The notes under the pieces were generated by a model. It was not told where the DNA came from. It ran no database searches and worked only from the letters and a program-made list of their open reading frames with translations. From an uncultured Oscillospiraceae bacterium (lineage in GTDB: Bacteria; Bacillota; Clostridia; Oscillospirales; Oscillospiraceae), in contig CANQTO010000035.1 in NCBI GenBank assembly GCA_947626785.1, positions 1 to 32,266 on the forward strand: 32,266 nucleotides of DNA, given 5' to 3'. Position numbers and translations under genes: made by a program. Shown one piece after another: positions 1 through 32,266 of the stretch (position 1 is the first letter of the stretch; every line of letters begins with the position of its first letter).

Positions 1-2
1 CT

Positions 3-41
3 TTCGTTTATGTCGGTGCTATTGCTATCTTGTTGAAATAA
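3..41 (+). CDS. possible 3' end of an upstream gene (partial)
   Basis: One frame is open from the window edge to a TAA and would encode a hydrophobic tail ending VGAIAILLK, which could be the end of a membrane protein. The stretch is only 12 codons, so this is weak. The rest of positions 42-79 is AT-rich and shows nothing else. Confidence 0.2.
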   Translation, partial: FVYVGAIAILLK

Positions 42-79
42 TACAACCGTTTCCCATTTTTAAAACAAGCCCTAGATTT

Positions 80-697
80 TCACCGGATGAAATTCGTCGC
101 GCAGAAGGGCTCGGCCTCCGGCAGGCCGTAGGCGGCCTTGCCCAGGGCGATGCTCTTCATGAGGAAGGCCATGTTCCTAGCCAGGGTGCGCATGGTCTGG
201 AGGCCCTCCGCGTCCTGGGCCGCCTCGCCGGGGGCGGCGCCGTGGATGCTGTTCCAGTACTGGCTGGAGGCAACCGGCATGCCGGAGATGGTGAAATACT
301 TGTTCAGCTCGTCAAAGGTGGCGGACAGGCCGCCCCGGCGGGCCGCCACGACGCTGGCCCCCACCTTCATGGTCTTGTCAAAGCCCGTGCTGTAAAAGAG
401 CCGGTCCAGCAGGGCGACGAGGGTGGCGTTGGCGGAGGCGTAATAGACGGGGCTTGCCACCACCAAACCGTCGCTGTTCTCGAAGGCCGCGGCCACCTCG
501 TTTACGATATCGTCAAAGGCGCAGCGGCCGGTCCGGGCACAGGAGTTGCAGGCGATGCAGCCCCGGATGTTCTGGCCGCCCACCTGGACGGTCTCCACCT
601 GGATCCCCTCCTGGGCGAAGATCTTCTCCATCTCCTTCAGGGCCGTGGCCGTGTTGCCGTTTTTCTTGGGGCTGCCGTTGAGCATCAGTACCTTCAT
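80..697 (-). CDS. flavodoxin-family iron-sulfur flavoprotein / NADPH-dependent FMN reductase
   Basis: A cytoplasmic FMN-binding redox protein of 205 residues. The N-terminus MKVLMLNGSPKKNGNT is the phosphate-binding start of the NADPH-dependent FMN reductase/flavodoxin-like fold. Cysteines at about 47, 50, 53 and 59 form the compact CX2CX2CX5C motif of iron-sulfur flavoproteins such as archaeal Isf, so a [4Fe-4S] cluster is likely. The segment SPVYYASANATL after it fits the flavin site. I chose the ATG at 697 because GGAGAAG lies directly upstream; a longer open frame to 850 runs into asd on the same strand and has no such site. It follows asd on the same strand with a hairpin between them, so co-transcription is possible but unproven. 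The electron partner and substrate cannot be read from the sequence. Confidence 0.85.
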   Translation of the reverse strand: MKVLMLNGSPKKNGNTATALKEMEKIFAQEGIQVETVQVGGQNIRGCIACNSCARTGRCAFDDIVNEVAAAFENSDGLVVASPVYYASANATLVALLDRLFYSTGFDKTMKVGASVVAARRGGLSATFDELNKYFTISGMPVASSQYWNSIHGAAPGEAAQDAEGLQTMRTLARNMAFLMKSIALGKAAYGLPEAEPFCATNFIR

Positions 698-727
698 ATT
701 TTCTTCTCCTTTATCATAAGTGAACCG

Positions 728-759
728 GGCCGCCGCAAAAGAAAGTTTTTGCGGCGGCC
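728..759. terminator. stable hairpin between asd and the flavoprotein gene
   Basis: A 13-bp perfect stem pairs GGCCGCCGCAAAA (728-740) with TTTTGCGGCGGCC (747-759). The T-rich tract (ATATTTTTTAC, 764-774) is on the plus-strand side, so as an intrinsic terminator it fits rightward transcription better. For the leftward operon it may act as an attenuator or an mRNA-stabilising hairpin. Confidence 0.5.
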
Positions 760-771
760 TGCTTATATTTT

Positions 772-1779
772 TTACTCTTTCTCCGTCAGGAGCTTGAGGA
801 TCTGCACGGCGTTGCTGGCAGCGCCCTTGCGGATCTGATCGCCGCAGCACCAGAGGGTCAGGCCCTTGTCGTCGGTCAGGTCCTCCCGGATCCGGCCCAC
901 CCAGACCAGGTCCTGGTTGCTGGTGTCCAGAGGCGTGGGGTAGTTGCGGCCCTCGTAGTCCTCGATCAGGCGGCAGCCGGGATAGGCCCGGACGGCCTCC
1001 TTGGCCTCCTCCACACTGATCTTCCGCTCCGTGCGCACGGTGACGGAGATGGAGTGGGAGCGCATGACGGGGACCCGGACGCAGGTGCAGGTGACCTTCA
1101 GCTCCGGCAGGTGCAGGATGCGGCGGCCCTCGTTCTGCATCTTCATCTCCTCATCGGTGTAGAGGTTCTCCAGCTCGTCGCCGATGTGGGGGATCACGTT
1201 CAGGGCGATCTGGGTAGGGAAGGTCTTGGCCTCCGGCTTGCGCCCGGCGGCCAGATCGGCCATCTGCCGCTCCAGCTCCTCCAGGCCCGGCTGGCCGGCC
1301 CCGGACACGGCCTGATAGGTGCAGGCCACCATGCTCTGGATGGGCGAGAGCTTCGCCAGGCCCGCCACGGCCATCAGGGTGATGATGGAGGAGCAGTTGG
1401 GGTTGGCGATGATGCCCTCGTTGGTAAAGGCGTCGGCCCCGTTGATCTCCGGCACCACCAGGGGCACGTTGCTCTGGAGGCGGAAGGCGGAGCTGTTGTC
1501 GATATACACCGCGCCGCTCTTCACGATGGCCGGGGCAAACTTCCTGGACATGGGGTTCTTCACCGCGCCCAGCACGAAGTCCATCCCCTCAAAGCTCTGC
1601 TCGGTGGCCTCCCGGATGAGCACCGGCTGGCCCTTGAAGGTGACGGTGCCGCCCGCGCTGCGGGCGCTGGCCAGGGGCAGCAGCTTCCCCACGGGGATCT
1701 CATACTCCTCCAGGACCTTCAGCATCTCCCGGCCCACGGCGCCGGTGGCGCCCAGTATGGCAATGTTCCATTCTTTCAT
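772..1779 (-). CDS. asd: aspartate-semialdehyde dehydrogenase
   Basis: Reduces aspartyl-4-phosphate to aspartate 4-semialdehyde with NADPH, the second step of the aspartate family pathway, in the cytoplasm. The 335-residue length is typical. Visible features are the Rossmann motif LGATGAVG at residues 9-16, the catalytic cysteine in NPNCSS (Cys129), a conserved QAVSGAG segment, and the histidine-bearing VPVMRSHS region in the C-terminal half. The ATG at 1779 is preceded by GGGAGG. It is third in the leftward run hom-lysC-asd, 34 bases downstream of lysC, which places the first three common-pathway enzymes in one transcription unit. Confidence 0.96.
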   Translation of the reverse strand: MKEWNIAILGATGAVGREMLKVLEEYEIPVGKLLPLASARSAGGTVTFKGQPVLIREATEQSFEGMDFVLGAVKNPMSRKFAPAIVKSGAVYIDNSSAFRLQSNVPLVVPEINGADAFTNEGIIANPNCSSIITLMAVAGLAKLSPIQSMVACTYQAVSGAGQPGLEELERQMADLAAGRKPEAKTFPTQIALNVIPHIGDELENLYTDEEMKMQNEGRRILHLPELKVTCTCVRVPVMRSHSISVTVRTERKISVEEAKEAVRAYPGCRLIEDYEGRNYPTPLDTSNQDLVWVGRIREDLTDDKGLTLWCCGDQIRKGAASNAVQILKLLTEKE

Positions 1780-1813
1780 GTCGTTTATCCTCCCAATTTC
1801 TTATAATATGATC

Positions 1814-3127
1814 TTATCCGGCAAATCCGTCGTACATCACGCGGATGGCGGTCTCGAACTGTTCGTTTTCCACTCCTACTATTATAGCCAACTCGTCGGA
1901 GCCCTGTGCGATGGTACGGATGTTGACGCCCGCGTCGCCCAGCGCCTTGAAGAGCCGGCCGGAGACGCCGGGCTTGGAGGTCATTTTCCGGCCCACCGCC
2001 GCCACCAGGGCGATGCCCTCCTGGACGCTCACGTCGTCCGGGGCGCACTCCTTTTTCAGGTCGGCGATGACCTCGTACACCGCCTCCCCCAGGGCCCCGG
2101 TGGAGAGCACCAGGGCAAAGGAGTCCAGCCCCAGGGTGATGTGCTCCACGGGGGCCTTGTACCGGTCCAGGATGTCCAGGGCCTGGCTCAGGCTCCGGTT
2201 GGCGTTCAGGTTCCGCTTCTGCACCGTCAGGATGCTGAAGTTCCGCCGGCCGGCGATGCCGGTGATGAAGCGCTCGTGGCTGCCCTCGGCCTCGATGCTG
2301 TCCACGATCATGGTGCCCGGGTCCTGGGGCCGGTTGGTGTTGCGGATGTTCAGGGCGATGCCCTTCTCCTTCACCGGCTGGATGGAGTCCTCATGGAGGA
2401 CCGAGGCGCCCATGAAGGCCAGCTCCCTCAGCTCCGCGTAGGTGATCTTGGCGATGGGGGCCGGGTCCTTGACGATCCGTGGGTCCGCCATCAGGATGCC
2501 GGACACGTCCGTCCAGTTCTCGTACACGTCCGCGTCCGCCGCCGCGGCGGCCAGAGCGCCGCTGATATCGCTCCCGCCCCGGGACATGACCCGGATCTTC
2601 CCCGAGGGCAGCCGCCCGTAAAAGCCGGGGATCAGGATCCTGCCGTTGGCCTTCAGGGCGGCGGAGATGGCCTCATAGGTCCGCTCCTTGTCGATCCGGC
2701 CCTCCACGGTGAAGAACACGCTGGAGGCCGCGTCCACAAAGGTATAGCCCAGGTACTCCGCCAGCAGCCGGGAGGTGAAGTACTCCCCCCGGGACACCAG
2801 CTCGTCCACCGGCGTGTCCTTGTTCAGCCTAGCCATATAGGCCCGCAGCTCCGCCTCCACGTCGTAGCTCAGACCCAGGGCCTCCTTGATCTCCACAAAG
2901 CGCCGGAGGATGGTCTCTAAGATATCGTCACAGCTGACGCCGTAGGTCAGATGGGCGTGGCAGAGGTACAGCAGGTCCGTCAGCTTGTGGTCCTCGCTGC
3001 TGCGCTTGCCCGCCGCCGAGGACACCACGATCCGCCGGGCGGGGTCCGCCTCGATGATGGCCTTGACCTTTTTGAACTGCTCCGCTCCCGCCACCGAGGA
3101 GCCGCCGAATTTCGCTACCTTCAGCAT
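1814..3127 (-). CDS. lysC: aspartate kinase
   Basis: Phosphorylates aspartate with ATP, the entry step to lysine, threonine and methionine. The 437-residue protein begins with the amino acid kinase motif KFGGSS (residues 6-11). It carries SRGEYFTS for substrate binding and GRGGSD-type residues (MSRGGSDISGA) in the catalytic domain. Two ACT modules follow from roughly residue 290, the first around FSILTVQKRN and the second around GIALVAAVGRKM and GVNIRTIAQGS, so allosteric feedback by an end product is expected. The length suits a monofunctional enzyme. Its start (ATG at 3127, AGGAGG site) lies 4 bases after the hom stop, showing tight operon coupling. Which amino acid inhibits it cannot be deduced here. 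Confidence 0.96.
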   Translation of the reverse strand: MLKVAKFGGSSVAGAEQFKKVKAIIEADPARRIVVSSAAGKRSSEDHKLTDLLYLCHAHLTYGVSCDDILETILRRFVEIKEALGLSYDVEAELRAYMARLNKDTPVDELVSRGEYFTSRLLAEYLGYTFVDAASSVFFTVEGRIDKERTYEAISAALKANGRILIPGFYGRLPSGKIRVMSRGGSDISGALAAAAADADVYENWTDVSGILMADPRIVKDPAPIAKITYAELRELAFMGASVLHEDSIQPVKEKGIALNIRNTNRPQDPGTMIVDSIEAEGSHERFITGIAGRRNFSILTVQKRNLNANRSLSQALDILDRYKAPVEHITLGLDSFALVLSTGALGEAVYEVIADLKKECAPDDVSVQEGIALVAAVGRKMTSKPGVSGRLFKALGDAGVNIRTIAQGSDELAIIVGVENEQFETAIRVMYDGFAG

Positions 3128-3131
3128 GGTC

Positions 3132-4280
3132 TCAGCCTCCTATGGCGGCGAAGAAGAGCTCTCCGCCGGCCGCCCGGATCTCCTTGGCGGCGGCGTGCAT
3201 GGCCGCCGGGGACAGGGGCTTGGTGACCAGCCGGGCAAGGCCGTCTTCCGCCTCGCAGCTCTCCGAGGGGAGCCGGGCGGCAAAGGCCTCGGGCAGGCGC
3301 ACATAGTAGAGCCGGCTCAGGGCGGAATTGTCCGCCGCCCCGGCCTTGCAGCCGGGCTGGAGCATGGCCCGGTCCCCCTGGAGCACACAGCTCAGGTCCC
3401 GCAAGACCGCAGAGGCCGTGGGCCAGCGGCCCGCCCCCTGGCCCATCAGGACGATGGACCCGGCGCAGGCCCCCTCGTACTTGGCCATGTTGTAGTTTTC
3501 CAGCACGGAGCACTCGGGCGCGCCGGCGCGGAACAGCACCGGCTCCACAAAGGCGTACACGCTCCCGTCCGGGTTCCGGCCCCCCTGGGCCAGCAGACGG
3601 CAGGTATAGCCCCGGCTCTTCATATGGGCGGCGTCCGCCGCCGTCATGTTCTCGATCCCCTCGTTCAGAAGGCCCTCGGTGGGCAGGACGTCGTAGGCCA
3701 CGGCGCAGGCCAGCATGATCTTCCGCAGGGCGTCCAGCCCAGAGACGTCCGCCGTGGGGTCCGCCTCGGCGTAGCCCAGGCGCTGGGCGTCGGCCAGGGC
3801 CTGGCCGTAGTCCATGTCCAGCCGCTGCATGGCGTCCAGCATATAGTTGGTGGTGCCGTTGAGGATGCCGCCCAGGGAGCGGATCTCGTCGCTCTTGCGG
3901 GCGATAGACAGGTTGTGCAGGAAGGGCACGCCGCCGCCGCAGGCCGCGCTGAAGAGGAAGGCCGCGCCGCTCTCCTCCGCCAGGGCCTTCAGCTCGATGC
4001 CCTTGGCGGCCACCAGGGCCTTGTTGGAGGTGACAAAGTGCTTGCCCGCCTTCAGGGCCGCCGCGGCGTACTCAAAAGCGGGGCTCACGCCGCCCATGAC
4101 CTCCGCTACCGCCCCCACCGTGGGGTCGGAGACGATCTGCTCGATGGACGTGACCTTAAAGGGGGCGTCCGCCTTGCCCGGCCGCACCAGCACGGGCCCG
4201 GGCTCCAGGCCCTCCGCCTTTTTCAGCATCTCATAAACGCCGACGCCTACGACGCCGTATCCCAAAACCGCGACTTTCAT
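3132..4280 (-). CDS. hom: homoserine dehydrogenase, short form without a clear ACT domain
   Basis: Reduces aspartate semialdehyde to homoserine with NAD(P)H. The nucleotide fold starts at the N-terminus (VAVLGYGVVGVGV), SNKALVAAKG is the family TxNK-type segment, and GYAEADPTADVSGLDA followed by a lysine is the substrate/catalytic signature. At 382 residues it is shorter than the usual enzyme of over 400 residues with a C-terminal ACT domain. After residue 300 only YYVRLPEAFA vaguely resembles an ACT beginning and the rest is too short, so feedback control may be lost or exerted elsewhere. The ATG at 4280 has GGAGG 7 bases upstream. It is the first gene of the leftward operon, facing the ACT protein gene at 4417. 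Confidence 0.93.
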   Translation of the reverse strand: MKVAVLGYGVVGVGVYEMLKKAEGLEPGPVLVRPGKADAPFKVTSIEQIVSDPTVGAVAEVMGGVSPAFEYAAAALKAGKHFVTSNKALVAAKGIELKALAEESGAAFLFSAACGGGVPFLHNLSIARKSDEIRSLGGILNGTTNYMLDAMQRLDMDYGQALADAQRLGYAEADPTADVSGLDALRKIMLACAVAYDVLPTEGLLNEGIENMTAADAAHMKSRGYTCRLLAQGGRNPDGSVYAFVEPVLFRAGAPECSVLENYNMAKYEGACAGSIVLMGQGAGRWPTASAVLRDLSCVLQGDRAMLQPGCKAGAADNSALSRLYYVRLPEAFAARLPSESCEAEDGLARLVTKPLSPAAMHAAAKEIRAAGGELFFAAIGG

Positions 4281-4317
4281 CCTTCAGCCTCCAAAAAATT
4301 TTCTTGTGTCCGTGAGA

Positions 4318-4335
4318 AAAATACACTTGTATTTT
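4318..4335. promoter_or_regulatory. 18-bp palindrome in the divergent hom/thr intergenic region
   Basis: AAAATACA (4318-4325) and TGTATTTT (4328-4335) are perfect 8-bp inverted arms with a 2-bp centre. The palindrome covers the -35 of the rightward promoter and lies just downstream of the -10 of the leftward promoter, the position expected for one operator controlling both directions. The binding protein is unknown. Confidence 0.5.
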
Positions 4336-4355
4336 CATCGCAGACAGTGTATCAT
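4327..4355 (+). promoter_or_regulatory. predicted promoter for pheB-thrC-thrB
   Basis: TTGTAT (4327-4332), a 17-base spacer and TATCAT (4350-4355) form a sigma-A-like promoter about 60 bases before the start codon at 4417. It overlaps the palindrome at 4318-4335. Confidence 0.5.
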
Positions 4356-4374
4356 ATGCCCTGGGGAAAAACAA
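4346..4374 (-). promoter_or_regulatory. predicted promoter for hom-lysC-asd
   Basis: On the minus strand TTGTTT (4369-4374), a 17-base spacer and TACACT (4346-4351) form a sigma-A-like promoter that overlaps the divergent rightward promoter. Confidence 0.5.
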
Positions 4375-4416
4375 GCCCCAATTCGACGAAATTTACAGGA
4401 TTGGAGATATTGCCCA

Positions 4417-4854
4417 ATGCCGGAGAATTATCTCATCATCCACAAGAGCATTTTGCCCGCATATTACGAAAAGGTCCTCCAGGCCCGCCGCCTGATGGAG
4501 AGCGGCCGGGTGAAGGAGGTGAGCCAGGCCGTCAGGCAGGTGGGCATCTCCCGCAGCACCTATTATAAGTACAAGGACTTCATCTTTGAACCGGCGGACA
4601 TGTCCGGGGGCCGGAAGGCGGTGCTGTCCATGATGCTGCTGCACGAGCCGGGGGTCCTCAGCGCCCTCCTCTCCCAGATCTCCCAGGCCGGCGCCAGCGT
4701 GCTGACCATCGCCCAGAGCCCGCCGGTCCACGGCCAGGCCAGCGTCACCCTGTCCCTGGAGATCGGTGAGATGACCTCGCCCCTGGCGGAGCTGGTGGAG
4801 GCCATGAAACGCACTGCGGGGGTAGACAATCTGCGCCTTCTGGCGGTAGAATAG
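4417..4854 (+). CDS. PheB/UPF0735 family ACT-domain protein
   Basis: A 145-residue protein matching the UPF0735 (PheB-like) family in layout. The N-terminal half holds a predicted helix-turn-helix (VSQAVRQVGISRSTYYKYKD, about residues 38-57). The C-terminal half holds an ACT domain beginning AVLSMMLLHEPGVLSALLSQIS, a ligand-binding fold that usually senses amino acids. I chose ATG 4417 because GGAG lies about 10 bases upstream and the family begins there; the frame is open further upstream but runs through the promoter. It is the first gene of the rightward unit, 31 bases before thrC and divergent from hom. A role as a threonine- or homoserine-responsive regulator is an inference; the family has no well-settled biochemical function that I can cite. 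Confidence 0.88.
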   Translation: MPENYLIIHKSILPAYYEKVLQARRLMESGRVKEVSQAVRQVGISRSTYYKYKDFIFEPADMSGGRKAVLSMMLLHEPGVLSALLSQISQAGASVLTIAQSPPVHGQASVTLSLEIGEMTSPLAELVEAMKRTAGVDNLRLLAVE

Positions 4855-4885
4855 ACCATAAATTATCGAGCAACTGGAGGAAGAC

Positions 4886-6367
4886 ATGATCTATCAGAGC
4901 ACCCGCGGCGGCCACACCGCCGCCGACACCGCCGCCGTGCTGGAGGGCCTGGCCCCTGACGGCGGACTGTATATCGACCCGGCCCTGGCCGGCCGGCCCT
5001 TTGACTGGCGGAACTGCCTGACGCTGCCGCCCCTGGGGGTGGCCGAGGCGGTGCTGCGGCACCTGCTGCCCGGCTTTGAGGGCATGGGCGAATTGGTCCG
5101 CCGGGCCTACGCCGGGAAATTTGAGACAGAGGAACTGACCCCTCTGGTCCAGGTGGGGGACGAGTACGTCCTGGAGCTGTTCCGGGGCCCCACCTCCGCC
5201 TTTAAGGACGTGGCCCTGTCCATGCTGCCCCAGCTCATCACCGCCGCCCGGCGGCAGGAGGGCGTCACGGACCGGATCGTCATTTTGACGGCCACCTCCG
5301 GGGACACGGGCAAGGCCGCCCTGGAGGGCTTCCACGACGTGGAGGGCACGGGCATCGTCGTCTTCTACCCGGACGGGGGCGTCTCCCCGGTCCAGCGGGC
5401 CCAGATGGCCACCCAGGAGGGCGGGAACGTGAAGGTCTGCGCCGTCCGGGGCAATTTTGACGACTGCCAGCGGGGCGTCAAGGAGGCCTTTGCCGCCATC
5501 GGCTCCGGGGACGCCCTAAAGGGCAAGGGTGTGCGCCTGTCCTCGGCAAACTCCATCAACATCGGCCGCCTGGCCCCCCAGGTGAGCTACTATTTTCTGG
5601 CCTACGGAGAGCTGGTCCGGCGGGGCCGGATCGCAGTGGGCGACCCGGTGGACTTCTGCGTCCCCACCGGGAACTTTGGGGACATTCTGGCGGGTTACTA
5701 CGCCCGGCTCATGGGCCTGCCCGTGGGGCGGCTGGTCTGCGCCTCCAACGCCAACCGGGTGCTGACGGACTTTCTGGCCACCGGCGTCTATGACCGGCGG
5801 CGGGATTTCCTGCGCACCAGCTCCCCCTCCATGGACATCCTGGTGTCCTCCAACTTAGAGCGGCTGCTGTACCTGGCCGCCGGAGGCGACGGGGCTTTAG
5901 TGGCCGGCTGCATGGAGCGGCTGAGCCGGGACGGGGTCTACACCCTGCCGCCGGAGCCCATGGCAAAGATCCGGCAGGTCTTCTCCGGCTTCTGCTGCGA
6001 TGAGGCCGGGACCGAGGCCGCCATCGCCCGGGTCTGGCGGGAGCGGAGCTATCTGTGCGACACCCACACCGCCGTGGCCTTTTCCGCCGCCTGGGACTAC
6101 GAAAAACAGTCGGGCGGCAGCGCCCCCATGGTGGTGCTCTCCACCGCCTCCCCCTATAAGTTCCCCGCCGCCGTGCTCAAGGCCCTGGGAGGCGACTTGA
6201 GCGGGGACGAGTTCCAACAGATGGAGACTTTAGAGCGGCTGACAAACGTGCCCATCCCCAAGGGTCTCCGGGGCCTGAAGGAAAAGCCGGTCCTCCACAC
6301 AGACGTCATTGACAAAGAGCAGATCCTGCCCTACGTGCTGGGGCTGATCGACCGGAAGGAGGTCTGA
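4886..6367 (+). CDS. thrC: threonine synthase
   Basis: Converts O-phosphohomoserine to threonine with pyridoxal phosphate. At 493 residues it has the length of the long (ThrC class with N-terminal extension) form. The PLP lysine is Lys107 in GPTSAFKDVALSML. The phosphate-binding stretch is TATSGDTGKAALEGF, and further family motifs are YPDGGVSPVQRAQM and SSANSINIGRLAPQ. The ATG follows GGAGGAAGAC. thrB starts 4 bases after its stop, so the two are translationally close in one operon headed by the ACT-domain protein. Confidence 0.96.
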   Translation: MIYQSTRGGHTAADTAAVLEGLAPDGGLYIDPALAGRPFDWRNCLTLPPLGVAEAVLRHLLPGFEGMGELVRRAYAGKFETEELTPLVQVGDEYVLELFRGPTSAFKDVALSMLPQLITAARRQEGVTDRIVILTATSGDTGKAALEGFHDVEGTGIVVFYPDGGVSPVQRAQMATQEGGNVKVCAVRGNFDDCQRGVKEAFAAIGSGDALKGKGVRLSSANSINIGRLAPQVSYYFLAYGELVRRGRIAVGDPVDFCVPTGNFGDILAGYYARLMGLPVGRLVCASNANRVLTDFLATGVYDRRRDFLRTSSPSMDILVSSNLERLLYLAAGGDGALVAGCMERLSRDGVYTLPPEPMAKIRQVFSGFCCDEAGTEAAIARVWRERSYLCDTHTAVAFSAAWDYEKQSGGSAPMVVLSTASPYKFPAAVLKALGGDLSGDEFQQMETLERLTNVPIPKGLRGLKEKPVLHTDVIDKEQILPYVLGLIDRKEV

Positions 6368-6370
6368 GTC

Positions 6371-7246
6371 ATGCGTGTGCGCGTGCCTGCCAGCTCCGCC
6401 AATCTGGGCCCGGGCTTTGACTGCTTCGGCCTGGCCTGGCAGCTGTACAACGAGATGGAATTCCTCCCGGCCTCTGAATTGAAGATCAGCGGCTGCCCGG
6501 AGAAGTTCCAGAACGAGAACAATCTGGCCTACCGGGCCTATCTGACCACCTTGGAGGCGGCCGGCCTGCCCCCGGAGCCGGTGGAGATCCGCTTTCTGTC
6601 GACGTACATCCCCGTCTGCCGGGGCCTGGGCTCCTCCTCCGCCCTCATCGCCGGCGGCGTCCTGGCCGCCAACGAGCTCCACGGCCTGGGTCTGAGTCCG
6701 GACAAGCTGCTGCTCATCGCCGCCCAGGCAGAGGGGCACCCGGACAACGTGGCCCCCGCCCTCCGGGGCGGGCTCACCGTCTCCTCCATGGAGAACGGCC
6801 GGGTCCTGTCCGCCTCCTTCCCTCTCAGCGACAAGCTGCATTTCGCCGTTTTGGTCCCGGACTTTGAGCTTTCCACGGAGCTGGCCCGAAGCGTGCTGCC
6901 CGCCCAGCTTTCGCGCCAGGACGCCATTTTCAACGTGTCCCGGGCGGCGCTGCTGCTCAAGGCCCTGGAGACCGGGGACGCGGCGCTGCTGCCCGTGGCG
7001 CTCCAGGACCGGATCCACGAGCCCTACCGGACGCCCCTCATCCCCGGCTATGACCGGGCCAGGGAGCTGGCCTTAAACCTGGGGGCCGCGGGGCTCTGCA
7101 TCTCCGGCGCAGGCTCCACGCTGCTGTGCTTCGCCTCCGGCGAGGACTTCGCCCCCCGGATGGCGGCGGCCGTGGCGGAGGAGTTCCCCTCCTGGCGAGT
7201 CCTGCCGGTGCTGCCGGAGCGGGAGGGCGCTGCCGTCATAGATTAA
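6371..7246 (+). CDS. thrB: homoserine kinase
   Basis: Phosphorylates homoserine to O-phosphohomoserine, the substrate of the preceding threonine synthase. It is a 291-residue member of the GHMP kinase superfamily, with the N-terminal RVRVPASSANLGPGFDCFGL, the ATP-binding glycine/serine loop GLGSSSALIAG (residues 85-95) and the C-terminal motif LNLGAAGLCISGAGST. Length and motifs are complete. It begins 4 bases after thrC. A strong inverted repeat follows directly after its stop codon. Confidence 0.96.
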   Translation: MRVRVPASSANLGPGFDCFGLAWQLYNEMEFLPASELKISGCPEKFQNENNLAYRAYLTTLEAAGLPPEPVEIRFLSTYIPVCRGLGSSSALIAGGVLAANELHGLGLSPDKLLLIAAQAEGHPDNVAPALRGGLTVSSMENGRVLSASFPLSDKLHFAVLVPDFELSTELARSVLPAQLSRQDAIFNVSRAALLLKALETGDAALLPVALQDRIHEPYRTPLIPGYDRARELALNLGAAGLCISGAGSTLLCFASGEDFAPRMAAAVAEEFPSWRVLPVLPEREGAAVID

Positions 7247-7254
7247 AAGCCTTG

Positions 7255-7324
7255 AAAAACCCCCATACTTGTTGTAGAATCGGGTTAGACGAACCGGATA
7301 ATCAACAAATATGGGGGTGTTTTT
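7255..7324 (+). terminator. long hairpin after thrB that overlaps the ilvA translation start region
   Basis: AAAAACCCCCATACTTGTTG (7255-7274) pairs with the arm at 7303-7317 (14 of 15 pairs), and the 3' side runs into TTTTT (7320-7324). The 28-base loop holds a second short stem (ATC-GGGTT with GAACC-GGAT). It looks like an intrinsic terminator for thrCB. It also buries GGGGGTG, the only ribosome-site-like sequence before ilvA. GATAAT in the loop (7297-7302) with TTGTAG (7272-7277) could be a weak ilvA promoter, with a long 19-base spacer. Confidence 0.7.
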
Positions 7325-8533
7325 ATCGACATTCAGCTGAGCGATATCGAGCGGGCGGCCGAACGGCTCAAGCCCATTTTGCACCACACGGAGCTGGACC
7401 TGTCCTCCACCTTCTCCGGCATGACCGGCGGGCAGATCTACCTCAAGTGCGAGAACCGGCAGAAGACCGGCTCCTTCAAGATCCGCGGAGCCAGCAACAA
7501 GCTGGCTATCCTCACCGAGGGCGGGGAGAAACGGCCGGTGGTGGCCTCCTCGGCGGGCAACCACGCCCAGGGCGTGGCTTATGCTGCCAAGATGTTCGGC
7601 GTCCCGGCCACCATCGTCATGCCCAAGGCGGCCTCCATCGCCAAGGTCCAGGCCACCCAGGGCTACGGGGCCAGGGTGGTGCTGGAGGGCTCCTGCTATG
7701 ACGACGCCTACGCCGCCGCCATGCGCATCTGCCAGGAGGAGGGTGCCGTCTTCCTCCACCCCTACAACGACCCGGAGGTCATCGCCGGCCAGGCCACCCT
7801 AGGTCTGGAGATTCTGTCCGACCTGCCCTATGTGGACGTGATCGTGGTCCCCGCCGGGGGCGGCGGGCTGCTGGCGGGGGTGGCCTCCGCCGTGAAGCTC
7901 ATCAACCCCCGGGTGCAGGTCTGGGGCGTCCAGGCCGAAGGGTCGGATGCCATCGCCCGGAGCTTTCGGCAAAAGGCCCTGGTCCAGACGGACCAGGTCT
8001 CCACCATTGCCGACGGCATCGCCGTCAAGGCCCCCGGCGACCTGACCGTGGAGCTCATCAACCGGCACGCCGACGGGGTGGTCACCGTCTCCGACACGGA
8101 GATCGCCGACGCTATGCTGCTATTGATGGAGCGCTGCAAGCAGATCGTGGAGCCCTCCGGGGCGGCCAGCGTGGCCGCCGTCCTCAACGGGAAACTGGAC
8201 GTGAAGGGCAAGCGGGTGGTCTGCCTGCTCTCCGGCGGCAACATCGACGTGAGCTTCGTCCAGTCCATCATCGAGCGGGGTTTGGTGGCCCGGCACCGGC
8301 GGGTGAAGTTCATCGTCACCATTCTGGACCGGCCCGGCAGCCTGGTGGCGCTGCTGAACGTGATCGCGGAGGCGGGGGGCAATATCCTCACCGTCCTGCA
8401 TGACAAGCTGAGCCCCCAGCTCCACCCCAACGAGACGGCAGTGCATATCGCCTGCGAGGTGGGCGGCGCGGAGCACGGTCAGGCCCTGCTGGACAGCATC
8501 CGTGCCCACGGCTACGCCTTGGAGGAAGAATAA
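7325..8533 (+). CDS. ilvA: threonine ammonia-lyase (threonine dehydratase), start codon uncertain
   Basis: Deaminates threonine to 2-oxobutyrate, the first step to isoleucine (or threonine breakdown). The PLP lysine is in KTGSFKIRGAS, the phosphate loop is SSAGNHAQGVAY, and a glycine-rich VVPAGGGGLLAGV follows. A single C-terminal ACT domain starts near RRVKFIVTILDRPGSL. This is the roughly 400-residue form with one ACT domain, not the long E. coli IlvA. The first standard start in frame is TTG 7379, but that drops a typical N-terminal helix (QLSDIERAAERLKPIL) encoded from about 7325. No ATG, GTG or TTG exists in frame between 7289 and 7379, so initiation may be at ATC 7325 or ATT 7331, or the T5 run at 7320-7324 may hide an indel. 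From 7325 the protein is 402 residues, the normal length. Confidence 0.92.
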   Translation: MDIQLSDIERAAERLKPILHHTELDLSSTFSGMTGGQIYLKCENRQKTGSFKIRGASNKLAILTEGGEKRPVVASSAGNHAQGVAYAAKMFGVPATIVMPKAASIAKVQATQGYGARVVLEGSCYDDAYAAAMRICQEEGAVFLHPYNDPEVIAGQATLGLEILSDLPYVDVIVVPAGGGGLLAGVASAVKLINPRVQVWGVQAEGSDAIARSFRQKALVQTDQVSTIADGIAVKAPGDLTVELINRHADGVVTVSDTEIADAMLLLMERCKQIVEPSGAASVAAVLNGKLDVKGKRVVCLLSGGNIDVSFVQSIIERGLVARHRRVKFIVTILDRPGSLVALLNVIAEAGGNILTVLHDKLSPQLHPNETAVHIACEVGGAEHGQALLDSIRAHGYALEEE

Positions 8534-8542
8534 ACACTGGAT

Positions 8543-8574
8543 AAAGTAAGTGCCGTATTTCCGGCACTTACTTT
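8543..8574 (+). terminator. intrinsic terminator after ilvA
   Basis: A perfect 13-bp stem pairs AAAGTAAGTGCCG (8543-8555) with CGGCACTTACTTT (8562-8574) around a 6-base loop, 10 bases after the ilvA stop. The downstream bases are T-rich. Confidence 0.8.
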
Positions 8575-8655
8575 ACTTATATGGTCCTTTCCTTCCATAT
8601 TCTCCCATTTTTAGCCTATAATTTTATGAAATTGGATAAAATCCATACTTTTCTC

Positions 8656-8685
8656 TTTACACTGGCGTCTTCTATACGGTATACT
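8656..8685 (+). promoter_or_regulatory. predicted promoter for the Na/Pi cotransporter gene
   Basis: TTTACA (8656-8661), an 18-base spacer and TATACT (8680-8685) lie about 50 bases before the chosen start codon. The rest of 8575-8655 is AT-rich, with another TATAAT at about 8615. Confidence 0.45.
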
Positions 8686-8737
8686 GTTTCCTGCTTGTTT
8701 TTGTATGCTCCGTCTGTCTTGTTGGAGGGACTCCTGT

Positions 8738-10486
8738 TTGGATATCTTTGATCTTTTGAATTTTCTCTGCGGCCTCGCCTTTTTCCTCTTCGGCATGTTC
8801 TACATGGGTGACGGCCTGGAGAGCTGCGCCGGCGGGCGTCTCCAGTCCATTCTGGAGAAGCTGACCGCCAGCCCCGTGAAGGGCTTTCTCATGGGCTTTG
8901 TGGTCACGGGGATCATCCAGTCCTCTTCGGCGACCACCGTCATGGTGGTGGGCTTCGTCAACTCCGGCGTCATGACGCTCCACCAGGCGGTGGGCCTGAT
9001 CATGGGCGCCAACGTGGGCACCACCGTCACCGCCTGGCTCATCTCCCTGACCAGCATCGACGGGGCCGCCTTTCTCTTCCAGCTCTTGAAGCCCGCCAGC
9101 TGGATCCCGATCCTGGCCCTGCTGGGCGTGTACTTCATGCGCTTCGAGTCCTCCGGCCGCCGGAAGAACGTGGCGGCTATCCTGCTGGGCTTTGCCGTTT
9201 TGATGGTGGGCATGAACACCATGTCCTCCGCCGTGGAGGGCTTGAAGGACGTGCCCCAGTTCTCCCGGGTCTTCACCCTCTTCTCCAACCCGGTGATGGG
9301 CATTTTGGTGGGCACCGCCGTGACGGCGGTGATGCAGTCCTCCTCCGCCTCGGTGGGCGTCCTGCAGGCCCTGTCCGTCACCGGCAGCATCACCTTTGAG
9401 AGTGCCATCCCTCTGATCATCGGCATGAACATCGGCGCGGTGGTGCCCACGCTGATCTCCTCCATGAACGCCAGCGCGGATGCCCGCCGGGCCTCCGCTA
9501 TCCATCTGTATATCAACCTCATCGGCGCGGTGCTCTTCATGGCGCCCTATACCGTCCTCCAGCATACCCTGGACCTGCCCTTTTTGGGGGCGGCAGTGAG
9601 CCCGGTGTCCATCGCCGTGGTCCACTCGGGCTACAAGCTGGGCTGCGCCCTCATCCTCCTGCCCTTTACCGGGGCTCTGGAGCGGCTGGCCAAGGCCACC
9701 GTCAAGGAGAAGCGGGGCGTCCGGGCGGAGCAGCCCCTGCTGGACGAGCGCCTGATGAACACCCCCGCCGTGGCTCTGGCCCAGGCCAAGCGCCTGACGG
9801 ACCTGACCGCCCTCATGTCCCAGCGGGCCTTCGAGAAGTCCATCGGGCTTCTGGACCGGTGGGACGCCAAGGAGGCGGAGCAGGTGCGGAAGCTGGAGGA
9901 CACCATCGACAAACACGAGGACGTGCTGGGCACCTATCTGGTGAAGCTCTCCGCCCTGGGCCTCACGGTCCGGGAGAGCCAGGATCTGTCCACCATGCTC
10001 CACACCATCAGCGACTTTGAGCGCATCAGCGACCACGCGGTGGACATTCTGATCTCGGTGCAGACGGCCCGGGAGAAGGGCAACGTCTTCTCCGAAGGGG
10101 CCCGGCAGGAGCTGCGGCTCATGTCCGCGGCGGTGACCGAGGCGCTGAGCCTGTCCATCGCCGCCTTTTCCACCAACAATCCGGACGCTGCCCGCCAGGT
10201 AGAGCCTCTGGTAGAGGTGGTGGACGGCATGGGCGGCGCCCTCCGCGGCCACCATATCGACCGGCTCCGGGCGGGGCGGTGCAGCGTAGAGACCGGCTTC
10301 ATCTTCACGGACCTGGTCAACGACCTGAGCCGGGTGGCGGACCACTGCTCCAACATCGCCGCCTGCATCGTGGAGATGCAGCACAGCAGCTACGACACCC
10401 ACAACTATGTCCACACCATGCACCACTCCACCGACGGGGAGTACGCCGCCAACTACGAGCGCTTCTCCCAGAAATACGCCTTGTAA
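8738..10486 (+). CDS. Na+/phosphate cotransporter family protein with C-terminal PhoU-like domain
   Basis: A membrane carrier expected to import phosphate with sodium. The protein has 582 residues. The N-terminal half holds the duplicated Na_Pi_cotrans signature, QSSSATT at about 61-67 and QSSSAS at about 200-205, each preceded by hydrophobic helices (starting FLCGLAFFLFGMFYMG). After about residue 345 a soluble helical region with PhoU-like heptads (ISDFERISDHAVDI and DLSRVADHCSNIAA) follows, as is common in bacterial NptA-type proteins. I chose TTG 8738 because GGAGGG sits 8 bases upstream and MDIFDLLNFL is a natural start; an ATG at 8705 has no ribosome site. It has its own promoter and terminator, so it is probably monocistronic. 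Confidence 0.9.
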   Translation: MDIFDLLNFLCGLAFFLFGMFYMGDGLESCAGGRLQSILEKLTASPVKGFLMGFVVTGIIQSSSATTVMVVGFVNSGVMTLHQAVGLIMGANVGTTVTAWLISLTSIDGAAFLFQLLKPASWIPILALLGVYFMRFESSGRRKNVAAILLGFAVLMVGMNTMSSAVEGLKDVPQFSRVFTLFSNPVMGILVGTAVTAVMQSSSASVGVLQALSVTGSITFESAIPLIIGMNIGAVVPTLISSMNASADARRASAIHLYINLIGAVLFMAPYTVLQHTLDLPFLGAAVSPVSIAVVHSGYKLGCALILLPFTGALERLAKATVKEKRGVRAEQPLLDERLMNTPAVALAQAKRLTDLTALMSQRAFEKSIGLLDRWDAKEAEQVRKLEDTIDKHEDVLGTYLVKLSALGLTVRESQDLSTMLHTISDFERISDHAVDILISVQTAREKGNVFSEGARQELRLMSAAVTEALSLSIAAFSTNNPDAARQVEPLVEVVDGMGGALRGHHIDRLRAGRCSVETGFIFTDLVNDLSRVADHCSNIAACIVEMQHSSYDTHNYVHTMHHSTDGEYAANYERFSQKYAL

Positions 10487-10503
10487 AGAAGAATATCCGC
10501 AAA

Positions 10504-10546
10504 AGTCATCAGCGGCCGGGTCAAAATGACCCGGCCGCTGATGGCT
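10504..10546. terminator. bidirectional terminator between convergent genes
   Basis: A 20-bp stem (10504-10523 with 10527-10546, one G-T pair) around an AAA loop contains CAGCGGCCGGGTCA and its complement. It sits 17 bases after the cotransporter stop and 17 bases after the helicase stop on the other strand, so it can serve both. The T run TTTT follows it on the minus strand. Confidence 0.85.
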
Positions 10547-10563
10547 TCTATTGTCCCGCTCTT

Positions 10564-12708
10564 TTAAATCTGTGTCAGTTTGGCCCGGAAAGAAATTGCC
10601 CTGGGCGTGGGCAGGGAGTCGAACTGCACCAGATACGCGCCCTTCCCCGCATCGGCCTCCAGCACAAGGCCCTCCCCCAGATACTCGTGCCGGACCCGTG
10701 CGCCCACCGGGAGCAGTTCGCTCTCCAGGTTTTCCGGTAGGGCCTTCTCGGCGGCGGACAGGTACTCCCGGGCCTCGGCGATCAGCCGGTCGTTGGGCTC
10801 CTCGGTATAGGTCAGCAGCCCGCCGTCGATATCCAGCACGAAACGGGAGGGATAGCGGGGGGAGCCGTCAAAATTGCGCCCCTCCGCCCCAGACAGGAAC
10901 AGGCGCTTTTCCGCCCGGGTCATGGCCACAAAGGCCAGCCGCCGCTCCTCCTCCATACCGGCCAGGTCCCGGGTCTTCCGGGAGGGGAAAATGCCGTCGT
11001 TCATGCCGCAGAGGAACACCACGGGGAACTCCAGCCCTTTGGCGGCGTGGACGGTCATCAGCTTCACCTTGTCGGAGGCATCCTCCATATCGGCGTTGGT
11101 GAGCAGGGCCACATGGGCCAGGAAGTGGGCCGCCGTGGCCTCCTCGCCGCAGCCCGTCTCATAGTCCCGGACGGCCTGCTTCAGCTCCGCCAGGTTGTCC
11201 AGCCGCTCCTGGCTGCCCTCTGTGCGCAACATGGTCTCGTAGCCGCTCTCGTAGAGGAGGGCGGAGAGCAGGTCCGACACGGGGCGGGTCTCCCATTCGG
11301 CGGAGAAGTCCTCGATCAGGCGCACAAAGGAGGCCGCCTTCGTGCCCCTGAAGATCTCGTTGTCCAGGTTCCGCTTCAGGGCGTTATAGAGCGTACAGTC
11401 CTTTTCCCGGGAAAACTCCTCTAAAAAGGCCATCCGCCGGCTGCCCATGTTCCGCTTTGGGACATTGACGATGCGCCGGAAGGACAGGTCGTCCTGGGCG
11501 ACGGCCATGCGCAGATAGCTCAGCGCGTCTTTGACCTCCGCCCGGCCGAAAAAGGGGACGCCGCTGTAGATGTGATAGGGCAGCTTCGCCTGGAGAAGGG
11601 CCTCCTCCACGGAACGGCTCACATAGTGGGCCCGGTAGAGGACAGTCATATCCCGGTAGGCGGTCCCCTGCTCGTGCAGGCGCAGGATCTGGGCCGCGAT
11701 CCACTCCCCTTCCGCCTGGGCATTTTTGGCGAAGTGGAAGAGGACCGGATCCCCGTCCGGCAGCACCGGCACCAGGTTTTTTTCAACCCTATGCTTGTTT
11801 TTGCCGATCAGCGAGTTGGCAGCGGCCAGGATCTGGGGCGTGGAGCGGTAGTTTTTCAGCATCATGAGGGTCCGGACCTGGGGGAACTGTTTCTCCAGCT
11901 CCAGCAGGAATTTCACGTTCGCGCCCCGCCAGGTGTAGATGGTCTGGTCCGGGTCCCCCACGATGAAGAGGTTCTGATGGTAGGCGCACAGGGCCTCCAT
12001 CAGCTCGAATTGCAAAGCGTCGATGTCCTGAAACTCGTCGATCATGATGTATTCCAGACGCTTCTGCCATTTCAGGCGGATGTCCTCGTTTTGCGAGAAG
12101 ATGTAGAGGGTGAATTTGATCAGGTCGTTGTAGTCCAGGCCGAAGCATTTCTTCTCCTGGTACAGATAGCCGTAAAAGATGATCTCGTCCGTGGCTTTGG
12201 CGCTCAGGTACTTCTCGTGGAGGGCCTCCAGGGATAGGCCGATCAGGTCCAGGTAGTATTCCGGTTTCTTGAAGAGCTTCTGGATCTCGATCATGTCCCG
12301 GGCGTCGGCAAAGGTCTTGTCCCGCAGGGTCAGGCCCCGCTCCTCGTAGAGGATGCGGAGCATAGAGTCGATGTCGCTGTTGTCCAGGACCAGAAAGCTC
12401 TTGGGGTACTGGACCGCGTGGCTGTCCTCCTGGAGGACGGACACGCAGAAGCCGTGGAAGGTATTGATGCGGCCGGTGTCCCGGTCGCCGGTCAGGTTGT
12501 GGATGCGCTGGCGCATTTCGTTGGCCGCTTTGTTGGTGAAGGTGACGCAGAGGATGTTCTCGGGGAGGATGCCCAGCTCGTTTACCAGAAAGGCATAGCG
12601 GTGGGTCAGCGCCCGGGTCTTGCCGGAGCCGGCCCCGGCGATGACGCGCACCACGCCCTCGGTGGAGCTCACCGCGGCCAGCTGCTCCTCATTCAGTTTC
12701 AGTCCCAT
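10564..12708 (-). CDS. superfamily 1 DNA helicase, PcrA/UvrD/Rep type
   Basis: An ATP-driven 3'-5' DNA helicase for repair or replication-fork maintenance. The 714 residues carry the Q-motif region LNEEQLAAV, Walker A AGAGSGKT (24-31), Walker B IMIDEFQDID, VGDPDQTIYTWRGA (motif III), VKLMTVHAAKGLEF (motif V) and FVAMTRAEKRLFLS (motif VI). The C-terminus (VGARVRHEYLGEGLVLEA to the end) resembles the Tudor-like tail of PcrA. All key motifs are intact. The ATG at 12708 follows a purine-rich GGGGGCAGGGG, and a promoter lies at 12733-12761. A second UvrD-family gene elsewhere in the genome could be the true pcrA, so I give no symbol. Confidence 0.93.
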   Translation of the reverse strand: MGLKLNEEQLAAVSSTEGVVRVIAGAGSGKTRALTHRYAFLVNELGILPENILCVTFTNKAANEMRQRIHNLTGDRDTGRINTFHGFCVSVLQEDSHAVQYPKSFLVLDNSDIDSMLRILYEERGLTLRDKTFADARDMIEIQKLFKKPEYYLDLIGLSLEALHEKYLSAKATDEIIFYGYLYQEKKCFGLDYNDLIKFTLYIFSQNEDIRLKWQKRLEYIMIDEFQDIDALQFELMEALCAYHQNLFIVGDPDQTIYTWRGANVKFLLELEKQFPQVRTLMMLKNYRSTPQILAAANSLIGKNKHRVEKNLVPVLPDGDPVLFHFAKNAQAEGEWIAAQILRLHEQGTAYRDMTVLYRAHYVSRSVEEALLQAKLPYHIYSGVPFFGRAEVKDALSYLRMAVAQDDLSFRRIVNVPKRNMGSRRMAFLEEFSREKDCTLYNALKRNLDNEIFRGTKAASFVRLIEDFSAEWETRPVSDLLSALLYESGYETMLRTEGSQERLDNLAELKQAVRDYETGCGEEATAAHFLAHVALLTNADMEDASDKVKLMTVHAAKGLEFPVVFLCGMNDGIFPSRKTRDLAGMEEERRLAFVAMTRAEKRLFLSGAEGRNFDGSPRYPSRFVLDIDGGLLTYTEEPNDRLIAEAREYLSAAEKALPENLESELLPVGARVRHEYLGEGLVLEADAGKGAYLVQFDSLPTPRAISFRAKLTQI

Positions 12709-12732
12709 TCGCCCCTGCCCCCTTTCTCCTAC

Positions 12733-12761
12733 AGTATACCAAGCGCGGGGATAAATCGCAA
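12733..12761 (-). promoter_or_regulatory. predicted promoter for the helicase gene
   Basis: On the minus strand TTGCGA (12756-12761), a 17-base spacer and TATACT (12733-12738) stand just upstream of the helicase ribosome site. The helicase is therefore likely transcribed separately from the cobalamin operon that ends at 12775. Confidence 0.55.
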
Positions 12762-12774
12762 GCGGTCCGGGCTT

Positions 12775-13293
12775 TTAATAGTTCCGGCTGATGAACTCGA
12801 TCTCCTCCACGCCGGCGGAGGCGTTCAGGGAGAGGGCCAGGTAAAAGAAGTAGCCGGAGAGGAGGTTGGCCAGGTCCAGGAGCCGGGGCTCCGCCTCATG
12901 CCCCTGGTGAACGTGCCGGTAGAGGAGCCGGACCAGCTCCTTGGCCCGGACCCGCAGGATGTGGGCAAGGCAGGCGCTCTCGCAGCCCTAGGTGAGCACA
13001 AAGCGGCGGCAGCGGCCGCCGCAGCTTAAGCGCAGGCGCTCCGAGGCGGCCAACAGCCGCTCGGCCTCCGCCTGGGTCACCTGGAGGGGCGTCCGCAGGG
13101 CGGGGTTCATGTGGTAAATGAGCTCGCAGACCCACAAAAGCTCGTCCCGCAGGGCCGGGTCCTCTGTTTTGGCCCGGAGCAGACCCGTGAGGCTGGCGAG
13201 GCCGTCGGTCATCAGCTCAAAGTCACAGCGCAGGTCCTCCGGCCCGTCGCTCAAAAAGGGGTAGGCCTCATAGGGGCTTCTGTACAATTCCAT
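12775..13293 (-). pseudogene. cobalamin adenosyltransferase-like gene with an in-frame TAG codon
   Basis: The frame starts at ATG 13293, one base after the btuD stop, with GGGAGAATGAG as ribosome site. It runs 101 codons to TAG (12990-12988), then continues open for 70 more codons to TAA at 12777-12775. The reading stays protein-like across the TAG: RRFVLT before and GCESACLAHILRVRAKELVRLL after resemble the FVLPGG...LH.AR region of PduO-type ATP:corrinoid adenosyltransferases. LLDLANLLSGYFFYLAL matches their LNRLSDYLFVLAR helix. The joined length of about 172 residues fits that family. Function (making adenosylcobalamin from imported corrinoid) fits the operon. Family identity is moderately sure because the sequence is divergent. 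The TAG is most simply a nonsense mutation; readthrough or a base error are alternatives. Confidence 0.7.
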
Positions 13294-13294
13294 C

Positions 13295-14062
13295 TCATTC
13301 TCCCATACTCTCCCACCTTTTGCGGGAGTTACGCATATAGGCGGGCACGTCCATCTCAAAGACCCGGCTGAGCAGGGCCGGGTCCAGCCGGTCCGTGCTG
13401 CCCAGATACACGGCCCGGCCCCGGTCCATCAGCAGCACCGTGTCGGCGAAGGACAGGGCCAGGTCCAGATCGTGAAAGACGCCCACGGCCGCCCGGCCGG
13501 GCCGGGAGCTCCAGTCCTTCAGCTGCTCCACCAGCTCCACCTGGACCTTCAGGTCCAGATGGTTCGTGGGCTCGTCCAGCAGGATGATCTCCGGGGTCTG
13601 GGCAAAGGTCCGGGCCAGGAGCACCCGCTGGAGCTGGCCCCCGGAGAGCTCCGTGATGGGCCGGTCCCGCTCCGCCCAGAGCCCCAGGCTTTTCAGGCAG
13701 TCCTCCGCGATCCGCCGGTCTTCGGCGGAGGGAGAGGCGAAAACGCCCCGGCCCAGGTGGGGATAGCGGCCCATGAGCACCGTCTCCCACACGGTAAAGG
13801 CGAAGCCGGTCCCGCTCATCTGGGTGAGCATGGCCATTTTCCGGCCCCGCTCCCGGGCGGACAGGCTCCGCAGGTCCCTCCCGTCCAGCTCCAGAAGGCC
13901 CGTGGAGGGCAAAAGGCCCGTGACGGCCCGCAGCAGGGTCGTCTTCCCGCAGCCGTTGGGGCCCAGCAGCACCAGACGCTGCCCCTGGGAGAGCGTAAAG
14001 GAGATGTCCCGAACCACCGGCTCCCCGCCGTAGCCGCAGGAGAGCTTTTCCACTTTCAGCAT
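13295..14062 (-). CDS. btuD: corrinoid ABC transporter, ATP-binding protein
   Basis: The cytoplasmic ATPase of a BtuCDF-type importer, 255 residues. Walker A is GPNGCGKTT (34-42), the signature is LSGGQLQRVLLARTFA, and Walker B with the D-loop is IILLDEPTNHLD. A switch histidine lies in GVFHDLDLALSF. I chose ATG 14062 because it overlaps the permease stop by one base and begins MLKVEKLSCGYGG; the longer open frame to 14521 is a shadow of the permease gene. Sequence alone cannot separate iron-siderophore from cobalamin ATPases in this family. The riboswitch upstream of the operon decides for corrinoid. Confidence 0.9.
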   Translation of the reverse strand: MLKVEKLSCGYGGEPVVRDISFTLSQGQRLVLLGPNGCGKTTLLRAVTGLLPSTGLLELDGRDLRSLSARERGRKMAMLTQMSGTGFAFTVWETVLMGRYPHLGRGVFASPSAEDRRIAEDCLKSLGLWAERDRPITELSGGQLQRVLLARTFAQTPEIILLDEPTNHLDLKVQVELVEQLKDWSSRPGRAAVGVFHDLDLALSFADTVLLMDRGRAVYLGSTDRLDPALLSRVFEMDVPAYMRNSRKRWESMGE

Positions 14063-15057
14063 CACGGAGCCCTCCTTCCCTTCAGAAAGATCACAATGAA
14101 AAAGGGCGCGCCCAGCAGGGCCGTGACGGCCCCCACTGGGATCTCCCGAGGGGAGGCCAGGGTCCGGGAGGCCAGATCGCAGAGGACCATGAAGCTCCCG
14201 CCCAGCAGGGCCGCGGCGGGCAGCAGCCGCCGGTGGGCCGCGCCGAAGAGCCGCCGGGCCACGTGGGGCGCCACCAGATCCACAAAGCCGATGATGCCGG
14301 AGAAGGCCACCGCCGTACCGGTCAGCACCGCCACCAGGGCGATGAGAAAGCGCCGGGTGCGCCTGGGGTCCAGGCCCATGGCCTGGGCCTGCTCGTCCCC
14401 GAAGCTGAGCAGGTCCAGCTCCCGGGCCCGGCTCAGGAAGACGCCCAGGCACAAGAGCAGCACCGGGCAGAGCACGCCCACCCCCTGCCAGCCCTTGGCC
14501 GCGAAGCTGCCCATCTGCCACAGGCCGATGCGCTGGGCGTAGTCCGGGTTCATGGCGGCCATCAGGTCCAAAATGGCGGAGAAAAAGAGGGAGAGCACCA
14601 TCCCCGTCAGCACCACCGTGACGCTGGAGAGCCGGGAGTCGAAGGCCCGGGCCAGGGCCAGGGCCAGCAGCACGGTCCCCAGACCGCCCGCGAAGCCTGC
14701 CGCCGGCAGGGCGAAAGCGCCCAGCGCTCCGCCCACGCCCAGCACCATGACGGCGCTGGCCCCCAGCCCCGCCCCGGCGGAGACGCCCAGGCCGAAGGGC
14801 GAAGCCAGCGGGTTTTCCAGGGCCGACTGCATCACCGCGCCCCCCGCCGAAAGGGCGGCGCCGGCGAGAAAGGCCAGCGCCACCCGGGGCAGCCGCAGGC
14901 CCAGGACGAGGGCACGGGTGCCCTCGTCCCCGCCCCCGGTCAGAGCGGAAAGGATCTTGGCCGGGGAGATGAAGACGCTCCCCAGCCCTATGCCCAGCAG
15001 CAGCGAGGCAGCGGCAAACAGCCCCAGGGCCAGGCCTTTTCCCCCGGCCTTACGCAC
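14062..15057 (-). CDS. btuC: corrinoid ABC transporter, permease
   Basis: The membrane channel of the importer, 331 residues of the FecCD/BtuC family with about ten hydrophobic segments. The conserved ALENPLASPFGLGVSAGAGLG and the cytoplasmic coupling region containing GIIGFVDLVAPHVARRLFG, which contacts the ATPase, are visible. The start is a GTG at 15057 (MRKAGGKGLALGLF), overlapping the end of btuF by 8 bases, and the stop overlaps the btuD start, so the three genes are translationally coupled. Nothing is missing or disrupted. Confidence 0.92.
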   Translation of the reverse strand: MRKAGGKGLALGLFAAASLLLGIGLGSVFISPAKILSALTGGGDEGTRALVLGLRLPRVALAFLAGAALSAGGAVMQSALENPLASPFGLGVSAGAGLGASAVMVLGVGGALGAFALPAAGFAGGLGTVLLALALARAFDSRLSSVTVVLTGMVLSLFFSAILDLMAAMNPDYAQRIGLWQMGSFAAKGWQGVGVLCPVLLLCLGVFLSRARELDLLSFGDEQAQAMGLDPRRTRRFLIALVAVLTGTAVAFSGIIGFVDLVAPHVARRLFGAAHRRLLPAAALLGGSFMVLCDLASRTLASPREIPVGAVTALLGAPFFIVIFLKGRRAP

Positions 15058-15979
15058 CGTAGAGCTCCGGGTAGATGGCCTGGGCCATCTGCCGCATGGC
15101 CTTGACCACGTTGTGGTCCGGCAGCGAGGAGGCCATATTGTCGATAGAATAGACCGCGCCGTTCTTCACCGCGGTGACGGCCTCCCAGCCGGGCCGGGCC
15201 AGGATCTCGCCCACAGGGTCGTCGATGTAGTTGACGTTGGTGAGGATCACGTCCGGGTCGGCGGCCACCACGGTCTCCTCCGTGACGCTCAGCCAGCCCT
15301 CCTCAGCGCCCAGGATGTTCTCCGCGCCGATGAGGTCCAGCATCTCGTCCAGGAACACCCCGGAGCCGAAGCTGTACAAATAGGGGGCGGCGGAGATCTC
15401 AAAATAGACGGACTTCTTCTCGGTGACCGTGGCCCCGATGGCGGCCAGCCGGTCCACCTCCGCCTGCATGGAATCGACCAGCTCCCGGCCCTTCTCCTCC
15501 TCGCCGAAGAGGGAGGCCACGAAGGCGATGTCGCTCTCGATGCCGGCGAGGCTGTCGCTGGTGGGCACACAGGCCACGCAGACGCCCAGATCGATGAGGC
15601 CCCGGTAGGGGTCCTCCTGGTCATAGAGGGACATGTTCGTCACCAGCAGCAGATCGGGCTTGAGGGCCGTCAGCTGCTCCATGTCCGGGTCAGACAGGTC
15701 CAGGACCAGGGCCTCCGCGGGCAGGCCCTCCAGGCCCAGGCTGGAGCTGTCGTAGGCCACGATCTGCTCCCCGTGGCCCAGGGCGGCCACCGTCTCCGCC
15801 AGAGACGGGGCCAGCACGGCCACCGTGCCGATCTCCTCCGGGACGCTGATCTCAGCGCCGCTGGGGTCGGTGAGCGTGCGGGGGGCGGAGTCTGACGCGC
15901 TCGTGCCCCCGCAGGCGGCAAGGCCCAGGACCAGAACTACAGCCAGGACCAGGCTTAATGCTTTTTGGGTTTTTTTCAT
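15050..15979 (-). CDS. btuF: corrinoid-binding lipoprotein of the ABC importer
   Basis: The extracytoplasmic binding protein, 309 residues. It has a lipoprotein signal peptide MKKTQKALSLVLAVVLVLGL followed by AAC-GG (lipidated Cys23). The mature part begins RTLTDPSGAEISVPEEIGTVAVLAPSLAETVAALG, the usual start of the BtuF/FhuD-type fold. The ATG at 15979 follows AAAGGAAG. A longer open frame to 16195 overlaps the riboswitch and is not coding. It is first in the operon, directly behind the cobalamin riboswitch and its terminator. Confidence 0.92.
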   Translation of the reverse strand: MKKTQKALSLVLAVVLVLGLAACGGTSASDSAPRTLTDPSGAEISVPEEIGTVAVLAPSLAETVAALGHGEQIVAYDSSSLGLEGLPAEALVLDLSDPDMEQLTALKPDLLLVTNMSLYDQEDPYRGLIDLGVCVACVPTSDSLAGIESDIAFVASLFGEEEKGRELVDSMQAEVDRLAAIGATVTEKKSVYFEISAAPYLYSFGSGVFLDEMLDLIGAENILGAEEGWLSVTEETVVAADPDVILTNVNYIDDPVGEILARPGWEAVTAVKNGAVYSIDNMASSLPDHNVVKAMRQMAQAIYPELYGA

Positions 15980-16001
15980 AGGCTTTCTTCCTTTCTGCCC
16001 G

Positions 16002-16042
16002 GCAAAAAAACACCCCTCTCCAACACAAAGGGGTGTTTTTGC
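16002..16042 (-). terminator. riboswitch expression-platform terminator before btuF
   Basis: On the minus strand GCAAAAACACCCC (16042-16030) pairs with GGGGTGTTTTTTTGC (16016-16002) around a 13-base loop and ends in a run of seven Ts. It lies between the cobalamin aptamer and the btuF start, 23 bases before the start codon, as expected for transcriptional OFF control by bound cobalamin. Confidence 0.85.
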
Positions 16043-16095
16043 CGTCAGAAGCCCGCGCCCCGGGGAGTTTTTCCCCGCGGCGGGTACAAAAACAG

Positions 16096-16226
16096 GCACA
16101 AGCCCATTCATCGTAAGCTTGTGCAGGACAGACTCAGCATTCTGGCTGAACGCCCGGCAGGGCGTATCACAGTGGCGGGACCGTGCGGGATTCACACCCG
16201 GCTTTCCTGAATAAATGCCTGCCCCT
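16096..16226 (-). ncRNA. cobalamin riboswitch
   Basis: On the minus strand the leader contains GGGTGTGAATCCC, then CGGTCCCGCCACTGTGA (the conserved core with CCCGCCACTGT), and further on AGCCAGAATGC followed by CCTGC, resembling the B12 box. GCAGG at about 16222-16218 can pair with CCTGC at 16127-16123 as the closing P1 helix. A hairpin GCACAAGC/GCTTGTGC (16124-16117 with 16103-16096) directly follows. The aptamer is short between its closing pairs, so peripheral helices may be reduced. It should repress btuFCD and the adenosyltransferase gene when corrinoid is abundant. Confidence 0.88.
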
Positions 16227-16334
16227 TGTATGGAGCGTATTTACTTTGCCCGGGAAATTCGCCCGAACCGGGCGTGGAAACAGTATAGCAAACCTCGCCG
16301 GACCTGTCAATCTGCGCACCTTGGCCTCGCAGAG

Positions 16335-16559
16335 TTTCGCCGCCGGAGCGGCGAAATCAGTCAAATTCGTTTTTTCCGAGGACATGTGCCTCGGAAAAAA
16401 CTCTTCTCAGCCCGCAAACGTGCGTGGAACCCGTCTTTGACGGGTTCCATCGTGCGCTACAGCGGGCTGCAGCCCCTTTGGCACAAAAAGGGCTTTAGCC
16501 CTTTTTGGCCAGTTGTGTCAGAAGGCGCGGCCTCCTTTTTAGGGGAGAACCGCGCCTTC
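16335..16559. repeat. cluster of five stem-loops between the permease gene and the riboswitch
   Basis: Five hairpins stand in 225 bases. TTTCGCCGC/GCGGCGAAA is at 16335-16356. TTTTTTCCGAGG/CCTCGGAAAAAA is at 16370-16400. CAGCCCGC/GCGGGCTG (16408-16415 with 16462-16469) encloses TGGAACCCGT/ACGGGTTCCA (16425-16449). AAAAAGGGCT/AGCCCTTTTT is at 16485-16506. GAAGGCGCGG/CCGCGCCTTC is at 16521-16559. At least the second and fourth look like bidirectional intrinsic terminators, suited to end the tricarboxylate operon before the riboswitch transcript begins. No convincing gene lies in 16227-16591. Confidence 0.75.
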
Positions 16560-16591
16560 CTTTTGAGAGAGAGGGGTAGCAAATTAAGATA

Positions 16592-17872
16592 TCAGTAGAA
16601 CAGACCGCCCAGATTGAACACGCCCAGGGCTGCCATCAGCACGTTGATCGCCACATTCGCCACCGACAGGAGGAAGAGGTTCTTGAACAGCTTGTTCATC
16701 TCCTCGTTGGTGGTCTCCTTGGAGGCGGAGTAGGAGGACATGATGATAGCGCCGCCTGTGGACAGGGGGCTGATCGCCGCCGCGAAGGAGGTGGCGGTGA
16801 TGGCGGAGATGAGTTCTACGTAGTTGACGCCGGCGAACTGCTGGGAGACCTGGTCCGCGATGGGGAACAGGGCGGGCATGACCACACCGGTGGTGGAGCT
16901 GACCCAGGACAGGATGCCGGAGGTGGCGGCGATGACGGGCACCGCGGTCTTCTCGCTCATGAAGCCGTTGAGGAAGTCGGAGACCAGGGTGATGCCGCCC
17001 AGCTTATCGATGACGCTGACCAGAGAGCCCACGCCGCAGATGAAGATCAAGGTGCCCCAGGGGATGCCCTTGATGGCGGCCTTTTCGTCGGCCGCGCCCA
17101 GCAGGATCAGGATGGCGGCCATGATGAAGGCGAAGAGGCCGGTGTCCAGCTTGAAGCCGATGCAGCAGATGACCATGATGGCGATAGCGGCCATGGTGAG
17201 CTTCTGGTTCCGGTTGAACTTGGGGATCTCGGACCACTTCAGGGGGTTGTCGGCCTTGACCTTGTAGCTCTTGGAGCCGATGTAGATCACCAGGGTGAAG
17301 ACAAAGCCGGACAGCAGGGTGGACAGGAACAGGTGCAGGGCAAAGCCGGAGTGGCCCAGAGGCTCGCTCAGCTCCTTGGCCAGCAGGCCGGTGAGGGACA
17401 GGGGCGAGGCGCAGCCGGCGTTGGCGCCCAGCTTGGCGAAGAGGGCGGTGACCCAGGGGTTGATCTTCATCTCAAAGGCCAGATACATGGCGAAGGTGGT
17501 CATCAGGATGCCGGCGGCGATATGGCCGGGGCCGATGGCGGAGATGAAGGCAGAGAGGACGAACATGAGGATGGGGATCAGCACGGTGTGCTTGCCCACC
17601 AGGGCCACGACTTTCTTGGAGAACAGGTCCAGGGTGCCGTTCTGGGAGGCCATGCCGAACAGGAAGGTGACGCCCACCAGGGTGACGAACATGGAGCTGG
17701 AAAAGCCGCTGGTGACGGCGGAGGCCTTCAGGCCGCCCACGATCGTCAGGATAAACGCGACGCCCAGGGACAGAAAGCCCAGGTTGACCTTCTTGATGAA
17801 GCCGATGGCCACGACAATAGCCAGAACGATCAGGGAGATCACAGGCATATAGGGAGCCAGAAATGCGCTCAT
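16592..17872 (-). CDS. MatC-like / SLC13-type dicarboxylate permease
   Basis: An integral membrane carrier of 426 residues with about 11-12 hydrophobic segments. The N-terminal region (KKVNLGFLSLGVAFILTIVGGL, then GFSSSMFVTLVGVTFLFGMASQNGTLD) resembles the MatC N-terminal domain, and the overall layout is that of the ion transporter superfamily of di- and tricarboxylate carriers. ATSFAAAISPLSTGGAIIMS near the end fits a substrate-binding hairpin. The ATG at 17872 has AGGAGG 8 bases upstream, and the gene starts 21 bases after the binding-protein gene. It is the last gene of the operon and probably imports the acid degraded by the hydratase/isomerase pair. The substrate is not determined by sequence. 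Confidence 0.82.
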   Translation of the reverse strand: MSAFLAPYMPVISLIVLAIVVAIGFIKKVNLGFLSLGVAFILTIVGGLKASAVTSGFSSSMFVTLVGVTFLFGMASQNGTLDLFSKKVVALVGKHTVLIPILMFVLSAFISAIGPGHIAAGILMTTFAMYLAFEMKINPWVTALFAKLGANAGCASPLSLTGLLAKELSEPLGHSGFALHLFLSTLLSGFVFTLVIYIGSKSYKVKADNPLKWSEIPKFNRNQKLTMAAIAIMVICCIGFKLDTGLFAFIMAAILILLGAADEKAAIKGIPWGTLIFICGVGSLVSVIDKLGGITLVSDFLNGFMSEKTAVPVIAATSGILSWVSSTTGVVMPALFPIADQVSQQFAGVNYVELISAITATSFAAAISPLSTGGAIIMSSYSASKETTNEEMNKLFKNLFLLSVANVAINVLMAALGVFNLGGLFY

Positions 17873-17893
17873 TAGATGATTCCTCCTATTTAT

Positions 17894-18916
17894 TTACTCT
17901 ATCGCGTGGACTTTTGTCAGGATATCGACCATATTGGTCCGCCAGCTGGAGATATACTCCCCGGCTTCCTGGCCGGTGCAGCCCAGGGGATTGATATAGA
18001 AGTAGCCCAGCATGGTCTGGTAGCTGGAGTCGGCATAGGCCTTGGAGAAGGTGTCCGCCAGGATCTTGACCACCTCCGGGTCGGTCCCCTCCTTCACGAA
18101 TACGCCGTAGAAGGGGCCCCAGGGCAGATAGCCGGCAAACTCCGGGTACTCGGCGGTGATGAGGGGTACGTCGCTCATCAGCTCCACCGGCTCGGTGGAG
18201 AGCATGCAGAGCCACTTGTACTCGCCGGACTTGTACTCCTGATAGCCCATCTGCACCTTGGAGACGGTGAAGTCGCACTCCCCGTTCAGGACGGCCGCCT
18301 TGGCGGAGGCGTCGCTGTCATAGGGGACCTGGGTGAATTCCGCGCCGGTGATCCCGGTGATCATGGCGGCGGCCTCCCAGGGAAGTCCGCCGGTGCCGGT
18401 GGTGGCCAAGGTCAGCTCCGTGCCGGCCTTGGCGGCCTCCACGATCTCGGTCAGGGAGCTGTAGGGGGAATCCTTGCCCACCACCACGCCGGTGGTCTCG
18501 TCGCCGATCAGCAGGACGCACTCAAAGTCGTCGTAGCTCAGCTCGGAGATGCCCAGCTTGTCGTACAGGGCCGGGTTCTCCGCACCCATCAGCAGGACGG
18601 AGCCGTCGGCCGCCTGGTCAAAGACGTACTGGGTGGCCACAGAGCCGGTCTCGCCGGTCTTATTGGTCAGGACGATATTGGTGCCCAGGATATCCTGGGT
18701 CAGGATGGACAGGGGCCGCATCAGCGAGTCGGTGCCGCCGCCCGCACCCCACTGGATCACACCGGCCAGCTCCTGGGGAGGATAGCCGATCACGGAGCCG
18801 ATGCTGCCCTCGGCGGCGGCGGGCTCCTCTTCCTGAGCGGAGCTGCCGCAGCCCGCCAACAGGGCGCAGGCCAGGGCTGCCAGGAGCAGACAGGCCAGGA
18901 GCTTCTTCCTATTCAT
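17894..18916 (-). CDS. TctC/Bug-family extracytoplasmic carboxylate-binding lipoprotein
   Basis: A 340-residue exported lipoprotein, with signal peptide MNRKKLLACLLLAALACALL and lipobox LAGC (Cys23). The mature domain starts with VIGYPPQELAGVIQWGAGGGTDSLMRPL and has KTGETGSVATQYV and GTGGLPWEAAAMITGITGAEFTQVPYDS. These are segments of the tripartite tricarboxylate transporter receptor family (TctC/Bug), which bind carboxylates through backbone contacts. AAGGAGGG precedes ATG 18916. Its partner in known systems is TctA plus TctB. Here neither is present and a MatC-like carrier follows instead. Confidence 0.87.
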   Translation of the reverse strand: MNRKKLLACLLLAALACALLAGCGSSAQEEEPAAAEGSIGSVIGYPPQELAGVIQWGAGGGTDSLMRPLSILTQDILGTNIVLTNKTGETGSVATQYVFDQAADGSVLLMGAENPALYDKLGISELSYDDFECVLLIGDETTGVVVGKDSPYSSLTEIVEAAKAGTELTLATTGTGGLPWEAAAMITGITGAEFTQVPYDSDASAKAAVLNGECDFTVSKVQMGYQEYKSGEYKWLCMLSTEPVELMSDVPLITAEYPEFAGYLPWGPFYGVFVKEGTDPEVVKILADTFSKAYADSSYQTMLGYFYINPLGCTGQEAGEYISSWRTNMVDILTKVHAIE

Positions 18917-18928
18917 AGCGCCCTCCTT

Positions 18929-20065
18929 TTACAGCCGGACCACGGCGGTCCCGTCCATGATGAGGTTGGCTGTGCGGAAGCCGAAGGTGTCCTCGATATC
19001 CGGGGTCTGGCCCTCGGTGTAGTCCACGCCGCACTCCAGGATGCCGCCCGGATGGCCGATGCGGATGTACTGGGTGTCCGCGCCCTTGGAGAGCACCTGC
19101 TGCACCACGCTGCCGGGGATGACCGCGGCGGCGGCGGTGCACATGGCGCCGGTCATGGCGTAGCTGGGGTGGGGCTTCTGCATGGACATCATCCGGGACA
19201 GCAGGTCGATCTGGTCCTTCTTGATCTCCTTGCCGTCGGCGGTGACATAGTCCTCCGCCTCGGCCACAAAGGTCATCTTGGGGATGCCGGGGGTCTCCCA
19301 GGCGGACTTGGTGTAGTCATCGATGAGGCCCAGCTTCACCGCCGCCAGCCCGCGGACGGCCTCCAGCAGCTCCAGCATGCCGGCGTCCGCGTTCAGATCG
19401 TCGGGCAGCTCCTTTCCGCTGAGGCCCAGGTCCTTGGCCTTGACGAAGACCAGGGGGTTGGCCGCGTCCACGATGGAGACCTGCACGGGCCCGAAGTCCG
19501 GCACCTCGAGGGTGTCCACCGCGTTGCCGGTGGGCAGCAGTCCCTTGCCCAGGGTCCCGGCGGGGCGGACGAATTTCAGCTTGATGGGAGAGGCCGTGCC
19601 GGGCACGCCCGCGATGGCGAAGTCTCCCTCGTAGGCCACCTCGCCGCCGGGGGTCTGCACGTCGGCGATGATGATCTTGTTGGTGTTGGTGTTGAAGATG
19701 CGCACGGAGGTCATGTCCCCGGTGACGGGCACCAGGCCCTTTTCGATGGCGAAGGGACCCACGCCGGAGGAGATGTTGCCGCAGTTGCCCTTGTAGCTGA
19801 CAATGGGCTTATCCACGGAGACCTGGGCAAAGGTGTAGTCCACGTCCGCGTCGGGCCGGGCCGAGGGCTGGACGATGGCCACTTTGCTGGTGACGGACTG
19901 GGAGCCGCCCAGGCCGTCGATCTGCTTCTTGTCCGGGCTGCCCATGAGCCGCAGGAGCAGGGGCTCCCACTGGTCCTTGTCCTGGGGCAGGTCGGACTGG
20001 AGGATATACACGCCCTTGCTGGTGCCGCCGCGCATGACGGTCACGGGGATACGGGTGTTTTTCAT
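18929..20065 (-). CDS. PrpF-family aconitate/methylaconitate isomerase-like protein
   Basis: A 378-residue member of the PrpF family (diaminopimelate-epimerase-like fold), which includes 2-methylaconitate isomerase, 3-methylitaconate isomerase and 4-oxalomesaconate tautomerase. The family start [11 protein letters not shown] is near residue 11. Other typical segments are [16 protein letters not shown], the cysteine-bearing [16 protein letters not shown], and VRIFNTNT. The gene overlaps the hydratase stop by 4 bases (ATGA), so an isomerase and a hydratase are made together. An allylic isomerisation of a methylated or trans tricarboxylic intermediate is likely. Which one cannot be decided here. 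Confidence 0.88.
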
Positions 20066-22341
20066 TTCTCTGCCGCTCCTTTCAGCTTCCGGTTATAGTT
20101 GATGAGGCTGCCGCAGCGGAGGATCTCCTTCTCCTCCTCGGTCAGCGCGCTGATGGACAGGCTCAGAGGCCGGACCGTGTCGCCCAGCACGTAGGCGGGG
20201 ATGGAGGACATGTCGCCCTCCAGGGCGGCGCGGATGCCGGGGACGAAGATGTAGTCGCCGTCCTCGAAGTCAGGCTCGCCGTTGAGGACGAAGGGGACCA
20301 TGCCCCAGTTGATGAGGTTGGAGCGGTAGCGCTTGGTGGCGTACTCCTTGACCAGGTTCGCCCCGCCCAGCAGCACCCGCTGGCAGGAGGCGGCCTGCTC
20401 ACGGGCGGAGCCGTCGCCGGGCTTCACGGCGTAGATGGTGCTGGACAGGTCCACTTCCCCGTCCTGAACGTACTCGCAGCCGGGGATCTGGCGGACTCTC
20501 TCCAGGACCGCCGCCACCTCTGCCGGGCACTGGCCCGCCTTGCGGGCCTTCTCGCCGGCCATGACGGCCTTGGCCTTCCCCACATACTCGGGCACCCGGC
20601 GGCTGAGGGTGAACTCGGCCAGGCCCATGGGGTTGGAGCGGAAGGAGCCGGTCTCGCCGGAGGGGATCAGCTCGTCGGTGGTGGTGACGGGGTCGGTGAT
20701 ATAGGCGCAGACCTTCAGCAGCATGTGCTCGTTGAGAGCGGGCAGCTCGGGCCAGTCCTTGATGTTGGGGCCGCAGACCAGGGGCTCTTTCGCGTCGCCC
20801 TTGCCGAAGCCCTGATAGACCCGGTGCTCGTAGGCGGTGGGGTCGTAGTGGTACTCGGGGCAGGTATATTCATAGCCCAGCTCGTCGGCGGCGGTGATCC
20901 GCCCGCCGTTGGCGGCGGTGGCGGCCACGGAACGGGCGTCCATCAGCGCGACGCTGGCGATCTGGCCGTTGCCGGGCTTGGAACCCTCACGGTTGGGGAA
21001 GTTGCGGGTGGCGTGCCGCACGGACAGGCCGCCGTGGGCGGGGGTGTCCCCCGCGCCGAAGCAGGGGCCGCAGAAGGCGGTGCGGATGGTGGCGCCGGCG
21101 GCAATGAGCTTCTCCAGCGCGCCCTTGCGCAGCAGCTCCAGCATGACGGCCTGGCTGCTGGGGTACACGCCCAGGGCGAACTCCCCGGTGCCGGTGCTCT
21201 TGCCGTCCAGCAGGTAGGCGGCCTCCATGATGTTGGAGTAGGTGCCGCCGGCGCAGCCGGCGATGGTGCCCTGGTCGGCGTACAGAGCGCCGTCGTGGAC
21301 CTTCTCCCACAGGTTCAGGTGCAGCTCGGGGCGCTTGATGAGCTTCTTGGCGTCCTCCTCCACCAGATGGAGGATGTCGTCCATGTTGGCGTTCAGCTCC
21401 CGGATCTCGTAGCCGTTGGAGGGGTGGAAGGGCAGGGCGATCATGCTGTGGATAGTGGACAGGTTTATGTACACGCAGCCGTCGTAGTAGGCGGTCCCGG
21501 CGGGGTTGAGCTCCTTGTACTCCTCGGGCCGCCCGTGCTCGGTCAGCCAGGCGCGGGTGTCCTCGTCGGTGCGCCAGACGGAGGAGAGGCAGGTGGTCTC
21601 GGTGGTCATCACGTCCACGCCGTTGCGGTAGTCGGTGGGTAGGGCGCTGACGCCGGGGCCCACGAATTCCAGCACCTTGTTCTTCACATAGCCGTTTTTG
21701 AACACGGCGGTGACCAGGGCGATGGCCACGTCCTGGGGGCCCACGCCGGGCCGGGGCTTGCCGTCCAGATACACGGCAATGACCTCCGGATAGGCCGCGT
21801 CCCAGGTCTGCTCCAGGATCTGCTTGACCAGCTCACCGCCGCCCTCGCCCACGGCCATGTTGCCCAGGGCGCCGTAGCGGGTGTGGGAGTCAGAGCCCAG
21901 GATCATCTTGCCGCAGCCGGCCATGGCCTCCCGCATGTACTGGTGGATGACGCCCATGTGAGGGGGCAGGTAGATGCCGCCGTACTTTTTGCAGGCGGTG
22001 AGACCGAAAACGTGGTCGTCCTCATTGATGGTGCCGCCCACGGCGCAGAGGCTGTTGTGGCAGCAGGTGAGCACGTAGGGCAGGGGGAACTTCTCCAGGC
22101 CGGAGGCCCGGGCCGTCTGGATGATGCCCACATAGGTCAGATCGTGGCTGGTGATGGCGTCGAACTTGATCTTCAGGTTCTCCGCGTCGCCGCTGTGGTT
22201 GTGGGCCTGGAGGATGCCGTAGGAGATGGTGCCCTTTTTGGCCTGGGCCTTGGCCGCCGCCAGCTCCTCGGGTGCCTCGCCCTCGGGGACGATCTGCGTG
22301 CCGCCCAGCAGGTATACGCCGGAGTCGTACAGTTTTACCAT
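20062..22341 (-). CDS. aconitase-family hydratase (YbhJ-like)
   Basis: A cytoplasmic iron-sulfur hydratase of 759 residues. The N-terminus [12 protein letters not shown] followed by GGTQIV is like that of E. coli YbhJ, an aconitase homologue of unknown substrate. Aconitase features are [12 protein letters not shown] (DSHT at 151-154) and three presumed cluster cysteines, Cys363 in [10 protein letters not shown] and Cys424/Cys427 in [10 protein letters not shown], with spacing close to that of mitochondrial aconitase. [15 protein letters not shown] is the C-terminal domain signature. I chose ATG 22341 because AAAGGAAA precedes it and the family starts there; the open frame to 22419 runs through the promoter. 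First gene of the operon. The substrate is probably a hydroxy-tricarboxylic or methylated acid. Confidence 0.88.
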
Positions 22342-22410
22342 GGCAGTGTTTCCTTTCTCTCTCAAATATTCAGGGGTCCCGGGGACCGTTCCGATCCCCT
22401 TGTTAAAAAT

Positions 22411-22440
22411 ATAATACACTGAAAAGAAAGATAATGGAAA
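22411..22440 (-). promoter_or_regulatory. predicted promoter of the hydratase operon
   Basis: On the minus strand TATTAT (22411-22416) is a clear -10. The best -35 is only TTTCCA (22435-22440, 18-base spacer), so an activator such as the neighbouring LysR protein would be needed. Confidence 0.4.
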
Positions 22441-22452
22441 TACATGATTTTA

Positions 22453-22463
22453 ATACAAAGTAT
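22453..22463. promoter_or_regulatory. possible LysR-type operator
   Basis: ATAC-AAA-GTAT is a small perfect inverted repeat located about 13 bases upstream of the weak -35 of the hydratase operon, the usual site for LysR-type activators. The assignment rests on position only. Confidence 0.3.
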
Positions 22464-22483
22464 AGCTTTGGTAAATAAAATAC

Positions 22484-22513
22484 TCCCTGCCTGGCAATCC
22501 TGTCAGGCAGGGA
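22484..22513. terminator. bidirectional terminator-like hairpin
   Basis: TCCCTGCCTG (22484-22493) pairs with CAGGCAGGGA (22504-22513). TTTT follows on the plus strand and AGTATTTTATTT on the minus strand. It separates the lysR transcript from the hydratase operon. Confidence 0.65.
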
Positions 22514-22563
22514 TTTTAGCTTGCAGATATACTCTTGCAGAGAAAGTGTGAAAAAATCAAAAT

Positions 22564-22693
22564 TGTTTTTGAGGCAGCTTTGCCGCCTCAAAAACACCCT
22601 AAGGCGAACAAAGTGAGCCCTCGCGCCGACCAACCGAAGGGCGATAAGCGCGAGTACCTCAAATGCGAGCCCAGCGAAGCGGGTCGCATTTGA
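22564..22693. repeat. two hairpins downstream of lysR
   Basis: TGTTTTTGAGGC (22564-22575) pairs with GCCTCAAAAACA (22585-22596). TCAAATGCGA (22659-22668) pairs with TCGCATTTGA (22684-22693), with GCCC/GGGT extending the stem inward. The second lies directly after the lysR stop and may end its transcript. The stretch between (22597-22658) is GC-rich and looks like intergenic repeat DNA; I see no gene in 22342-22699. Confidence 0.6.
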
Positions 22694-22699
22694 ATTGTT

Positions 22700-23623
22700 T
22701 TATTCTTGGCTTTCGAAGAGCTCTTTGGCCAGTTCTATGAACTTCTGGGCGTAGACGGGCATATAGCTATTCTTCCGGTAGGCGGCCACGAAGTCCGAGC
22801 AGGTCCGGGGCTCCCCGAAGCTGAACATATCCAGGGGCAGGTCCCCGGCGTGGTGCCGCAGGTGGGTCTCGAAGATAAAGGAGATCCCGTAGCCCACGGC
22901 TACTAAGTTGATGATGGCGGACATGTTGCTGGTGACCATCACGTCCGCAAACTCCAGGCCGTTGTCCCGCAGATAGTCGTCCACGATCTGGCGGGTCCGC
23001 TGCTCCGGCATCAGTTGGAGCAGCCTCTCCCCCTTCAGCAGCCCGGTGTCCAGCCGGGGGTAGCGGCTGGCGGGATTGGGCTGGGCAAAGCGGGAGAGGG
23101 GGTGCCCCTTCCGAAGGCAGACCAGCATCTCCTCCCGGGCCAGGGTGTGGTATTCGATCTGGGGGTGCAGGGTGTTGGGCTTGCTGTAAAAGGCGATGTC
23201 CACCTGCCCCTCCAGCAGGCGGCTGTCGTTGGCGGAGGAGTGCCCCTCGAAGATGTTCACCTTCACGTGGGGGTACAGCTTCTGAAAGGCCGGCAGGGTG
23301 TGGGGCAGCATATAGGCGCAGCGCATGGGCGGGAAGGCCACGTTCAGCACGCCCACGTCCCGCTTGATGATGTCCGCCAGCTCCACGTCCAGATCCGTCT
23401 TGAGCTGGAGGATCTGCCGGGCCTTGTCCACATAGCGCTCCCCGGCGTAGGTGAGCACATACTTGTGCCCCAGCTTTCTAAAGAGCTTCAGATCCAGCTC
23501 CTTCTCCAGGGAGATGAGAAAGCTGCTCAGAGTGGGCTGGCTCACGTACAGAGACTCCGCCGCCCGGGTGAGGTTCTGGTATTTCGCGATGGCCAGCACA
23601 TAGGTCAGCTCCCGAAAATCCAC
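22700..23623 (-). CDS. LysR-family transcriptional regulator
   Basis: A DNA-binding regulator of 307 residues. The N-terminal winged helix-turn-helix (MDFRELTYVLAIAKYQNLTRAAESLYVSQPTLS, residues 1-33, continuing to about 60) is a textbook LysR start. An effector-binding domain follows from about residue 90 (GVLNVAFPPMRC onward). The start is GTG 23623 with GGAGG upstream. It lies immediately upstream of, and in the same direction as, the hydratase operon but is separated by terminators and a promoter. It probably activates that operon in response to its carboxylate substrate or a breakdown product (inference from position). Confidence 0.92.
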   Translation of the reverse strand: MDFRELTYVLAIAKYQNLTRAAESLYVSQPTLSSFLISLEKELDLKLFRKLGHKYVLTYAGERYVDKARQILQLKTDLDVELADIIKRDVGVLNVAFPPMRCAYMLPHTLPAFQKLYPHVKVNIFEGHSSANDSRLLEGQVDIAFYSKPNTLHPQIEYHTLAREEMLVCLRKGHPLSRFAQPNPASRYPRLDTGLLKGERLLQLMPEQRTRQIVDDYLRDNGLEFADVMVTSNMSAIINLVAVGYGISFIFETHLRHHAGDLPLDMFSFGEPRTCSDFVAAYRKNSYMPVYAQKFIELAKELFESQE

Positions 23624-23707
23624 AAAAACTGCCTCCTTCGACGTATTATGCTTTATTTTATCATATCCTGCCGCCGATTGGAAGAGAAAATTTATGTTTT
23701 TTGATAT

Positions 23708-23730
23708 AACTATTAAAATTTCAAATAGTT
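23708..23730. promoter_or_regulatory. inverted repeat upstream of lysR
   Basis: AACTATT (23708-23714) and AATAGTT (23724-23730) are perfect 7-bp arms with a 9-base AT-rich spacer, about 85 bases upstream of the lysR start. It may be an autoregulatory operator. A weak promoter, TTCCAA with TAAAAT at 17-base spacing on the minus strand, lies between it and the gene. Confidence 0.35.
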
Positions 23731-23746
23731 TGAAGGTTAAAAACCA

Positions 23747-23768
23747 CCGGGCAGTTTGTTCTGCCCGG
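23747..23768 (-). terminator. terminator of the GDPD-DUF624 operon
   Basis: On the minus strand CCGGGCAG and CTGCCCGG (23768-23761 with 23754-23747) form an 8-bp stem, followed by GGTTTTTAA. It lies 20 bases after the stop of the gene at 23789. Confidence 0.75.
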
Positions 23769-23788
23769 CGTCTTCTATCGGTTTTCTC

Positions 23789-24490
23789 TCAGGGGAAGGA
23801 CCAGGAGATGAAATCGTTGATGAGCTCCAGATGGGGCGCGCGGTAGGGGATGAAGAGGATATACTGCCCGGCGTCTTCGGCGTAGGGGCTGCCGGCCATA
23901 TAGCGGCTCCGGCCCATGTCCAGGCCGGTGAAGCAGGCATTTCCCTCCGTGTCCTGGCCCGGGACGAAAGACGCCTCCAGCCGCTCCGCCAGCTCCGGCG
24001 AGAGGGCCGTCTCCAGGTCGGCCATGGGGACGTTCCCCAGATAGTGCTCATAGACCTCCCGGGTAGTGACCACAAAGTCCAGCTCCTGGGTGACCATATA
24101 GGCGATGATCTTCCCGTTGCTGGCGGCGCCGTACTCGGTGGCGGTCCCGTCCATGGTCACATACAGCGTGTCGTCAAACAGCAGGCTCTGCTTCCTGTTC
24201 AGGGACAGGGTCTCGCCGTACTCCTCCGCGATCTTCTCCGCCGGGAAGAGGTTCCAGTCGTCGTTGGTGAAAAAGCCCTCCAGGACGATCTCCCTGTGGC
24301 TCTGGGCGACGGCCTCCCCGATATAGCCGCAGAACATCAGGAAGATGAGAAGCAGCAGCATCCAGCGCCAGTAGTAGCTGAAGATGTACTCCAGCTTCTT
24401 TTTGAAGCTCAGGCCCTTGAGCTTGGCAGCCTCCCTGTGGGCCCAGGTCCGGATCTTTCCCAGGAGCCGCGCCAGTGATCCGTTCTTCAT
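23789..24490 (-). CDS. membrane-anchored protein of unknown function
   Basis: I do not recognise this 233-residue protein. A basic cytoplasmic N-terminus (about 1-38, rich in Lys/Arg) precedes one strong transmembrane helix (WRWMLLLLIFLMFCGYIG, about 41-58). A soluble, probably extracellular domain of about 170 residues follows, with few cysteines and several aromatic residues. Its ATG overlaps the stop of the DUF624 gene by 4 bases (ATGA), so the two are translationally coupled and likely act together. The context is a carbohydrate or phosphodiester uptake locus, which hints at an accessory role in the envelope. No catalytic motif was seen. Confidence 0.8.
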   Translation of the reverse strand: MKNGSLARLLGKIRTWAHREAAKLKGLSFKKKLEYIFSYYWRWMLLLLIFLMFCGYIGEAVAQSHREIVLEGFFTNDDWNLFPAEKIAEEYGETLSLNRKQSLLFDDTLYVTMDGTATEYGAASNGKIIAYMVTQELDFVVTTREVYEHYLGNVPMADLETALSPELAERLEASFVPGQDTEGNACFTGLDMGRSRYMAGSPYAEDAGQYILFIPYRAPHLELINDFISWSFP

Positions 24491-25140
24491 GCCTCCAGCT
24501 GCTCCTTCCCGTCCGGCCCGTCCTCCGGGTCACGGGCATATTTCAGGAACACCCCCGTGATCAGGTAGGAGGAGAAGAAGATATACAGCCCCACCCAGAA
24601 GAAGAACAGCCCGCTCACATAGTAGAAGGCCACGGCCACCAGGGCCAGCATCACGAACAAGGTCACCGTCACGTGCAGATTGCCCATGGCCATGATGAAA
24701 CTGTCGTGCAAAAGCTTCTTGATGGGGAAGTCAAAAATCGCCAGCATGGGGTAGAGATACAGACAGCAGGACAGGAAGATCAACGCCAGGCAGCCACAGG
24801 CGCCCAGGATGGCGATCCCTGCGACGCCGCCCTGGATGCGGAAGAAGTTCCAGGCCGCCAGCAGGTCCGCCGCGAAAAAGGCCAGGCCCAGCAGCTGTAT
24901 GAGCCAGAGCAGCAGGGCCTTTTTGAAATGTTTCCGAAAGGAGCCGAAGAAGCTCCGCCAGACGCCGCCCTCGGTGTTGCTGGCCTGGTGCAGGCAGAAC
25001 TCATAAAAGGCCGTCGTCGTCCCGCCGAAGGTAAAAAGCGGCAGACTGACCACAGCCCACAGGATGCTCATGCAGGCGGCATCCGTGAGCTTCCCCACAA
25101 AGTTCCAGAACTTGTTTTCCGGATTGAAGAGATGGTACAT
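24487..25140 (-). CDS. DUF624 / YesL-family membrane protein
   Basis: A 217-residue integral membrane protein with about five hydrophobic segments. The start MYHLFNPENKFWNFVGKLTD and the following LWAVVSLPLFTFGGTTTAFY match the YesL/DUF624 pattern (W.f...l.dl..ln.LW...slPi.T.G.at.A.Y). Members typically sit beside ABC transporters for sugars or related compounds, as here. Their function is not established. It lies 21 bases after the GDPD gene, and its last bases overlap the next gene. Confidence 0.85.
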   Translation of the reverse strand: MYHLFNPENKFWNFVGKLTDAACMSILWAVVSLPLFTFGGTTTAFYEFCLHQASNTEGGVWRSFFGSFRKHFKKALLLWLIQLLGLAFFAADLLAAWNFFRIQGGVAGIAILGACGCLALIFLSCCLYLYPMLAIFDFPIKKLLHDSFIMAMGNLHVTVTLFVMLALVAVAFYYVSGLFFFWVGLYIFFSSYLITGVFLKYARDPEDGPDGKEQLEA

Positions 25141-25161
25141 ACTGCCCCTTCCTGGAAACTT

Positions 25162-25884
25162 CTATTCCAAAATATTGGTGGTGATGTAGTCCACGCCCAT
25201 CTCCACCATTTCCTCTCCGATCTCCTTGGTGTTCACCGTCCAGCAGTTGACCTCCAGCCCGGCCCCGTGGACCTGCTCCACCACCTCCCGGCTCAGGCCG
25301 GTGTAGCGCATGTCCAGCCCCAGGTTGTACTTCTTCAGGGTCTCCAGGGTGTCGTCCCCCCAGGTGCGCAGCAGATACTGGGCCGGCTGCTGGGGGTAGC
25401 GCTTGCGGAGATTGACCAGGTTCTGCAGATGGAAGGAGATGAAGATCACATGGTCCAGGTAGCCCAGCTTGTCCACCGTGGAGACGATCTTATACACATC
25501 GGAGGCCCGGAACCGGTTCTTGAACTCCAGCACCGCGGTCTTCTCGTATCTCTCGCAGATCCCGATATACTCCTCCAGGGTGGGCAGGCACAGATCCGCC
25601 CGGCCCCGCTTGCCGTCGATATCCGCCAGCTGGAGCTTGCGCAGCGTGTCAAAACTGCTCTCCTCCACGGTCAGCTTGTCCAGACCCACGCGGGACGTGT
25701 CGTCGTCGTGGATAAGAATAAAGCGGCCGTCCGCGGTGCGGTGCACATCGGTCTCGATGCCAAAAAAGGCCTCCCGGTTGCCCGCCGCCACAAAGGCCGC
25801 ACAGGTGTTTTCCTTCTCCAGCCCACTCAGACCCCGGTGGGCCACCAGTTTTACGTCTTTCTTTGCGAATTTAATAGTGTTCAT
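25162..25884 (-). CDS. ugpQ: glycerophosphodiester phosphodiesterase
   Basis: Hydrolyses glycerophosphodiesters to sn-glycerol 3-phosphate and an alcohol. The 240-residue protein has no signal peptide and so acts in the cytoplasm. The TIM-barrel signature residues are present: VAHRGLS (His16, Arg17), ENT (24-26), IETDVHRTADG (Glu44, Asp46) and ILIHDD (His59). VLEFKNR supplies the later acidic and basic pair. It is first of a leftward operon and divergent from a UgpB-like binding protein. This suggests that imported glycerophosphodiesters or their products are processed here. The symbol is by functional analogy. Confidence 0.88.
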   Translation of the reverse strand: MNTIKFAKKDVKLVAHRGLSGLEKENTCAAFVAAGNREAFFGIETDVHRTADGRFILIHDDDTSRVGLDKLTVEESSFDTLRKLQLADIDGKRGRADLCLPTLEEYIGICERYEKTAVLEFKNRFRASDVYKIVSTVDKLGYLDHVIFISFHLQNLVNLRKRYPQQPAQYLLRTWGDDTLETLKKYNLGLDMRYTGLSREVVEQVHGAGLEVNCWTVNTKEIGEEMVEMGVDYITTNILE

Positions 25885-26039
25885 CTTTGGTCATACCTCG
25901 AATCACTCGAAAAATTCGGATTATTTTTTGAAAAACGAAATATTCAACGAGTATCCGATAATATAACACTTTTCGCAGACGCTTTCAAGTCCTCATCTTG
26001 AAAAAATTGTAAATTTTCTGTTAAAATTTTACATATTAC

Positions 26040-26068
26040 TTGTTCCAATCTTTGCCAAATGTTATACT
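26040..26068 (+). promoter_or_regulatory. predicted promoter for the ABC transporter operon
   Basis: TTGTTC (26040-26045), 17 bases and TATACT (26063-26068) stand about 85 bases before the start at 26153. The divergent region 25885-26152 is AT-rich. On the minus strand it contains TTATATTATC-like -10 candidates for the GDPD gene but no clear single choice. Confidence 0.5.
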
Positions 26069-26152
26069 TTCCACATAATAGCGTGCGGCAGAGCGCTGTG
26101 CCGCGCGTTCCAACAATCTGTCAGAATGTATAAAAGAAATGGAGGATCACGA

Positions 26153-27517
26153 ATGAAGAAGATTCTGGCGATCATGCTTGCCATAAGTATGATATTCACC
26201 CTGGCCGCCTGCAGCGGCTCCACCGGCAGCAGCTCTTCCGCTCCCGCGGCAGAGGCCCCGGCTGCGGACGCTCCGGCCGCGGAGGCCCCCGCCGAAGCGG
26301 CGGACGCTTCCATGTACGAGGTCACCGAGCCCATCACCATCAAGTGGTGGCACGCCCTCGAAGAGCAGTACTCCCCCCTGGTCAAGGAAGTCGTTGACGA
26401 TTTCAACGCCTCCCAGGACCTGATCACCGTCGAGGCTGAGTACATCGGCGCCTATGCCGATATCAACGAGGCTCTGGTCTCCGCCAACGCCGTCGGCAAG
26501 GACCTGCCCGCCGTGGTCGTGGCCAACACCGACTATGTGGCCCAGTACGGCTCCTCCGGCCTGTACGAGAACCTGGATCCCTACATCGCCGCCACCGGCT
26601 ACGATGTGAGCGACTTCTCCGCCGGTCTTCTGGTCAGCGCCCAGTACGACGGCAAGCAGGTCTCCCTGCCCTTCCTGCACTCCACCCAGGTCATTTATTA
26701 CAATAAGACCATGGCGGACGAGAACGGCATCGAGATCCCCGAACAGTGGGACTATGACAGCTTCCGCACCTTCGTGGAAGAGGGCGCCAAGGCCTGCGGC
26801 GGCTACGGCACCGTGGTCCCGGGCTGGGACCAGTGGTACTTTGAGACCCTGTTCCTGAACGAGGGCGTGGACATCATCACCGATGACAACACCTGCGATC
26901 TGGACAGCGAGGCCGCCATCGGCGTCACCAACTACATCAAGTCCATGTGCGACGACGGGATCGCCTACCTGGCCTACGGCACCGGCGCTTCCGACAACAT
27001 GCGCCAGAACTTCTACGATCAGAAGGCCTTCTCCGTCCTGCACACCTCTTCCCTGTACAACACCTACGTGACCAAGTGCCCCGACTTTGAGGTCGGCATG
27101 CTGTGGTACCCCTCCGCCTCCAACGGCGACCACTACTCTGAGGTCGGCGGCTGCGTGGTGGGCATCCCCTCCAAGAACGATCAGGCCACCAAGAACGCCG
27201 CCTGGCAGTTCCTGCAGTACCTCTGCGGCAAGGAGGTCAACATGAAGTGGGCCGAGGGCACCGGCTATCTGCCCACCCGTAACTCCGTGCTGACCACCGA
27301 AGAGGGCGTCGCTTTCCTGGAGCAGAAGCCCGCTTTCCAGTGCATCTTTGACAACCTGAACCTGATCAATCCCCGTATCCAGAGCGATGCCTGGTCCGAA
27401 CTGGCCACCACCTGGAAGGACTACATGAACCGGATGATCAACGACGGCGCGGACGTGGAGTCCGCCAGCGCCGACATGGTCGAGGAGATCAACGAGATTC
27501 TGGAAGACCACGCCTGA
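26153..27517 (+). CDS. ABC transporter substrate-binding lipoprotein, UgpB-like
   Basis: A family 1 solute-binding protein of 454 residues, lipid-anchored outside the membrane (signal MKKILAIMLAISMIFTLAA, Cys20). An Ala/Pro/Glu-rich linker follows to about residue 50, then EPITIKWWHALEEQYSPLVKE. PAVVVANTDYVAQYGSSGLYENLDPY and STQVIYYNKTMADENG resemble UgpB (glycerol-3-phosphate binding) more than maltose-type proteins. The ATG at 26153 has GGAGG 7 bases upstream, and an in-frame ATG at 26126 lacks one. It faces a GDPD gene, supporting glycerol-3-phosphate or a glycerophosphodiester as ligand, but a sugar cannot be excluded. Confidence 0.87.
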   Translation: MKKILAIMLAISMIFTLAACSGSTGSSSSAPAAEAPAADAPAAEAPAEAADASMYEVTEPITIKWWHALEEQYSPLVKEVVDDFNASQDLITVEAEYIGAYADINEALVSANAVGKDLPAVVVANTDYVAQYGSSGLYENLDPYIAATGYDVSDFSAGLLVSAQYDGKQVSLPFLHSTQVIYYNKTMADENGIEIPEQWDYDSFRTFVEEGAKACGGYGTVVPGWDQWYFETLFLNEGVDIITDDNTCDLDSEAAIGVTNYIKSMCDDGIAYLAYGTGASDNMRQNFYDQKAFSVLHTSSLYNTYVTKCPDFEVGMLWYPSASNGDHYSEVGGCVVGIPSKNDQATKNAAWQFLQYLCGKEVNMKWAEGTGYLPTRNSVLTTEEGVAFLEQKPAFQCIFDNLNLINPRIQSDAWSELATTWKDYMNRMINDGADVESASADMVEEINEILEDHA

Positions 27518-27541
27518 TCCCTGCTCGCAGCGCAGTATCCC

Positions 27542-27577
27542 CCTCATACACTGCCCCGGAAGGGGCAGTGTATGAGG
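27542..27577 (+). terminator. intercistronic terminator between binding protein and permeases
   Basis: A perfect 16-bp stem (CCTCATACACTGCCCC at 27542-27557 with its complement at 27562-27577) and a GGAA loop is followed by TTGATTTTTTTATT. No separate strong promoter was seen before the permeases. Partial readthrough would then give more binding protein than permease, a known pattern in such operons. Confidence 0.85.
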
Positions 27578-27637
27578 CAGTTGATTTTTTTATTGTAAGA
27601 ATGTTGTTTGAAGAAAAGGCGAGAAAGGATCTGAGAA

Positions 27638-28579
27638 ATGGCTGAAACGAATCTTGAGGCCGCCGCCCCCGAGCAGAAGAAGCCCTTCTTCACAGCCAGA
27701 AGGAAAGCCAAGATCGTTGACTTTCTGATGGTGGTCCCTGCTCTGATCCTGTTGGCGGTCTTCACCTATTATCCCATCTGCAAGCTGTTCCAGATCAGCC
27801 TGACTGACTGGAACCTGCTCAACGACACATGGAACTTCGTGGGCATTAAAAACTGGAACTGGCTGTTCGCCGGCTCCGGCGCCAAGTACATGTGGAACTC
27901 CATCAAGGTCACGATCCTGTACACGCTGGGCGAATTGGCCATCACCATGGTGGGCGGCATGCTGTTTGCGCTGCTCTTCAACCGGATGACCCGTATGTTC
28001 AGCGCCATGCGGGCGATCATCTTCGTCCCCAAGTACGTGGCCATGTCCTCGGCGGCCATGGTGTTCCTGGTCATCCTGAACGGGAACTACGGCATCTTCA
28101 ACTACCTGCTGGGCCTGATCGGCATCCAGGGCGTGGACTGGCTGAACACCAAGTCCACCGCGCTGTTCGCGGTGCTGATGTGCACCGGCTGGCGTGTCGT
28201 CGGCTACGGCATGATGATCTACCTGTCCGCCATGATGGGCATCTCAAAGGACTATTACGAGGCGGCCTCCCTGGACGGCGCTACCGGCCGGCAGCAGTTC
28301 TTCAAGATCACGCTGCCCATGCTGTCCCCCACCACTCTGTTCCTGCTGGTGACTACCTTCCTGAGCGCAATGAAGGTGTTCCAGTCGGTGGACGTGCTGA
28401 CCTCCGGCGGCCCCTCCCGTTCGACAGAAGTGTTCGTTTACCTGATCTACCGTTACGCGATGGAAGATTTCCGGATGGACCGGGCGGCCACCTGCGCCGT
28501 TATGTTCTTCCTCCTGCTGCTCATTATAACGGTATCCACCATGAAGGTATCGAACAATTCCGTCAACTACGACGCATAA
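27638..28579 (+). CDS. ABC transporter permease, UgpA/MalF-type
   Basis: The first membrane subunit, 313 residues with six predicted helices starting near residue 32 (IVDFLMVVPALILLAVFTYYPI). The coupling EAA loop is YYEAASLDGATGRQQFFKITLPML. The N-terminal cytoplasmic tail is charged. AAAGGATCTGAGA precedes the ATG. It lies 120 bases after the binding protein across a terminator hairpin, and the second permease starts 12 bases after its stop. Confidence 0.9.
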   Translation: MAETNLEAAAPEQKKPFFTARRKAKIVDFLMVVPALILLAVFTYYPICKLFQISLTDWNLLNDTWNFVGIKNWNWLFAGSGAKYMWNSIKVTILYTLGELAITMVGGMLFALLFNRMTRMFSAMRAIIFVPKYVAMSSAAMVFLVILNGNYGIFNYLLGLIGIQGVDWLNTKSTALFAVLMCTGWRVVGYGMMIYLSAMMGISKDYYEAASLDGATGRQQFFKITLPMLSPTTLFLLVTTFLSAMKVFQSVDVLTSGGPSRSTEVFVYLIYRYAMEDFRMDRAATCAVMFFLLLLIITVSTMKVSNNSVNYDA

Positions 28580-28591
28580 GGGGGTGTGAGT

Positions 28592-29458
28592 ATGAGCAAG
28601 AAGCCTACTGCCGGCGCCAAGATCGGCGAAAAGAGCCACGCCTGGTATTATATCCAGCCTGTGCTGGCCGTCCTGGTCACCATCGTGATGATCTTCCCCC
28701 TGTACTGGATGATCGCCACCTCTCTCAAGTCCGCGGAAGAGGTCCAGCTGATCGTACCCACCCTCTATCCCCACTCCATACACCTTGAGAACTATATCTC
28801 CGTTCTCACCCGGGCAAACTTCCTGAAGTACTACTGGAATACCATCGTCATGACGGTCGGTATTCTGGTCCTCCAGGTGGGCACCGGTACTCTGGCGGCC
28901 TACGGCTTTTCCTTCGGCGAGTTCAGGGGCCGCGAGGTGCTGTTCTATGTGGTCCTGGGCGCTCTGATGATCCCCCTGCAGGTCACCTTTATCCCCATCT
29001 ATATCATGTGCGCCAACTGGAACCTGAACGACACCTTCCTGGGCCTGATCCTGCCGGAAGCCGTCTCGGCCTACTACATCTTTATGATGCGCAACACCTT
29101 CCTGTCCATCGACCGGAGCTATATCGACGCCGGCCGGATCGACGGGCTGGGCCGCCTCGGCACCATCATCCACGTGCTGGTGCCTATGAGCAAGGCCTCC
29201 ATCTTCACGGTCACCCTGGTGACCTTCTCCAACGGCTGGAACGCCTACTTCTGGCCCAAGATCATCGCCCGCAACGAGGTGCGCCGGGTGCTGACCGTCG
29301 GTCTTGCCCAGCTGAAGCAGACCTTCGCCGGCCAGGCCGTGGCCAACTACCACGAGATCATGGCGGGCGCCGTGCTGGCCATCATGCCTCTGGTCATTCT
29401 CTTCATCGTCTTCCAGAAGTACATGATGACGGGCTACTCCAAGGCGGCAATGAAGTAA
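28592..29458 (+). CDS. ABC transporter permease, UgpE/MalG-type
   Basis: The second membrane subunit, 288 residues. The EAA loop is YIDAGRIDGLGRLGTIIHVLVPM, and the start IQPVLAVLVTIVMIFPLYWMIATSLKSAEE is typical of MalG-like permeases. I chose ATG 28592 over the GTG at 28586 because AAGGGGGTG ends just at 28586 and gives proper spacing to the ATG. No nucleotide-binding subunit follows, so a shared MsmK/UgpC-like ATPase encoded elsewhere must be used (inference). Confidence 0.9.
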   Translation: MSKKPTAGAKIGEKSHAWYYIQPVLAVLVTIVMIFPLYWMIATSLKSAEEVQLIVPTLYPHSIHLENYISVLTRANFLKYYWNTIVMTVGILVLQVGTGTLAAYGFSFGEFRGREVLFYVVLGALMIPLQVTFIPIYIMCANWNLNDTFLGLILPEAVSAYYIFMMRNTFLSIDRSYIDAGRIDGLGRLGTIIHVLVPMSKASIFTVTLVTFSNGWNAYFWPKIIARNEVRRVLTVGLAQLKQTFAGQAVANYHEIMAGAVLAIMPLVILFIVFQKYMMTGYSKAAMK

Positions 29459-29474
29459 ACACCCCCAAGCCATT

Positions 29475-29504
29475 AAGGCGCGCCGTCGTCAGACGACGCG
29501 CCTT
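29475..29504 (+). terminator. terminator-like hairpin after the permease genes
   Basis: AAGGCGC and GTCGT (29475-29489, with a 3-base bulge) pair with ACGACGCGCCTT (29493-29504), followed by TCTT. It stands 17 bases after the permease stop and just before the ribosome site of the next gene. Confidence 0.6.
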
Positions 29505-29524
29505 TCTTAAATGAGGACAAAATT

Positions 29525-30670
29525 ATGAAAAAATTATTCTCTATGCTCCTTCTGCTCTGCCTGTGCGCAGGGCTGCTGAGCGCCTGCGGCGGCAGCAGCT
29601 CGCCCGCTCCCGCGGAGCCGGCTCCGGCTCCTGCTCCCGACTCCGCTCCGGCAGAGGTGCCCGCCGAGGCGGCGGAGGAGCCGGGCTTCTCCTTCACCCA
29701 GACCGGGTCCGTCAAAAAGGAAAAATTCCTGGACGACGAGAAATACGCCGCCTTCCTCTCCGCGGCCGAAAAGGCCTATCTGATCCCCGGCCTGAACGAG
29801 GCGGCCATTCCCCAGGGCATGAGCTACAGCCCGGACACCAGCCTCGTATATATCTCCTTCTATTACAAGCTGGACGATATGCCCTCCGTGATCGCGGCTC
29901 TGGACGCCGCCAGCGGCGAACTCACCGCCGAGTACCGGCTCTTCAAGCCGGACGGCAGCGTCTTCGCCAGCCACGTGGGCGGCCTGGCCGTGACCGGGGA
30001 CACCCTGTATGTCTCCGCCACGTTGGACAACGACGGCAGCTACAGCATCGCGGCGCTCCCCCTCTCTGAGCTCCCCACCGAGGGCAGCCACGATATCACC
30101 GTCGCCGAGACGGTGCCTATGGCCACCTCCCCCTCCTTCCTGAATTACTCCCAGGGCATCCTCTGGGTGGGGAATTTCTATCTGCCTGGCGAGGGCTACA
30201 AACTTCCGCCGGAGATGGGCAGCACCACCGAGACGGCCGACGGCGAGAGCGGCTGCTACATCCTGGGCTTTGACATGAGCCGGGAGGGCGCTCTGGACGC
30301 CGGATCCGGGAGCTATCCCATCCCCGACTACGTGCTCATTGCCCCCGACCGCATCCAGGGCATGACTTGCCCGGACAGCGGCAGCGTGCTGCTCAGCCAG
30401 TCCTACGGCCGCCAGAACGACTCCGCGATCCTGCGCTACTCCCTGGACCTGAACAGCCCGGACAGCAGCTTTGCGCTGGGCGGGGCCCAGATCCCGGCTT
30501 TTCTCCTGGACAGCAGCTGCCAGCTGGACAATATCACCGCTATGCCCATGACCGAGGCCCTGTGTCTGGGAAAGGACGGGGAGATCCTGGTGCTCTTCGA
30601 GTCCGGCGCCATGGCCTACGACGGCCGCTACCGCACCGACCACGTGTGGAGGCTGGCCCTCGCCTCCTGA
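29525..30670 (+). CDS. secreted lipoprotein of unknown function, possibly beta-propeller
   Basis: I do not recognise this 381-residue protein. It has a lipoprotein signal (MKKLFSMLLLLCLCAGLLSA, Cys21) and a Pro/Ala/Glu-rich linker (about 24-52). A domain rich in short beta-type repeats follows: IPQGMSYSPDTSLVYISFYY, HVGGLAVTGDTLYVSATLDN, SPSFLNYSQGILWVGNFYLP, DRIQGMTCPDSGSVLLSQSY. The repeated pattern of a hydrophobic strand after a Gly/Asp/Ser turn suggests a propeller-like fold that reads out a ligand or polymer. It follows the ABC permeases by 66 bases and a hairpin, with its own GAGGAC ribosome site. Its linker resembles that of the binding protein at 26153. Confidence 0.8.
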   Translation: MKKLFSMLLLLCLCAGLLSACGGSSSPAPAEPAPAPAPDSAPAEVPAEAAEEPGFSFTQTGSVKKEKFLDDEKYAAFLSAAEKAYLIPGLNEAAIPQGMSYSPDTSLVYISFYYKLDDMPSVIAALDAASGELTAEYRLFKPDGSVFASHVGGLAVTGDTLYVSATLDNDGSYSIAALPLSELPTEGSHDITVAETVPMATSPSFLNYSQGILWVGNFYLPGEGYKLPPEMGSTTETADGESGCYILGFDMSREGALDAGSGSYPIPDYVLIAPDRIQGMTCPDSGSVLLSQSYGRQNDSAILRYSLDLNSPDSSFALGGAQIPAFLLDSSCQLDNITAMPMTEALCLGKDGEILVLFESGAMAYDGRYRTDHVWRLALAS

Positions 30671-30695
30671 CGGACCGCGACACAGCATAAGCACA

Positions 30696-30724
30696 GAGCC
30701 GCTGCCCAGCCTGGGCAGCGGCTC
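30696..30724 (+). terminator. terminator after the lipoprotein gene
   Basis: GAGCCGCTGCCC (30696-30707) pairs perfectly with GGGCAGCGGCTC (30713-30724). The downstream CCTGCTCT is only moderately T-rich. Confidence 0.7.
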
Positions 30725-30761
30725 GTCCTGCTCTACTTATTGACAGCTCCTAATAGGGGCC

Positions 30762-30790
30762 TTGCGTCTGGGCTCAGGACAGAGTATAAT
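30762..30790 (+). promoter_or_regulatory. predicted promoter of the small protein gene
   Basis: TTGCGT (30762-30767), 17 bases and TATAAT (30785-30790) lie 37 bases before ATG 30828. Confidence 0.5.
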
Positions 30791-30827
30791 AATATCGTCA
30801 GTTACTGAGCAATGGGAAAGGAGCACC

Positions 30828-31025
30828 ATGGAAAAGTTTATCCCTTACGAGAAACTCTCGAAAAAGAAGAAGCGGGAGCTTGACGCGAAGAGGCGTGTCA
30901 CCTGGGCTATTGACCCGGCGGTGCGCAGGCCCGCGGATCCAAAGGCATACAACAGAAGAGCGGCACAGAAATGGAGAGACGACGATCCCTTTCTGTGCTG
31001 CTTTCTTTTCCCTGCAGCCCTTTAG
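30828..31025 (+). CDS. small basic protein of unknown function
   Basis: A 65-codon gene with AAAGGAGC before its ATG and a promoter just upstream. The product starts MEKFIPYEKLSKKKKRELDA, is rich in Lys/Arg, and continues RRVTWAIDPAVRRPADPKAY, a layout I associate with small conserved hypothetical proteins of gut Clostridia (memory, not a search). The last 12 residues are hydrophobic with two cysteines (FLCCFLFPAAL). The role is unknown. The stop at 31023-31025 is followed by the spoIIID remnant. Confidence 0.65.
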   Translation: MEKFIPYEKLSKKKKRELDAKRRVTWAIDPAVRRPADPKAYNRRAAQKWRDDDPFLCCFLFPAAL

Positions 31026-31103
31026 GCTGCCAGAGCCGCTCCTCTCATATCTCCCCCCTCCGGGCCATATACATGAAATACGAGAAAATGGGGAGTGGTG
31101 TCT

Positions 31104-31232
31104 GTGCGTACAAATATCGAGGAGCGCGCCTGCGACCTGGCCGCCTACATCATCGACAACAAAGCCACCGTCCGCGCCGCGGCCACACAGTTTGGCATCT
31201 CCAAGTCTACCGTACATACAGACGCAACGTAA
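31104..31232 (+). pseudogene. spoIIID: truncated, frameshifted spoIIID (5' part)
   Basis: From GTG 31104 (GGGAGTGG upstream) the frame encodes 42 residues with IEERACDLAAYIIDNKATVR and AAATQFGISKSTVH, the N-terminal helices and recognition helix of SpoIIID, the mother-cell sporulation regulator. The normal protein is about 80-90 residues with a basic C-terminal helix. Here the frame stops (TAA 31230) just after VHTDAT. Similarity resumes in the next frame for VKERF, as though about five bases were inserted, and then disappears near 31245. The basic tail is absent from all frames up to the repeat region. Probably a relic; a functional copy elsewhere would be expected if the organism sporulates. 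Confidence 0.65.
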
Positions 31233-31311
31233 AGGAACGGTTTATCTGGATCATAAAATGAGGCAGACAGCCCGTTTGATCCGGACGATAGGGCCAAAAT
31301 GTAAAAAACCG

Positions 31312-31341
31312 TTGACAGGTCAGCCTGCCACGGTCTATAAT
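31312..31341 (+). promoter_or_regulatory. strong promoter of small RNA copy 1
   Basis: A perfect TTGACA (31312-31317), 18 bases and a perfect TATAAT (31336-31341). The same arrangement recurs at 31999-32028. Confidence 0.8.
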
Positions 31342-31347
31342 ATGAAT

Positions 31348-31440
31348 ATAAAAGGGCGCTGCGCAAGCGGTTAGCCCTGTAGGGTTATAGTTTCAGAATA
31401 GAAACCGTCACCGGGCAGGGTGGCGGTTTCTGCGTTTTAC
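31348..31440 (+). ncRNA. putative small structured RNA, copy 1
   Basis: Downstream of the strong promoter there is no ribosome site or open frame. The predicted transcript of about 90 bases begins with a hairpin-forming GGGCGCTGCGCAAGCGG-TTAGCCC segment. It ends in a 13-bp stem (AGAAACCGTCACC at 31400-31412 with 31419-31431) followed by GCGTTTTAC, an intrinsic terminator. Its 3' half is complementary to the last codons and the 3' region of the peptide gene on the other strand, so it could act as an antisense RNA. I do not recognise a named RNA family. Confidence 0.55.
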
Positions 31441-31485
31441 GATAATCGTAACCGTGTAAGGTCCGATATGTAATGTAATCCGCAT
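31408..31485 (-). CDS. 25-residue basic peptide gene opposite the small RNA
   Basis: On the minus strand AAAGGGGGTGACGCC precedes ATG 31485, giving the best ribosome site of this area. The peptide begins MRITLHIGPYTVTIIV, alternating beta-like hydrophobic residues, and ends KRRNRHPAR, strongly basic. The Shine-Dalgarno GGGG pairs with CCCC across a GAAA loop (31493-31505), so translation may be held off. The stop lies inside the terminator stem of the converging small RNA. The mRNA could end at the GGGC...GCCC hairpin followed by TTTTATATT (about 31375-31343 read leftward). It may be a toxin-like or regulatory peptide. It could also be chance, but the ribosome site, promoter and duplication argue for a real gene. 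Confidence 0.5.
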   Translation of the reverse strand: MRITLHIGPYTVTIIVKRRNRHPAR

Positions 31486-31564
31486 GGCGTCACCCCCTTT
31501 CGGGGATCGTGACTAACCGCCTGCCGTTATATTGCAACGCCCCTGGTGCTATAGCACCACTGAC

Positions 31565-31593
31565 AGAATATCACGCGCTTCAACAAAAAGCAA
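31565..31593 (-). promoter_or_regulatory. predicted promoter of the peptide gene
   Basis: On the minus strand TTGCTT (31588-31593), 17 bases and TATTCT (31565-31570). The 5' leader of about 70 bases would contain GGTGCTATAGCACC (31542-31555), a self-complementary segment, and the hairpin that covers the ribosome site. Confidence 0.4.
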
Positions 31594-31602
31594 GGCAATT
31601 CT

Positions 31603-31968
31603 GCGTCTCTATCACGGCGACAGCATTTACTTTTAGATGTTTTAAAATGCTCAGTTACAAAGCATCATGGACTGGTTTTTTGAGCGGTATACATGGCTCC
31701 CCTGTGCAAGGGGAGCTGGCCGCGGAGCGGCCTGAGGGGTTGTAACCGGTAGCGAAAGTTTGCAGGTGAATATAGATGAAGATGCTCCGCGTGGTAAATC
31801 AAGCCTGTAAGCATCTTCATCCGGGACTCAAGTGGGACTGGGTACAGGTTACAACCCCTCCGCTTCGCTATCGCTCAGCACCCCCCCTTGCACAGGGGAG
31901 GCATTGGATCGGCTCGTAAAATATAACGCAGATTGAAAAAGTAAATGCTGTCGCCGTGGCGTCTCTAT
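31603..31968. mobile_element. non-autonomous transposable element (MITE-like) with 10-bp target duplication
   Basis: The element spans 31613-31958 (346 bp). Its ends are perfect 22-bp inverted repeats, CACGGCGACAGCATTTACTT plus TT at 31613-31634 and its complement at 31937-31958. Both ends are flanked immediately by the same 10 bases in direct orientation, GCGTCTCTAT at 31603-31612 and 31959-31968, a clear target-site duplication. No transposase frame is inside, so it must have been moved in trans. The 10-bp duplication suits some IS4-related elements, but I cannot assign a family. It lies 20 bp upstream of the predicted peptide-gene promoter. Confidence 0.8.
31693..31904. repeat. second inverted-repeat element nested inside the MITE
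   Basis: The ends match as inverted repeats: CTCCCCTGTGCAAGGGG at 31697-31713 and its complement at 31884-31900 (21 bp with one mismatch when extended). An inner pair follows, GAGGGGTTGTAACC (31734-31747) with its complement at 31847-31860. A third pair, GATGAAGATGCT/AGCATCTTCATC (31775-31786 with 31810-31821), forms the centre, so the whole 212 bp can fold into one long interrupted hairpin. Sequences of the type TCCCC-TGTGCAA-GGGGAGCT...GAGGGGTTGT are familiar to me as intergenic repeats of gut Firmicutes. Short frames reading through it are not genes. Confidence 0.75.
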
Positions 31969-31998
31969 GGGATGCGGAAAGTTTTCAATTAAAAACCG

Positions 31999-32028
31999 TT
32001 GACTGGCCGGCCTGTCATGGTCTATAAT
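31999..32028 (+). promoter_or_regulatory. strong promoter of small RNA copy 2
   Basis: TTGACT (31999-32004), 18 bases and TATAAT (32023-32028), in the same sequence context (AAAACCGTTGAC before, CCTG..A.GGTCTATAAT after) as copy 1. Confidence 0.75.
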
Positions 32029-32034
32029 GAGAAC

Positions 32035-32189
32035 GTAAAAGGGCGCTGCGCAAGCGGTTAGCCCGACAAGGTTAGATCAACATGGTTGAACCGTCACCGT
32101 GCCAGGTGGTATGCTCGTCCTTTTCACAGTCAGCGTTATCATAAAATGAAGCAAACGGTCCGTCGGCCGGGGGATTCCCCGGCCGACGG
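32035..32189 (+). ncRNA. putative small RNA, degenerate copy 2
   Basis: The first part is nearly identical to copy 1 (AAAAGGGCGCTGCGCAAGCG then GTTAGCCC, conserved without change). Further on only GAACCGTCACC and GGTGG remain, so the copy 1 terminator stem is broken. A perfect 13-bp GC-rich hairpin, CCGTCGGCCGGGG/CCCCGGCCGACGG (32160-32189), followed by GGGTC, may end the transcript instead. On the minus strand the peptide frame is lost: a related stretch reads ATAACGCTGACTGTGAAAAG but lacks a ribosome site and is frameshifted. The 3' boundary is a guess. 32190-32266 shows no recognisable feature. Confidence 0.4.
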
Positions 32190-32266
32190 GGGTCTATCCC
32201 GAATTTTGTGTAAAGTCCGAAACATGGCATAAAATAGAGCGAAGATATATGGTCAGGGAGGGCGGC

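Follow-up and report, generated by a model that had tools for sequence, protein, structure and literature searches.

In the Bacillus subtilis type I toxin-antitoxin pairs RatA/TxpA and SR6/YonT, binding of the antisense RNA leads to cleavage by RNase III, and SR6, an RNA of about 100 nt, overlaps its toxin gene at the 3' end, as passages of two sources describe (PMC6563280, PMC5848175). Several type I modules of B. subtilis and Clostridioides difficile sit in skin or prophage elements and, in C. difficile, CD2517.1-RCd8 and its relatives are convergent, overlapping toxin and antisense genes present as more than ten modules in one genome, according to parts of one of them (PMC6563280). In Helicobacter pylori aapA/IsoA, the toxin mRNA is silenced by a 5'-3' long-distance interaction and by hairpins that sequester the Shine-Dalgarno (SD) sequence, in an excerpt of PMC6733600. 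AapA1 and other type I membrane toxins are described as alpha-helical in a portion of PMC8309996.

A module that can be likened to these systems lies near the right end of a 32,266-nucleotide stretch of DNA from an uncultured Oscillospiraceae bacterium (assembly GCA_947626785.1, contig CANQTO010000035.1, positions 1-32,266), called the window below. The module is probably type I toxin-antitoxin-like, combining an mRNA predicted to be doubly silenced with an antisense RNA, and it belongs to a large family in Clostridia that appears to be undescribed. Two general traits of type I systems, a peptide of less than about 60 aa and an antisense RNA gene with its own promoter, can be read from the DNA.

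The first-pass annotation had placed a consensus promoter before a terminated short RNA, a ribosome site within a CCCC-GAAA-GGGG hairpin and the stop codon of a peptide gene inside the RNA terminator, and all three stand in the computed anatomy. The promoter of the antisense RNA, TTGACA-18-TATAAT (31312-31341, plus strand), matches at 12 of 12 bases and is the sole promoter-like match in a scan of 31250-31650 (shuffles: mean 0.6, sd 0.8). It would drive an antisense small RNA of about 90 nt, a putative antitoxin (31348-31438, plus strand, ends inferred), with a predicted fold of -39.4 kcal/mol (z -4.4) that comprises a 5' hairpin and a 14-bp terminator stem followed by a T run (31399-31438, plus strand). 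The opposite strand of this terminator encodes codons 17-25 and the stop of the peptide gene (31408-31485, minus strand; 25 codons, translation MRITLHIGPYTVTIIVKRRNRHPAR); gene and RNA are convergent, and the stop codon, 31410-31408, falls inside the 14-bp stem. The same 3'-end antisense overlap characterizes txpA/RatA, bsrG/SR4, bsrE/SR5 and yonT/SR6 of B. subtilis.

Upstream of the peptide frame, the SD sequence is held in the hairpin AUCCCC-GAAA-GGGGGU (31507-31492, minus strand), which is supported by the fold and by family covariation. Farther out, the two ends of the predicted 214-nt peptide mRNA are joined by a 24-bp helix between a leader arm (31543-31511, minus strand, made of 31543-31534 and 31524-31511; predicted fold and family tests) and a 3' UTR arm (31376-31353, minus strand; seen in the folds), the latter being the complement of the small-RNA 5' hairpin. 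The fold of this mRNA reaches -92.9 kcal/mol as compared to -61.7 for shuffles (z -6.5). The ribosome site lies outside the reach of the antisense RNA.

Two further claims of the first-pass annotation stood in part. It gave the peptide gene a promoter candidate of its own: the 25-codon frame is there, and the promoter in the window, TTGCTT-16-TATTCT (31593-31566, minus strand), is weak, matching by eye at 7 of 12 bases and missed by the promoter scans. It also read a GGGC..GCCC stem as the mRNA terminator: this stem, followed by TTTTATAT, is visible by eye within 31376-31353 (minus strand) and is a possible terminator, yet it is absent from the scan list, which instead holds a second terminator-like stem (31330-31313, minus strand) that precedes TTTTTT and overlaps the -35 region of the small RNA (shuffles: mean 0.3). 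Because the scan listed only the latter, the 3' end of the window mRNA is uncertain. The pairing of the leader with the 3' UTR, a second module copy at 31991-32120 and a split spoIIID gene were features that the annotation did not note.

The family is multicopy and patchily distributed. In the module's own genome, the small-RNA region gave 15 matches, six of them copies at E <= 4.9e-18 (the second window copy included), and five copies of the peptide were found. Recurrence of this kind, here and in other taxa, argues against a chance arrangement. Homologues of the peptide, which the first-pass annotation proposed to look for in relatives, occur in other genera and families: with the own genome counted each time, searches at E <= 0.1 recovered the peptide from 11 of 60 relatives, those at E <= 0.01 from 23 of 394 genomes of the order (three of which depend on the degenerate or doubtful matches L061, L062 and L064) and those at E <= 0.001 from 5 of 398 genomes of the phylum. 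A scan of genome contigs with a terminator pattern returned at least 120 stretches, some of which are not modules; among the 80 titles shown, nearly all were metagenome-assembled genomes of Oscillospiraceae, Lachnospiraceae, Ruminococcaceae, Clostridiales or Clostridia, many pointed to ruminants, and single records came from Evtepia, Pseudoflavonifractor, Gemmiger, Dysosmobacter and Blautia. A protein search yielded 247 relatives, and the 120 listed carry no Pfam domain and are named only 'hypothetical protein'. A module with both promoters, the SD hairpin and the leader motif can be read from the sequence of the named strain Vescimonas fastidiosa MM35, with the copy at 347104-347187 of NZ_AP023416.1; it lies on an 861-kb plasmid record between pnp and a regulator gene, where the PLSDB table, incomplete by design, lists no gene.

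The clostridial, convergent and multi-module CD2517.1-RCd8 systems resemble the family in these respects, a likeness of description and not of compared sequences. Modules also occur in clusters of two to four, about 120-450 bp apart and with some copies peptide-less (L074, L107, L106, L177, L125, L103; genome G284, contig C33). A viral origin was considered and rejected: modules were obtained from 8 of the 15 viral contigs that bear the pattern, phage records gave two weak-to-fair matches and plasmid records one.

Family-wide tests used 145 distinct modules, comprising the window copy, 48 from genome searches and 96 from pattern scans, which remained of 151 once six duplicates were removed. 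Dropped before that count were five similarity matches that are degenerate, cut or doubtful (L024, L037, L061, L062 and L064), a sixth, L040, that is identical with the window copy, and three pattern matches with unrelated frames. Removal of modules cut by contig ends left n = 138, 139, 143 or 126, depending on the test.

Outside the RNA terminator, purifying selection acts on the peptide frame. The codons ahead of the terminator have a pN/pS of 0.29 among 27-aa forms (1010 pairs) and of 0.14 among 25-aa forms (446 pairs), values that exclude pairs less than 3% or more than 35% divergent and are uncorrected for multiple hits. Disjoint pairs show the same bias, with 178 synonymous vs 133 non-synonymous differences in 32 pairs of 27-aa forms and 71 vs 28 in 15 pairs of 25-aa forms. 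Codons within the terminator show little synonymous change, as expected from the overlapping constraint, and the search pattern itself biases that part. Peptides range from 22 to 42 aa across the 145 modules, with a mean net charge of +5; taken position by position, the most frequent residues of the 27-aa form spell MPITLTFHI-xx-YTVTITVK, followed by a basic tail. A long form of 35-40 aa (L041, L042, L026, L033, L119, L161) has a lysine-rich tail that ends in ATPxK and runs through the same terminator stem in another frame.

Both promoters are conserved. At least 10 of 12 bases match in the RNA promoter of 134 of 138 modules and in the mRNA promoter of 93, so that the antitoxin promoter is the stronger of the two; for the peptide promoter, it is the family count that provides the support. 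When five shuffles per module were averaged, none of the 138 scored as high as 10, and the reverse strand reached that score in 11 (mRNA side) and 7 (RNA side). The SD hairpin covaries in the family: with 127 arms located among 143 modules, the duplex with an arm's own partner has an energy of -10.8 kcal/mol, as opposed to -9.5 with swapped partners (best of 300 swaps, -9.9) and -7.3 with shuffled ones. An earlier version that counted pairs from a poorly placed anchor gave 4.39 of 6 for own vs 4.27 for swapped partners (best of 500, 4.34).

The leader and the 3' UTR of the mRNA are predicted to form a conserved, co-varying long-range helix. Across 138 modules, the duplex of the two stretches scores -57.5 for own vs -43.4 for swapped partners, energies that are inflated because the stretches include promoter DNA, and none of 2000 permutations was as good. 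At least 10 leader/3' UTR pairs are found in 132 of 139 predicted transcripts, a count that is soft on its own because 133 of 278 folds with shuffled leaders attain that number as well; the mean is 25 pairs vs 10 for shuffled leaders. Where the leader and the antisense RNA differ in the best 10-base segment (usable in 125 of 126 modules), 48 differences keep a G-U pair on the mRNA strand and 10 break it (A.C), with 35 transversions besides; many of these differences are of common ancestry, and related sequences are not independent. One shared G/A position accounts for 28 of the 48; without G/A, T/C alone counts 20 vs 5 C/T and 5 A/G. A second segment, usable in 58 of 126 modules, gave 19 vs 9 (p 0.09, not significant) and 22 transversions. 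These counts are ungapped; a gapped version gave 242 vs 54 and was dominated by one shared G/A position. The direction of the bias is the one expected if the mRNA's own ends must pair.

The same observations bear on a very improbable alternative, in which the module is a selfish, MITE-like repeat whose inverted, promoter-bearing ends spread as a unit and whose peptide is incidental. The ends are indeed inverted repeats, reaching the -35 boxes in some cases, tandem arrays exist, and pairs of copies share about 235-446 bp before they diverge. Yet the strong synonymous bias in the peptide codons already disfavours a repeat, and the differences between leader and RNA run the way that RNA pairing would predict. 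Inspection by eye revealed no target-site duplication in the six usable of seven copy pairs (the seventh, a tandem pair, aligned to itself). As a caveat to the type I-like reading, gene conversion may account for some of the conservation of the inverted-repeat ends.

An mRNA closed 5' to 3' in the manner of hok and AapA is thus predicted from the fold, the co-variation and the count of 132 of 139 transcripts. In aapA/IsoA and hok/Sok, 5'-3' pairing and SD hairpins render the mRNA inert, in the passages of PMC6733600 that describe them, and the same is predicted here. By contrast, the SD sequence of aapA3 is trapped by the 3' end, as far as those passages go, whereas in the family it would have its own hairpin inside the closed loop. 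The match of the antisense RNA to the 3' part of the mRNA counts as another difference from aapA/IsoA and hok/Sok, and the conserved leader/3' UTR helix sets the family apart from txpA/RatA, bsrG/SR4, bsrE/SR5 and yonT/SR6.

Degenerate copies decay asymmetrically. Among 146 pattern sites, eight are cut; with a promoter defined as at least 9 of 12 bases, a limit that the reverse strand reached in 26 (mRNA side) and 49 (RNA side) of 138 modules, the 138 uncut sites comprise 98 with both RNA promoter and intact peptide, 32 with the RNA promoter only, 2 with the peptide only and 6 with neither. The rule for an intact peptide was our own and may miss odd starts (L160 is counted as holding a peptide, and L108 may hold another intact or near-intact frame of this kind), and the class with neither includes chance matches to the pattern. 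According to the first-pass annotation, homologous loci that keep the DNA and lose the frame would speak against the module; this is not the family-wide pattern, although 38 of the 138 uncut sites lack an intact peptide, 32 of which still carry the RNA promoter. In an earlier count, in which three sites were judged differently, the promoter matched at 10 or more of 12 bases in 32 of 35 peptide-less sites. From the other side, 50 of 51 peptides found by similarity are accompanied by an RNA promoter (score of at least 9), one of the 50 being the doubtful match L064 and the lone miss L062. Loss of the peptide is tolerated, and loss of the promoter with the peptide kept is rarely seen; decay that keeps the RNA is what a toxin-antitoxin pair predicts.

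The 32 sites that have an RNA promoter and no intact peptide, together with the second window copy, would suit a small RNA that acts mainly in trans on other mRNAs, with the peptide mRNA as a sponge or a secondary product. We think this very improbable: at many peptide-less sites the N-terminal frame has given way to unrelated residues, as a truncation would leave it, the RNA matches the peptide mRNA as an exact antisense, and selection on the peptide is strong. The type I-like geometry proposed by the first-pass annotation is supported at the sequence level by selection on the frame, conservation of both promoters, co-varying pairings and decay that keeps the RNA.

In its peptide the family departs from the described systems. 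The B. subtilis type I toxins have a transmembrane domain, as do the C. difficile toxins of 34-59 aa, in parts of the same source (PMC6563280); the family peptide is shorter than the former and predicted to be a beta-hairpin. Hydrophobic residues alternate with others along the chain: over residues 2-18 of 128 peptides, the hydrophobic moment reaches 0.48 at 160 degrees and 0.44 at 170 degrees, compared with 0.22 after shuffling, and only 0.18 at 100 degrees (0.22 after shuffling) and 0.14 at 180 degrees, these being the four angles tried. An AlphaFold2 model of a 32-aa relative, not of the 25-residue window peptide, was built on a 30-row alignment and folds as a beta-hairpin (strands 2-9 and 12-19) with a basic tail predicted to be unordered (pLDDT about 89 over the first 20 residues and 61-63 in the tail; pTM 0.34). 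The view of the first-pass annotation that the peptide is unlike the hydrophobic toxins agrees with this model, and neither the moments of the 128 peptides nor the model of the 32-aa relative indicates a hydrophobic alpha-helical transmembrane segment.

Profile searches with 75 members found no type I toxin family among the seven Pfam families matched at E <= 0.5 or the two NCBIfam families matched at E <= 0.1; we take these libraries to include TxpA/BsrG, Fst, Hok, Ldr, Ibs and TisB. PHROGs gave one family in 2 of the 75 members, and PADLOC no match. The best Pfam match was YrzI (PF09501; 7 of 75 members, best E 7.8e-4), also seen in NCBIfam (TIGR02413; 4 of 75, best E 1.8e-3). This weak profile similarity extends over residues 6-24, and its scores are below the curated cut-offs, with best values of 20 vs 23 bits (Pfam) and 18.4 vs 47.05 bits (NCBIfam). 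Kinship of the peptide with YrzI is a tentative lead, which the yrzI passages of PMC3871023, PMC10100781 and PMC4634765 neither confirm nor dismiss.

These properties, the missing hydrophobic helix and the YrzI similarity of 7 (Pfam) and 4 (NCBIfam) of 75 members, would also suit a reading in which the same antisense-controlled gene encodes a harmless regulator, its RNA tuning expression instead of guarding against a poison, and copies that sit among ordinary genes point the same way. Such a regulator, for example a peptide that binds a protein, an RNA or a membrane in stress or sporulation, seems unlikely: a dangerous product would better explain why an mRNA with two predicted layers of silencing is also faced with an antisense RNA, the RNA promoter is nearly constant where the peptide is intact (98 vs 2), the YrzI scores stay under their cut-offs, and the own genome holds no PF09501 match at E <= 1. 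Three features do count against the type I-like reading: a peptide that is not a hydrophobic helix, as type I toxins usually are, the weak peptide promoter of the window and an antisense RNA that leaves the ribosome site uncovered.

The window copy resides in a disrupted gene. The 5' part of spoIIID (31098-31232, plus strand; the frame ends at 31232) is truncated at what would be the left boundary of an integrated element; the gene is whole in a genome of the same genus (NCBIfam spore_III_D, 120.5 bits; cut-off, 111.5). Its 3' part lies on contig C40, where the region concerned is about 1546-3211 (L229, L226); it follows a large serine recombinase, the junction being overlapped by the recombinase stop codon, with a MobA-type relaxase fragment alongside. 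We infer that a single mobile element integrated in spoIIID, its middle lost in the assembly gap, and that the module sits about 100 bp inside the left end of this element. The arrangement can be likened to txpA/RatA in the skin element. A spoIIID split of this kind recalls skin-like intervening elements and may affect sporulation. The second, degenerate copy (31991-32120, plus strand, right end approximate) keeps the RNA promoter and the 5' hairpin and has lost the peptide N-terminus, resembling an orphan antitoxin.

Between the two copies, perfect 22-bp inverted repeats (31613-31958) flank 302 bp that hold another inverted repeat, which looks like nested small mobile repeats. In a permissive Rfam scan of 31240-32150, the one model returned was MIR1858, which fell on the palindrome 31691-31908 and scored well short of its gathering threshold, and the sole gathering-score match in the window is a cobalamin riboswitch elsewhere (AdoCbl, 16091-16224, minus strand, 57.1 bits). 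Linkage to mobile elements was rejected as a family-wide rule. In the neighbourhoods of 20 modules, 70 of 78 ORFs were scanned (those under 700 aa) and gave 56 Pfam families; because the 25 shown are mostly ordinary metabolic or housekeeping families, with one phage portal and one integrase, a general link is unsupported.

Returning to the type I-like reading, the minus-strand gene would be transcribed into a short mRNA, and the cationic, amphipathic beta-hairpin peptide translated from it would probably harm the cell if overproduced. The full-length mRNA would be silenced by the local hairpin that hides its Shine-Dalgarno sequence and, as a second layer, by the leader/3' UTR helix that closes the molecule. 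The strong convergent promoter would produce the antisense RNA of about 90 nt, complementary to roughly the last 40% of the mRNA, that is, to the end of the coding region and the 3' UTR. Since its 5' part resembles the leader sequence, this RNA and the leader would be rivals for the 3' UTR, and the duplex formed with the RNA may be a substrate of RNase III, as in the RatA/TxpA and SR6/YonT pairs. We propose such double silencing, by a folded mRNA and by antisense-directed decay, on the model of those pairs and of AapA/IsoA; the module may also serve to keep a mobile or chromosomal segment in place.

The class of system is known, and the type of peptide and the combined RNA control appear new within the literature searched. 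The six peptide and terminator strings occur in no paper of that literature, which consisted of main texts and took in few subscription papers, and none of the titles and opening abstract lines listed for type I systems and small gut proteins reports the family. We see an even chance that the family constitutes a new type I class, widespread in gut Clostridia, with a cationic beta-hairpin toxin and combined RNA control; that such control joins an SD hairpin, a closed 5'-3' mRNA and a 3'-convergent antisense RNA copying the mRNA leader is a proposal of equally balanced standing.

If this is right, many gut and rumen Clostridia carry an antisense-controlled peptide system, in many cases with more than one copy to a genome, whose gene is so short that it easily escapes notice. 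A beta-hairpin toxin would be added to a field built on membrane helices, and more than 100 modules would make a natural experiment on the coevolution of sense, antisense and long-range RNA pairing. The system can be tested in the named strain Vescimonas fastidiosa MM35, which carries a copy, and it would allow one to ask whether such modules hold mobile elements, here the one in spoIIID, in place.
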